From assembly GCA_025464445.1 (NCBI GenBank), contig JAODLY010000053.1:1-45990 (forward strand): a DNA stretch of 45,990 nt. Direction: 5' to 3'. The DNA comes from Rhodoglobus sp. (GTDB lineage Bacteria > Actinomycetota > Actinomycetes > Actinomycetales > Microbacteriaceae). The notes below the pieces were generated by a model. That model did no database searches. It saw nothing but the letters and a program-made list of their open reading frames with translations, and had not been told where the DNA came from. Position numbers and translations under genes: made by a program. Position 1 is the first letter of the stretch. The number at the start of each line of letters is the position of its first letter. This document shows positions 1 to 45,990 of the stretch, piece by piece.

Positions 1-378
1 GCCACCGGCGGTGATCACCGCGGCGGCGGACGCAGCCTGGCCGAGCACGACCGTCTGGATGTGCGGGCGGATGTACTGCATCGTGTCGTAGATCGCAGTC
101 ATCGCTGTGAACGAGCCACCCGGCGAGTTGATGTACATGACGATGTCGCGGTCGGGGTCCTGGCTCTCGAGCACGAGCAGCTGGGCCATGACGTCATCGG
201 CAGAGGCGTCGTCGATCTGCACACCGAGGAAGATGATGCGGTCTTCGAAGAGCTTCGCGTACGGGTCCTGGCGCTTGTAGCCGTAGGCCGTGCGCTCTTC
301 GAACGTCGGCAGGATGTAGCGCGACTCTTGCGCCTGGCCGGCGATGCCCGCGGGGGCGCGGAAGTTGAAGTTGTCCAT
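1..378 (-). CDS. clpP1: ATP-dependent Clp protease proteolytic subunit ClpP1 (3' end outside window)
   Basis: Serine peptidase subunit of the cytoplasmic Clp protease, which degrades proteins unfolded by ClpX or ClpC. Only the first 126 residues are in the window; the gene runs off the left edge. The N-terminus reads MDNFNFRAP and the protein contains the ClpP motif [18 protein letters not shown] and the nucleophile motif GQAASAAA, with the catalytic Ser at residue 117. The start ATG lies 2 nt after the stop of the upstream clpP, so the two are co-transcribed and probably translationally coupled. Actinobacteria make a mixed ClpP1-ClpP2 tetradecamer and the first/second naming here is by similarity of arrangement to mycobacteria. 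The extended N-terminal segment of about 40 residues before FEDRIIFLG is longer than in the neighbour clpP. Catalytic His and Asp would lie outside the window. Confidence 0.93.
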
Positions 379-380
379 GG

Positions 381-986
381 TCAGTCCTTCTTGCCTGTCG
401 CGGTGTCGTTCGTTCCGCCGCCGCCGACGACGTCGGAGGCGAACTCGCGGAGGTGGTCCACGAAGCCGTACTCGAGCGCCTGCTGTGCGGTAAACCAGTT
501 GTCACGGTCGTTGTCGATGAGGATCTGCTCGACCGACTTGCCGGTCTGCTCGGCCGTGAGCTCGGCCATCCGCTTCTTCATGTCGAGGATGACGCCGGCC
601 TGGGTCTGGATGTCAGCGGCAGTTCCGCCGAAGCCACCGGATGGCTGGTGCAACAGCACCCGCGCGTTCGGCGTGATGTACCGCTTGCCCTTGGTCCCCG
701 ACGAGAGCAGGAACTGCCCCATGGATGCCGCGAGGCCGATGCCCACAGTGACGATGTCGTTGGGCACGAACTTCATCGTGTCGTAGATCGCCATGCCTGC
801 GGTGATCGATCCGCCGGGCGAGTTCACGTAGAGGAAGATGTCGCGCTTCGCGTCCTCAGCTGCGAGCAGCAGGATCTTCGCGCAGATCTCGTTGGCGTTT
901 TCGTCGCGCACCTCTGAGCCAAGCCAGATGATGCGGTCCTTGAGGAGTTGGTCGAAGATGCTCGAGACCAATGCCGGTTGGGCCAT
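381..986 (-). CDS. clpP2: ATP-dependent Clp protease proteolytic subunit ClpP (first gene of the clpP pair)
   Basis: Complete 201-aa ClpP peptidase subunit. The catalytic triad can be placed by spacing to the E. coli enzyme: Ser88 in GLAASMGQF, His113 in LLHQPSGG and Asp162 in NDRDNWF (25 and 49 residue spacings as in S97/H122/D171). It is transcribed first, followed after 2 nt by the second clpP, so both subunits of the heteromeric actinobacterial protease come from one mRNA. The start ATG has GGAG about 9 nt upstream. A TATACG-like -10 box lies about 25 nt before the start. Numbering as clpP1 or clpP2 is uncertain because I can only use position and length. Confidence 0.93.
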
Positions 987-1109
987 TGTTTTGCGCTCCG
1001 TCTGTTCGTATAGGTATTGCGTTATCGCTTGATGACGAATCTATCTGAGCGGGCATGGGCATTCGGCTCTGTTCGCCGTGGGCAGAGCGGCGCGCCTATC
1101 GTGGCCTTC

Positions 1110-1601
1110 ATGAGCGAAGACTGGTATGCCCGGGTCAGCAGCGTGTGGGCGTCGGCCGGCGAGATGGCGGATCTCGACGTGCTCGCAGCGATCATCGCCC
1201 TCGTCGCGGAACGACCCGCGGATGACGCTGCCGCCGTGTTCGAGGCGGCGAGCGCGCACGACTACGCCGACCGCGAGGCCGAGGCTGAGCCGCTCTACCG
1301 GCGGGCCATCGACCTGGGGCTGGACGAAGCCACCCTCCCCCGCGCTGTCATCCAGCTCGCGAGCACCCTGCGCAACCTGGGCAAGGTCGAGGAGTCGATC
1401 CGGTTGCTCGAAGACCAGCTGCACGAGCATCCCGACGACGAGTGGACAGGCCCGAGCGCGGCGTTCCTGGCGCTCGCGCTCGCCAGCCGCGGGGACGAGC
1501 GGGATGCGGCATCCGTCGCCCTTGCCGCGCTCGCGAACTACCTGCCGATCTACTCCGCCTCCGTGCGCAGCTACGCGATCGGGCTCGCGGTGCGCGACTG
1601 A
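1110..1601 (+). CDS. TPR-like helical protein, 163 aa
   Basis: Alpha-helical protein of 163 aa with tetratricopeptide-like helix pairs (about residues 45-140, e.g. AEPLYRRAIDLGLDEATLPRAVIQL and the following LRNLGKVEESIRLL). It resembles the TPR_5 type of tetratricopeptide proteins found in actinobacteria, which are presumed protein-interaction modules; no catalytic residues are visible. The reading frame is open further upstream, but I chose the ATG at 1110 because a TATCGT -10 box (1097-1102) ends 7 nt before it and no Shine-Dalgarno sequence is present, which fits a leaderless mRNA. The gene is divergent from clpP2; about 120 bp separate the two start codons. Partner and role are unknown. 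Confidence 0.8.
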   Translation: MSEDWYARVSSVWASAGEMADLDVLAAIIALVAERPADDAAAVFEAASAHDYADREAEAEPLYRRAIDLGLDEATLPRAVIQLASTLRNLGKVEESIRLLEDQLHEHPDDEWTGPSAAFLALALASRGDERDAASVALAALANYLPIYSASVRSYAIGLAVRD

Positions 1602-1651
1602 ACGGGGCGTGTCAGCCACGGAATGTCGGCGGGCGGGGTGACCATGGATGC

Positions 1652-1822
1652 ATGGCTGACATCGACATCCGCGAACTGCGTGCATACGAGCCGTACTGCG
1701 TCGAGTGCGGCGAGACCGGTCCGATCGAGACGAGTTCGTTCCTCGCCTTCGCGTGGGAGCAGGCGCACGACTGCGCCACTGCCGCCCGCGCGCGGGACGC
1801 GGAGTTGGCGCGGGCCTCTTAG
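1652..1822 (+). CDS. Small Cys-containing protein, 56 aa
   Basis: Short acidic protein of 56 aa with a CVECG motif (Cys16, Cys19) and a later HDC (His39, Cys41). The four residues could form a C-x2-C...H-x-C metal site, as in half of a zinc ribbon; this is inference. There is no signal peptide or membrane segment. It follows the TPR gene by 50 nt on the same strand and ends just before a hairpin shared with tig. No obvious ribosome-binding site precedes the ATG. I do not recognise the family. The Cys spacing and the lack of any overlapping better gene support it being real. Confidence 0.55.
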   Translation: MADIDIRELRAYEPYCVECGETGPIETSSFLAFAWEQAHDCATAARARDAELARAS

Positions 1823-1847
1823 CGCGCCACCGCCGCCTAACGCAGAA

Positions 1848-1867
1848 CGGCCGCCCGAAGGCGGCCG
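1848..1867. terminator. Hairpin between convergent genes (bidirectional terminator candidate)
   Basis: Perfect 8-bp stem CGGCCGCC/GGCGGCCG with a CGAA loop between the end of the 56-aa gene and the end of tig. No long T-run follows on either strand, which is usual for GC-rich actinobacterial terminators. Confidence 0.6.
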
Positions 1868-1885
1868 CTCGCAGGTTTCAGCAAC

Positions 1886-3319
1886 TCAGCTGTGGTCGTG
1901 GCCGTAGTGCTCGTTGTTCGGCTTGCGGCCGTGCGAGTCCTTGCCGGCGCCACCCTGCGCGTGGGCGTGCCCGTCATGGCTGTTTGCACCGTGCAGCGCG
2001 GAGGTCATCTCCGAAACGTCGAACTCTTCGTCGTCGTCGCTGTTCACCGTGGCGGTGAATGCCGAGACGTCGACATCCTTGCCCTTTGAGTCGACGACCT
2101 TGGCCTTGCCGAGCACGACGGCCAGCGCCTTGGAGCGCGCGACTTCCGCGATCATGCCGGGGATCTGGCCGTTCTTGTCGAGCACTTCGATGAACTCGCC
2201 CGGCTCCATGCCGTACTGGGCTGCGCCCTGCACGAGGTAGTTGGTGAGCTCGGTCTGGCTGACCTTGATCTCTTCCTTCTCGACGATCGTGTCGAGCAGG
2301 ATCTGCGAACGGAACGTCTTCTCGCTGGAGATAGCCACCTCGCCGCGGTGCACATCATCGTCGAGACGGTTCTCGTTCTCGAGGTGACGGTGCACCTCGT
2401 CTTCGATGAGCTTCGCCGGCACCGGGATTTCGACGCTCTTGAGCAGCTCGTCGACGATCTGGTCGCGCGCCTGGGCGCCCTGGCCGAAGGACTTGGAGCG
2501 GGTGACCTGCTCCTTGATGTCGGCCTTGAGTTCTTTGATCGTGTCGAACTGGCTCGCGATCTGGGCGAAGTCGTCGTCGGCCTCAGGCAGCTCGCGCTCC
2601 TTGACCGCCAGCAGCGACACCGTGATGAGCGCGACCTCGCCCTCATGATCCCCGCCGAGCAGAGTGGATTCGAACGTCGTCGACTCTCCGGCGCTCAGCG
2701 AGTCGAGCGCCTCGTCGATACCCTCGATGAGTTCGCCCGAGCCGACCTCGTAGGAGATGCTCGTGGCGGAGTCGACCTCGTCGTCGCCGATCTTCGCGAT
2801 CAGGTCGAGCTGGGCGAAATCGCCGGTCTTCGCGGGGCGGTCGACGGTGACAAGGGTGCCGAAGCGGCTGCGCAGGGCGTCCAGTTCGTCCTTCACGTCA
2901 TCCGCCGACACCTCGACGGCGTCGACCGTGAGCTTGAGGCCGTCATAGTTCGGGATGGCGAACTCCGGACGCACGTCAACCTCGACTGTCAGCTCGAGGT
3001 CGCCGCTGAAGTCCTTGACGTCAGGCAGCGTCACGATGTCGGCTGCCGGCCGACCGAGCACGCGGATCTTCTCGTCGGTGACGGCTTGGCGGTAGAACTT
3101 GTCGAGTCCGTCGTTCACGGCGTGGCTCAGCACCTCTTCACGGCCGACGCGCTGGTCGATGAGCTGCGGCGGCACCTTGCCCTTGCGGAAGCCGGGAATG
3201 TTCACCGACTGGGCGATGTGCTCGTAGGCGTGGGTGATGCTGGGTTTGAGCTCGTCAGGGGTGACAGAGATGTTGAGCTTGACGCGCGTGGGGCTCAGCT
3301 TCTCAACGGTGGTCTTCAC
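1886..3319 (-). CDS. tig: Trigger factor, ribosome-associated chaperone/PPIase
   Basis: Trigger factor of 477 aa, which binds nascent chains at the ribosome exit tunnel. The N-terminal domain carries the ribosome-docking signature GFRKGKVP (about residues 43-50). The FKBP-type peptidyl-prolyl isomerase domain follows (about 160-245, starting [16 protein letters not shown]), then the helical C-terminal chaperone domain. I chose the GTG at 3319 (protein begins [11 protein letters not shown]) because AAGGAG lies 8 nt upstream; the open frame continues through the tRNA-Pro gene, which cannot be coding. The last 35 or so residues are His-rich (eight His, ending EHYGHDHS), unusual for trigger factors and reminiscent of metal-binding tails of SlyD. 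tRNA-Pro lies only 32 nt upstream on the same strand, so tRNA and tig may share a transcript. Confidence 0.95.
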
Positions 3320-3351
3320 GTTGCGTTCTCCTTGTTGTGATGGATGTGCTG

Positions 3352-3425
3352 TCGGGGCGACAGGATTCGAACCTGCGGCCTCTCGGTCCCAAACCGAGCG
3401 CTCTACCAAGCTGAGCTACGCCCCG
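3352..3425 (-). tRNA. tRNA-Pro (anticodon TGG)
   Basis: A 74-nt cloverleaf can be folded: acceptor CGGGGCG pairing with CGCCCCG, D-arm GCTC/GAGC, anticodon stem CTCGG/CCGAG with loop TTTGGGA (anticodon TGG, reads CCA), and T-arm GCAGG-TTCGAAT-CCTGT. Discriminator base is A and CCA is not encoded. Upstream on the same strand a TTGCCA/GATGCT pair with 18-nt spacing is a plausible promoter. tig begins 32 nt downstream. Confidence 0.97.
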
Positions 3426-3535
3426 GGCCGTGCGAAAAGCGGCCGTGGGCGCTCGCGTGAGCATCCCATCCAAAATTTGGCCTTGGCAAGTCTAGCTGAC
3501 AACAACTGGGGCGCCGCCGGGGCTATTCCATCCGG

Positions 3536-3564
3536 GCAACGTATGGCGCGACGCCATACGTTGC
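3536..3564. terminator. Perfect 13-bp inverted repeat downstream of the channel gene
   Basis: GCAACGTATGGCG and its exact reverse complement are separated by only 3 nt. It lies 30 nt past the stop codon of the channel gene and before tRNA-Pro, both on the minus strand. It most likely forms a terminator hairpin for the channel transcript, although no T-tract follows. Confidence 0.55.
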
Positions 3565-3593
3565 TCAAACAGAGCCCGGCTGCCCTGCGACGG

Positions 3594-5477
3594 TCAGCCG
3601 GCGGCGAGAACGATGATCTTGTCGCCCGCGACGAAGGTCGTGCGATCGGCCTTCTTCGGGTTGACGGTGACGCCGTAGCCGCGCTCGCCGTTGCGGGCAT
3701 CCGCGACGACGCGGTAGCCGATGGCGGTTTCGCCGCGCCTGCGTGCTGCCTCGAGCACCGTGTAGAAGTCGACGTCTGCACCGAGCGTGAGGTACTGCTC
3801 CACCGGGTTGAGGTAGACCTCGCTGCCGGTGCTGGCGAAGAGGTCGTCGAACACCTCCGTGAGCTGCTTGTTCTCAGAGACCTGGGAGAGCATGAGGCTG
3901 ATGAGCTTGTCGCTGACGATGAAGTCGTCGGCATTGGTGACCTCGGCGAGCTCGCGGTTTCTGTCGTCGAGCATCTCGCTCACGATGTTCAGGTCGACAC
4001 CGGTGCGATCCTGGATGTCGCGCAACTGCAGCAGGGTGATGAGCGTCTTGCCATCGGCGCGCTGCGCATCAAGCGTGTCTTTGTAGGCGAGCACGATGAT
4101 GTGGTCGAACTTGTGCACGTCGAGTTCTTCGAGCACAGCGCGGCTCGTGGCGTCCCCGCGCTTGAACGTGATCGCGAGGGTGTCGTACTTGGGAAAGTCG
4201 GGCTTCTCGACATCCGCGAGCACCGTCACCACGGAACCGGTCGCGACGTACTCGCTCAGCTCCTTGAGCATCCCCGCGAGGCCATGGTTGTACCCGAGCA
4301 CGAGTGTGCTCTCTGGCTTGGCCGCGGGCATCTTCGCTGTGCTGATTGCCGCGGCATCCACGGTGCCTGCCGTCGAGAGCCTGATGGTGCTGTCGTCCTC
4401 GGCGATGACGATGAGCTGGTCGCCCGCCTCGTAGATCGCGGTGTCCGTCGGGTTGAGTTCGACGACTCCGCCTTTGACGATGCCCATGACGCAGGAGTCT
4501 GCGAAGGCGAGCTGGGCGTCGAAGTAGGTCTTGCCGTACAGCGACGGCTGCTCGGTGAAGTAGATCTCGTCGCCTTCGAAGTCGAGCAACTCGGAGTAGA
4601 CGACACTCAGCCCGCTCTGGCGGCAGCTCTGCACGGTGATGCGGCCGATGAGGTCGCTGCCGAGCACCCAGTGCGCCTCGTCCCTGCCCACGAGTCGGGC
4701 GGCCTCGAGGTTGCCCTCGTGCTCGATCTCGCCGACGATGTGGTACTTCTCCGCCTTGCGCTTCGGGTTGTTGGTGAGCGCCAGCGCCGTCTTGATCACG
4801 TCGGAGTCGGGATCGGGGCTGCCCTCGGGTGCGAGAAGGACGATGCTGCGGGCGTTCTGCGGGTTGCTCAGGTCGAGGTCGGTGAGGTTCATCGGGTCGC
4901 CGGTGCGCACGATGATCTTCGTCTTGCCGGTCTTGCCGACCTGCGCGCGGATTTCGTCTTCCATCTCGACCTTGTCGCGGTCGGCGAGGATGACGATTGC
5001 CGATCGGCCGCGCGACTCGTTGGCCACAACGATCTCACCGATGATCGGGAACACTTTTGTGCTCCAGCCGAGGATGAGGGTGTGGTCTTTTTCGAGAACT
5101 TTCGAGCGGCCCTTGCGCAGTTCCTCGATCTTCGAGTCGAAGGCCCCAGAGATGATGCCGATGAGGGCCGCGACGATGATCAGTCCGCCGATGGTGATGG
5201 TGAGCATGAACAGGCGGAACCACCAGTTGGTGTCCCCGCCCATGGTCCCCGGGTCGAGCGTGCGCAGGAGGTTGCCCCACAGCGTGTCCAGCGGATTGGT
5301 GTTCGGGTCGTCGTTCGGGAACTGCCCGAACAACGTGAAGAGCATCACCAGACCGAAGATCACCAAGACGAGCACGATCGTGGCAATGCCCAGGAGCGCG
5401 ATGAGGGCGACGGGGCCACGCGACATCCAGTTGTCGAACCAGTAGCGGAAACGCTCGCCGAATGTGGGCTTGTTCAT
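3594..5477 (-). CDS. CASTOR/POLLUX-type putative ion channel with two RCK-like domains
   Basis: Membrane protein of 627 aa related to plant CASTOR/POLLUX (DMI1, SYM8) ion channels. Residues 22-51 and 85-113 are two strong transmembrane segments. Between them lies a pore-loop-like stretch with LLRTLDPGTMGGD (about 70-82). The rest is cytoplasmic: a first Rossmann/RCK-like unit starts at HTLILGWS (about 132) and a second at STLVLGYNHG (about 390), as in RCK-gated channels. The plant channels are nuclear-envelope cation channels for symbiosis signalling; bacterial members are mostly uncharacterised, so ion selectivity is unknown. ATG 5477 was chosen because GAAGGA lies 6 nt upstream; an in-frame GTG at 5495 is less likely. 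A TATGAT -10 box lies at 5509-5504 with a GCGAGGTCTCGC palindrome in the promoter spacer. No partner gene is adjacent. Confidence 0.85.
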   Translation of the reverse strand: MNKPTFGERFRYWFDNWMSRGPVALIALLGIATIVLVLVIFGLVMLFTLFGQFPNDDPNTNPLDTLWGNLLRTLDPGTMGGDTNWWFRLFMLTITIGGLIIVAALIGIISGAFDSKIEELRKGRSKVLEKDHTLILGWSTKVFPIIGEIVVANESRGRSAIVILADRDKVEMEDEIRAQVGKTGKTKIIVRTGDPMNLTDLDLSNPQNARSIVLLAPEGSPDPDSDVIKTALALTNNPKRKAEKYHIVGEIEHEGNLEAARLVGRDEAHWVLGSDLIGRITVQSCRQSGLSVVYSELLDFEGDEIYFTEQPSLYGKTYFDAQLAFADSCVMGIVKGGVVELNPTDTAIYEAGDQLIVIAEDDSTIRLSTAGTVDAAAISTAKMPAAKPESTLVLGYNHGLAGMLKELSEYVATGSVVTVLADVEKPDFPKYDTLAITFKRGDATSRAVLEELDVHKFDHIIVLAYKDTLDAQRADGKTLITLLQLRDIQDRTGVDLNIVSEMLDDRNRELAEVTNADDFIVSDKLISLMLSQVSENKQLTEVFDDLFASTGSEVYLNPVEQYLTLGADVDFYTVLEAARRRGETAIGYRVVADARNGERGYGVTVNPKKADRTTFVAGDKIIVLAAG

Positions 5478-5514
5478 GGGGTCCTTCGGTTGCACGTGCG
5501 CGGATCATATGCCC

Positions 5515-5526
5515 GCGAGGTCTCGC
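5515..5526. promoter_or_regulatory. Palindrome GCGAGGTCTCGC in the channel-gene promoter (copy 1)
   Basis: Hyphenated palindrome GCGAG-GT-CTCGC. On the minus strand it sits between a TTATGC -35-like hexamer (5531-5526) and a near-consensus TATGAT -10 box (5509-5504) of the channel gene. An identical 12-mer recurs at 5591-5602 ahead of tRNA-Gly, so it may be an operator. Function is inferred from position only. Confidence 0.45.
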
Positions 5527-5590
5527 ATAAGAGTGGCACAGCGCCGCGCACCGCGCAGCCCGCTGGTCCGCGGGGATGCCGGTGCCGGCC

Positions 5591-5618
5591 GCGAGGTCTC
5601 GCGCGAGTCGGGTACAGT
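5591..5618 (+). promoter_or_regulatory. tRNA-Gly promoter with palindrome GCGAGGTCTCGC (copy 2)
   Basis: The second copy of GCGAGGTCTCGC (5591-5602) lies just before a TACAGT -10 box (5613-5618) that would start transcription about 30 nt ahead of tRNA-Gly. The palindrome overlaps the expected -35/spacer position. Confidence 0.45.
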
Positions 5619-5654
5619 ATTCCTCGGCAGTCGGGCGGTCAACCGCTCGGCCCC

Positions 5655-5725
5655 GGGGATGTAGCTCAATGGTAGAGCCTCAGTTTTCCAAACTGATCAC
5701 GCGGGTTCGATTCCCGTCATCCCCT
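5655..5725 (+). tRNA. tRNA-Gly (anticodon TCC)
   Basis: A 71-nt cloverleaf: acceptor GGGGATG pairing with CATCCCC, D-arm GCTC/GAGC, anticodon stem TCAGT/ACTGA with loop TTTCCAA (anticodon TCC, reads GGA), T-arm CGGGT-TCGATTC-CCGTC, discriminator T. CCA is not encoded. A long hairpin begins directly at the tRNA 3' end. Confidence 0.97.
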
Positions 5726-5780
5726 CGAAATGGCGAAGGCGGTCGGCCCCTCTAGGGGTCGGCCGCCTTCGTCATTTCGA
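5725..5780 (+). terminator. 26-bp hairpin at the 3' end of tRNA-Gly
   Basis: Two 26-nt arms (5725-5750 and 5755-5780) pair completely, with three G-U wobbles and a TCTA loop. It starts at the tRNA discriminator base and is followed by AAAACGG rather than Ts. It most likely terminates the tRNA transcript and sets the substrate for 3' processing. The 116 bp from 5781 to 5896 show nothing recognisable. Confidence 0.75.
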
Positions 5781-5896
5781 AAACGGCACGTGAATCGAAT
5801 GGGCCCCCGCTAGGCAGTCAGTCGCATTGCGCATTCGCAGGGAGAAGGGCATCCGAGCAACCGCGCAATGTGGATGCGGCCTAGTAGGGGATCCCG

Positions 5897-6418
5897 TCAT
5901 CGGTCGACCTGACCTGACGCACGCTCAAACGAGTCCAGCGCACCGGCGCTGAACAGCACGAAGGTCGCGAGCTCCACGGCGGAGTCCGCCGAGGCCACCG
6001 TCGACACGGCGATGCGAGCCGCGTCATCCATGGGCCACCCGTAGATGCCGGCGCTCACGGCGGGAAACGTCACGTGCCGAGCGCCCAACTCATCAGCCAC
6101 ACGCAGCGACGATGAGTAGCACGACGCGAGTTGGTCGGAGTGGTCGATGGTCTTCGCCCAGACCGGACCGACGGTGTGGATGACCCAGCTCGCCGGCAGG
6201 CGTCCGGCCGTCGTCGCGACGGCGGCACCTGTGGCCAGCCCCTCCTTGAGCGTCGTGGCTCGCAGCCGGCGGCACTCCTCGAGGATCGCGGGACCGCCCG
6301 CGCGGTGGATGGCGCCGTCCACTCCCCCGCCGCCGAGCAGGGTGTGGTTGGCGGCGTTGACTATCGCGTCAGCGGGGACCTTCGTGATGTCCCCCTGGAC
6401 GAGTTCGATTCGCACCAC
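5897..6418 (-). CDS. Macro-domain protein (O-acetyl-ADP-ribose deacetylase type)
   Basis: Single macro domain of 173 aa, cytoplasmic, of the MacroD/YmdB type that hydrolyses O-acetyl-ADP-ribose or removes mono-ADP-ribose. Visible motifs are the N-terminal VQGDITK (Asp10, adenine binding), NAANHTLLGGGGVDGAIHRAGG (Asn21, Asn24 and the glycine-rich loop) and the phosphate-binding loop FPAVSAGIYGWP near residue 120. The start GTG at 6418 has no Shine-Dalgarno, but a TAGCGT -10 box (6430-6425) lies 6 nt before it, pointing to a leaderless mRNA; a second GTG follows immediately. No toxin (DarT-like) gene is next to it, so a toxin-antitoxin role is not indicated. It is divergent from the CDF-like gene. 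Confidence 0.9.
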   Translation of the reverse strand: MVRIELVQGDITKVPADAIVNAANHTLLGGGGVDGAIHRAGGPAILEECRRLRATTLKEGLATGAAVATTAGRLPASWVIHTVGPVWAKTIDHSDQLASCYSSSLRVADELGARHVTFPAVSAGIYGWPMDDAARIAVSTVASADSAVELATFVLFSAGALDSFERASGQVDR

Positions 6419-6510
6419 ACTCTGACGCTACCTACAGGCAAAGCCCCGCGCGATCCTGTGATTCGAGTTGGTCGCTCCACGGCTGAGGAGCGACCCGTCA
6501 TGATGGACAC

Positions 6511-7110
6511 GTGACAGACCCCGCCCGCAGCTTCCGACGCGTGGTGCTCGTCGTCTCGCTGCTGAACCTCGCGTACTTCGGCGTCGAGTTCGCGATCGCA
6601 CGCGCGATCGGTTCGGTTTCGCTGCTGGCCGACAGCATCGACTTTCTCGAGGACGCGAGCATCAACGCCCTGATCTTCGTGGCGTTCGGCTGGTCGCTAC
6701 GCCGACGGGCGCGGGTTGGCGGCGTGCTCGCGTTCGTCATCCTCGTGCCTGCCGTTGCGACGGTCTGGATCGCGGTGGCCAAGATCCTGAACCCGACGGC
6801 GCCCAGCCCTGCCGCGCTGTCGATCACGGCGGCGGGAGCCCTCGTGGTCAACCTCATCGCGGCGGTGCTGCTTGCCCGTCACCGGCATTACGCCGGCAGC
6901 CTGGCCCGCGCTGCGTGGTTGTCGGCGCGCAACGATTCGCTCGCGAATGTCGCGATCATTGCGGCGGCGGGCGTGACTGTGTGGTTGCAGTCCGGCTGGC
7001 CGGACATCATTGTGGGTGTCGCGATCGGCGTGTTGAATGCCGATGCCGCCAGAGCGGTGTGGAGGGCAGCCCGACAGGAACGGCTCGATGATGCGGCCGC
7101 GCGGGCCTAG
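6511..7110 (+). CDS. Short cation-diffusion-facilitator-like membrane transporter
   Basis: Inner-membrane protein of 199 aa with about six transmembrane helices, related to CDF metal/H+ antiporters. The TM2 motif ADSIDFLEDA supplies Asp44 and Asp48, equivalent to the HxxxD of CzcD-like proteins. In TM5 the usual HxxxD is SARND, so the His ligand is replaced by Ser138 while Asp142 remains. The cytoplasmic C-terminal domain of about 90 residues normal in CDFs is absent. Metal transport is therefore uncertain; a changed substrate is possible. The GTG start is preceded by CATGAT 6 nt upstream and has no Shine-Dalgarno, so it may be leaderless. Its stop codon shares CTAG with the stop of the convergent 57-aa gene. 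Confidence 0.78.
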   Translation: MTDPARSFRRVVLVVSLLNLAYFGVEFAIARAIGSVSLLADSIDFLEDASINALIFVAFGWSLRRRARVGGVLAFVILVPAVATVWIAVAKILNPTAPSPAALSITAAGALVVNLIAAVLLARHRHYAGSLARAAWLSARNDSLANVAIIAAAGVTVWLQSGWPDIIVGVAIGVLNADAARAVWRAARQERLDDAAARA

Positions 7111-7280
7111 CCGTCGATGCGCTTGAGCACGTGGATCGGGATGGCCACCCCGAGGCATGATGCGAGGATCCCCGCCAGGAACACCGGGTACTCGGCGCCG
7201 ACCACGTAGAACGCGGAACCCATGACGTACAGGCCGCCGACGAAGAGCACGATGGAGACGACGAAGGCGATGATGTTCAC
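7107..7280 (-). CDS. Small membrane protein, 57 aa
   Basis: Hydrophobic 57-aa protein that starts MNIIAFVVSIVLFVGG and has two predicted membrane helices (about 3-25 and 32-50) ending in a short basic tail HVLKRIDG. The GTG start follows a TAGGAT -10 box by 6 nt with no Shine-Dalgarno, typical of leaderless actinobacterial genes. Its TAG stop overlaps the stop of the CDF-like gene. Function unknown; similar tiny two-helix proteins are common and poorly annotated in Microbacteriaceae. Confidence 0.65.
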   Translation of the reverse strand: MNIIAFVVSIVLFVGGLYVMGSAFYVVGAEYPVFLAGILASCLGVAIPIHVLKRIDG

Positions 7281-7322
7281 GTGCTCATCCTAGCGAACCG
7301 GTGATTCTCGGCAGCCACGGCG

Positions 7323-7342
7323 TACCCCCCATCTTGGGGGTA
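7323..7342. promoter_or_regulatory. CsoR-like inverted repeat upstream of the first DUF2510 gene
   Basis: TACCCCC-N6-GGGGGTA, a perfect 7-bp inverted repeat 16 nt upstream of a shared promoter block (7359-7376). The layout resembles operators of the CsoR/FrmR copper-sensor family (TACCCC...GGGGTA). No csoR gene is in the window, so the regulator is unknown. Confidence 0.4.
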
Positions 7343-7358
7343 AAACGTGAAGGATCAT

Positions 7359-7376
7359 GTCCCCTACTATGAGGAC
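7359..7376 (+). promoter_or_regulatory. Promoter block shared by both DUF2510 genes (copy 1)
   Basis: GTCCCCTACTATGAGGAC contains a TACTAT -10 box (7365-7370) inside a GTCC-N10-GGAC inverted repeat. The same block with two changes is at 11437-11454. Both precede DUF2510 microprotein genes by about 70-80 nt. Confidence 0.55.
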
Positions 7377-7457
7377 AACCGCACCCGAACTGGCTCTCGC
7401 GGTTGAGCCACGCGCCGTTTCCCGAATCGCCCCGCGGCAGGCAATCACAGGATCACT

Positions 7458-7619
7458 ATGTCTATCGAAACCGAACTGCCCCCCTTCGGTTGGTACCCGG
7501 ATCCCGCCGGTACTTCCATGCTCCGCTGGTGGAATGGCACCGCCTGGACGAACAACCTTGAGCGTCGTCGCCCCGAGGTGCAGGCTTCTCCCGAATTCGC
7601 CACACGGCTCGCTTCCTGA
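7458..7619 (+). CDS. DUF2510 microprotein, 53 aa
   Basis: Protein of 53 aa that is little more than a DUF2510 domain: FGWYPDPAGTSMLRWWNGTAWT (residues 10-31) with its hallmark aromatic and WYPDP residues. DUF2510 usually sits at the N-terminus of actinobacterial membrane proteins; a stand-alone copy with no membrane helix is less usual. The ATG has AGGA about 6 nt upstream. The promoter block and the CGGCAGG...CACAGGA leader are near-identical to those of the 63-aa DUF2510 gene at 11523, so the two are duplicated and probably co-regulated. Function of the domain is unknown; it may bind a partner or the envelope. It lies 51 nt ahead of the giant membrane protein gene. Confidence 0.85.
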   Translation: MSIETELPPFGWYPDPAGTSMLRWWNGTAWTNNLERRRPEVQASPEFATRLAS

Positions 7620-7636
7620 GCCACCGGTAGCCGCTA

Positions 7637-7659
7637 CCCTGTACGCACGTCGTACAGGG
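7637..7659. promoter_or_regulatory. Perfect 9-bp inverted repeat over the -10 box and near the RBS of the giant membrane gene
   Basis: CCCTGTACG-CACGT-CGTACAGGG. Its left arm overlaps a TACCCT -10-like box (7635-7640) and its right arm overlaps the AGGGAG ribosome-binding site (7656-7661) of the gene at 7671. It could be a protein operator or an RNA hairpin that hides the RBS. Confidence 0.5.
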
Positions 7660-7670
7660 AGCTGCTGCTG

Positions 7671-10600
7671 ATGGTCACACCGGATAGGTCGTTCGTCGAA
7701 CACGCCGGCTACGTGGTTTTCCCCCGCGGGCCCGGCGATCTCACGAGCACGACGCACTGTCCGGCGTGTTTTTCGGCGCTCACGAGCACCGTGTGCGGCA
7801 TCTGCCACCTGGATCTCACCCATCCGGCCGCGGCGGAGTTGCACACGGTTTCGCTCGAGGCTGCCGCAGCGCTCGAGCACCGCGTCGAGCTGATCGGCAG
7901 GATGCGGTTCGAGACCGCTGGCGCACCCGCCGCACCCGCCATCCCCGCCGCGGTTGCCGCTCCCCCGGTCGTCTCTGCGCCGAGTTCGGCGCCACCGGTT
8001 GCGACCCCGCCATCGGTTCGGGATGCCGCGCCGAAACGCCATTTCGGCGTGCAGGTGGTCCTGCTCATCGTCGGCGTCTCACTGCTCGCCGTTGGCGCGG
8101 TCTTCTTCCTCGTCTACGCGTTCATCACGTTCGGACTTGTCTGGCGCTCTGTGATCATCGCCGCGGTCACGGTTGCTGCCTTCGTCGGGGCGTCCCTCCT
8201 GCGCCGGCAAAAGCTCGGCGCGACGGCCGAGGCGATCGCCGCCCTCGCTGTCGTGTTCGTCTACCTCGACGCGTTCGCGATCCGGGCGAACAACCTGTTC
8301 GGCGCCGAGCGCGCCGACGGGGTCGTCTATTGGGGCGCGACCCTGCTCGCTTCTGCCGTCGTCTTCGCGGTGTGGCACCGCCTCTCCGGCCTGCGCCTGC
8401 CGAACATCGTCGCGTTCGCGGCGGCAGCGCCCGGCCTTGCCCTCCTCGTGGGCGGACTCACGACCAGCCTCGAGGATGCGACTCGCGTGTTCGTCTCGTT
8501 CGCCGCGCTGGCTTTCGGCGGCCTGCTGCATCCGCTGGCCGGCGCGAAGCGAGTCGAGCGAGTCATCTCGCTGGTCATCGGCTGCGTTGGGCTGGCCGCG
8601 GGCGGCATCGCCGCGCTGTTCCTTGAGCCGAACTGGGATTGGGCGCCGGCCGTAGGGCTCGGTGTCATCGCGATAATCGCGCTGCTGCACGTGGTGGTGG
8701 CGACGAGAGTGGGGTCGCCTCGGGCGCCAGCACGTGTCGCGGCCGGGATCGGCGGGGTCGCGGCATCCGCAGCGATGCTCGCGACGGGGCTGCGGATGAA
8801 CGACGTGCCTTTCGTCGTGCTCGCGGCACCGATTGCGGCTGCGGCCATCGCGCTCGCCCTCGAGTTCGCGGCGCGGCGGGTGTCCGGGCTCCCCCGGGCC
8901 GCCGCCGTGACTGCGGCCTGGGCATCCGCGGGCGTCGCAGCTCTCGCCCTGCTGTTCCCGGTCGTGACGAGCTTGTCGCCTGTCATCGGGCTCGTCGTCG
9001 GCGGCACGGAGCGCTGGAGTGTGCGCGGCGGCAACGCGATCGCCTTGCAGCAGGAGAACATCGACGCGGTCATCGCCCTCGCCGCAATCGTCGCCCTCGC
9101 CGCGGGCGGCTGGCTGATGTCTGACGTCTTCGCCCGGCGCAAGCCCATCATCGCGTGGGCGGCCGTAGCCGTGCTCATCCTCGCCGCGCCCCTCACCGGG
9201 TTGCTGTGGCTCGCCGACATCGCCTGGCTCGTTCTCGGGGCTGCCGGCCTCGTAGCTCTCGTCGCGGCGGCCCGCCGTGGGTCCCGCGTCGCGGTGCGGG
9301 CTCCCATCGCCGCGGCGGCGATCGTGGCCACGGCCCTCGCGTACGCGTCATCGTGGGCGAGCATCGACACCTGGTGGTACGGCTCGGTCGGCACCGTGGC
9401 ACTGCTCGTCGTGGCGCGCGTCACGACGAAATCGGCGGTGGTGCGCGCCATCCTGCTCGGCGCGGCCACTGTCGTCGCACTCGTCGCGGCAGGCTCTGAG
9501 GGCTGGCACACGAACGAGCGCTTCCATGGCGGCGCCGGCGCGGGCGTCGACGCCACGCATTTCGTCGGGATCCTCGCGATCCTGCTTGTCATACTCTCTG
9601 CCGTGCTGGCCCGGGTGCTCTCGGCGCTCGAGACCAGGGTGCTGTTCTGGCTCTCGTTCGCGGCGGCGGTTGTCACCTCGGGAGTGAGCTGGGTGCTCGG
9701 CGCCATCGCGAGCCCGGCCGATCTGGGCCTGCTCGTGTTGCCCGAGTTCCTGACGAGCGTGCTGCTCGCATTCGGCCTGCTGGTTGCGCTGCTGGGGTGG
9801 GTGCTGCTGCCTTCGACCTCCCGGTTCGGGGTGGAGCGGGTCGCGGCATCCATCGCCATTGCCCCTGTCGTCGCCTGGCTCGTCGATTCGCTCGCGCGTC
9901 TCGCCGCGCTCCCCGTTTTCGTGACCTCCCTGGCCCCGATTGCCGCCAGCCTGCTGGTCGCCGCCGTCGGGCTGGCGATCGCACTGCTGCGGCCCGGCGG
10001 TGCCCCGCGCTGGACACTGGACGCGGGTGTCGCGCTCGTCGCGCTCCCGACGGTGCTCGCCGCGGTCTCGGTACCCACGGATGACACCTGGCTCATGCTG
10101 CTCGTCGCTGGCCTCACCGCCCTGCTCCTGTCGGTCTCGAAAGACGGTCTTTTCGCCTCCGGCTCGCCGCGCAAGCATCTCGGCTGGGTGGCTCTCGTCC
10201 TCGGCGCCGCGGGACTGTGGTGGCGTCTCGGCGACGCCAGGGTCACCGCGCTCGAGCCCTACGTGCTTCCAATCGCGGGCGCGCTGCTGGTCATCGCGTT
10301 CCTCGTCTGGCGCGCGGATCGACCGGCCGAGAGCGCCGCAGCGCCGGTGATCGCGTTCGCCGGCCTCGCGATCGGGGTCCTGCCGATCGCGGCGGTTTCC
10401 ACCACCGGCCCCGTGCTGCGCACCTTAATCGTTGCCGGCGCCGCGGCCATCCTGGTGCTGGCCGGCACGTTCACGCCGGGAGTCAAGCTGCGCCACTACC
10501 GGGATGCCGCGGCGCTGGCCGGTGCGCTCGGCATCGTTACGGCTGCCGTCGGCCGCGCCGCCGCCATGGCCGCTGCGGGCAACACGGCAGACCCCACGCT

Positions 10601-11342
10601 CGACGCCTGGCTTGGCGGGGCGTTCGCGGTGCTGGTGGCGGCCGCGATCGGACAGTCCCGCGCCCGTCCGATCCTCGGCCAGGTAGTGCTCGGGGTTGCC
10701 GTCGCGGCGGTTGCGCTCGTCGAACTCGGGGTGCTCGACGGTCGCTTCGGCACTCCGAGGGCAGTGACCCTGCTCCTGCTGCTCGGCGTGCTCCACGTGC
10801 TCGGCGTGCTCTTCGACAGGGCGCCGTTCACGGCGCTCCTCGGCTGGGCGTCCATCGCCCTCGGTGCGGTCGTCGCGGTCGTGGCTGTGGCGGGAGAGGT
10901 CATCGATCCGCTCGAGTGGGCGACGGGCATCCTCGCCGCCGCGCTTTTGGTGGCGGGAGCCTTGCGGCTGCGCCGTTCCGCGGGCGCGCGCAGTTGGGCG
11001 TGGCTGGCACCGGGCCTGCTCGTGCTGCTCGTTCCCTCGCTGCTCGCCACCTTCGGGGAGCAGCCGGCCTGGCGGCTCGTCGGGCTCGGTGTCGCGTGCC
11101 TCATCGCAATCGTGGCCGGTGCGCTGCTCAAGCTCCAGGCGCCACTGCTGGTGGGTGCGGTGGTCGTCATCGTGCACGCCCTGCGCACGTTCGCGCCGCA
11201 ACTCGCGGCGGTCTACCAGCTGACCGAATGGTGGGTCTGGGCGGTGGTCGGCGGGGCGATCATCCTGTTCCTCGGCCTCACGTTCGAGAAGCGCCTGCGT
11301 GACCTGAAGTCGGTCGGCACCCGGGTGGCTTCGCTGCGGTAG
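7671..11342 (+). CDS. Giant polytopic membrane protein with N-terminal zinc ribbon (SCO7613-C-terminal-domain type)
   Basis: Protein of 1223 aa. The N-terminus carries a C-x2-C ... C-x2-C zinc ribbon (Cys30, Cys33, Cys42, Cys45: CPAC and CGIC) followed by a helical stretch and a Pro/Ala-rich linker (about 85-120). From about residue 125 to the end it is almost wholly membrane helices, probably 30 or more, rich in Ala, Val, Leu and Gly and ending with a charged EKRLRDLKS segment. This layout matches the actinobacterial family called SCO7613 C-terminal domain-containing membrane proteins. No catalytic motif is visible and the function is unknown; a scaffold, sensor or lipid/polymer-handling role would be guesswork. 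ATG 7671 has AGGGAG about 10 nt upstream, inside a palindrome. It is flanked by two DUF2510 microprotein genes with copied promoters. GC-rich composition is like the neighbours, so no sign of recent transfer. Confidence 0.82.
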   Translation: MVTPDRSFVEHAGYVVFPRGPGDLTSTTHCPACFSALTSTVCGICHLDLTHPAAAELHTVSLEAAAALEHRVELIGRMRFETAGAPAAPAIPAAVAAPPVVSAPSSAPPVATPPSVRDAAPKRHFGVQVVLLIVGVSLLAVGAVFFLVYAFITFGLVWRSVIIAAVTVAAFVGASLLRRQKLGATAEAIAALAVVFVYLDAFAIRANNLFGAERADGVVYWGATLLASAVVFAVWHRLSGLRLPNIVAFAAAAPGLALLVGGLTTSLEDATRVFVSFAALAFGGLLHPLAGAKRVERVISLVIGCVGLAAGGIAALFLEPNWDWAPAVGLGVIAIIALLHVVVATRVGSPRAPARVAAGIGGVAASAAMLATGLRMNDVPFVVLAAPIAAAAIALALEFAARRVSGLPRAAAVTAAWASAGVAALALLFPVVTSLSPVIGLVVGGTERWSVRGGNAIALQQENIDAVIALAAIVALAAGGWLMSDVFARRKPIIAWAAVAVLILAAPLTGLLWLADIAWLVLGAAGLVALVAAARRGSRVAVRAPIAAAAIVATALAYASSWASIDTWWYGSVGTVALLVVARVTTKSAVVRAILLGAATVVALVAAGSEGWHTNERFHGGAGAGVDATHFVGILAILLVILSAVLARVLSALETRVLFWLSFAAAVVTSGVSWVLGAIASPADLGLLVLPEFLTSVLLAFGLLVALLGWVLLPSTSRFGVERVAASIAIAPVVAWLVDSLARLAALPVFVTSLAPIAASLLVAAVGLAIALLRPGGAPRWTLDAGVALVALPTVLAAVSVPTDDTWLMLLVAGLTALLLSVSKDGLFASGSPRKHLGWVALVLGAAGLWWRLGDARVTALEPYVLPIAGALLVIAFLVWRADRPAESAAAPVIAFAGLAIGVLPIAAVSTTGPVLRTLIVAGAAAILVLAGTFTPGVKLRHYRDAAALAGALGIVTAAVGRAAAMAAAGNTADPTLDAWLGGAFAVLVAAAIGQSRARPILGQVVLGVAVAAVALVELGVLDGRFGTPRAVTLLLLLGVLHVLGVLFDRAPFTALLGWASIALGAVVAVVAVAGEVIDPLEWATGILAAALLVAGALRLRRSAGARSWAWLAPGLLVLLVPSLLATFGEQPAWRLVGLGVACLIAIVAGALLKLQAPLLVGAVVVIVHALRTFAPQLAAVYQLTEWWVWAVVGGAIILFLGLTFEKRLRDLKSVGTRVASLR

Positions 11343-11436
11343 CCGGCGAACCGCGGGAATCTCGCGAATCCCCACGGCATAAGGCGTGGGAGCGCTCCCA
11401 TGACCCCCGGGTTGGGGGCTGTCGGGGTACAAAGGG

Positions 11437-11454
11437 GTCCCCTACTCTGTGGAC
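11437..11454 (+). promoter_or_regulatory. Promoter block shared by both DUF2510 genes (copy 2)
   Basis: GTCCCCTACTCTGTGGAC with a TACTCT -10 box (11443-11448) and the same GTCC-N10-GGAC inverted repeat as at 7359-7376. A second conserved piece, GCGGCAGG followed by CACAGGA, lies just before both start codons (7434-7452 and 11498-11517). Confidence 0.55.
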
Positions 11455-11522
11455 GAGGGCCGTAACCGGCACTCGAATGCCGCACCCGGATGGCCTAGCG
11501 GCAGGGCACCACAGGACACGCA

Positions 11523-11714
11523 ATGTCGACCACAACGAACACCAGGACGGAAGTAGCCCCCTACGGCTGGTACCCCGACCCTGCGGGCAGCCACAAGCTG
11601 CGGCTTTGGAACGGCGCCGAGTGGACTGACAAGCTCGAGCGCAAAGGTTCAGGCGTCCAGCCGGTTTTCGGCTATTCCGAAGACGGCCGCGTCACCCGCC
11701 AGTTCGACTACTGA
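11523..11714 (+). CDS. DUF2510 microprotein, 63 aa
   Basis: Second small DUF2510 protein (63 aa): YGWYPDPAGSHKLRLWNGAEWTD spans residues 14-36, followed by a short polar tail ending RQFDY. It is a paralogue of the 53-aa protein at 7458; the domains and the promoter/leader are both conserved, while the tails differ. AGGA lies about 7 nt before the ATG. It is soluble by sequence, with no signal peptide or membrane helix. Its last 23 nt overlap the end of the convergent response-regulator gene. Position directly after the giant membrane protein gene suggests a shared function, perhaps as partner subunits. Confidence 0.85.
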   Translation: MSTTTNTRTEVAPYGWYPDPAGSHKLRLWNGAEWTDKLERKGSGVQPVFGYSEDGRVTRQFDY

Positions 11715-12360
11715 GCCAGGCCAGCACGGCTAGCACCCGCCGGTGGTCGGTGCCGGAGTCATCCAGCGCCAGCTTCTGGAAGATGGCCGTCACGTTCTTC
11801 TCGACAGCGCCGATGCCGATCACGAGCTGCCTGCCGATCGCCGCGTTCGTTCGCCCCTCGGCCATGAGGGCCATCACTTCCCGCTCGCGCGGTGTCAGCG
11901 CGGCGAGCGGATCATGGCGCCGCCCCAACAGTTGCGCGACGACCTCTGGGTCGAGCACGGTGCCGCCTGCGGCGATCCGTTCGACGGCATCCCTGAGCTC
12001 GGCGAGCGAGGCAACCCGGTCTTTGAGCAGGTAGCCCACCCCGCCGCTGCCGCTCGACAACAGCTCCTGGGCATAGGCGACCTCGACGTACTGCGAGAGC
12101 AACAGGATGCCGACGCCGGGCAGCGCGGACCTCGCCTCGATGGCCGCCCGTACGCCCTCGTCGCGATATGTCGGCGGCATCCGCACGTCGAGCACGACGA
12201 TGTCGGGCGCCACGGCGGTCAAGTCGGCGAGCAGGTCGACAGCGTCGCCGTATGACGCAACCACATCGAAACCGGCCTCGTCGAGCACGCGCACGAGCCC
12301 TTCACGCAACAGCACCGAGTCATCGGCAACCACCACGCGAAGGGGTGCTGTTGGGCTCAC
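11692..12360 (-). CDS. NarL/LuxR-family response regulator
   Basis: Response regulator of 222 aa. The receiver domain (about 5-125) has the acidic pair VVADD, phosphoacceptor Asp in VVLDVRMPP near residue 56 and Lys in LLKDRV near 112. The C-terminal LuxR-type helix-turn-helix contains LTPREREVMALMAEGRTNAAI and the typical VEKNVTAIFQKL. It is paired with the sensor kinase gene just upstream, whose stop is 10 nt away, so the two form one operon. I chose the GTG at 12360; a TTG at 12378 that overlaps the kinase stop is an alternative. A likely binding site is the 18-bp palindrome upstream of the kinase gene. The stimulus is unknown; envelope stress is possible by analogy with LiaR-like systems. 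Confidence 0.9.
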   Translation of the reverse strand: MSPTAPLRVVVADDSVLLREGLVRVLDEAGFDVVASYGDAVDLLADLTAVAPDIVVLDVRMPPTYRDEGVRAAIEARSALPGVGILLLSQYVEVAYAQELLSSGSGGVGYLLKDRVASLAELRDAVERIAAGGTVLDPEVVAQLLGRRHDPLAALTPREREVMALMAEGRTNAAIGRQLVIGIGAVEKNVTAIFQKLALDDSGTDHRRVLAVLAWLSSRTGG

Positions 12361-12370
12361 CCAGCCAACA

Positions 12371-13729
12371 CTAGGCAATCGAGGTCGTCGACGTGACGGA
12401 GGTCGTCACCGGCAGGTGCGCCGAGACGATCGTCGGCCCCCCAGCCGGGCTGTGCAGTTCGAGTGTGCCGCCGAGCCCACGCAGTCTCTCCTCGAGGCCG
12501 GAGATGCCGTGCCCCGCGATCGTGAATGCGCCGCCGCGGCCGTTGTCGGTCACGACCACGTCGAGCCAGGATTGCTCCTCAACCCGCAACGAGACGCGCA
12601 CCTCGATGTCCGTTGCCCCCGAGTGCTTGCCCGCGTTGACGAGAGCCTCGCTGGCCATGAAGTAGGCATTGCGCTCGATCTCCTGCGGCAGCTCGATGCC
12701 GTCGGGCAGCTCGCTGACCACTCGCGCCGGCACGGTGCTGCGGGCCGCCGCGGACTCGAGCGCCGCGACGAGTCCCCGGTCGAGCAGGATGGGCGGCGCG
12801 AAACCGCGGGACAGCGCGCGCAATTCCTCCAGGGCATCCTTCGACTGCTGCATGGCCTCGGAGATGAGGCTCCGCGCCTTCTCCGGGTCGGCGTCGAGCT
12901 GGCGCTCGGCCGCAGCCAGGTCCATCTGCAGCCGCACGAGCCGCTGCTGCGGCCCGTCGTGGATGTCCCGCTCGAGTCGGCGCAGTGAGTGGCCCTCCGC
13001 GGAGTGCGCCGCCCCGCGAGACTCGGCGAGGGTGGCGACCTCGCGCTGGAGGGCATCCGATCGCCACGTGCCGAGCACGCCACGGGCAACGAGCCAGTGC
13101 AGCGAAACCAGGCCGCGGCTGACGAATGGCAGCGTGGCGACAAGCACGATGCCGAGCGCCAGGTAGATGAGGTTGTCGGCGAGAACGACATCGAGGCCGA
13201 CGCGACCCTGGAAGATCCACTCAGACAGGAACCAACCGCGGTGGCCCTGGGGCAGGAAAATCGACCAGAACCAATAGGTGAGTCCGCCCAACCCACTCGC
13301 TACCCAGCTGATCATTATCGACCAGGTGAACGTCGTGATGATGAAGTCGAGCACCATCACGTAAAGCAGGTACAACCAGTAGTGGCCGTTGCCGAGCACC
13401 GCGCGCACCCAGCCGAAGAAGCCCGTGCGGGCGCGGGCATCCTGCCACTCGGGCTTTTGGATAGGTGGCCTGCCGGTCCAGCGCAGCAGGGCGAGGTCGA
13501 GCGTGCCGAAACCTCTCGCTATGTAGAGGCACGCGACGATGAGCACGAGCCCGATAAAGAACGTGACGATAGTGCCGAACCCCGCCGAGAACAGTCCGAC
13601 CGTGAGCCCGAAGCCGACGACGGCGATCGGGAAGGCGATGAACAGGTAGCCCAACTCGCGCGGCACGTTCGACCAGAGTCGCCAATACCCGGCCCGCCCG
13701 GGCTGGGTGGCGATATCTGTGGTTGTCAT
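12371..13729 (-). CDS. Sensor histidine kinase with membrane sensor domain (NarL-type partner)
   Basis: Sensor kinase of 452 aa. Residues about 14-220 form a membrane-embedded sensor region (GYWRLWSNVPRELGYLFIAF and four or more hydrophobic segments), matching the putative-sensor domain of actinobacterial kinases. The HisKA_3 dimerisation motif is RRLERDIHDGPQQRL with phospho-accepting His257. The ATP-binding domain shows the N-box ALVNAGKHSGA, DNGRGG and GHGISGLEERL. ATG 13729 has AGGAG 6 nt upstream (GGAGACGCTC). The gene is divergent from dps with 170 bp between. That gap holds an 18-bp palindrome 16 nt before this start, a good candidate for autoregulation by the paired response regulator. 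Confidence 0.92.
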   Translation of the reverse strand: MTTTDIATQPGRAGYWRLWSNVPRELGYLFIAFPIAVVGFGLTVGLFSAGFGTIVTFFIGLVLIVACLYIARGFGTLDLALLRWTGRPPIQKPEWQDARARTGFFGWVRAVLGNGHYWLYLLYVMVLDFIITTFTWSIMISWVASGLGGLTYWFWSIFLPQGHRGWFLSEWIFQGRVGLDVVLADNLIYLALGIVLVATLPFVSRGLVSLHWLVARGVLGTWRSDALQREVATLAESRGAAHSAEGHSLRRLERDIHDGPQQRLVRLQMDLAAAERQLDADPEKARSLISEAMQQSKDALEELRALSRGFAPPILLDRGLVAALESAAARSTVPARVVSELPDGIELPQEIERNAYFMASEALVNAGKHSGATDIEVRVSLRVEEQSWLDVVVTDNGRGGAFTIAGHGISGLEERLRGLGGTLELHSPAGGPTIVSAHLPVTTSVTSTTSIA

Positions 13730-13744
13730 GAGCGTCTCCTCAAT

Positions 13745-13762
13745 TGTGCCGGTACTGGCACA
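13745..13762. promoter_or_regulatory. Palindrome upstream of the sensor-kinase gene
   Basis: TGTGCCGGTACTGGCACA: 18 bp, symmetric except for one central pair. It lies 16 nt before the start of the kinase gene. LuxR-type regulators bind such palindromes, so it may be the site of the adjacent response regulator. Confidence 0.5.
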
Positions 13763-13821
13763 GTCCAATGCTCGCGAGCCGCCGCATCCCGCAGTATCAG
13801 GCAGTCACACGAACCGGCGGT

Positions 13822-13870
13822 GGGGGTATCCCCCGTCGGCCCTTGCGAAAATGCCGTGGCTGCGTAGCGT
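13822..13870 (+). promoter_or_regulatory. dps: dps promoter with upstream GGGGGTATCCCCC element
   Basis: TTGCGA (13843-13848) and TAGCGT (13865-13870) with a 16-nt spacer form a plausible sigma-70-type promoter for dps. A perfect G5-TAT-C5 palindrome (13822-13834) sits just upstream of the -35 box, the usual place for an activator or for upstream repression. Confidence 0.5.
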
Positions 13871-13899
13871 GGAAGGGACGACAAAACGAAGGAGTCATC

Positions 13900-14397
13900 A
13901 TGACCCAAGTCACATCAGTCCCCCGCACATCAGCGGACCCGGATGTCACGAGCGGTGTAGCCCAATTCCTCGGGCCCGTCGTGACCGACCTCACCGCCCT
14001 CTCCGTCGACGGCAAGCAGGCGCACTGGCACGTGCGCGGGGACAACTTCCAGGCGGTGCACGAACTGCTCGATACCATCGTCGACCACGCCCGAACCTAT
14101 GCGGACATGGCGGCGGAACGCGTCGTCGCCCTCGGGCTGCCGATCGATGCGCGCGTGCAGACCGTGGCATCCAAGGCGACCACCCCGAAGCTGAAGCCGG
14201 GATTCCAGCACACCGACGCGATGATCACCCAGGTGATCGCGGGCATCGATGCGACCCTCATCACCGTGCGCACAGCCGTTGACGAACTCGACAAGCTCGA
14301 CCCGGTGAGCCAGGACGTCGTGATCGAGATCGCCCGTGCGCTCGAGAAGGACCGCTGGTTCCTCTTCGCGCACGTGGCACCGAAGTCACGCAGCTAG
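13900..14397 (+). CDS. dps: Dps-family ferritin-like DNA-protection protein
   Basis: Dps protein of 165 aa, which forms a dodecameric cage, oxidises Fe(II) with peroxide and shields DNA. The inter-subunit ferroxidase ligands can be placed by spacing to E. coli Dps: His42 (AHWHVRG), His54, Asp58, Asp69 and Glu73. The protein otherwise follows the four-helix ferritin fold. ATG 13900 has GAAGGAG 6 nt upstream. The N-terminal tail (about 18 residues) is polar with a single Arg, so DNA binding through a Lys-rich tail is not evident. It is divergent from a two-component system and shares a CTAG stop overlap with the amidohydrolase gene. Confidence 0.95.
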   Translation: MTQVTSVPRTSADPDVTSGVAQFLGPVVTDLTALSVDGKQAHWHVRGDNFQAVHELLDTIVDHARTYADMAAERVVALGLPIDARVQTVASKATTPKLKPGFQHTDAMITQVIAGIDATLITVRTAVDELDKLDPVSQDVVIEIARALEKDRWFLFAHVAPKSRS

Positions 14398-15824
14398 AGC
14401 GCGTTGTGGGTGAAGCGGCCCCCGAGCAGGGTGGCCGCTACAGGCATCTCTCGCAGTTGCCCAGCCGTCGCAGCCAACGGGTCGAGTTCGACAGCAGCGA
14501 GGTCGGCGACCTCCCCAACGGCGACCAGGGTGCGCACCGACGACGCGATGGCGACTCCCGCCGAAATTGACTGCTCGGGATGCCACGGCTCGCGCCCGTC
14601 CCGCGCGCGCCCGACGGCCGCGGCCGCCGTCACCCACGGATCGAGTGGTGCGACAGGTGCGTCCGAGCCCATCAGCAGCTCGGCCCCCGCCGCGGACAGT
14701 GACGCGAGCGCGAAGCTTCGCCCGGTTCGTCCGGCCCAGTACAGGTCGGCGACGTCCCTGTCGTCCATTGCGTGCTCGGGCTGCACGCTCGCGGCGACGC
14801 CGAGAGCGGCGAAGCGCGGGACGTCCGCGGCGCAGAGCAGTTGCGCGTGCTCCATCCTGCCGGCGATGCCCAGGCTCTCGAAGGCGTCGAGCGCCAGGCT
14901 GTTCGCGGCATCCCCGATGGCGTGCACGGCGGGCACGAGACCCGCGGCGCTCGCCCGGCGCATCCAGTCGACGAGAGCCTCGGGCTCGACGGTGAGCAGC
15001 CCGCGGTCGTCGCCCATCCCCGGATACGGGTCGACGCAGTAAGCAGTACGGGTGTTGAGCGAGCCGTCGGTGATGATCTTGAACGGCCCGACCTCCAACA
15101 GCTGCCCAAGCTTGTCGCCCGTGCGAAGACCTTCGGCGATGGCGCGGTCGAGGTACTGCGGGTAGACCCCGGCCCGCACGCGCAGCCAGTCGAAACCCTC
15201 GGCCATCCGTCTGCGCCAATTCTCGAAGCTCCAGGTCATCTCGAGGTCGACGATGCCGACCACGCCCCGGGCGGCCGCGGCGCGACCGGCGTCCGCGACC
15301 CAGTCGTCGAGCAGCGCGTCGGGCACGTCATCGAGTGCGCCGACCACGGCGAAGCACTCGTCTTCGCGCAGCACGCCCGTCGGGTGATCGGCGAGGCCGA
15401 ACCGCAGCAACGCCGCCGAGTTCAGCCAGCAGGCGTGCAGGTCACCACTGATGAGCACGACGGGAGCGGCGGGGACCGTCGCGTCGAGCAGGTCGCGGGT
15501 GGGGGCATCCGGCCAGAGCCCATCCCTGAAGCCGACCCCGACAAGCACGGCGTCGGCTCGTGACGACGGTTGGCGGCCGGCGATGGCCGCTGCTTCGACA
15601 GCGGATGCCGCGGCCGACACGTCGAAGCGCTGCCGGCTCATGGCCCACTGGCTCATGTGCACATGCTCATCCCACAGGCCGGGAAGGATCCAGCGGCCGC
15701 CGAGATCCGTGCCGCTCTCGCCAGGGTTGCCGACCTCGCCTGGGCCGCCGATTTCGGCAATGACACCGCCCTCGATTCGCAGGTCGACCAGCTCGCCGGC
15801 CAGTCGCGCGTTGCTAAGAATCAT
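14394..15824 (-). CDS. Amidohydrolase family protein (YtcJ-like, Amidohydro_3)
   Basis: Metal-dependent amidohydrolase of 476 aa in the TIM-barrel urease/dihydroorotase superfamily. The N-terminal beta-sandwich starts MILSNARLAGE and leads to the metal-binding LPGLWDEHVHMS (HxH, about residues 52-54). Later metal or catalytic motifs are FKIITDGSL, VHAIGDAA, EHAQ and GSDAPV. Substrate is unknown; YtcJ-like members act on N-acyl or carbamoyl compounds. ATG 15824 overlaps the end of the paiB-like gene by 11 nt, so it is the last gene of the rpiB operon. Its TAG stop shares a CTAG with dps. An in-frame upstream extension is not supported because it overlaps the preceding gene. Confidence 0.88.
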   Translation of the reverse strand: MILSNARLAGELVDLRIEGGVIAEIGGPGEVGNPGESGTDLGGRWILPGLWDEHVHMSQWAMSRQRFDVSAAASAVEAAAIAGRQPSSRADAVLVGVGFRDGLWPDAPTRDLLDATVPAAPVVLISGDLHACWLNSAALLRFGLADHPTGVLREDECFAVVGALDDVPDALLDDWVADAGRAAAARGVVGIVDLEMTWSFENWRRRMAEGFDWLRVRAGVYPQYLDRAIAEGLRTGDKLGQLLEVGPFKIITDGSLNTRTAYCVDPYPGMGDDRGLLTVEPEALVDWMRRASAAGLVPAVHAIGDAANSLALDAFESLGIAGRMEHAQLLCAADVPRFAALGVAASVQPEHAMDDRDVADLYWAGRTGRSFALASLSAAGAELLMGSDAPVAPLDPWVTAAAAVGRARDGREPWHPEQSISAGVAIASSVRTLVAVGEVADLAAVELDPLAATAGQLREMPVAATLLGGRFTHNAL

Positions 15825-16434
15825 CGCGGTGCACTCGCCGCATCTCCCTGGCCAGTGGCGGGTTGGAGTAGTGCTCGCCGGCCTGCAGCTCATCGATGAT
15901 GCGATCGACGACCTCTGGCGACTTGTTCTGGCTGAGTTTGAGGCGCGCGTCGAAACGGTCGACCTTCAGGCGCAGCCCCACTGTGCCGAGGGCGATGCGG
16001 CGAGCACCCTCCTCGTCGATGCTGAGGTGCACAGGGTGCGGCATCCGCTCCTCGAAGTGGTCGGTGAGCTTGTCGAGCACGCGAAAGTTCTCCTCGGTGC
16101 TGAGCAGCTCTGGCGTGCCGTAGAGGTGGGCTGTGACGTGGTTCCAGGTGGGAACGAAATCGGTGGGTGCATACCATCCCGGCGAGACGTAGCCGTGCGG
16201 TCCCTGGATGATGACGAGCACCTCGTGCCGCCCAAGCTCGTGCAGCTGTTCGTCGGGCCGGCCGACGTGGCTCACTATCGAGATACCCTCTGCGTCCTCC
16301 TCGAGCATGACTGGATAGTGCGAAGCGACAAGCCCGGTCGAAGTGTTCGAGATGATGGTCGCCCAGGGGTTCTCGCGGATGAGCCGCTTGACCTCATCGG
16401 GGTCGGTGAGCAGGTAACCGGGGGTGTGGCGCAT
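15814..16434 (-). CDS. PaiB-like FMN-binding protein
   Basis: Protein of 206 aa of the FMN_bind_2 / PaiB family, a split-barrel flavin-binding fold. PaiB of Bacillus was named as a negative transcriptional regulator of sporulation and protease genes, but most members are probably FMN-dependent enzymes or flavin binders. Signature segments are HTPGYLLTD at the N-terminus and HGYVSPGWYAPTDFVPTWNHVTAHLYG (about 80-106). The start ATG is 33 nt downstream of the Nei-like gene and the end overlaps the amidohydrolase by 11 nt, so it belongs to the rpiB operon. Substrate or target unknown. Confidence 0.88.
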   Translation of the reverse strand: MRHTPGYLLTDPDEVKRLIRENPWATIISNTSTGLVASHYPVMLEEDAEGISIVSHVGRPDEQLHELGRHEVLVIIQGPHGYVSPGWYAPTDFVPTWNHVTAHLYGTPELLSTEENFRVLDKLTDHFEERMPHPVHLSIDEEGARRIALGTVGLRLKVDRFDARLKLSQNKSPEVVDRIIDELQAGEHYSNPPLAREMRRVHRDDS

Positions 16435-16467
16435 GCTCCAAGCTTGCCAGCCCGAGGCTCGATTCTC

Positions 16468-17439
16468 TTAGGCCTGGTCCTTCGGGCACCAGTACAGCTT
16501 CCTGCCACCGATCTCCTCCATGACGATGGGGGTGCTGCACACCCGGCACGGCTCGCCCGTGCGGTGGTAGACCCAGTGCCTGTCTGAACGGCTGGCCATC
16601 GCGCCATCGTAGGCATCGGCAGAAAGGCCATCCATAGTCATCATCTGCCCGGTCTGCACGCCGATCGCGAGCAGTTTCGCCCAGTCCTGCCACAGCGCGC
16701 GCACAGTGGCTTCGGGAAGGTCTTTGCCCGGGATGTGCGGGTTGAGTCGCGCACGGAACAGCAACTCCGCGCGGTACACATTGCCGATGCCGGCGACGAC
16801 CGACTGGTCCATGAGCAGCAGGCAGATCGGGGTGGGTTTCTTGCGCACAGTCGCGACGAAGCGGTCTTCGGCGGCCTGGCTCGAGTCCACCTGCGGGTCG
16901 GGACCGAGCTTCGCGATCTGCGCCTGCACCTCGTCGGAGCGCAGCACCGCGCACGCGGTTGGGCCGCGCAGGTCGGCGACCGTGGCATCCGTCAGCAGGC
17001 GCACCCGCACTGCGCCGATCGGCTCAGGCGGAAAGTTGTCGATGGGGGCCTCGAGCTTCTCCTGCTCGGCCATGCGCAGGCGGGTCCGTCGCGGTGCCCC
17101 GATTGAGGCGAGACTGTCTTCGTGCTCGCCGACTACAGTTCCGCGCTGATTGGTCTGGCCGATGCGCCCGTTGGCCGAAGCCATCGTGGCGTCCGCGGTG
17201 ATATCGCCCGCGAAATCCCACGCCCCGTACAACCCCAGGTGCACGTGCAGCCACAGGTCGTTGTCGAATTCGAGGAACATCTGCTTGCCGACGGCCATGG
17301 CGCGCGTCATCCGGTGTCCATCGAGCCGGGCGGCCCCCGCCGCGAAGCGACCCTGCGGCGACGAGACTTCGGCCGCCTTGCCGACGAAATGCAGCGCGAA
17401 CTGGCGCGCGATGCGATGGACCGAATGCCCCTCAGGCAC
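16468..17439 (-). CDS. Fpg/Nei-family DNA glycosylase/AP lyase (Nei2-like)
   Basis: DNA repair glycosylase of 323 aa that excises oxidised bases and nicks the strand by beta/delta elimination. The N-terminus after Met is PEGHSVHR, giving Pro2 as the Schiff-base nucleophile and Glu3. The helix-two-turn-helix reads VVAGIGNVYRAELL (about 213-226). The C-terminal zinc finger starts EPCRVC but ends WCPKDQA: the fourth Cys of C-x2-C...C-x2-C is Asp here. An insertion of roughly 45 residues (about 90-135) makes it longer than the usual 250-280 aa. GTG start, 21 nt after rpiB. Actinobacterial Nei2 is the closest class by motif; substrate preference is not readable. Confidence 0.88.
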   Translation of the reverse strand: MPEGHSVHRIARQFALHFVGKAAEVSSPQGRFAAGAARLDGHRMTRAMAVGKQMFLEFDNDLWLHVHLGLYGAWDFAGDITADATMASANGRIGQTNQRGTVVGEHEDSLASIGAPRRTRLRMAEQEKLEAPIDNFPPEPIGAVRVRLLTDATVADLRGPTACAVLRSDEVQAQIAKLGPDPQVDSSQAAEDRFVATVRKKPTPICLLLMDQSVVAGIGNVYRAELLFRARLNPHIPGKDLPEATVRALWQDWAKLLAIGVQTGQMMTMDGLSADAYDGAMASRSDRHWVYHRTGEPCRVCSTPIVMEEIGGRKLYWCPKDQA

Positions 17440-17460
17440 GCGGCGCCCCGAACCGCATCA

Positions 17461-17949
17461 TCATGCCCCGATCTCGTGGCCGGCGATCAGCCCCGTGGAC
17501 TCATACTCCGCGAGCTGCGCGATGCGCCTCGCATGACGCTCCTCGCCGGAGAACGGCTCGGCTAGAAAGACGTCGATGAAGTGTTTGGCCTCGTCAAGGG
17601 TGTGCTGCCTGGCACCGATCGAAATGAGATTCGCATCGTTGTGCTGCCGTGCCAGCAGGGCCGTCGACTCGTTCCAGACGAGAGCGGCCCTTGCGCCCTT
17701 CACCTTGTTGGCCGCCATCTGCTCACCGTTGCCGGATCCGCCGAACACGATGCCGAGGCACTCGAGGCCGGCGGCCTGGTCTCTCACAACAGCGAGCGCA
17801 GCATTGATGCAAAACGAGGGGTAGTCATCCAGGGCGTCGTAGCTCGCCGGGCCGTGATTGACGACCTCGTGGCCGGCCGCACGCAGGTGCTGCTGTAGGT
17901 CTTCGCTGAATTCGAGGCCGGCGTGGTCGGTCGCGATATGGATGCGCAT
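17461..17949 (-). CDS. rpiB: Ribose-5-phosphate isomerase B
   Basis: Enzyme of 162 aa interconverting ribose 5-phosphate and ribulose 5-phosphate in the pentose phosphate pathway. Motifs are IATDHAG (residues 5-11), the anion-binding loop FGGSGNGEQMAANK (69-82) and QHNDANLISIGAR. The E. coli catalytic Cys in this loop is absent; Glu76 takes the place of the Glu75 general base used by the M. tuberculosis enzyme. Start ATG 17949 lacks a Shine-Dalgarno but a TAGACT -10 box (17961-17956) lies 6 nt ahead, so the mRNA is probably leaderless. It is the first gene of a rpiB - nei - paiB-like - amidohydrolase operon. Confidence 0.93.
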   Translation of the reverse strand: MRIHIATDHAGLEFSEDLQQHLRAAGHEVVNHGPASYDALDDYPSFCINAALAVVRDQAAGLECLGIVFGGSGNGEQMAANKVKGARAALVWNESTALLARQHNDANLISIGARQHTLDEAKHFIDVFLAEPFSGEERHARRIAQLAEYESTGLIAGHEIGA

Positions 17950-17967
17950 GGCTTCAGTCTAGGAAAC

Positions 17968-18549
17968 TCAGTCGATCCAGAAACCGGTCTTGCCCAGCAA
18001 GCGCGTCTGCTTGTCGGCCCCCGCGGGCACCTCAACCTCGGGACCGAACACGTGGATGGCCCGCAGCTCGTCGAGTTGCGGCATCACCAGCTCCCACAAG
18101 CCGTCGACGAGTTCGTCGGGCAGCGAGTAGTCGAACCCGATGAGCTTCGCGATCGACCAGGCCTGGAATGCACGGTAGTAGGTCGTGTGCTCGAAGAACA
18201 CCGACACCGGGAGGTCGCCGTAGCTGAGGTGGGCGATCGCATCGGGATCGTTCGAAGCGGTCACGGCCGCGGTCGCGAGGTCGTTGACCCGGTCGTAGGC
18301 CGCGATGGGGTCGGCACCGAGCAGGTCGCCGTCCCAGTCCGTGCCCACCTCGTCGATCGTGCGCCCGGCGAGCACGTCTGGCACCCACGCCTCGTCTTTG
18401 GCGTGGGCTGCCACGAGATCCCGCACCGTCGGGTTGGCCGCGCGAGTCCAGGTGGCGGGAGCGGGGAGCGCGAGTTGGGCCGGCGTGATGCTGTCGATGA
18501 CCGTGCGGAGCGCGGCATCCGCAAGCAGGAAGAGGTCTCTCGATGTCAT
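17968..18549 (-). CDS. TIGR03086-type protein (DinB/mycothiol-dependent maleylpyruvate isomerase superfamily)
   Basis: Protein of 193 aa with the four-helix DinB/MDMPI fold typical of actinobacteria. Recognisable parts are TSRDLFLLADAALRTVI at the N-terminus, the metal-His helix VRDLVAAHAKDEAWV, the central YYRAFQAWSIAKLIGF and the C-terminal VFGPEVEVPAGADKQTRLLGKTGFW. Family members are thought to be thiol-dependent (mycothiol) enzymes, but almost none is characterised. ATG 18549 was chosen because a TAACGT -10 box lies 7 nt upstream (leaderless); the frame is open further 5'. It ends 18 nt before the rpiB start on the same strand. Confidence 0.8.
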   Translation of the reverse strand: MTSRDLFLLADAALRTVIDSITPAQLALPAPATWTRAANPTVRDLVAAHAKDEAWVPDVLAGRTIDEVGTDWDGDLLGADPIAAYDRVNDLATAAVTASNDPDAIAHLSYGDLPVSVFFEHTTYYRAFQAWSIAKLIGFDYSLPDELVDGLWELVMPQLDELRAIHVFGPEVEVPAGADKQTRLLGKTGFWID

Positions 18550-18627
18550 GCGCGCGACGTTAGCAGTCGCCACCCACATCTGGTCTTTCGCCGATTCCAA
18601 GAGCAAACTGGATGCACGGAGGAAGCC

Positions 18628-19284
18628 ATGAAGAAGTCAACGCCAATGACCCCGGAACTCATGCCGACCCTGTCTGCTGGCAGGCACAGGACGGCCCGGC
18701 AGGGTGCGTGCTTCATGGAATTCGCGTCATATCTCGCCGGGGAGCGCTGGAGCGATCATCCGGTGTGCACCCATCCGCTCCTCGCCGCTCTTGCCCGTGA
18801 CGTGAACGATCTCACGACCGATGCCGCGAGGGGCGACCTCATGCCCCTCGTCACGCGCGTGATCGGGCTGAACGGCGACGACTGGCGCATTCCCGCGACG
18901 ATCGCGATGCTCGCGGCAAGTGCCGCGCTGCCGATCGCGAGCATGGAGCGCCAACGCGCGCTGGCCGCCGGCATGCTCGGAGTGCTCGCCACGGCCAGCA
19001 CGCCCCAGCTCGAGGAGCTTGCCGAGCACGCATTCGCGCAGACTCCGGACTCGGAGCGTTGGGCACGCGCCTACCTCGCCTCGACGGCCCTGTCGCGACC
19101 GTTCGGCGCCCACGCTGCCGCCGCGGTCGTCCACACCTCGGTGGTCGGAATCGCCCTCGCCTGCGTCGCGGACGCGGATGCCCGCCTCGCCGCCCTTCTC
19201 GAGCGCGCGATCGAGGCGACAAGGGCGATCGTGCACCCTGTCGACGCTGCCGAACCGGCGAGGATCACGCTGCAACTCGCCTAG
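18628..19284 (+). CDS. Uncharacterised helical protein, 218 aa
   Basis: Soluble protein of 218 aa with Ala- and Leu-rich helices, no signal peptide and no membrane segment. Notable is a Cys near the start (QGACFMEFASYLAGERWSDHPVCTHPLLAAL, about 27-55). The rest looks like a helical-repeat protein. I do not recognise a family. A strong GGAGG lies 6 nt before the ATG and codon use matches its neighbours. It is divergent from the TIGR03086-type gene (78 bp) and lies 136 nt before pepN on the same strand. Confidence 0.7.
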   Translation: MKKSTPMTPELMPTLSAGRHRTARQGACFMEFASYLAGERWSDHPVCTHPLLAALARDVNDLTTDAARGDLMPLVTRVIGLNGDDWRIPATIAMLAASAALPIASMERQRALAAGMLGVLATASTPQLEELAEHAFAQTPDSERWARAYLASTALSRPFGAHAAAAVVHTSVVGIALACVADADARLAALLERAIEATRAIVHPVDAAEPARITLQLA

Positions 19285-19372
19285 TCCGACGGTTGCGACG
19301 TCGATGAGCCACGCGCTGCCGCGAGCGGTGCAGCCAGCCCGCGCGCGCCATCGGCGGCGCCGCGCATCCCGT

Positions 19373-19378
19373 TAGGCT
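19373..19378 (+). promoter_or_regulatory. pepN: Candidate -10 box for pepN
   Basis: TAGGCT followed by TTGACGC, about 43 nt before the GTG start. The same TAGGCT is found at 25151 (mscS) and 38869 (DUF2510 gene), suggesting a favoured -10 form in this genome. The -35 box is not clear. Confidence 0.4.
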
Positions 19379-19420
19379 TGACGCTCGGACACGATCCGAA
19401 AAAGTTCAAGGGAGCGCGCA

Positions 19421-21970
19421 GTGCCAGGAGAGAACCTCACCCGAGTCGAAGCCCAGGAGCGCAAAGCGCTCATCGACGTCACGAGTTACGACGTGACCCT
19501 CGATCTCACGACGGGCGCTGAGACGTTCGCGAGCACGACTGTGGTGCGCTTCGCCGCGAAGGCGGGCTCGTCGACGTTCATCGACGCCATCACGCGAGCC
19601 GTGCACTCTGTGACCCTCAACGGCACCAGGCTCGACGCGGCCGCCGTGAGCGACGGGGTGCGCATCCGGCTTGACGACCTTGCCGCAGACAACCTGCTCG
19701 AAGTCGTCGCGGATGCCGCGTACACGAACACGGGCGAGGGCCTGCACCGCTTCGTCGACCCCGTCGATGACGAGGTCTACCTCTACTCGCAATTCGAAGT
19801 GCCGGACTCCCGCAGGGTGTTCGCCGTGTTCGAACAGCCCGACCTCAAGGCCACGTTCCGGTTCACCGTCACCGCACCCGCGAACTGGCAGGTCGTGAGC
19901 AACTCCCCCACGCCGGCACCGGTCTCGACAGGCTCGACCACCGGAAGCGCGACCTGGAGCTTCGCGCCCACCCCGATCCTGTCCAGCTACGTGACAGCAC
20001 TCGTTGCCGGCCCGTACGCCGTGGTGCGCGACGAGCTCGTGTCAAAGGACGGCCGCGTCATCCCGCTCGGCATCTTCGCGCGCAAGTCGCTCGAGCAGTA
20101 CCTGGACTCCGACTACATCTTCGAGAAGACCCGCCAGGGCTTCGCGTACTACGAGGAGCAGTTCGACTACCCGTACCCGTTCGAGAAGTACGACCAGCTG
20201 TTCGTGCCCGAGTTCAACGCCGGCGCGATGGAGAATGCCGGTGCTGTCACTTTCACCGAGACCTACGTTTTCCGCTCGAAAGTGACCGACGCCGTCAAGG
20301 AGCGCAGGGTCGTCACGATCCTGCACGAGCTCGCCCACATGTGGTTCGGCGACCTCGTGACGATGAAGTGGTGGAACGACCTCTGGCTCAACGAGAGCTT
20401 CGCCGAATGGGCATCGACCCTCGCGACCGCGGAGGCCACAGAGTGGAACGAGGCGTGGACGACGTTCCAGGCAATGGAGAAGAGCTGGGCGTACAAGCAG
20501 GACCAGCTGCCATCCACGCATCCCGTTGTCGCGACGATCAACGATCTCGAAGACGTGCAGGTCAACTTCGATGGCATCACCTACGCCAAGGGCGGCTCTG
20601 TCATCAAGCAGCTCGTCGCCTGGGTCGGCCTGCCCGAGTTCATGCTCGGGGTAGCGAACTACTTCAAGAAGCACGAGTACGGCAACACGGAGCTCGCCGA
20701 CCTGCTCGCCGAGCTCGAGGTCACGAGCGGCCGGCAGCTGGGCGACTGGGCGAAGCTCTGGCTCGAGACCGCTGGCGTCAACACCCTGCGCGCCGATATC
20801 GAAACGACAGCGGATGGCACGATCACCTCGTTCGCGATCCTGCAGGAAGCCGCGCCCGAGTATCCGACGCTGCGCCCGCACCGGCTCGTGATCGGCTTCT
20901 ACGACCTGCACAACGGCAAGCTCATGCGCGACCACCGCGTCGAGATCGACGTGGATGGCGCACGCACCGAGGTGCCGTCCCTCGTCGGTCTCGGCAAACC
21001 CGCGCTCGTGCTGGTCAACGACGAGGATCTCGCCTATGCGAAGATTCGGCTCGACGAGGCATCCCTCGCCGTCGCCATGGAACACCTCGAAGACATCGAC
21101 AACCCGCTCGCCCGCTCGATCGTGTGGGGCGCGGCGTGGGATGCCGCGCGCGACGCGGAGTCGGCCCCGAGTGACTATGTGCAGCTCGTGCTCAACAACA
21201 TCGGTGCCGAGACCGAGTCGACGACGATTCGCACGACACTCTCGCAACTGACGACGGTCGCGCGCTACTACGTCGCCCCCGAGCGCCGCGCCACCACCAT
21301 CGAGCAGGTCGGCGACGGTCTCTGGCTGCTCGCCAGGGAGGCCGAAGCCGGTTCGGACGCACAATTCCAGTTCGTGAAGTTCTTCGCGAACGTCGCATCG
21401 ACGGACGACCATGTCGCGACCCTCAAGGGTCTCATCGAGGGGTCGATTACGCTTCCCGGGCTCGAGATCGACACCGACCTCGGCTGGGAGCTGCTCGAAG
21501 GCCTCGCGCTCAATGGCGCCGTGGATGACGCGGCGATCGAGTCAGCACTCGCGAAGGACAACACGTCGAACGGCCAGCAGGCCGCGGCACGCGCCCGCGC
21601 GACCTTCCCCACAGCGGCGGCGAAGAAGGCCGCATTCGACTCGCTCGCCGACTCGGACGAGCTGCCGAACGCGATAGTGCGCAACGTGACGATGGGCTAC
21701 CAGCACGTCAACGACCCGTCGTCGCTCGCCGGTCTCGTCGAACCGTATTTCGCGAAGCTCAACGACATCTGGGCGAACCGCACGTACAAGATCGCCGAGT
21801 ACATCGTGCTCGGCCTCTATCCCGCGCCGCTGGCATCCCAGGAGTTGGTGGATGCCACGACCGCCTGGCTCACCGCGAACCCCGACATCCCCGCGCTGCG
21901 CCGCCTCGTGATCGAGAACCTCGCGGGAGTGCAGCGCGCGCTCAAGGCCCAGCAGCGGGACGGCGCCTAG
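19421..21970 (+). CDS. pepN: Aminopeptidase N (M1 family metallopeptidase)
   Basis: Cytoplasmic zinc aminopeptidase of 849 aa that removes N-terminal residues during peptide turnover. Key motifs are the exopeptidase GAMEN (268-272), the zinc site HELAH (302-306) and NESFAE with Glu325 as third ligand, in the correct H-x18-E spacing. Preceding beta-sandwich and following helical C-terminal (ERAP1_C-like) domains are of normal length for actinobacterial PepN. GTG 19421 has AGGGAG 8 nt upstream. The segment PAPVSTGSTTGSATWS (about 165-180) looks like a small insertion. Its TAG stop overlaps that of the convergent lipoprotein gene. Confidence 0.96.
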   Translation: MPGENLTRVEAQERKALIDVTSYDVTLDLTTGAETFASTTVVRFAAKAGSSTFIDAITRAVHSVTLNGTRLDAAAVSDGVRIRLDDLAADNLLEVVADAAYTNTGEGLHRFVDPVDDEVYLYSQFEVPDSRRVFAVFEQPDLKATFRFTVTAPANWQVVSNSPTPAPVSTGSTTGSATWSFAPTPILSSYVTALVAGPYAVVRDELVSKDGRVIPLGIFARKSLEQYLDSDYIFEKTRQGFAYYEEQFDYPYPFEKYDQLFVPEFNAGAMENAGAVTFTETYVFRSKVTDAVKERRVVTILHELAHMWFGDLVTMKWWNDLWLNESFAEWASTLATAEATEWNEAWTTFQAMEKSWAYKQDQLPSTHPVVATINDLEDVQVNFDGITYAKGGSVIKQLVAWVGLPEFMLGVANYFKKHEYGNTELADLLAELEVTSGRQLGDWAKLWLETAGVNTLRADIETTADGTITSFAILQEAAPEYPTLRPHRLVIGFYDLHNGKLMRDHRVEIDVDGARTEVPSLVGLGKPALVLVNDEDLAYAKIRLDEASLAVAMEHLEDIDNPLARSIVWGAAWDAARDAESAPSDYVQLVLNNIGAETESTTIRTTLSQLTTVARYYVAPERRATTIEQVGDGLWLLAREAEAGSDAQFQFVKFFANVASTDDHVATLKGLIEGSITLPGLEIDTDLGWELLEGLALNGAVDDAAIESALAKDNTSNGQQAAARARATFPTAAAKKAAFDSLADSDELPNAIVRNVTMGYQHVNDPSSLAGLVEPYFAKLNDIWANRTYKIAEYIVLGLYPAPLASQELVDATTAWLTANPDIPALRRLVIENLAGVQRALKAQQRDGA

Positions 21971-22515
21971 CCAGCAGCCGAGGACAGCGCACAGGTCGAG
22001 ATGCCCTCGACCTGCATCTGGTACGTGCCGTCCTCCGCGGCGCCCATCGATACGGAGAACGTGAGTTCCTGCCCGTCGGGGGTCGTGGTCTTCCTGTCGG
22101 TGATGGCGTCAGAGGCGTCCACCATCGTCGAGGTGTAGCCCAGGGCATCCCAGAGCTGGCCGATAGCGGCGAGTGCCTTGTTGCGATCGGACGTGCTCGA
22201 GGAATCCAGCTCCTCGAACTTGCCACCGGGTTGCCCGTCAGCTGTCGTGCAGTCGTAGATGTTCTGGTCCCCGTAGGTCCAGGTGCCTCCCGCGGCATTG
22301 CGGATGAGCCCGATGCTCGTGACCATCCGCGCGTTCGCCTCATCCATGCGCAGGGGCGCGGTGGGGCTCGGCGTCGGGGTGGGATCGGCAGCGGCGCTCG
22401 CCGAATCGCCCGGCAGCGGCAATGGCGTCGTGTCGGGTGCACAGGCGGTGAGGACACCCAGCAGGAGGAGCGGGACGACCGCCGAGGTCACCAGGCGTGC
22501 GGTGGCTGCTGACAT
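21967..22515 (-). CDS. Putative lipoprotein, 182 aa
   Basis: Exported lipoprotein: signal peptide MSAATARLVTSAVVPLLLLGVLTAC with lipobox VLTAC, Cys25 being the lipidation site. A Pro/Thr/Ala linker follows (about 30-60) and then a globular domain with two Cys residues (YDCTTADG and ISTCALSS) that could form a disulfide. Family not recognised. The ATG at 22515 has GGGAG 5 nt upstream; the frame is open 8 codons further. The end shares CTAG with pepN. It lies downstream of the small secreted protein on the same strand but behind a strong hairpin, so it is probably expressed on its own. Confidence 0.78.
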   Translation of the reverse strand: MSAATARLVTSAVVPLLLLGVLTACAPDTTPLPLPGDSASAAADPTPTPSPTAPLRMDEANARMVTSIGLIRNAAGGTWTYGDQNIYDCTTADGQPGGKFEELDSSSTSDRNKALAAIGQLWDALGYTSTMVDASDAITDRKTTTPDGQELTFSVSMGAAEDGTYQMQVEGISTCALSSAAG

Positions 22516-22577
22516 GTGGGCTCCCAGTTGCCTCTGCATGCGAGTGGTGCGGGTGGCCCATACATTAGCAGCGCGAA

Positions 22578-22610
22578 AGCGACCATGGCCATTGCACGGC
22601 CATGGTCGCT
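22578..22610 (-). terminator. 13-bp hairpin terminator between the secreted protein and the lipoprotein gene
   Basis: AGCGACCATGGCC pairs exactly with GGCCATGGTCGCT around a 7-nt loop; further A-T pairs extend it. On the minus strand it is followed by TTTCGCG. It lies 15 nt past the stop of the 92-aa gene. Confidence 0.7.
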
Positions 22611-22624
22611 TTTCGGGCTGGCTG

Positions 22625-22903
22625 CTACTTCTCGGTAGCGGAACCCTCGTTGTTCACGTCGACACCCGCGGGGTCGGCGTGTCCGCCGTCGTTGCCGTCA
22701 TCCGGCGTTGTCGACTCCGGGGCGCCGGGCGCCTCGGCCGGGTCGGTCGCCCCTGGCGTCTCGGTGGCGTCAGCCACCTCGGTGTCAGTTGCGGATGTCG
22801 GTGCCGGCGTGGGAACCGAGGATACCGCTGTCGCTCCGCCGACGCCCACTCCGGTGAGGAGTAGTGCCGCGAATCCGATAGCCGCGATATGCAGCTTCTT
22901 CAT
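22625..22903 (-). CDS. Small secreted acidic protein, 92 aa
   Basis: Protein of 92 aa with an N-terminal signal peptide or anchor (MKKLHIAAIGFAALLLTGVGVGGATA) and then a disordered, Pro/Thr/Asp/Glu-rich tail without Cys or aromatic residues. Strong AAAGGAG ribosome-binding site 7 nt before the ATG. It is divergent from an OmpR-type two-component system, and the 176-bp gap holds 11-bp-spaced GATAAG repeats, so it is a likely target of that system. Function unknown; such tails may bind cations or cell-wall polymers. Confidence 0.75.
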   Translation of the reverse strand: MKKLHIAAIGFAALLLTGVGVGGATAVSSVPTPAPTSATDTEVADATETPGATDPAEAPGAPESTTPDDGNDGGHADPAGVDVNNEGSATEK

Positions 22904-22953
22904 GATGTTCTCCTTTGGTCGTAACCTGAACAATCACTACTGTGGCGACCCGC

Positions 22954-23024
22954 GATAAGAGGTGGATAAGGGCGGCTGGCAAGACACTGCAAGGGCGCAT
23001 CCAGCCTCTTAGCGTCTACTTATC
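22954..23024. promoter_or_regulatory. GATAAG direct repeats (11-bp spacing) plus an inverted copy
   Basis: GATAAG at 22954-22959 and again at 22965-22970, exactly one helical turn (11 bp) apart, as in PhoB/OmpR-type sites. An inverted copy CTTATC lies at 23019-23024. The repeats sit between the divergent secreted-protein and response-regulator genes. Confidence 0.5.
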
Positions 23025-23079
23025 CAGGTGTGGCACCCTCGCGCCGAGCCTGGCCGAGAAAGGGCCGCAGGAGGAAACG

Positions 23080-23778
23080 ATGAAAATACTCCTCGTAGAG
23101 GACGAACCATCGATGATCGATGCCCTGCAGCGGGGGCTCACGGCCGAGGGGTTCGTCACCGAGGCGGCTTCGAACGGCATCGACGGGCTGTGGATGGCCG
23201 AAGAGCAGGCTTTTGACGTCATCATCCTCGACATCATGCTGCCTGGCCTCTCCGGCTACGAGGTGTGCCGGCGGTTGCGCGCAGCGGGTTCGACTGTGCC
23301 GATCCTCATGCTCACCGCGAAAGACGGCGAATACGACGAGGCGGACGCCCTGGATCTCGGCGCGGACGACTACCTGTCTAAGCCCTTCTCTTTCGTCGTA
23401 CTGCTCGCGCGGCTTCGGGCGCTGCTGAGGCGGGCGCCGGCCGAGCGCGAACCGATGCTCACCGCCGGTCGAATCAGGCTCGACCCGGCAGCGCGGCGCT
23501 GCTGGAGTGGCGACGAGGAGATCGCGCTCACCGCCCGCGAGTTCTCGCTTGCCGAGTTCCTGGTCAGGCGTAAAGGGCAGACCGTGAGCAGGAACACGAT
23601 CGCCGAGCACGTCTGGGACTCCGAACTGGATATCGACTCGAACGTTATCGAGGTCTACATCGGGTACCTGCGCCGCAAGCTCGACCAGGGCTCGGCGGTG
23701 AGCAGCATCGAAACAGTGCGCGGTGTCGGCTATCGGCTGCTGGACAGGGTGGACACGGATGCAGCGCTCCAGGGCTGA
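23080..23778 (+). CDS. OmpR/PhoB-family response regulator
   Basis: Response regulator of 232 aa. The receiver has VEDEP (acidic pocket), phosphoacceptor Asp51 in IILDIMLPG, Thr in MLTAKDG and Lys in YLSKPFSF. The C-terminal winged helix ends with IETVRGVGYRLLD. ATG 23080 has a strong GGAGGA RBS 6 nt upstream; the open frame further upstream is not needed. It overlaps the kinase gene by 20 nt, so the pair is translationally coupled. Repeats in its own promoter suggest autoregulation and control of the small secreted acidic protein. Confidence 0.94.
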   Translation: MKILLVEDEPSMIDALQRGLTAEGFVTEAASNGIDGLWMAEEQAFDVIILDIMLPGLSGYEVCRRLRAAGSTVPILMLTAKDGEYDEADALDLGADDYLSKPFSFVVLLARLRALLRRAPAEREPMLTAGRIRLDPAARRCWSGDEEIALTAREFSLAEFLVRRKGQTVSRNTIAEHVWDSELDIDSNVIEVYIGYLRRKLDQGSAVSSIETVRGVGYRLLDRVDTDAALQG

Positions 23779-25153
23779 GACCACCCGTCGGCGTTTCGGC
23801 ATCCGCCTGCGGGTGGTGCTCACAGCCACGGTGGTTGTGGCGGCCGCACTAGGCATCAGCGGGGTTTCGCTCGTGCTGCTCCTTCAGCAATCACTCGTAT
23901 CGAGTCTCGATGCGGGGCTGGAGGCGAGGTCGGAAGACATCACAGCTCTCGCGGCAGCAGGAAGCCTCCCGTCGACGATCTCCAACACCGGCGAGGAGAG
24001 CTCGCTCATCCAGGTTGTGGATTCGTCGAACACCGTGATCGCCGCGACAAACAACGTGCAGGGACAGGAGCCGATCCTTGCCAGCCCACCCGCCGGCCCG
24101 GGTATCCAGTCTGTCGACCAGGTGCCGGTGGGGAACGGCCAGTTCCGGGTTTCGGCCGATACCGTGCAACTGCCGGGAGGGAAAGGCTGGGTCTACGTCG
24201 CTGCCTCGCTCTCCCAGGTCGACTCGGCCGTGGGCAACCTGACGATGCTGTTCGCCGTTGGGCTGCCCCTCGTGCTCCTCGTCGTTGTCGGCGCGCTCTG
24301 GCGCGCGGTGGGCCAGGTGCTGCATCCGGTGGAGGCGATCCGGCTACGGGCATCCACGATCGGCGGCGCCGACCTCTCGCAACGCGTTCCGGTTCCGTCA
24401 AGCAGCGACGAGATCGCGAGCCTCGCGACAACAATGAACGAGATGCTCGAACGGCTCGAAAGCGCGTCCCGCCGGCAGGGCCAGTTTCTTGGGGATGCCT
24501 CGCACGAGCTCCGCAGCCCGCTGGCGGCACTGCGAACCCAGGTCGATGTCGCCGTGGCGCACCCGGAGGCTCCCGGCTCTGCGGATGTTCTCGCGAGGGT
24601 TCAGGAACAGGTCGCGCGGATGTCGACACTCATCGACGACCTGCTCTTCCTCGCGCGCAGCACGGAGGCCGCGCCACACGACCTGACCGGTGTAGTCGAC
24701 CTCGACGAGTTGCTCATCGCGGAACTCCACAGGCTGCGCGAGCACGATGCCCCCGCCGTCGAACTGCTCTGGGTGCAGGCCGCCCGGGTTCGCGGCTCCG
24801 AACGGGATATCGCACGGTTGCTGCGCAATCTCGGCGACAACGCCAGGGAGCATGCGGAGTCCACTGTCACCCTCGGGCTGGCTGTGACCGAGGGAAGCGC
24901 CGAGTTCACCGTCCAGGACGACGGCGCAGGCATCCCGGTCCAGGATCGCGAGAGGGTCTTCGAGCGGTTCACCCGGCTCGATGAAGCCCGCACCCGCACC
25001 ACCCACGGCGGCGCGGGTGTGGGTCTCGCCATCGCCAGGCAAATCGTCGAGGATCACGGCGGCACGATAGCGATCACCGATCGGGCCGACGGCGCCACCG
25101 GGGCGGTGTTCGTCGTTCGGCTTCCGCTCTCGCCAGTGCAGGGCACTGGGTAG
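23759..25153 (+). CDS. Sensor histidine kinase (HAMP/HisKA type)
   Basis: Membrane sensor kinase of 464 aa. Helices at about 14-42 and 161-183 enclose an extracytoplasmic domain of about 120 residues. HAMP follows (about 183-236, with LHPVEAIRLRAS). The HisKA motif FLGDASHELRSPLAALR gives phospho-His249. The catalytic domain has LRNLGDNAREHAE (N-box), DDGAGIP and GGAGVGLAIARQIVEDHGG. Start ATG 23759 overlaps the end of the response regulator gene. Domain order matches CseC/MprB-like kinases, but the signal is unknown. mscS starts 11 nt after its stop, which could mean co-transcription or a new leaderless promoter. Confidence 0.93.
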   Translation: MQRSRAETTRRRFGIRLRVVLTATVVVAAALGISGVSLVLLLQQSLVSSLDAGLEARSEDITALAAAGSLPSTISNTGEESSLIQVVDSSNTVIAATNNVQGQEPILASPPAGPGIQSVDQVPVGNGQFRVSADTVQLPGGKGWVYVAASLSQVDSAVGNLTMLFAVGLPLVLLVVVGALWRAVGQVLHPVEAIRLRASTIGGADLSQRVPVPSSSDEIASLATTMNEMLERLESASRRQGQFLGDASHELRSPLAALRTQVDVAVAHPEAPGSADVLARVQEQVARMSTLIDDLLFLARSTEAAPHDLTGVVDLDELLIAELHRLREHDAPAVELLWVQAARVRGSERDIARLLRNLGDNAREHAESTVTLGLAVTEGSAEFTVQDDGAGIPVQDRERVFERFTRLDEARTRTTHGGAGVGLAIARQIVEDHGGTIAITDRADGATGAVFVVRLPLSPVQGTG

Positions 25154-25164
25154 GCTTGAACGCG

Positions 25165-26178
25165 ATGACTGGATTCGACTGGACGAGCCTGTGGCAGAAC
25201 CTGGCTGACTTCGACGCAACCTGGCATCTCTTCACCGTGCTGTTCGTCGTCGTCGGTGCGTTTATCATCCGTGCCGTGCTGCTCTTCGTGATTCGCCGGG
25301 TTGTGAACCGCATTGTCAACGGGGCGAAGAAGAAGCACGACTTCGAGGACACCCAGGCCCTTCTCATGTCGCCGATCGCCGCCGTGCGGATAGTGCAACG
25401 CACCCGCACCCTCGGCAGCGTGCTCGGCAATATCGTCTCGGCCATCGTGTTGGTCGTCGCGGTGCTGCTGGTGTTCAACGCCCTGGTCCCCGGCGCGACG
25501 GGTGCGTTCGCCTTGATCACCGCGGCCCTCGGCGCCGGGCTCGGTTTCGGTGCCCAGAACGTTGTCAAGGATGTGCTCAACGGCCTGTTCATGGTGTCCG
25601 AAGACCAGCTCGGTGTTGGCGACGTCGTCGACACCGGATTCGCGACCGGCGTTGTCGAGGGGGTCGGCATCCGCGTCACGCAGGTGCGCGACGTCAACGG
25701 CACGCTGTGGTTCGTGCGAAACGGTGAGATCCTGCGGGTCGGCAACATGTCCCAGGGTTGGGCGCGCGTGATAATCGACCTCGCCGTGCCGTACGAAGCG
25801 GATGTCGAGGCCGTGCAGGAGCGCATCCTCGCGACGGCGCTCGACATGGCTGCCACCGCGAAGTGGAAGTCCCGCATCCTCGAGAAACCGGAAATCTGGG
25901 GCATCGAGTCGATCTCCGCCGAAGCGATTATCGTGAGGCTCGTGGTCAAGACGGCGTCAGCCGCGAAGGATGACGTAGCGCGCGAGCTGCGTGCGCGGCT
26001 CAAGCGCGCGCTCGACGAGATCGGCGTGCGGCTGCCCGCGCTCAACTCCATAATTCTGAGCGGATTCGAGGGGGCGGGCAGCGTGCGCGGAGCCCGTCCG
26101 CCGAAGACAAAGCCGGTGGCCGTGCAGGCTTCGAGCGAGAAGCTCAGCCCCGACCAGCTCAGGAAGGGCGAGAAATGA
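25165..26178 (+). CDS. mscS: MscS-family mechanosensitive channel
   Basis: Small-conductance mechanosensitive channel of 337 aa that releases solutes on hypo-osmotic shock. Three membrane helices lie in the first 130 residues; the pore helix region is GAFALITAALGAGLGFGAQNVVKDVLNGLFMV (about 113-144) with the Gly/Ala packing pattern of TM3 of MscS. The beta domain follows, with VGDVVDTG and RNGEILRVGNMSQGW. A Lys/Ser-rich C-terminal tail ends the protein. ATG 25165 is preceded by TAGGCT 8 nt upstream and no Shine-Dalgarno. The stop overlaps the globin start in ATGA, so the two genes are coupled. Confidence 0.92.
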   Translation: MTGFDWTSLWQNLADFDATWHLFTVLFVVVGAFIIRAVLLFVIRRVVNRIVNGAKKKHDFEDTQALLMSPIAAVRIVQRTRTLGSVLGNIVSAIVLVVAVLLVFNALVPGATGAFALITAALGAGLGFGAQNVVKDVLNGLFMVSEDQLGVGDVVDTGFATGVVEGVGIRVTQVRDVNGTLWFVRNGEILRVGNMSQGWARVIIDLAVPYEADVEAVQERILATALDMAATAKWKSRILEKPEIWGIESISAEAIIVRLVVKTASAAKDDVARELRARLKRALDEIGVRLPALNSIILSGFEGAGSVRGARPPKTKPVAVQASSEKLSPDQLRKGEK

Positions 26179-26624
26179 CGACAGTTCCCGGCGGTCACGA
26201 GCCCAACCCCGTGACGCTGCGCATGAGCGCTGGTGGCGAGTCCGCGCAGGGCAACTTCTGGGAGCAGATCGGCGGCCGGGCCACGTTCGAGCGGTTGGTG
26301 CGGGCCTTCTACGCCGGCGTCGCGACCGACGAGGTGCTGCTGCCGATGTATCCGGAGCAGCCCGACCTGGAGGGCGCCATCCAGCGGCTCACCGGTTTTC
26401 TCGAGCAATACTGGGGCGGGCCGACGGCTTACAGCGACGAGCGCGGTCATCCGCGGCTGCGGATGCGGCACATGCCGTTCAGGGTCACACCGGAGGCGCG
26501 CGACCACTGGCTCACGCACATGCGCGCCGCGCTCGACAGTCTCGAACTGCCGCCGCTGCAGGACGCGACCCTGTGGGCTTATCTCGATCGTGCGGCCCAG
26601 GCGATGGTCAACAGCGCGGAGTAG
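26175..26624 (+). CDS. glbO: Group II truncated hemoglobin (trHbO)
   Basis: Truncated 2-on-2 globin of 149 aa, which binds O2 and other haem ligands in the cytoplasm. Proximal His99 lies in RMRHMPFRV, Trp112 in RDHWLTHM matches the G8 Trp that marks group II, and Tyr46 (AFYAG) is the B10 residue. The N-terminal extension of about 25 residues before FWEQIGG is longer than in most trHbO. ATG 26175 overlaps the mscS stop by 4 nt (ATGA). Proposed roles in mycobacteria include oxygen delivery or peroxide handling; the link with mscS is not explained. Confidence 0.94.
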   Translation: MTTVPGGHEPNPVTLRMSAGGESAQGNFWEQIGGRATFERLVRAFYAGVATDEVLLPMYPEQPDLEGAIQRLTGFLEQYWGGPTAYSDERGHPRLRMRHMPFRVTPEARDHWLTHMRAALDSLELPPLQDATLWAYLDRAAQAMVNSAE

Positions 26625-26632
26625 TCGAGTAG

Positions 26633-27436
26633 TCAGGCCCGACGCAGCACCCGGCGCGCGTGCGCGAGAAGCGGCTCGTCGACCATTCCGCCGCGGAAAA
26701 CGAAGACCCCGCGCTCACCCTCGGCCGCCTCGAGAACCGCGCGCGCGTACTCGAGCTCGTCGTGGCTGGGGGCGTACTCCGACCGGATGGTCGCCACCTG
26801 GCCGGGATGGACACACGCGCTCGCGATGAAACCGCTCGCTGCGGCATCCCGGGCCTGGGCCGCGAGGCCCTCGGTGTCCGCGATGTCGAGGTGCACGGTG
26901 TCGATGGCGGCCTTGTCGTGTGCGCCGGCCGCGAGGAGCACCGCGGAGCGGGCGTGCAGCGCGACGGCGCGGTAGTGGCCGTCCCTGAAGCGGCTCGAGC
27001 TGCCGCCGAGCGAGGCAACGAGATCTTCGGCGCCCCACATGAGCGCCGTGACGCAGTCAACAGCCGCGATCTCCGCGGCCGCGACGACACCCCTGGCGGT
27101 CTCGCACAGCGCGATGACCTCGTAGTCGCCGAGCCTGTCGAGGTCGCGCGGCCCCTGGGTCTTGGCGAGCATCACCATGCGGTAGCCGGTGCTGTCGATC
27201 GCCTCGATGTCGAGTTCGTGGTCGTCGGTGCCGGCGGGGTTGACCCGCACTATCGTGCCCGCCGGATCCAGTGGATGCGCGACGAGCGCCTCGCGGGCGG
27301 CGCCCTTGTCGCGCGGCCCGACAGCGTCTTCCAGGTCGAGGATCACGGCATCCGACCGGTCTGCGGCCTTGCCGTACCGCTCGGGACGGTCGGCGGGACA
27401 GAACAGCAGCGCGGGTCCCAGTTCGAAACGGGTCAC
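26633..27436 (-). CDS. citE: CitE-like CoA-ester lyase (beta-hydroxyacyl-CoA lyase)
   Basis: HpcH/HpaI/CitE-type TIM-barrel lyase of 267 aa. Motifs are LFCPADRPERYGKAA, AVILDLEDAVGPRDK, VRVNPAGT, ALCETARGV and MWGAEDLVASLGG, covering the CoA pocket and the Mg2+ ligands (Glu/Asp). The M. tuberculosis orthologue by context (Rv2498c) has been reported as a beta-hydroxyacyl-CoA lyase acting on HMG-CoA and citramalyl-CoA in leucine and itaconate breakdown, and the same gene order here supports that role. It is the last gene of the accD1 operon; GTG 27436 overlaps the maoC stop (GTGA). It ends 8 nt from the convergent globin gene. Confidence 0.88.
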   Translation of the reverse strand: MTRFELGPALLFCPADRPERYGKAADRSDAVILDLEDAVGPRDKGAAREALVAHPLDPAGTIVRVNPAGTDDHELDIEAIDSTGYRMVMLAKTQGPRDLDRLGDYEVIALCETARGVVAAAEIAAVDCVTALMWGAEDLVASLGGSSSRFRDGHYRAVALHARSAVLLAAGAHDKAAIDTVHLDIADTEGLAAQARDAAASGFIASACVHPGQVATIRSEYAPSHDELEYARAVLEAAEGERGVFVFRGGMVDEPLLAHARRVLRRA

Positions 27437-27930
27437 GGCCGATGCCCCACGCACCACATGAGCACCGAGCGCACCGCGCTCGCCACGACAACGCCGTCCT
27501 GGTTCTTCGCCGTGTGGCGCAGGGTCACGATTCCCTGGCCGGTGCGCGACTCGGAGAGCCGCTTGGAGTCGACAACGCTCTCCGAGTACAGGGTGTCACC
27601 CGGGAACAGCGGATGCGGAAAACTCACCTCCATGAAGCCGAGGTTGGCGACGATCGTGCCCTGGGTGAGCTGTGCCACCGAGGCGCCCACCATCGTCGCG
27701 AGCGTGAACATCGAGTTCACGAGCGGCCGTCCAAAAGGCTGGGTCGCCGCCCACGCTGCATCGAGGTGCAGGCCCTGGGTGTTCATCGTCATCGTCGTGA
27801 ACAGCACGTTGTCGGCATCCGTGACTGTGCGGCCCGGCCGGTGGAGGTAGCGGATGCCCGGCTCGAATTCCTCGTAGTACAGGCCGCGCTGCTCGACAGT
27901 TCGCTCTTCGACAGTGCTCTTCTCATTCAT
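27433..27930 (-). CDS. MaoC-family enoyl-CoA hydratase (leucine/itaconate branch)
   Basis: Hot-dog fold hydratase of 165 aa. The usual catalytic D-x4-H of MaoC proteins corresponds to NTQGLH here: His55 is kept but the Asp position is Asn50. The rest follows the fold, including FGRPLVNSMFTLATMVG and the GDTLYSES turn. By gene order it matches Rv2499c of M. tuberculosis, so the expected reaction is hydration of 3-methylglutaconyl-CoA (and perhaps itaconyl-CoA) to the beta-hydroxyacyl-CoA used by the CitE-like lyase. ATG 27930 has GGAG 7 nt upstream. Upstream fadE-like gene ends 14 nt away. Confidence 0.87.
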   Translation of the reverse strand: MNEKSTVEERTVEQRGLYYEEFEPGIRYLHRPGRTVTDADNVLFTTMTMNTQGLHLDAAWAATQPFGRPLVNSMFTLATMVGASVAQLTQGTIVANLGFMEVSFPHPLFPGDTLYSESVVDSKRLSESRTGQGIVTLRHTAKNQDGVVVASAVRSVLMWCVGHRP

Positions 27931-27944
27931 CGATTTCTCCCCAT

Positions 27945-29135
27945 CTATTCAGGTTGCGCCTGCGCGGACTCCCCCGCAAACCCCAGTTCCCTCGAGATGA
28001 CCATGAGCTGCACCTCTGTCGTGCCCTCGCCGATCTCGAGAATCTTCGAATCCCGGTAGTGCCTGGCCACGGGATTCTCGTTGAGAAAGCCGTAGCCGCC
28101 GAAGATCTGGGTCGCGTCCCTCGCGTTGTCCATCGCGGCCTCGCTGCTGATCATCTTGGCGAGGCTCGCCTCGAGTTTGAACGGCCTGCCCGCGACGAGT
28201 TTGTGGGCCGCGTCGTACGTGGCGAGGCGAGCGGCGTGCACGCGCGCCTGCATCCGGGCGATCTTGAAGGCGATGTGCTGGTTCGAGCCGATCGGCCTGC
28301 CGAAGACGTTGCGTGACTTCGCGTAGCGGATCGACTCCTCGAGGCAGCCCTGGGCAGCCCCCGTGCACAGCGCCGAGAACGCGACCCTGCCCTCGTCGAG
28401 GGTCTGGATGAAGTTCGCGAACCCGCGACCGCGCTCGCCCAGCAGGTTCGCCTCCGGCACGCGCACATCGGCGAACACGAGCGGGTGCGTGTCTGAGGTG
28501 TGCCAGCCGACCTTGTCATAGCTCGGTCCGACAATGAACCCGGGGGTGCCGCTCGGAACGAGGATCGCTGTCAGTTCGGGGGCGCCGTTCGACCGGGTTC
28601 CCGTGACCGCCGTCACTGTCACGAGGCGGGTGATCTTCGTGCCCGAGTTGGTGATGAACTGCTTCGTGCCGTTGATCACCCACTCGCCGCCCTCGAGCAC
28701 TGCCGTGGTTTTCGTGCCCGCCGCGTCAGAGCCGGCATCCGCTTCAGTGAGGCCGAAACCGGCGAGCGCCCGGCCCGTGGCCAGCATCGGCAACCACTCC
28801 TGCTTCTGCGCTTCGGTGCCGTTGCGGAAGACGGGCATGGCGCCGAGGCCGACGCCGGCCTCGAGCGTGACCCCGATCGACTGGTCGACCCTGCTGAGCT
28901 CTTCGATGGCGATGCACAGGTCGACGTAGTCCCTGCCCTGCCCGCCGTACTTCTTCGGGAAGGGCAGCCCGAAGAGCCCCATCTCCCCCATGGCCGCGAT
29001 GATCTCGTACGGCAGTTCGCGTTTCGTGTCGTACTCGTATGCCGCAGGCGCGACGACGGTGTCGGCGAAGTCCCGCACCTCGTTGCGCAGCCGCTCCTGC
29101 TGGCTTGTCTGGTCGATGTCGAGTTCGATGGTCAT
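27945..29135 (-). CDS. Acyl-CoA dehydrogenase (FadE19-like, probable isovaleryl-CoA dehydrogenase)
   Basis: FAD-dependent acyl-CoA dehydrogenase of 396 aa. Signatures are GFGLTEADAGSDAAG, WINGTKQFITN-like GTKQFITNSG, RNVFGRPIGSNQ and the C-terminal DSKILEIGEGTTEVQ; Glu near 370 sits at the MCAD-type catalytic position. In this operon it should oxidise isovaleryl-CoA (or 2-methyl-branched acyl-CoA) to the enoyl-CoA that the carboxylase next to it uses. Electrons go to ETF. ATG 29135 overlaps the accA1 stop (ATGA) and has GAAGGAG inside accA1. Substrate is inferred from context. Confidence 0.92.
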   Translation of the reverse strand: MTIELDIDQTSQQERLRNEVRDFADTVVAPAAYEYDTKRELPYEIIAAMGEMGLFGLPFPKKYGGQGRDYVDLCIAIEELSRVDQSIGVTLEAGVGLGAMPVFRNGTEAQKQEWLPMLATGRALAGFGLTEADAGSDAAGTKTTAVLEGGEWVINGTKQFITNSGTKITRLVTVTAVTGTRSNGAPELTAILVPSGTPGFIVGPSYDKVGWHTSDTHPLVFADVRVPEANLLGERGRGFANFIQTLDEGRVAFSALCTGAAQGCLEESIRYAKSRNVFGRPIGSNQHIAFKIARMQARVHAARLATYDAAHKLVAGRPFKLEASLAKMISSEAAMDNARDATQIFGGYGFLNENPVARHYRDSKILEIGEGTTEVQLMVISRELGFAGESAQAQPE

Positions 29136-31150
29136 GGTGCTCCTTCGTGGGGATCGATTCGCGCGACGACCTGGTCGATCCCGACCAGGTCCCCGCTACT
29201 GACGGTGAGGGTCACCACCCCGGCGACGGAAGCGAGCATCGTGTGCTCCATCTTCATCGCCTCGATCGTGAGTAGCGGCTGGCCCGCCTCCACGACATCT
29301 CCGGTAATCGCGGTGACCGCGACGACCGTGCCCGGCATCGCCGTGCGCACCTCCGGGTTCACGGCACCCGCGACACGCGACAGTGTCGACCGGTGCGCGG
29401 CGAGCACCTCGACGCGATCGGGTACTCGAAGCTCGTGGATGTGCCCGCCCCCGCTGAGCCAGATGCTGGCCTCACCACGCGCCCAGTCGAACGCCGTCGT
29501 TGCGCCGTCGAGCTCGATGGTCGCGGTCTGCGCGGTCATGGCGAACCGGGTGTCGCGCCCGTCGACGAGCGCCTCTTGCGGTGGCCCGAGCACGTCGATC
29601 GGGCCCGGAACGTGGTAGCGGGCGGGGCGGTGGGCGCCGATGCGCCATCCGCTCGGCCGCGCCCACGGCGAGTCGGTGTGCCAGGCGGCGGAGTGCTCGA
29701 TGAGGGCCGCCGTGGCGCGAGCCGCGCTCCCCACTGCACGGCCGCCCGATGCTGGCGCATCGTCCGGAACCGGCAGCGTGGGCCCAATTTCCAGCGAGTC
29801 GAAGGGGGTGCGCTCGATCAGGCCCGTGTCGAGCCGGCCGGCGCGCACGTCGGCATTCGCGACGAGCTCGCGCAGGAAGCCGAGGTTTGTGCGAACGCCG
29901 AGCACGACGGTCTCGGCGAGCGCCCGCTCGAGCCGCGCGAGCGCCTCACCGCGGTCGACGCCCCACGCGATGACCTTCGCGAGCATCGGGTCGTAGTCGG
30001 ATGCCACCACGAGCCCTTCGACGAGGCAGCTGTCGACCCGCACGCCGTCGCCCTCCGCCTCGCGCAACCGCAGCACGGTGCCGGTCGCGGGCAGGAACCC
30101 GGCGGCGGGATCCTCCGCGTACAACCGTGCCTCGATCGCATGGCCGTCGAATGCCACGTCGCCCTGGGTGATGGTGAGCGGCTCCCCGGCCGCGATCCGC
30201 AGCTGCCACTCGACGAGGTCGATGCCGCGCGCGCCCGCGATGGACACCGCAAGCTCCGTGACGGGGTGCTCGACCTGCAGGCGGGTGTTCATCTCCATGA
30301 AGAAGAACTCGCCGGGCTCCGCGTCGGAGACCAGGAACTCGACGGTGCCCGCCCCCACATAGTCGACGCTGCGCGCCACCTCGCGCGCCGCCTCACCGAT
30401 CGCGCTTCTCGTTGCATCGTCGAGCAACGGCGACGGCGCCTCTTCAACGATCTTCTGGTGGCGGCGCTGCAGCGAACACTCGCGCTCCCCCAGGTGGATG
30501 ACGTGGCCGTGGGCATCCGCGAGTACCTGCACCTCGATGTGCCGCGGGGTCGCGACGAGCCGCTCGAGCAGCAGGCTGTCGTCCCCGAACGCCTTCGTCG
30601 CGACCCGGCGGGAGGCCTCGAGCGCCGCTGGCAGTTCCGAAGCGGCGGAAACGACGGTCATGCCCTTGCCCCCACCTCCGGCGCTCGGCTTGATCAGCAG
30701 CGGAAACCCAACGCCCTTCGACGCCGCAACCAGTTGCTCGTCGGTCATGCCCGCGACACCAGCGCCCGGGATGACCGGCACGCCCCGCGCCGCCACGTGC
30801 TCCTTCGCGCGGATCTTGTCGCCCATGACCTCGATCGCCAGGGCGTCCGGCCCGATGAAGGCGACGCCGGCGGAGGTGCAGGAGCGCGCGAAATCCACGT
30901 TCTCGGAGAGGAAACCGTAGCCGGGGTGCACCGCCTGCGCGCCGCTTGTCACGGCCGCCTCAACGATCGCCGCGGCATCCAGGTAGCTGCCGATGAGCAG
31001 GGCGCTGTCGGCAAGCCCGATGTGCTTCGCGCCGCGATCGCTCGCGGTGTACACGGCGATCGAGCGGATTCCGAGCCGGCCCAGCGTGCGGATCACCCGG
31101 CAGGCGATCTCCCCGCGATTGGCCACGAGCACGGTGTCGAACACGGCCAT
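29132..31150 (-). CDS. accA1: Acyl-CoA carboxylase alpha subunit (biotin carboxylase + BCCP; 3-methylcrotonyl-CoA type)
   Basis: Biotin-carrying alpha subunit of 672 aa. The biotin carboxylase part (about 1-450) has VLVANRGEIACRVIR, the ATP-grasp KPSAGGGGKGM and EMNTRLQVEHPVTE. A middle domain leads to the C-terminal biotinyl domain with IEAMKMEHTM; Lys at about 633 is the biotinylation site. Together with AccD1 it carboxylates 3-methylcrotonyl-CoA in leucine breakdown. ATG 31150 overlaps the accD1 TGA by one nt; a GTG at 31153 is possible. Gene order accD1-accA1-fadE19-maoC-citE is the same as in M. tuberculosis. Confidence 0.93.
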   Translation of the reverse strand: MAVFDTVLVANRGEIACRVIRTLGRLGIRSIAVYTASDRGAKHIGLADSALLIGSYLDAAAIVEAAVTSGAQAVHPGYGFLSENVDFARSCTSAGVAFIGPDALAIEVMGDKIRAKEHVAARGVPVIPGAGVAGMTDEQLVAASKGVGFPLLIKPSAGGGGKGMTVVSAASELPAALEASRRVATKAFGDDSLLLERLVATPRHIEVQVLADAHGHVIHLGERECSLQRRHQKIVEEAPSPLLDDATRSAIGEAAREVARSVDYVGAGTVEFLVSDAEPGEFFFMEMNTRLQVEHPVTELAVSIAGARGIDLVEWQLRIAAGEPLTITQGDVAFDGHAIEARLYAEDPAAGFLPATGTVLRLREAEGDGVRVDSCLVEGLVVASDYDPMLAKVIAWGVDRGEALARLERALAETVVLGVRTNLGFLRELVANADVRAGRLDTGLIERTPFDSLEIGPTLPVPDDAPASGGRAVGSAARATAALIEHSAAWHTDSPWARPSGWRIGAHRPARYHVPGPIDVLGPPQEALVDGRDTRFAMTAQTATIELDGATTAFDWARGEASIWLSGGGHIHELRVPDRVEVLAAHRSTLSRVAGAVNPEVRTAMPGTVVAVTAITGDVVEAGQPLLTIEAMKMEHTMLASVAGVVTLTVSSGDLVGIDQVVARIDPHEGAP

Positions 31151-32706
31151 CACATCCGGAACAGGCCGAAGGCCGGCTCAGGCAGCGGCACTGCCGCGAC
31201 CACGTCGAGGGCGAGCCCGAGCACCGTGCGGGTGTCTGCCGGGTCGATGATGCCGTCGTCCCACAGCCGCCCGGTCGAGTAGTACGGGCTGCCTTGCCGC
31301 TCGTATTGCTCGCGGATCGCGGCGGGATCCGCGTCGCTCACCGCCGACAGCACCGACGCGGCCTGCGCCCCGCCCATCACGGAGATGCGGGCATTGGGCC
31401 ACATCCAGAGGAAGCGCGGCGAGAACGCCCTGCCGCACATGGAGTAGTTGCCGGCGCCGAACGATCCGCCGATCACGACGGTGAGCTTGGGCACCCGCGT
31501 CGTCGCGACCGCCGTCACCATCTTCGCGCCGTTCTTGGCGATGCCGCCGGCCTCCGCATCCCGGCCCACCATGAATCCGGAGATGTTCTGCAGGAACACC
31601 AGCGGAACCCCGCGCTGGTCGCACAGTTCGATGAAGTGGGCTCCCTTGAGGGCGGACTCGCTGAACAGCACGCCGTTGTTGGCGACGATGCCGACGGGAT
31701 GCCCGTGCAGGCGGGCGAACCCGGTGACCAGGGTCGCGCCGTACTCACGCTTGAACTCGTGGAACTGGCTCCCGTCGACAAGCCGTGCGATCACCTCGCG
31801 CACGTCGTACGGGGACTGCACGTCGGTGGGGACGACACCGTAGATGCCCTCGGTGATCGCGGGCTCCCTGCTCGGCAGCACCTCCCAGGCCGGGGCAGCG
31901 GGTCGAGGCATTGTCTGCACGATGTCGCGGACGATGCCGAGCGCATGCCGATCGTCGTCGGCGAGGTGGTCCACGACGCCGGAGACGCGGGCGTGGGTGT
32001 CGCCGCCGCCGAGCTCTTCCGCCGTCACGATCTCGCCGATGGCGGCCTTCACGAGCGGTGGGCCACCGAGGAAGATTGTGCCCTGCCCGCGAACGATCAC
32101 CGTCTCGTCGCTCATCGCCGGCACGTACGCGCCACCCGCAGTGCACGAGCCCATCACCGAGGCGACCTGCGGGATGCCGGCTGCCGACATCCGCGCCTGG
32201 TTGAAGAAGATGCGGCCGAAATGGTCACGATCGGGGAAGACCTCGTCCTGCATCGGCAGGTACGCGCCGCCGGAGTCGACAAGGTAGATGCAGGGCAACC
32301 TGTTCTCGAACGCGATCTCCTGTGCGCGCAGGTGCTTCTTGACTGTCAAGGGGAAGTAGGTGCCGCCCTTTACCGTGGCGTCGTTGGAGATCACGAGCAC
32401 CTGCCTGCCATGCACGAGGCCGATGCCGGCGATGACGCCGGCGCCCGGCGCCTGGTCGTCGTACAGCCCGGTCGCGGCAAGAGGCGCGATCTCGAGGAAC
32501 GGGCTGCCCTCGTCGAGCAGTTCGTCGATGCGCTCGCGTGGCAGCAGTTTTCCCCTCGCCACATGCCGCTGCCGGGATGCTTCAGACCCGCCTAGCGCTG
32601 CTGCTGCAAGCCGGGCGCGAAGGTCGGCGACGAGGGCGCGCTGGGAGGCGTCGTTCTCGGCGAACGCCGGGCTACCCGCTACCGCCAGGGTCTCCAGGGT
32701 CTCCAT
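31150..32706 (-). CDS. accD1: Acyl-CoA carboxylase beta subunit (carboxyltransferase; 3-methylcrotonyl-CoA type)
   Basis: Carboxyltransferase subunit of 518 aa with the N- and C-terminal crotonase-like halves. Motifs: [30 protein letters not shown] and [17 protein letters not shown] in the N half, [27 protein letters not shown] and [16 protein letters not shown] in the C half. The SGFMVG and NYSMCGRA motifs are typical of methylcrotonyl-CoA carboxylase beta. It transfers CO2 from biotin to 3-methylcrotonyl-CoA. First gene of the five-gene operon; ATG 32706 was chosen (GAGG 7 nt upstream), with GTG 32718 an alternative. Two TetR-type palindromes lie just upstream. Confidence 0.93.
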
Positions 32707-32738
32707 CGACTGCCTCACTCCGCGGATCGTGGCCGCCT

Positions 32739-32781
32739 AGTTAGTCATGACTAACTGAAATTTAGGTTAGTCCGCATTAAC
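32739..32781. promoter_or_regulatory. Two 6-4-6 palindromes, probable TetR operators
   Basis: Perfect 18-bp palindrome AGTTAGTCATGACTAACT (32739-32756, core GTTAGT-CATG-ACTAAC) and a second site GTTAGT-CCGC-ATTAAC (32766-32781, one mismatch), 26 bp apart. They fill the 96-bp gap between divergent accD1 and tetR. The second one covers the expected -35 region of tetR, so both genes are probably repressed by the TetR protein. Confidence 0.75.
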
Positions 32782-32802
32782 TGTGTTGTCTAGACTCTGA
32801 CC

Positions 32803-33378
32803 ATGACCGACACGGTGCGCGCGAGGGCGAAGGCCGACCGGCGTGAGGCGCTGCTCGATGCGGCGGCGAGCCTGTTCGCGGAGCGCGGGTTCACCCGCGT
32901 CTCGCTCGAAGACCTCGGCGCTGCTGTCGGCGTGAGTGGTCCGGCTTTATACCGACACTTCGAGGGCAAGCAGGCGGTGCTGGGCGCCTTGCTCGTCGGG
33001 GTCAGCGAGCTGCTGTCGTCCGGCGGCCGGGCGGTCGTCGATTCCGCTCGGGATGACGCGGCGGCACTCACTGCGCTCATCGCCTTCCATGTCGACTTCG
33101 CGCTGGCCAATGCCGATGTCATCCGCGTGCAGGACCGCGACCTCGACAGCCTCGCCGAGCCGGACCGCCACAGCGTGCGCGCCCTCCAGCGCAGCTACGT
33201 CGAACTCTGGGTCGATGTGCTCGGCAGGCTGCGCCCCACCGAGGACCGCGCCTCGCTGCGGACGCGGGCCCACGGCGCGTTCGGGCTCATCAACTCGACC
33301 CCGCACAGCGGCGGCGCTGAACTGGCGCAGACGAGGGCGATCCTGGAACGGATGGCGTTGGCGGCACTCGGGTCCTGA
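32803..33378 (+). CDS. TetR-family transcriptional repressor of the leucine-catabolic operon
   Basis: TetR-type regulator of 191 aa. The N-terminal helix-turn-helix reads FTRVSLEDLGAAVGVSGPALYRHFEGKQAVLGAL (about 30-63); the rest is a helical ligand domain. It is divergent from accD1 with two matching palindromes between, so the ligand is probably an acyl-CoA or keto acid of branched-chain breakdown, by analogy with BkaR-type repressors. ATG 32803 is preceded by TAGACT at 6 nt, with no RBS, indicating a leaderless mRNA. An N-terminal basic stretch (RARAKADRREALL) is normal for the family. Confidence 0.9.
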   Translation: MTDTVRARAKADRREALLDAAASLFAERGFTRVSLEDLGAAVGVSGPALYRHFEGKQAVLGALLVGVSELLSSGGRAVVDSARDDAAALTALIAFHVDFALANADVIRVQDRDLDSLAEPDRHSVRALQRSYVELWVDVLGRLRPTEDRASLRTRAHGAFGLINSTPHSGGAELAQTRAILERMALAALGS

Positions 33379-33463
33379 GCTGCCTTTTTGCCGACCCGCC
33401 CCACTTTCGCGGCCCCCGCCGCCGTTTCGCGCATTTGCCTCGCGAGCGGCAGACATCTTCCAG

Positions 33464-33526
33464 ACGCTCTTGGGAATCAGCACATTCGTACGCATCCCTT
33501 ACAAATGTGCTGATTCTCGAGAACGT
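33464..33526. repeat. Long imperfect inverted repeat between convergent genes
   Basis: Arms of 27 nt (33464-33490 and 33500-33526) pair with two mismatches and two G-T wobbles around a 9-nt loop; the core GAATCAGCACATT is perfect over 13 bp. It is AT-richer than the surroundings. It lies in the 267-bp gap between tetR and bkdC and may be a bidirectional terminator or a mobile palindromic unit. The rest of the gap (33379-33463, 33527-33645) shows nothing else. Confidence 0.65.
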
Positions 33527-33645
33527 TTCGAGAGCACCGTCGGCGGGCGGGCTCAAGGGCGCGAGCCTCGCGCCGGCCGGGCGACGTGGAGACCGGCGAC
33601 GCGGGGGCCGGGCGACTCGGGTGCGCGACGCGAGCCAGACCAGAG

Positions 33646-34881
33646 CTAGACCAGAGCCAGCACCGAGGCGGGATCGGCCAGGATGCCCCCGATATCGGTG
33701 AGGAACCGGGCGCCCTGCTCCCCGTCCACGAGCCTGTGGTCGAAGGAGAGACTCAACGTCATCATCTCGCGCAGCGCGACGGCGCCCTCGAATTCGGCCG
33801 GCATCCTGCGCACAGCGCCCATGGCGAGAATCGCCGCCTCGCCCGGGTTGAGGATGGGCGTGCCCGCGTCGATGCCGAACACCCCGATGTTCGTGATCGT
33901 GATGGTGCCGCCGCCGAGCGCCTCAGGTGTGGATGACCCCGCACGCGCCGCTTCCGGGAGCGCGGCAATCGCGGTAGTGAGGTCACCGAGCGACAGCGCC
34001 TGCGCATCCTTGAGGTTCGGGACCATGAGCCCGCGCGGGGTTGCAACCGCGATCCCGAGGTTCACCGAGCCGAATTGCACGATCTCGCCGGCCTGCTCGT
34101 CCCAGCGAGAATTCACCGTCGGATTGCGCCCGACGGCGATGCAGAGCGCCTTGGCGACAACCGCGAGCGCCGATGCGCCCTGCCCGCCGGCCTTGAGGCG
34201 CCCGACGAGCTCCGTCGTGCGGGTCACATCGACGGTGAGAAACTCGGTCACGTGCGGCGCCGTGAATGCGCTCGCCACCATCGCGGCCGCAGTCGCCTTG
34301 CGCACGCCCCTGATCGGCGTGCGAGTCTCCCGCGCACGCCCGGGGACCGGGGATGCCGCGCCCTGCACGTCCTCACGGGTGATGGCCCCACCATCCCCCG
34401 TTCCGCGCACGAGTGACATGTCGACGCCGAGATCGTGGGCGAGCCTGCGCACCGGCGGGGTGGACAGCGCGGCCCCCCGCGCGGGCACGAACACGGGCTC
34501 CTCGGCGAACGAGCGCGGCTTGCGCCTCGGACGCTCGCCCGTCTCGACTGCCGGCCCATACCCGACGAGCACCGCGTTGCGCTCGGGCGCAGCGGTAGGT
34601 GCGGCGGCGGTAGGCGCAGGCGCAGGCGCGGCGGCGGGAACGGCGGCCACCTCGAACGCCACGATCGGCGTGCCGACCGTCACGGTGCTGCCCGGCTGCA
34701 CGTAGAGCGTGGCGACCACGCCCGCGAATGGTGACGGCAACTGCACTATCGCCTTGGCGGTCTCCACCTCGGCGATCGGCTGGTTGAGTTCGACGGTGTC
34801 ACCGACGGCGACATGCCACTCGATGAGTTCGGACTCGGTGAGGCCCTCGCCGAGATCCGGCAGCGCGAAATCCTTGATCAT
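33646..34881 (-). CDS. bkdC: Branched-chain 2-oxoacid dehydrogenase E2 (dihydrolipoyl acyltransferase)
   Basis: E2 core of the branched-chain keto-acid dehydrogenase, 411 aa. The lipoyl domain (about 3-76) has the lipoylation motif ETAK (Lys near 43, in place of the usual ETDK). An Ala/Pro linker (about 77-105) leads to the subunit-binding domain (STPPVRRLAHDLGVD, about 140-175) and the catalytic domain ending with SFDHRLVDGEQGARFL, where His and Asp are catalytic. ATG 34881 overlaps the bkdB stop (ATGA). E3 (lipoamide dehydrogenase) is not in the window. Confidence 0.92.
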   Translation of the reverse strand: MIKDFALPDLGEGLTESELIEWHVAVGDTVELNQPIAEVETAKAIVQLPSPFAGVVATLYVQPGSTVTVGTPIVAFEVAAVPAAAPAPAPTAAAPTAAPERNAVLVGYGPAVETGERPRRKPRSFAEEPVFVPARGAALSTPPVRRLAHDLGVDMSLVRGTGDGGAITREDVQGAASPVPGRARETRTPIRGVRKATAAAMVASAFTAPHVTEFLTVDVTRTTELVGRLKAGGQGASALAVVAKALCIAVGRNPTVNSRWDEQAGEIVQFGSVNLGIAVATPRGLMVPNLKDAQALSLGDLTTAIAALPEAARAGSSTPEALGGGTITITNIGVFGIDAGTPILNPGEAAILAMGAVRRMPAEFEGAVALREMMTLSLSFDHRLVDGEQGARFLTDIGGILADPASVLALV

Positions 34882-35876
34882 GATGACCACCCCGTCAGTG
34901 AGTTCGTGCGGCCGAGCACACGGTCCACGGCATCCAGGATGCGGTCGAGGTCGGGCAGGAAGTGCTCCTCCAGGCGCGCCGCCGGGTACGGCACGTCGAA
35001 GCCCGTCACCCGCGCCGGGGGTGCCTCGAGATGCAGGAAGCAGCGGTCGGTGATACTCGCGGCGAGTTCTGCGCCCAACCCGCCGAACTGCTGTGCCTCG
35101 TGCGTGATGACCAGGCGTCCCGTCTTCCTCACGGACGCTTCCACCGTGTCGAAGTCCACGGGCGAAAGCGAGCGCAGGTCGATGACCTCGAGCGAGATCC
35201 CCTCGTCGGAGGCGGCGGTCGCGGCATCCAGCGCAGTGGCGACGAGCGGCCCGTACGCGACAACCGTGGCGTCGGTGCCCGTAACGACGACACGGGCCTG
35301 CTCCATCGGGAACGCGAAGTCCTCGTCGACCTCACCCTTGGTCCAGTAGCGGCGCTTGGGCTCGAAGAACAACACGGGATCGTCGCAGGCGATCGCCTGC
35401 CTGATCATGGTGTGCGCGTCCTGGGGGGTCGAGCAGGTGACAACCCGCAGTCCAGAGGTGTGCGTGAAGTACGCCTCGGGTGACTCGGAGTGGTGTTCGA
35501 CAGCGCCGATGCCCCCGCCGTACGGCACGCGGATTGTCAGCGGCATCCGCACGGCACCTGCGGTACGGTAGTGCAGCTTCGCGACCTGGGCGACGATCTG
35601 GTCGAAACCCGGATAGATGAACCCGTCGAACTGGATCTCGCAGACCGGCCGGTAGCCCTTGAAGGCGAGGCCGACAGCGAGGCCGATGATCCCGGCCTCG
35701 GCGAGTGGCATGTCCATTACCCGGTCGGGGCCGAAGTCGCGCTGCAGCCCGTCGGTGACCCGGAACACACCACCGAGGGCGCCGATGTCTTCCCCCATGA
35801 GCACGACCTTGTCGTCCTGCTCGAGTGCGCGGCGCAGCCCTGTGCCAATCGCCTTGGACAGCGTGAGCTCGGTCAT
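34878..35876 (-). CDS. bkdB: Branched-chain 2-oxoacid dehydrogenase E1 beta subunit
   Basis: E1 beta subunit of 332 aa with the transketolase-like pyrimidine and C-terminal domains. Motifs: VVLMGEDIGALGGVFRVT, FDTPLAE-equivalent MDMPLAEAGIIG, RVPYGGGIGAVEHHSES and VVTCSTPQDAH. With bkdA it forms the alpha2beta2 E1 that decarboxylates 2-oxoisocaproate, 2-oxoisovalerate and 2-oxo-3-methylvalerate. ATG 35876 overlaps the bkdA stop (ATGA) and the gene overlaps bkdC in the same way, so the three subunits are co-translated. Confidence 0.93.
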   Translation of the reverse strand: MTELTLSKAIGTGLRRALEQDDKVVLMGEDIGALGGVFRVTDGLQRDFGPDRVMDMPLAEAGIIGLAVGLAFKGYRPVCEIQFDGFIYPGFDQIVAQVAKLHYRTAGAVRMPLTIRVPYGGGIGAVEHHSESPEAYFTHTSGLRVVTCSTPQDAHTMIRQAIACDDPVLFFEPKRRYWTKGEVDEDFAFPMEQARVVVTGTDATVVAYGPLVATALDAATAASDEGISLEVIDLRSLSPVDFDTVEASVRKTGRLVITHEAQQFGGLGAELAASITDRCFLHLEAPPARVTGFDVPYPAARLEEHFLPDLDRILDAVDRVLGRTNSLTGWSS

Positions 35877-37009
35877 TTCTTGAACCCGTCCGGGGCGAAC
35901 CCCTCGAGGTAGGCGGCGTACTGGCTCCGCTGCCGGGCGATGCCGGAATGCGGGGTCGCATACACGTTGTCGAAGACGCTCAGCGGCGCGGGCTCCTCGA
36001 GCGCGAGGCATCCTGCCCTGAAGCGTGCAGCGACATCGTCAGCAGCAGCCTGGATGGATGCCGCGAGCGCGTGTGTGAGCACGCCCTGTGCGCGCAGGTG
36101 AGCCTCCACCCGCGCGAGCGGGTCCTTCGCCGCCCACTCCTCGCGCTGCAACGGGTCGACGTAGCGGCTCGGGTCGTCCGAGGTCGTGTGCGGGCCCATC
36201 CGGTAGGTCACGGCCTCGATGAATGTGGGGCCGCCGCCCGCTCGGGCCCGATCGAGGGCGCTGCGGGTAGCCGCCATGACCGCGAGCACATCGTTGCCGT
36301 CGACCCGGATGCTGGGGATGCCGAAGCCGGGAGGCCGGTCGGCGAGCCGCCCCTTCGCCTGCAGCGACACCGGCTCCGAGATCGCCCACTGGTTGTTCTG
36401 GCAGAAGAACACGACAGGGGCGGCGAAACTCGCGGCGAAGACCATCGCTTCGTTCACGTCGCCCTGGCTCATCGCGCCGTCGCCGAAGTAGGCGACGGCA
36501 ACCGAGTCGACGCCGTCTTTCATGCAACCGAGGGCATACCCGGTCGCGTGCAGGGTTTGCGCGCCGATGATGATCGCTGGCGTCGCCATCCCCACCGAAT
36601 ACGGATTCCAGCCGGATGCCGCCGTGCCGCGCCACACCCGCAGGAGGTCGGGCAACTCGACACCCCTGCAGTACGCCACGGCATTCTCGCGATAGCTCGT
36701 GAACACGAAATCGTCGGGCCGCAGCGTGCGGGCGGAGCCCACCTGCGCGGCCTCCTGCCCGAGCAGCGGCGGCCAGAGCCCCAGTTCGCCCTGGCGCTGC
36801 AGGGCGGTCGCCTCCACATCGATTCGACGCACGATCACGAGGTCTTCGTAGAGTTTCGCGAGCACATCCGGCGTCACGTCGGCTACCAGCGGATCGTAGA
36901 GGTCGTCGGCGACGCGAACGCCGGCCGGGTCGAGCAACTGCACCATATCGGTCGGGCCGAGCGCGGCCGCGCGGCTGCCTGGCACCTTCTCGGACACTGT
37001 TGTACTCAC
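35873..37009 (-). CDS. bkdA: Branched-chain 2-oxoacid dehydrogenase E1 alpha subunit
   Basis: E1 alpha subunit of 378 aa carrying the thiamine diphosphate site: GDGAMSQGDVNEAMVFAASFAAPVVFFCQNN (GDG...NN, about 186-217). Other family marks are LLGQEAAQVG, FTSYRENAVAYCRGV and the phosphorylation-loop-like YRMGPHTTSDDPSRYVD. It binds branched-chain 2-oxoacids and is first in the bkdABC operon. GTG 37009 has GGGAG 6 nt upstream. It is divergent from the FAD dehydrogenase; a GTGGTT-GGTA-AACCAC palindrome lies about 60 nt before the start. Confidence 0.93.
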   Translation of the reverse strand: MSTTVSEKVPGSRAAALGPTDMVQLLDPAGVRVADDLYDPLVADVTPDVLAKLYEDLVIVRRIDVEATALQRQGELGLWPPLLGQEAAQVGSARTLRPDDFVFTSYRENAVAYCRGVELPDLLRVWRGTAASGWNPYSVGMATPAIIIGAQTLHATGYALGCMKDGVDSVAVAYFGDGAMSQGDVNEAMVFAASFAAPVVFFCQNNQWAISEPVSLQAKGRLADRPPGFGIPSIRVDGNDVLAVMAATRSALDRARAGGGPTFIEAVTYRMGPHTTSDDPSRYVDPLQREEWAAKDPLARVEAHLRAQGVLTHALAASIQAAADDVAARFRAGCLALEEPAPLSVFDNVYATPHSGIARQRSQYAAYLEGFAPDGFKK

Positions 37010-37069
37010 GCACACTCCCGATCCGCCCCACGGGAGGCCGGTAAGCCGTGGCGGAGCGATCAATCGGCC

Positions 37070-37085
37070 GTGGTTGGTAAACCAC
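37070..37085. promoter_or_regulatory. 16-bp palindrome between bkdA and the FAD dehydrogenase gene
   Basis: GTGGTTGGTAAACCAC, a perfect 6-4-6 palindrome in the 194-bp divergent intergenic region. It has the same geometry as the operators next to the TetR gene but a different sequence, so another regulator is likely. The rest of the gap holds no further clear signal apart from the GAAGGAG RBS of the FAD dehydrogenase. Confidence 0.55.
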
Positions 37086-37203
37086 CGGCCGGTCCCGCGC
37101 GCCGTTGCGCGGGTTCGATTCGACGCTAGTCACCGTCACCCGCAATAACAAGCGCGCCCCGCGTGGTGCCAGACTTTCCGTGCACCGTTCGAAGGAGAAA
37201 TTG

Positions 37204-38859
37204 ATGCAGGATTCCGCCGACGCGATAGTCATCGGCGCCGGCCTCGCCGGCCTTGTCGCCGCCGCCGAACTCATCGAAGCAGGCAAGCGCGTCACGATCC
37301 TCGACCAGGAACCCGAGGCAAGCATCGGCGGGCAGGCCTGGTGGTCGTTCGGTGGTCTGTTCTTCATCGATTCCCCGGAGCAGCGGCGGATGGGGATCAA
37401 AGATTCCGTCGACCTCGCCCGCCAGGATTGGTTCGGCAGCGCCGCATTCGACCGGGACGAGGATGCCTGGCCCCGCAAGTGGGCGGAGGCCTACCTCGAC
37501 TTCGCCGCCGGCGAAAAGCGGGCATGGCTCAGGCAACGCGGCGTCGGCTTCTTCCCTGTCGTCGGCTGGGCGGAGCGCGGCGGCACCACAGCCATGGGGC
37601 ACGGCAACTCCGTGCCGCGATTCCACATCACCTGGGGTACCGGGCCGGGCGTGGTGGCGCCGTTCGAGGCGAAAGTGCGCGAAGGTGTCGCGAAAGGCCT
37701 CGTGACGCTGAAGTTCAGGCATCGCGTGGACGAATTGATAGTCGAGGGAGGTGCGGTCGTCGGGGTGCGCGGCGCGATGCTCGCTGACGACGGTGCCGAG
37801 CGCGGCGCGAAGAGCAACCGGGATGTGAGCGGCCAGTTCGAGGAGCGTGCTGGCGCCACGATCGTCACGAGCGGCGGCGTCGGCGGCAACTTCGACCTGG
37901 TACGCAAGTACTGGCCGGACCGGATGGGCACGGCCCCGAAGAGCCTGCTGAGCGGCGTTCCCGACTCTGTGGACGGCCGGATGCTCGACATCAGCGCGCA
38001 GGCCGGCGCACGGCTCATCAACCTGGACCGCATGTGGGCGTACACCGAGGGGATCGCCAACCACTCGCCCGTGTGGCCGGCCCACGGCATCCGGATTCTT
38101 CCCGGCCCTTCGAGCCTCTGGCTGGATGCCACGGGCAAGCGGCTGCCCGCACCGTTCTTCCCCGGCTTCGACACCGTCGGCACGCTCGGGCACATCATGA
38201 CGACCGGACACGAGCACACCTGGTTCGTTCTCACCCAGGCGATCATCGAGAAGGAGTTCGCTCTCTCCGGCAGCGAGCAGAACCCCGACCTCACCGGCAA
38301 AAGCGTGCGTGAACTGCTCAGGCAACGTCTCGGCAAAGGGGCGACGGAGCCGGTGGAGAAGTTCAAGTCGGACGGCGAGGACTTCGTGGTCGCGAGCGGC
38401 CTCGACGAACTGCTCGTCGGAATGCAGTCGCTCTCCCCCGAAGTGACGATCGACGCAGCACGCGTGCGCGCCGAAGTCGAGGCAAGGGACCGCGAGCTGG
38501 CGAACAACTTCTCCAAGGATGCCCAGGTCAACGCGATACGGCAGGCGAGGCACTACCTGGGCGACAAGCTCATCCGCGTCGCGAAACCGCACCGCCTGCT
38601 CGACCCCAAGGCAGGTCCGCTCATCGCGGTGAAGCTGCATATCCTGACCCGCAAAACCCTGGGCGGAATCGAGGCCGATCTCTCCGGCCGAGCGCTCGGT
38701 GCGAATGGCGAGCCGATCCCCGGCCTCTACGCGGCGGGCGAGGCGAGCGGCTTCGGCGGCGGCGGCATGCACGGCTATCGTGCGCTCGAGGGCTCCTTCC
38801 TGGGCGGCTGCATCTTCAGCGGTCGCGCCGCGGGGCGAGCCGCCGCCGGGCAGGCCTGA
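37204..38859 (+). CDS. FAD-binding dehydrogenase (KsdD/fumarate-reductase flavoprotein family)
   Basis: Flavoprotein of 551 aa. N-terminal Rossmann FAD motif IVIGAGLAGLVAAAELIEAG with LDQEPEASIGGQAWWS following; the C-terminal FAD part shows GLYAAGEASGFGGGGMHGYRALEGSFLGGCIFSGRAAG. This matches the group annotated as FAD-binding dehydrogenase, related to 3-ketosteroid delta1-dehydrogenase and fumarate reductase flavoprotein. Substrate unknown. ATG 37204 has GAAGGAG 7 nt upstream. It is divergent from bkdA and shares its control region, which may hint at a link with branched-chain or lipid catabolism. Confidence 0.9.
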   Translation: MQDSADAIVIGAGLAGLVAAAELIEAGKRVTILDQEPEASIGGQAWWSFGGLFFIDSPEQRRMGIKDSVDLARQDWFGSAAFDRDEDAWPRKWAEAYLDFAAGEKRAWLRQRGVGFFPVVGWAERGGTTAMGHGNSVPRFHITWGTGPGVVAPFEAKVREGVAKGLVTLKFRHRVDELIVEGGAVVGVRGAMLADDGAERGAKSNRDVSGQFEERAGATIVTSGGVGGNFDLVRKYWPDRMGTAPKSLLSGVPDSVDGRMLDISAQAGARLINLDRMWAYTEGIANHSPVWPAHGIRILPGPSSLWLDATGKRLPAPFFPGFDTVGTLGHIMTTGHEHTWFVLTQAIIEKEFALSGSEQNPDLTGKSVRELLRQRLGKGATEPVEKFKSDGEDFVVASGLDELLVGMQSLSPEVTIDAARVRAEVEARDRELANNFSKDAQVNAIRQARHYLGDKLIRVAKPHRLLDPKAGPLIAVKLHILTRKTLGGIEADLSGRALGANGEPIPGLYAAGEASGFGGGGMHGYRALEGSFLGGCIFSGRAAGRAAAGQA

Positions 38860-38868
38860 CCGTCCGGC

Positions 38869-38874
38869 TAGGCT
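38869..38874 (+). promoter_or_regulatory. Candidate -10 box of the third DUF2510 gene
   Basis: TAGGCT about 40 nt before the GTG start at 38914, the same hexamer seen before pepN and mscS. No clear -35 box. Confidence 0.35.
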
Positions 38875-38913
38875 CGCGATGTTCCCCCACTCGTGCCACC
38901 GGAAGGATTCTTT

Positions 38914-39513
38914 GTGACCAACGCGCCGACAGTCCCGGCAGGCTGGTATCCCGACCCGGCCGGCGGGCCGAAGCAGCGCTGGTGGGATGGCACGCAGTGG
39001 ACAGAGCACTTTCAGGAGCCATACTCGCCGGCCGTGGCAGCCGCCGTACTGAAGGCGCCGGAAGGCACCCCCGTCTACACGCCCTGGATCTGGATCGTCG
39101 CGCTGCTTCCCCTGCTCCAGTTGATCCCGCTTGCGACGTTCGACTTCGGCGGATACGTGCGTGGGGCGATGAGCCCATACGGTTCCATCGCGATGATGAC
39201 CTCGCCGGGGTACCTGCTGCTCACCCTCGGCGGCTGGGTCATCTATGGGCTGTCCGCGCTCTTCGCCTACCTGGATTGGCGTCGACTGGCAGCGGTCGGG
39301 ATGCCGCGGCCGTTCCACTTCGCGTGGGTCTTCCTCAGCTCGGTCGTCTACGTCATCGGCCGCTCCGTCGTCGTGCGACGCAGGACCGGTCGCGGAATAA
39401 CGCCGATGTGGGTGTCTATCGCCGGCCTCGTGCTGTCGTTCATCTTCGCGATCTACATCACCGCCGCGATGACGTCGGCGATCTTCGCGACGATTCCGAC
39501 ATACGGTTCATAA
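38914..39513 (+). CDS. DUF2510 membrane protein, 199 aa
   Basis: Protein of 199 aa with an N-terminal DUF2510 domain (AGWYPDPAGGPKQRWWDGTQWTEHF, about 9-33) and then about four membrane helices (WIWIVALLPLLQLIPL, LLLTLGGWVIYGLSALFAYL, FAWVFLSSVVYVIGRSVVV, ISIAGL-like VSIAGLVLSFIFAIYI). This is the common form of DUF2510 proteins, domain plus membrane part in one chain, in contrast with the two stand-alone copies at 7458 and 11523. GTG 38914 has GGAAGGA 7 nt upstream. It ends 1 nt before the Ddn-type gene, so both are one operon. Function unknown. Confidence 0.85.
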   Translation: MTNAPTVPAGWYPDPAGGPKQRWWDGTQWTEHFQEPYSPAVAAAVLKAPEGTPVYTPWIWIVALLPLLQLIPLATFDFGGYVRGAMSPYGSIAMMTSPGYLLLTLGGWVIYGLSALFAYLDWRRLAAVGMPRPFHFAWVFLSSVVYVIGRSVVVRRRTGRGITPMWVSIAGLVLSFIFAIYITAAMTSAIFATIPTYGS

Positions 39514-39514
39514 C

Positions 39515-39937
39515 ATGACCAATTGGAACGACAACATCATCACGCAATTCCACGAGAACGACGGCAAGGTCGGCGGGCCCTTCGAGGGAGCCCACCTCCT
39601 GTTGCTGACTACGACCGGTGCGAAAACCGGCGAGGCGCGAGTCGCTCCGATGATGTACTTCGCCGAGCCCGACGGCATCTACGTGATCGCCTCGAAAGGC
39701 GGTTCGCCGGAGAGCCCGGCCTGGTACCACAACCTCGTCGCGAATCCAGACGTGACGGTCGAGCAGGCCACCGACCACGGTATAGAGACGTACGAAGCCA
39801 CGGCCGAGCCGGTCGAGCGGGAGAAGCGCGACGAATTGTTCGCGAAGTTCGCCACGAAGGCGCCGGGGTTCGCCGGCTACCAGCTGAAAACCGACCGCGT
39901 AATCCCGGTCGTCGCCATCCGGCCGAAAGCGGCCTAG
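39515..39937 (+). CDS. F420H2-dependent (Ddn-type) nitroreductase/quinone reductase family protein
   Basis: Protein of 140 aa of the deazaflavin-dependent nitroreductase family (split beta-barrel). Signatures: HLLLLTTTGAKTGEARVAPMMYF, the GSPESPAWYHNLVANPDVTVE segment and the C-terminal TDRVIPVVAIRP. Ddn of M. tuberculosis reduces menaquinone with F420H2 and activates nitroimidazoles. No F420 biosynthesis gene is in the window. Start ATG is 1 nt after the DUF2510 gene stop. Its TAG overlaps the stop of the convergent 232-aa gene (CTAG). Confidence 0.92.
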   Translation: MTNWNDNIITQFHENDGKVGGPFEGAHLLLLTTTGAKTGEARVAPMMYFAEPDGIYVIASKGGSPESPAWYHNLVANPDVTVEQATDHGIETYEATAEPVEREKRDELFAKFATKAPGFAGYQLKTDRVIPVVAIRPKAA

Positions 39938-40632
39938 CGCGCCAGCGTCCAGGCCCGGCGCTTGACGAGCACGTGGCCGCGCTTGGTCGTCAGGCGCGTC
40001 CACGGGCCGGATTCGTAGATCGACACGGTATCCCCTTCGCCGAGGAAGCCGAGGCTGAGGGCGGCGAAGGCCGCTCCCGCCGGCACGAAGTCGAGGCCGT
40101 CGATCGGGCGACCCCAGATCTCGGTGCGCACCCGATGAACGATCTGCTCGCCCGTGCCGCTGGGGATCGCCGTCGCGACCTCGTCTATGCCTTTCCTGGC
40201 CACGGCATCCAGCACATCCCACTGGGTCGATGGCATCGGCTTCCACCCACCGCGGGGCGGGGAGATGGCCGCCCAGCTCACCGAGTTGACCTCCATCGGG
40301 ATCGTCACGACGATGGGTTCGGCGACATCCGCAGCGGCCGCCGCCTGCAGCAGCCCCTCGACACGCATGAGCAGCGAACGCACCGGCACGACCACGTCGA
40401 ACGCGTCGGGCTCGTCAGGACCGGAGCTGGCGAGGGCGAACGTCCGCAGGCCCAGCACCGTCGGGCTCTCGTCGAGCAGCCCTGATGGATGCAGCACAGA
40501 GACGTAGACCGCGAGCACGCCGGACCCGGCGATGAGCCGCACCGAGCCGTCCTCCACCCGCACGGCGCGCCCCAGAAACACGTGCAGGTCGCCGAGCGCG
40601 AGGGAATCTACAAGAGTGAATGTGCTGCTCAT
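39934..40632 (-). CDS. Uncharacterised actinobacterial protein, 232 aa
   Basis: Soluble protein of 232 aa without signal peptide or membrane helices. It has beta-rich N- and C-terminal parts and a conserved-looking middle (VNSVSWAAISPPRGGWKP, then TQWDVLDAVARKGIDEVATAIP). I do not recognise a named family. Start ATG 40632 has no RBS; a TAGTTT -10 box is 8 nt upstream on the minus strand and overlaps the -10 of tesB on the other strand. The two divergent start codons are only 20 nt apart. Function unknown. Confidence 0.75.
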   Translation of the reverse strand: MSSTFTLVDSLALGDLHVFLGRAVRVEDGSVRLIAGSGVLAVYVSVLHPSGLLDESPTVLGLRTFALASSGPDEPDAFDVVVPVRSLLMRVEGLLQAAAAADVAEPIVVTIPMEVNSVSWAAISPPRGGWKPMPSTQWDVLDAVARKGIDEVATAIPSGTGEQIVHRVRTEIWGRPIDGLDFVPAGAAFAALSLGFLGEGDTVSIYESGPWTRLTTKRGHVLVKRRAWTLAR

Positions 40633-40652
40633 CGCGTTCTAAACTACAGGGC
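40633..40652. promoter_or_regulatory. 20-bp bidirectional leaderless promoter
   Basis: Only 20 bp separate two divergent ATGs. TAAACT (40640-40645, plus) lies 7 nt before tesB, and TAGTTT (40646-40641, minus) lies 8 nt before the 232-aa gene. The two -10 boxes overlap by five bases on opposite strands, so one AT-rich heptamer, TAAACTA, serves both. Confidence 0.65.
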
Positions 40653-41519
40653 ATGAGCGACCCCCTCTCCGGCCTCCTCGCGGCGCTCGACCTCACCGAC
40701 ACCGGTGCTCGCACCAATGAGGACATCTTCACCGGCCCCAGCCAGTGGATGCCGCTCGGCCGGGTCTTCGGCGGCCAGGTGCTGGCCCAGTCGCTCGTGG
40801 CCGCCCAGCGCACGATTGCCGAGGGGCGCGTGGTGCACTCCATGCACGGCTATTTCCTGCGCCCGGGACAGGTCGACCTGCCGATAACCTTCTCTGTCGA
40901 TCGCATCCATGATGGCCGTTCGTTCTCCACCCGCCGCACCCAGGCATACCAGGACGGGCTGCCGATCCTCTCGGCGATCATGTCGTTCCAGGACGAGGAT
41001 GAGGGCCTCGACCACCAGGTCGATATGCCCGCCGGGCTGCCCGAGCCCGAGTCGCTTCCCGGCATCGGGGAACTGATCGGCCACGTCGACCACGCGGTCG
41101 CACAGTTCTGGGCGACCCAGCGGCCGTTCGACATGCGCTACATTCCGTCCCCCGTTTTCCTGTCGGTCGAGGGCGAGCACGTCGCGCACCAGGCAGTTTG
41201 GCTCAAGGCGATCGGCACCCTGCCGGACGACCGCAACCTGCATCGGGCAGCGCTGGCATACGCGAGCGACTACTCGATCCTCGAGTCGATAATGCGCAGG
41301 CACGGAATCCCGTGGATCACGCCGGGCCTCAAGGTGGCGAGCCTCGATCATGCGATGTGGTGGCATCGGTTCGGCCGGGTCGACGAGTGGCTGCTCTACG
41401 TGGAGGAGTCACCGAACGCGATCGGCGGCAGGGGGCTGGCGCTCGGGCGCATCTACAGCCGCGACGGCCGCCTGCTGGCCAGCGTCGCCCAGGAAGGCAT
41501 GATCAGGGTGCCGTCATGA
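40653..41519 (+). CDS. tesB: Acyl-CoA thioesterase II
   Basis: Thioesterase II of 288 aa with two hot-dog domains, hydrolysing medium/long acyl-CoAs. Motifs: GRVFGGQVLAQSL, VHSMHGYFLRPGQVDLPI and LAYASDYSILES with Asp206 matching the E. coli TesB catalytic Asp204. The C-terminal half ends DEWLLYVEESPNAIGGRGLALGRIY. It starts without an RBS (leaderless) and its TGA overlaps the next start (ATGA), coupling it to the DinB-like gene. Confidence 0.94.
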   Translation: MSDPLSGLLAALDLTDTGARTNEDIFTGPSQWMPLGRVFGGQVLAQSLVAAQRTIAEGRVVHSMHGYFLRPGQVDLPITFSVDRIHDGRSFSTRRTQAYQDGLPILSAIMSFQDEDEGLDHQVDMPAGLPEPESLPGIGELIGHVDHAVAQFWATQRPFDMRYIPSPVFLSVEGEHVAHQAVWLKAIGTLPDDRNLHRAALAYASDYSILESIMRRHGIPWITPGLKVASLDHAMWWHRFGRVDEWLLYVEESPNAIGGRGLALGRIYSRDGRLLASVAQEGMIRVPS

Positions 41520-42031
41520 GCCTCGACTGGGCAGAGAAAACCTTCGGCGACCCGTGCCGCGAATGCGGCTATGCCTGGTCCACCAGCCGCGAGGACGCGT
41601 TTGACCTGGTGAGCGCACTGCCGGCCCGGTACCGCGTCGCCACCGCCGGCGCTTCGGGAGAGGAGCGGCATCCCGATCTGTCCTGGAACGTGACGCAGTA
41701 CGTGAGCCACGTCGTGGACAACCTGCGGATGTCGGCGGAGCGGATGGTGGGCGCGCTCGAGTCCGGTGACGCCAGGGTCGGGGTCTACAGCCCGGACGAA
41801 CTCGCCGCCGCCAGGCACTACGACCAGGTGAAGCTGCCCGGCGCGCTGTGGTCGCTGGAGAATTCGGTATCGGCGTGGACCGCCGCGATGGCACGCGCAT
41901 TCGAGCACGACCTCGTGCTGCAGCATGAGGTGCGCGGCGCGCAGACCGCCGGGGAGACCGCCGTCGCGAATGCCCACGACGCGTTTCATCACGCCTGGGA
42001 CATCGAGCGGACGCTCAACCGCGCTTCGTGA
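41516..42031 (+). CDS. DinB-superfamily protein, 171 aa
   Basis: Four-helix DinB-like protein of 171 aa. It begins with a Cys pair (FGDPCRECGYAWS) and has the metal-type His residues in VTQYVSHVVDNLR and AHDAFHHAWDIERTL. Many actinobacterial members are mycothiol- or bacillithiol-type transferases, but the reaction is unknown. ATG 41516 overlaps the tesB stop; its 3' end overlaps the convergent thioesterase gene by 17 nt. Confidence 0.82.
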   Translation: MSLDWAEKTFGDPCRECGYAWSTSREDAFDLVSALPARYRVATAGASGEERHPDLSWNVTQYVSHVVDNLRMSAERMVGALESGDARVGVYSPDELAAARHYDQVKLPGALWSLENSVSAWTAAMARAFEHDLVLQHEVRGAQTAGETAVANAHDAFHHAWDIERTLNRAS

Positions 42032-42488
42032 AGACGACGGGCTCCTCGACGTAGTTGGCCCACGCCGCACGCAACGCTTCCGGGATGCGCTGCGGCTTGC
42101 CGGTTGCGGCGGTCACCATCACGAGTGTCGTCGCCGCCCTCGTGAACAGGATCCGCGGCTCGACCCCGGTCGGCGAGAACACCTCGTAGCAGACCTCGAG
42201 GCTCGCGCCGCCGATGCGACCCACCCACATCTCGATATCGACGGGCGCGCGCATGTACGGGATGGGCGCGAGGTACTCGACCTCCTGCCGCGCGATGAGC
42301 GCGATCATCTCAGCGCCCGGCCGCGCGTCGAGCACCGCGGTATCCGCGCCGGGGCCGGTGCCCTCGTCCGGACGCCAAAATGCCTGGATGCGTGCCTCCT
42401 CGAGCAGGCGCAGCATCTCCGCGTTGTTCACGTGCGCATACGCGTCGAAATCGCTCCAACGCAGCGGGATGTCGACGTGCAGTCTCAT
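42015..42488 (-). CDS. 4HBT-type acyl-CoA thioesterase (YbgC/FadM-like)
   Basis: Single hot-dog thioesterase of 157 aa. The motif RWSDFDAYAHVNNAEMLRLLEEAR places catalytic Asp15 and His19-Asn21 as in 4-hydroxybenzoyl-CoA/YbgC thioesterases. Substrate unknown, probably a short or aromatic acyl-CoA. ATG 42488, 41 nt after ettA on the same strand, so it may be read from the ettA transcript. It overlaps the DinB-like gene at the 3' end. Confidence 0.88.
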   Translation of the reverse strand: MRLHVDIPLRWSDFDAYAHVNNAEMLRLLEEARIQAFWRPDEGTGPGADTAVLDARPGAEMIALIARQEVEYLAPIPYMRAPVDIEMWVGRIGGASLEVCYEVFSPTGVEPRILFTRAATTLVMVTAATGKPQRIPEALRAAWANYVEEPVVFTKRG

Positions 42489-42529
42489 GGTCTGATCTCG
42501 ATACGCGCTGGCGCGCTACTCGATCGGCC

Positions 42530-44212
42530 TTAGTCCCGGGTGAGCTTGCGGTAGGCGCTGCGGTGCGGCTTCGCGGCATCCGGTCCGAGGCGCTCGATCT
42601 TGTTCTCCTCGTACGACTCGAAGTTGCCCTCGAACCAATACCACCTGGACGGGTTCTCGTCCGTGCCCTCATAGGCGAGGATGTGGGTCGCGATCCTGTC
42701 GAGGAACCACCGATCGTGGGTGATCACCACCGCACAGCCGGGGAATTCGAGCAGCGCATTCTCGAGGCTGCCGAGAGTCTCGACGTCCAGGTCGTTCGTG
42801 GGCTCGTCGAGCAGCAGCAGGTTGCCGCCCTGCTTGAGGGTGAGTGCCAGGTTGAGGCGGTTGCGTTCGCCGCCGGAGAGCACGCCGGCCTTCTTCTGCT
42901 GGTCGGGTCCCTTGAAACCGAACTGGCTCACGTAGCCGCGGCTCGGGATCTCGGTCTTGCCGACCTGGATGTAGTCCTGGCCGTCCGAGACGACCTCCCA
43001 CAGCGTCTTGTTCGGGTCGATGCCACCGCGATCCTGGTCGACGTAGGAGATGTCGACCGTCTCGCCGATCCTCAGGTCGCCGGAGTCGAGCGGCTCGAGA
43101 CCGGTGATCGTCTTGAACAGCGTCGTCTTGCCGACGCCGTTCGGGCCGATGACACCGACGATGCCGTTGCGCGGCAGGGTGAAGCTCAGGCCGTCGATGA
43201 GGATGCGCCCGTCGAAGCCCTTCTTGAGGTCTTTCGCGTCGATCACCTGCGAACCCAGCCGGGGACCGACCGGGATGACGAGCTCCTCGAAATCGAGTTT
43301 GCGGGTTTTCTCGGCCTCCGTAGCCATCTCCTCGTAGCGGGCGAGGCGCGCCTTCGACTTGACCTGGCGGCCCTTGGCGTTGCTGCGCACCCATTCGAGC
43401 TCGCTCGACAGCCGCTTGGCGAGCTTGGCATCCTTCTTGCCCTGCACTTCGAGACGAGCGCCCTTCTTCTCCAGGTAGGTGGAGTAGTTGCCCTCGTAGG
43501 GGTAGAGGTGACCGCGGTCGACCTCCGCGATCCATTCGGCGACATGGTCGAGGAAGTATCGATCGTGGGTGACGGCGAGCACTGCGCCGTGGTACTTGGC
43601 GAGGTGCTGCTCGAGCCACAGCACACTCTCGGCGTCGAGATGGTTTGTGGGCTCGTCCAGCAGCAGCAGATCGGGCTTCTGCAGTAGCAGCTTGGTCAGC
43701 GCGACACGGCGCTTCTCCCCGCCGGAGAGGTTGGCGACACTCGCGTCGCCGGGGGGCGTGCGCAGGGCATCCATCGCCTGTTCCAGCTGGGAGTCGAGAT
43801 CCCATGCGTCCGCGGCGTCGATCTCCTCCTGCAGGGTGCCCATCTCGGCCAGCAGGGAATCGAAGTCTGCGTCGGGCTCGGCCATCGCGAGGCCGATGGC
43901 CGCATGGCGGTCGACCTTGTCCTTGATCTCGCGCACGCCCTCCTGCACGTTCTCGAGCACCGTCTTCGTCTCGTCGAGCACGGGCTCCTGCATGAGGATG
44001 CCCACACTGTAGCCGGGGCTCAGCCGCGCCTCGCCGTTCGACGGGGTGTCGAGGCCTGCCATGATCTTGAGGATCGTGGACTTGCCGGCACCGTTCGGGC
44101 CGACAACGCCGATCTTCGCGCCGGGGAAGAAGGACATCGTGACGTCATCGAGGATGAGCTTGTCGCCGACAGCCTTGCGGGCGCGCACCATCGAATAAAT
44201 GAATTCGGCCAT
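42530..44212 (-). CDS. ettA: Energy-dependent translational throttle protein EttA (ABC-F)
   Basis: ABC-F ATPase of 560 aa, soluble with two nucleotide-binding domains. NBD1: Walker A GPNGAGKST, signature LSGGEKRRVAL, Walker B LLLLDEPTNHLD. NBD2: GPNGVGKTT, LSGGERNRLNLA, LLLLDEPTNDLD. The arm and inter-domain linker (ELEWVRSNAKGRQVKSKARLARYEEM) are the EttA type. EttA binds the ribosomal E site and gates the first peptide bond according to ATP/ADP. ATG 44212 follows a TAGAAT -10 box by 6 nt with no RBS, so the mRNA is probably leaderless. Confidence 0.96.
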   Translation of the reverse strand: MAEFIYSMVRARKAVGDKLILDDVTMSFFPGAKIGVVGPNGAGKSTILKIMAGLDTPSNGEARLSPGYSVGILMQEPVLDETKTVLENVQEGVREIKDKVDRHAAIGLAMAEPDADFDSLLAEMGTLQEEIDAADAWDLDSQLEQAMDALRTPPGDASVANLSGGEKRRVALTKLLLQKPDLLLLDEPTNHLDAESVLWLEQHLAKYHGAVLAVTHDRYFLDHVAEWIAEVDRGHLYPYEGNYSTYLEKKGARLEVQGKKDAKLAKRLSSELEWVRSNAKGRQVKSKARLARYEEMATEAEKTRKLDFEELVIPVGPRLGSQVIDAKDLKKGFDGRILIDGLSFTLPRNGIVGVIGPNGVGKTTLFKTITGLEPLDSGDLRIGETVDISYVDQDRGGIDPNKTLWEVVSDGQDYIQVGKTEIPSRGYVSQFGFKGPDQQKKAGVLSGGERNRLNLALTLKQGGNLLLLDEPTNDLDVETLGSLENALLEFPGCAVVITHDRWFLDRIATHILAYEGTDENPSRWYWFEGNFESYEENKIERLGPDAAKPHRSAYRKLTRD

Positions 44213-44274
44213 GCCCCGATTCTACCGAGAGCGCGACGGCCGGATTGCGCCGACGGCGGCCGCGGGAAGGGCCG

Positions 44275-44757
44275 CTACCAGTCGATCGGACGCGTCGTGC
44301 CGACCAGGCACGCCCCCGAGGCGAGGATCGGGCCGATGACACCGTGGTAGCCGGCACCGTTGAACTGGCCGACGAGGCACTGGCCTTTGACCCGAATCGA
44401 GAACACTATCGAGTCGACAGGCTCGCCGATGGAGGTCTGGTCGGGCGTGACCTCCATGTCCTGTTTGCGGAAGCCGGCGGCGATGAGGTTGTCGATGATG
44501 CTCTTGCCGTCGGATTTGCCGTGCGAGGCATAAAAGGCCTGGTTCGTCGCGTCGAAGAACTGCTGGTTCGCGGCCGCGCTGTCACCCGGGCGCAACACCG
44601 GTGCGGTATTCGGCGCTGGGGTACTCGAAGCCGAGGCCGAGGGCGTGTAGGTGGGTACCGGGGTTGGCACACCCGGCGTGCAGCCGGCGAGAGCCGCCAC
44701 CGCCAGGGTACCCACGGCCGCCGAATACGCGAGGCTGCGCGCGCGCGAGGTGCCCAT
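44275..44757 (-). CDS. Putative lipoprotein, DUF6993-like, 160 aa
   Basis: Exported lipoprotein of 160 aa: signal MGTSRARSLAYSAAVGTLAVAALAGC with lipobox ALAGC (Cys26). A Thr/Pro/Ser linker (about 28-58) precedes a small domain with IIDNLIAAGFRKQDMEVTPDQTSIGEPVDSIVFSIRV and two Cys (GQCLVG, GACLVG). This resembles the DUF6993 domain of Microbacteriaceae; the name is from memory and not verified. ATG 44757 has GGAGGG about 10 nt upstream and a TAGAAT -10 box at 44811-44806. Function unknown. Confidence 0.78.
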   Translation of the reverse strand: MGTSRARSLAYSAAVGTLAVAALAGCTPGVPTPVPTYTPSASASSTPAPNTAPVLRPGDSAAANQQFFDATNQAFYASHGKSDGKSIIDNLIAAGFRKQDMEVTPDQTSIGEPVDSIVFSIRVKGQCLVGQFNGAGYHGVIGPILASGACLVGTTRPIDW

Positions 44758-44834
44758 CTGCCGATTCCCTCCGTTCGGCCGCACCGCGCGGCCATCCCAG
44801 AGGTGATTCTAGGGCGGGGATGCTCTACGTGCGC

Positions 44835-45344
44835 TCAGAACGGAAGCGCGGCCACCGCTTCACTCGGCTCCGACTCCTCATCGGCACTCTGCTCGGGCGT
44901 CTCGGAAGAGTCGGCGGCGGCCTGCGTGGGTTGCCCGTCAGGGGCCTGGCCCTCCGCGGGTTGATCGGCCGTCGTCACCGCAGTCGAGGAGATGCTCCGC
45001 GAGAAGACCGACGTGCCCCACATGAGGTCGTGGCCGATCGCGTCGGCCTCGACGTCGATGTTGGTGCCGACGCGCTCGCCGTTCTCCCACTCACGGATGC
45101 GCAGCCGCCCCGACACGATGATGCGGTCGCCCTTGCCGACCGAGCCAGCGCTGTTGATCGCCAACTGGCGGAACGCGGTGATCGTGTACCAGTTCGTGTC
45201 GCCGTCGATCCAGCGCTCCTTCGAACGGTCGAAGCGCCGCTGGGTCGAGGCCAGCCTGAAGGAGGTGATGGGCAATCCCTCGCTCGTCACGATGTGCCGT
45301 GGCGCCGTCGCGACGAGGCCGGTGAGGGTGATGCTGTCAGTCAT
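44835..45344 (-). CDS. ssb: Single-stranded DNA-binding protein (second SSB type)
   Basis: SSB of 169 aa with an OB fold (about 3-110: ITLTGLVATAPRHIVTSEGLPITSFRLAS ... TNWYTITAFRQLAINSAGSVGKGDRIIVSGRLRIREW). The tail (about 120-169) is Gln/Pro/Glu-rich and ends AVAALPF. The terminal Pro-Phe that docks partner proteins is kept but the DDDI acidic run is replaced by Ala residues, with the acidic cluster placed a little earlier. This points to a paralogue of the replicative SSB, perhaps for repair or competence. ATG 45344 has GGAG 5 nt upstream. Confidence 0.9.
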   Translation of the reverse strand: MTDSITLTGLVATAPRHIVTSEGLPITSFRLASTQRRFDRSKERWIDGDTNWYTITAFRQLAINSAGSVGKGDRIIVSGRLRIREWENGERVGTNIDVEADAIGHDLMWGTSVFSRSISSTAVTTADQPAEGQAPDGQPTQAAADSSETPEQSADEESEPSEAVAALPF

Positions 45345-45452
45345 GATGCTCCGTCCGTGAGAAAGTGGCCGGAGCCCGGCGCGACACTCGTGCCGGGAAG
45401 CCGCGCCGGGATCCGATAAAGCCAAGTGTCGGTTCCCCCGGCGCACGAGAAG

Positions 45453-45484
45453 GCCGGCCGACCCCACCTGGGGAGTCGGCCGGC
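45453..45484 (-). terminator. Terminator hairpin downstream of msrA
   Basis: GCCGGCCGAC pairs exactly with GTCGGCCGGC, and an inner CCCC/GGGG pairing (one bulged A) gives a stem of about 14 bp. It lies 20 nt past the msrA stop and before ssb on the same strand. On the minus strand CTTCTCG follows. Confidence 0.65.
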
Positions 45485-45504
45485 GATCGCGGAACTGGTG
45501 GGGA

Positions 45505-45990
45505 CTAGGAGGCGAGCACGTACTCTGCGAACGACTTGCGGATCTTGTTGACCTTCGGCAGCGCGACGGCCATGCAGTAGCCCTGGCCCGGGTTCTTCGC
45601 GAAGAAGTCCTGGTGGTAGTCCTCGGCGCGGTACCAGTCGCCTAGTGGCTCGAGGGTCGTGACGATGCCACCGTCCCAATACTCGGCGGCCCGGTCGCGG
45701 GCAGCCTCGAAGAGAGCCTTCTGCTCGTCGTTCTCGTAGAACATCGCCGAGCGGTACTGGGTGCCGACGTCGTTGCCGTGCCGGTTCAGCTGGCGCGGGT
45801 CGGGGAGGGTGAAGAACACGTCGAGGATGACTCCCGGCGGGATCACCGTCTCATCGAAGATGACCTTGACCGACTCGGCATGACCGGTGCGGCCGGTGGT
45901 GACGTCGTGATACGTCGGCTTGTCGGTGTGGCCGCCGGTGTAGCCCGAGACCACGTCCTGCACGCCCTTGAGCGTGCGGTAGACCGCGTC
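45505..45990 (-). CDS. msrA: Peptide methionine sulfoxide reductase MsrA (5' end outside window)
   Basis: Repair enzyme that reduces methionine-S-sulfoxide in proteins. The window holds 161 residues; the catalytic GCFWC motif and the start codon lie beyond the right edge. The visible part begins DAVYRTLKGVQDVVSGYTGG, followed by PTYHDVTTGRTGHAE, the family motif DPRQLNRHGNDVGTQYRS and the C-terminal EDYHQDFFAKNPGQGYC with a recycling Cys near the end. Gene is truncated by the window, not broken. Confidence 0.95.
   Translation of the reverse strand, partial: DAVYRTLKGVQDVVSGYTGGHTDKPTYHDVTTGRTGHAESVKVIFDETVIPPGVILDVFFTLPDPRQLNRHGNDVGTQYRSAMFYENDEQKALFEAARDRAAEYWDGGIVTTLEPLGDWYRAEDYHQDFFAKNPGQGYCMAVALPKVNKIRKSFAEYVLAS

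Follow-up and report, generated by a model that had tools for sequence, protein, structure and literature searches.

Each of the two small DUF2510 genes examined here is probably a self-contained microprotein cassette, in which a promoter with G/C-tract dyads and a leader with predicted RNA pseudoknots would provide two layers of control. The genes lie in a 45,990-nt stretch, hereafter the window, of contig JAODLY010000053.1 from Rhodoglobus sp. (assembly GCA_025464445.1; genome of 2.84 Mb), and their features are collected in Table 1. The cassette sits in a loose neighborhood with a two-component system and, in part of the genomes compared, a giant membrane protein of the SCO7613 type. To our knowledge, no function has been assigned to DUF2510, and a literature search for DUF2510 found no paper naming it. 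A conserved switch-like RNA on such a gene would offer a direct handle on the function of the protein; the signal answered by the RNA, or by the factor that binds the dyads, would reveal the role of the microprotein.

Table 1. Features of the two small genes and their surroundings in the window
Feature	Position	Strand	Basis
G/C-tract dyad TACCCCC...GGGGGTA, small gene 1	7323..7342	+	Dyad search
Second dyad GTCCCC-TACTAT-GAGGAC around -10-like TACTAT (7365-7370), small gene 1	7359..7376	+	Promoter-block match
Predicted RNA pseudoknot 1, small gene 1; stems AACCGC/GCGGTT and TGGCTC/GAGCCA	7377..7410	+	Leader comparison
Predicted RNA pseudoknot 2, small gene 1; stem 1 GCCGT/GCGGC, stem 2 of 3 bp (fails 4-bp test)	7414..7442	+	Leader comparison
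Shine-Dalgarno-like ACAGGA, small gene 1	7447..7452	+	Sequence
DUF2510 microprotein 1, 53 aa	7458..7619	+	Pfam DUF2510 and subfamily profile
Giant polytopic membrane protein, 1223 aa, SCO7613_CTERM, N-terminal CxxC pairs	7671..11342	+	NCBIfam, hydropathy count
G/C-tract dyad CCCCC-GGGTT-GGGGG, small gene 2	11404..11418	+	Dyad search
Second promoter block GTCCCCTACTCTGTGGAC around TACTCT, small gene 2	11437..11454	+	Promoter-block match
Single recognizable predicted RNA pseudoknot, small gene 2; TGCCGC/GCGGCA and GCCT/GGGC	11478..11507	+	Leader comparison
DUF2510 microprotein 2, 63 aa, diverged, RPEIQ-like motif lost	11523..11714	+	Pfam DUF2510 and subfamily profile
LuxR-type response regulator, convergent with small gene 2	11692..12378	-	Pfam, relatives' loci
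Sensor histidine kinase (PF13796 Sensor, HisKA_3, HATPase_c)	12371..13768	-	Pfam, relatives' loci

The first-pass annotation had described two stand-alone DUF2510 proteins around a giant membrane protein with a CPAC/CGIC ribbon, and this description is borne out. The open reading frames are present, and both microproteins exceed the Pfam cut-off for DUF2510 (PF10708) of 24 bits, at 47.7 and 42.5 bits, respectively. The giant scores 158.2 bits against the NCBIfam family NF047321 (SCO7613_CTERM), which has a cut-off of 45 bits, and gave no match in the Pfam scan. It carries CPAC...CGIC and about 35 transmembrane-like segments by a simple hydropathy count.

Comparison of leaders among relatives shows that the leader unit is a predicted H-type RNA pseudoknot, found in about half of them. 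In each unit, the 5′ strand of stem 1 is followed by an ACCCGAA-type loop and the 5′ strand of stem 2, after which come the 3′ strands, first that of stem 1 and then that of stem 2. Under a loose rule, the unit was found in 43 of 71 distinct leaders, with two units in 16, and some of the low-scoring ones look spurious. At a score cut of 20.5, one or two units remain in 36 of the 71. These leaders show one trait of riboswitches, a conserved structure in the 5′ untranslated region; the other 35 have no recognizable unit above the cut.

Within an alignment of 21 units, all cells of stem 1 are paired, and three of its four pairs have changed on both sides. For the whole structure, 88.1% of the cells are paired versus 79.2% in shuffles, none of 500 of which was as high, and six slid versions of the structure reached 15.6 to 46.8%. 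Two of the five measures in this test fell within the shuffles (two-sided pairs, 166/500; further pair types, 445/500). Stem 2 is paired in 76% of the cells of the same alignment, in which some rows are out of register. An earlier shuffle of leader units was biased, because its units had been selected for pairing. With units picked by stem 1 and the loop alone, stem 2 was found in 42 of 54, whereas 2,000 partner shuffles gave a mean of 24.8 and a maximum of 33. A full 5-plus-4-bp pseudoknot is present in 46 of 93 leader cores versus 125 of 2,456 decoy cores, and one with at least seven G-C pairs is present in 38 of 93 versus 31 of 2,456. The nested folding energies of the leaders do not stand out (z between -0.27 and 1.83); nested folding is blind to pseudoknots. 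The conserved leader appears to be better explained as a structured RNA than as a plain leader. In three leaders (L222, L223, and L224), stem 1 and the AACCCGAA loop are kept and a partner for stem 2 was not found; such leaders may carry a simplified version of the element.

The first unit begins 6 to 7 nt after a TAnnnT -10-like hexamer in 21 of the 36 leaders, placing it at the predicted 5′ end of the mRNA. No such hexamer lies within 20 nt of the first unit in 14 of the 36, and the gap is 10 nt in one; in most of these 15 exceptions, the first recognized unit adjoins the start codon. The last unit stops just ahead of the Shine-Dalgarno sequence, with unit 2 in the window ending at 7442 and ACAGGA at 7447 to 7452, a placement that would fit translational control. 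It is unlikely that the pseudoknots are no switch and that a folded 5′ end merely protects the message from decay or fixes the level of translation. The position of the first unit at the predicted mRNA 5′ end would suit such a role, as would the many relatives that have no recognizable unit. However, stability alone would presumably need neither the placement of the last unit by the Shine-Dalgarno sequence nor a conserved loop. In the preferred reading, with each small gene under its own two layers of control, the pseudoknots would fold beside the ribosome-binding site and so switch translation; the trigger could be a ligand, a second RNA, or a protein, for which the microprotein itself is a candidate. 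The layout, a compact pseudoknot starting at the predicted transcription start, would also be an addition to those known.

Upstream of the units, CCCC-N4-8-GGGG dyads occur 60 to 220 nt before the start codon in 61 of the 71 leaders, 21 of which have two, versus 49 of 4,000 random 163-nt windows, coding and intergenic alike. Such dyads precede 6 of 69 giants that have no microprotein gene. Across the window genome, there are 18 matches to the forward dyad pattern and 10 to the reversed pattern, a weak excess. The dyads may be bound by a putative transcription factor. They are genuine DNA dyads in the same promoters as the interleaved repeats of the leader units, as would be expected if those repeats, too, were DNA sites of a protein rather than RNA. 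We consider this very improbable, in view of the two interleaved helices, which keep their pairing via compensatory changes, and of the start of the units at the predicted transcription start. Elsewhere in the window genome, two adjacent dyads (L283:1501-1540, near C30 18978) lie some 150 nt upstream of the gene for a bacterial sugar transferase, a possible second target of a dyad-binding factor.

The leader was rejected as a member of a known RNA family, since a scan of the window with Rfam 15 at the gathering threshold returned two tRNAs only, and scans of six relatives' loci at E values up to 5 returned only tRNAs. A literature search found no description of this RNA. A model, R1, was built from 21 pseudoknot units. 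Its 53 top matches come from 52 sources and all lie at small genes, which is partly so by construction. Two of the 53, at L194:6346-6413 on the minus strand, lie just after a small gene, and no small gene was detected downstream of them. Over 398 genomes of the window's family, R1 has a match at an E value of 0.05 in 35 genomes. Of the 52 matches listed, 41 are ahead of small DUF2510 genes, including the 27 best, and 11 are not before known microprotein genes; these 11 all have E values of at least 0.0034, and about 20 matches are expected by chance (E of 0.05 over 398 genomes). Of six of these 11 that were looked at, five (L249 to L253) look like chance and one (L254) gave no clear picture; on this sample, a placement of the RNA ahead of other genes was rejected. 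R1 was also run over 198 genomes of the order, of which 14 or more belong to the family of the window; outside the window genome, it found only matches with E values of 0.003 to 0.01. At an E value of 0.01, it matches in 6 of the 198; two are of the own family, and the other four are at about the chance level.

A tentative but serious possibility is that the leader represents an undescribed class of switch RNA, with one or two H-type pseudoknots from mRNA position +1, a DUF2510 microprotein as its only seen target, and a range of one actinobacterial family (Microbacteriaceae, judging by the named relatives). Such an RNA would serve either as a binding site for the microprotein that it encodes or as a sensor of a signal related to the envelope. 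The preQ1-I and SAM-II riboswitches likewise have a compact pseudoknot in the 5′ leader near the Shine-Dalgarno sequence. Unlike those, the leader described here, compared with them via Rfam scans only, has no Rfam match, is often in tandem, and precedes a microprotein gene. In being tied almost only to one protein without a known function, it resembles the yjdF motif RNA (PMC4793209), from which it differs in protein family and in RNA structure, as well as in being unmatched in the Rfam scans.

The microproteins themselves form a distinct subfamily. A small-protein profile run over the 398 family genomes gave 66 matches at or above the subfamily line of 67.5 bits, mostly in short frames, in 63 genomes. 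The next match scores 62 bits, and the remainder are mostly in long frames. Both window microproteins are DUF2510 proteins by the Pfam cut-off; the members of this subfamily differ from other DUF2510 proteins in standing alone, at about 55 to 65 aa, and in scoring apart from the domains in mostly longer frames. Outside the window's family, the best DUF2510 match has 51.8 bits and lies in a 202-aa frame, and the comparison shows the subfamily as confined, on profile scores, to this family. The window genome has nine DUF2510 matches, of which only microproteins 1 and 2 score high enough for the small subfamily. The window also holds a DUF2510 domain (38917-39033, plus strand) in a 213-aa open frame, which at 55 bits lies outside the subfamily. 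No solved structure was convincing as a relative of the small-protein profile (best E value, 0.98); DUF2510 may resemble WW domains. More speculatively, the Trp-rich microprotein could be cytosolic and serve the kinase or the giant as an adaptor at the envelope.

Gene neighborhoods were compared with 49 further loci fetched around matches to the small-protein profile; the nearest loci from named relatives are those of Rhodoglobus, Salinibacterium, and Leifsonia. Among 66 microprotein loci, the window left out and the microprotein defined by a profile score of at least 65 bits, the giant is a neighbor in 30, the response regulator (62% identity or more, across a minimum of 100 aa) in 39, both in 17, and neither in 14; some contigs end close to the small gene, and for L204 and L208 the fetched stretch stops short of the regulator. 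In 27 of the 66, the small gene and the regulator converge within 1 kb of each other, and these include loci without the giant. Its position varies: it may lie ahead of the giant, between the giant and the regulator, or beside the regulator with the giant absent from the stretch. The two-sided order of the window, which the first-pass annotation had proposed to look for in relatives, occurs in none of the 66 other loci. The comparison thus shows a recurrent but loose association of microprotein, giant, and regulator, the looseness following from the variable position of the small gene and from a sandwich seen in the window alone.

It is somewhat unlikely, although compatible with the cassette explanation, that the neighboring response regulator binds the dyads and that the microprotein is its output or feedback protein. 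The frequent proximity of the two genes and their convergent arrangement even at giantless loci argue for this. However, a dyad was found in just 1 of 54 kinase upstream regions; there is therefore no sign of autoregulation, and the dyad was rejected as an autoregulatory kinase site. In addition, the regulator is far more common than the microprotein, with a match (E of 1e-50, paralogues included) in at least 249 of the 398 genomes versus 63 for the microprotein, in a tally limited to seven scored candidates in any one genome, which overlooked at least one true neighbor (L212).

From the giant's side, NF047321 has a match in 84 of 199 family genomes, and we compared 80 fetched loci, a subset of the matches, and seven from named contigs. 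A small gene of the subfamily lies beside the giant in 13 of the 80 and in 4 of the 7, and a regulator is convergent within 2 kb in 22 of the 80. The giant is present in 25 of 35 genomes with a microprotein versus 59 of 164 others (Fisher P = 1.4e-4, with kinship ignored). This co-occurrence and the adjacency at 30 of the 66 microprotein loci agree in part with the proposal of the first-pass annotation that the three genes form one functional unit, in the sense that the microproteins and the giant make up one complex and their shared control serves balance. That reading is nevertheless improbable. The small gene is absent from the fetched stretch at 67 of the 80 giant loci, 10 of the 35 microprotein genomes have no giant match, and the two-sided order is found in the window only. 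Of the 25 genomes with both genes, 9 have them unlinked or unresolved, so that the linkage of small genes to the giant in relatives, the absence of which the first-pass annotation would have taken as refutation, is only partly upheld. The proposal is weakened further because the regulator is near the microprotein more often than the giant is. SCO7613 itself was studied as a putative polyhydroxyalkanoate (PHA) synthase, the deletion of which lowered PHA (PMC8313934). The window giant is like it in exceeding the cut-off of the family, and the parts of that work considered here name no microprotein partner.

The two small genes of the window share a promoter block and a leader, in agreement with the first-pass annotation. 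The motif GTCCCCTACT-N-TG-N-GGAC has exactly two exact occurrences in the window (at 7359 and 11437) and, at up to three mismatches, four matches versus 0.25 expected. The combination TTGGGGG-gap-TCCCCTAC has two sites in the 2.84-Mb genome, one ahead of each small gene. Local alignment of the two upstream regions scored 52, versus a maximum of 40 in 500 single-base shuffles and 43 for the best other stretch of the window. The further claim that a whole cassette was duplicated stands as far as the copied promoter and leader go, and not as a recent or local event. Small gene 1 is nearest to upstream copies in loci L035, L030, and L032 rather than to gene 2, and neither window copy is among the eight best matches of the other. 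A tree of 71 rows, based on few columns, does not group the two and places gene 2 on a long branch. A fresh duplication is therefore not supported.

Two or three small DUF2510 genes stand in tandem in two other loci (L185:1186-2165 and L184:6418-7013). Each of these genes has a leader to itself, with one pseudoknot unit or more, and the whole microprotein cassette seems prone to tandem copying. Elsewhere in the window, an 813-aa open frame (3234-5672, plus strand) was matched by neither Pfam nor NCBIfam. One tRNA overlaps its 3′ end, and another, on the opposite strand, is close to its 5′ end; given these tRNAs, the frame may not be a gene.
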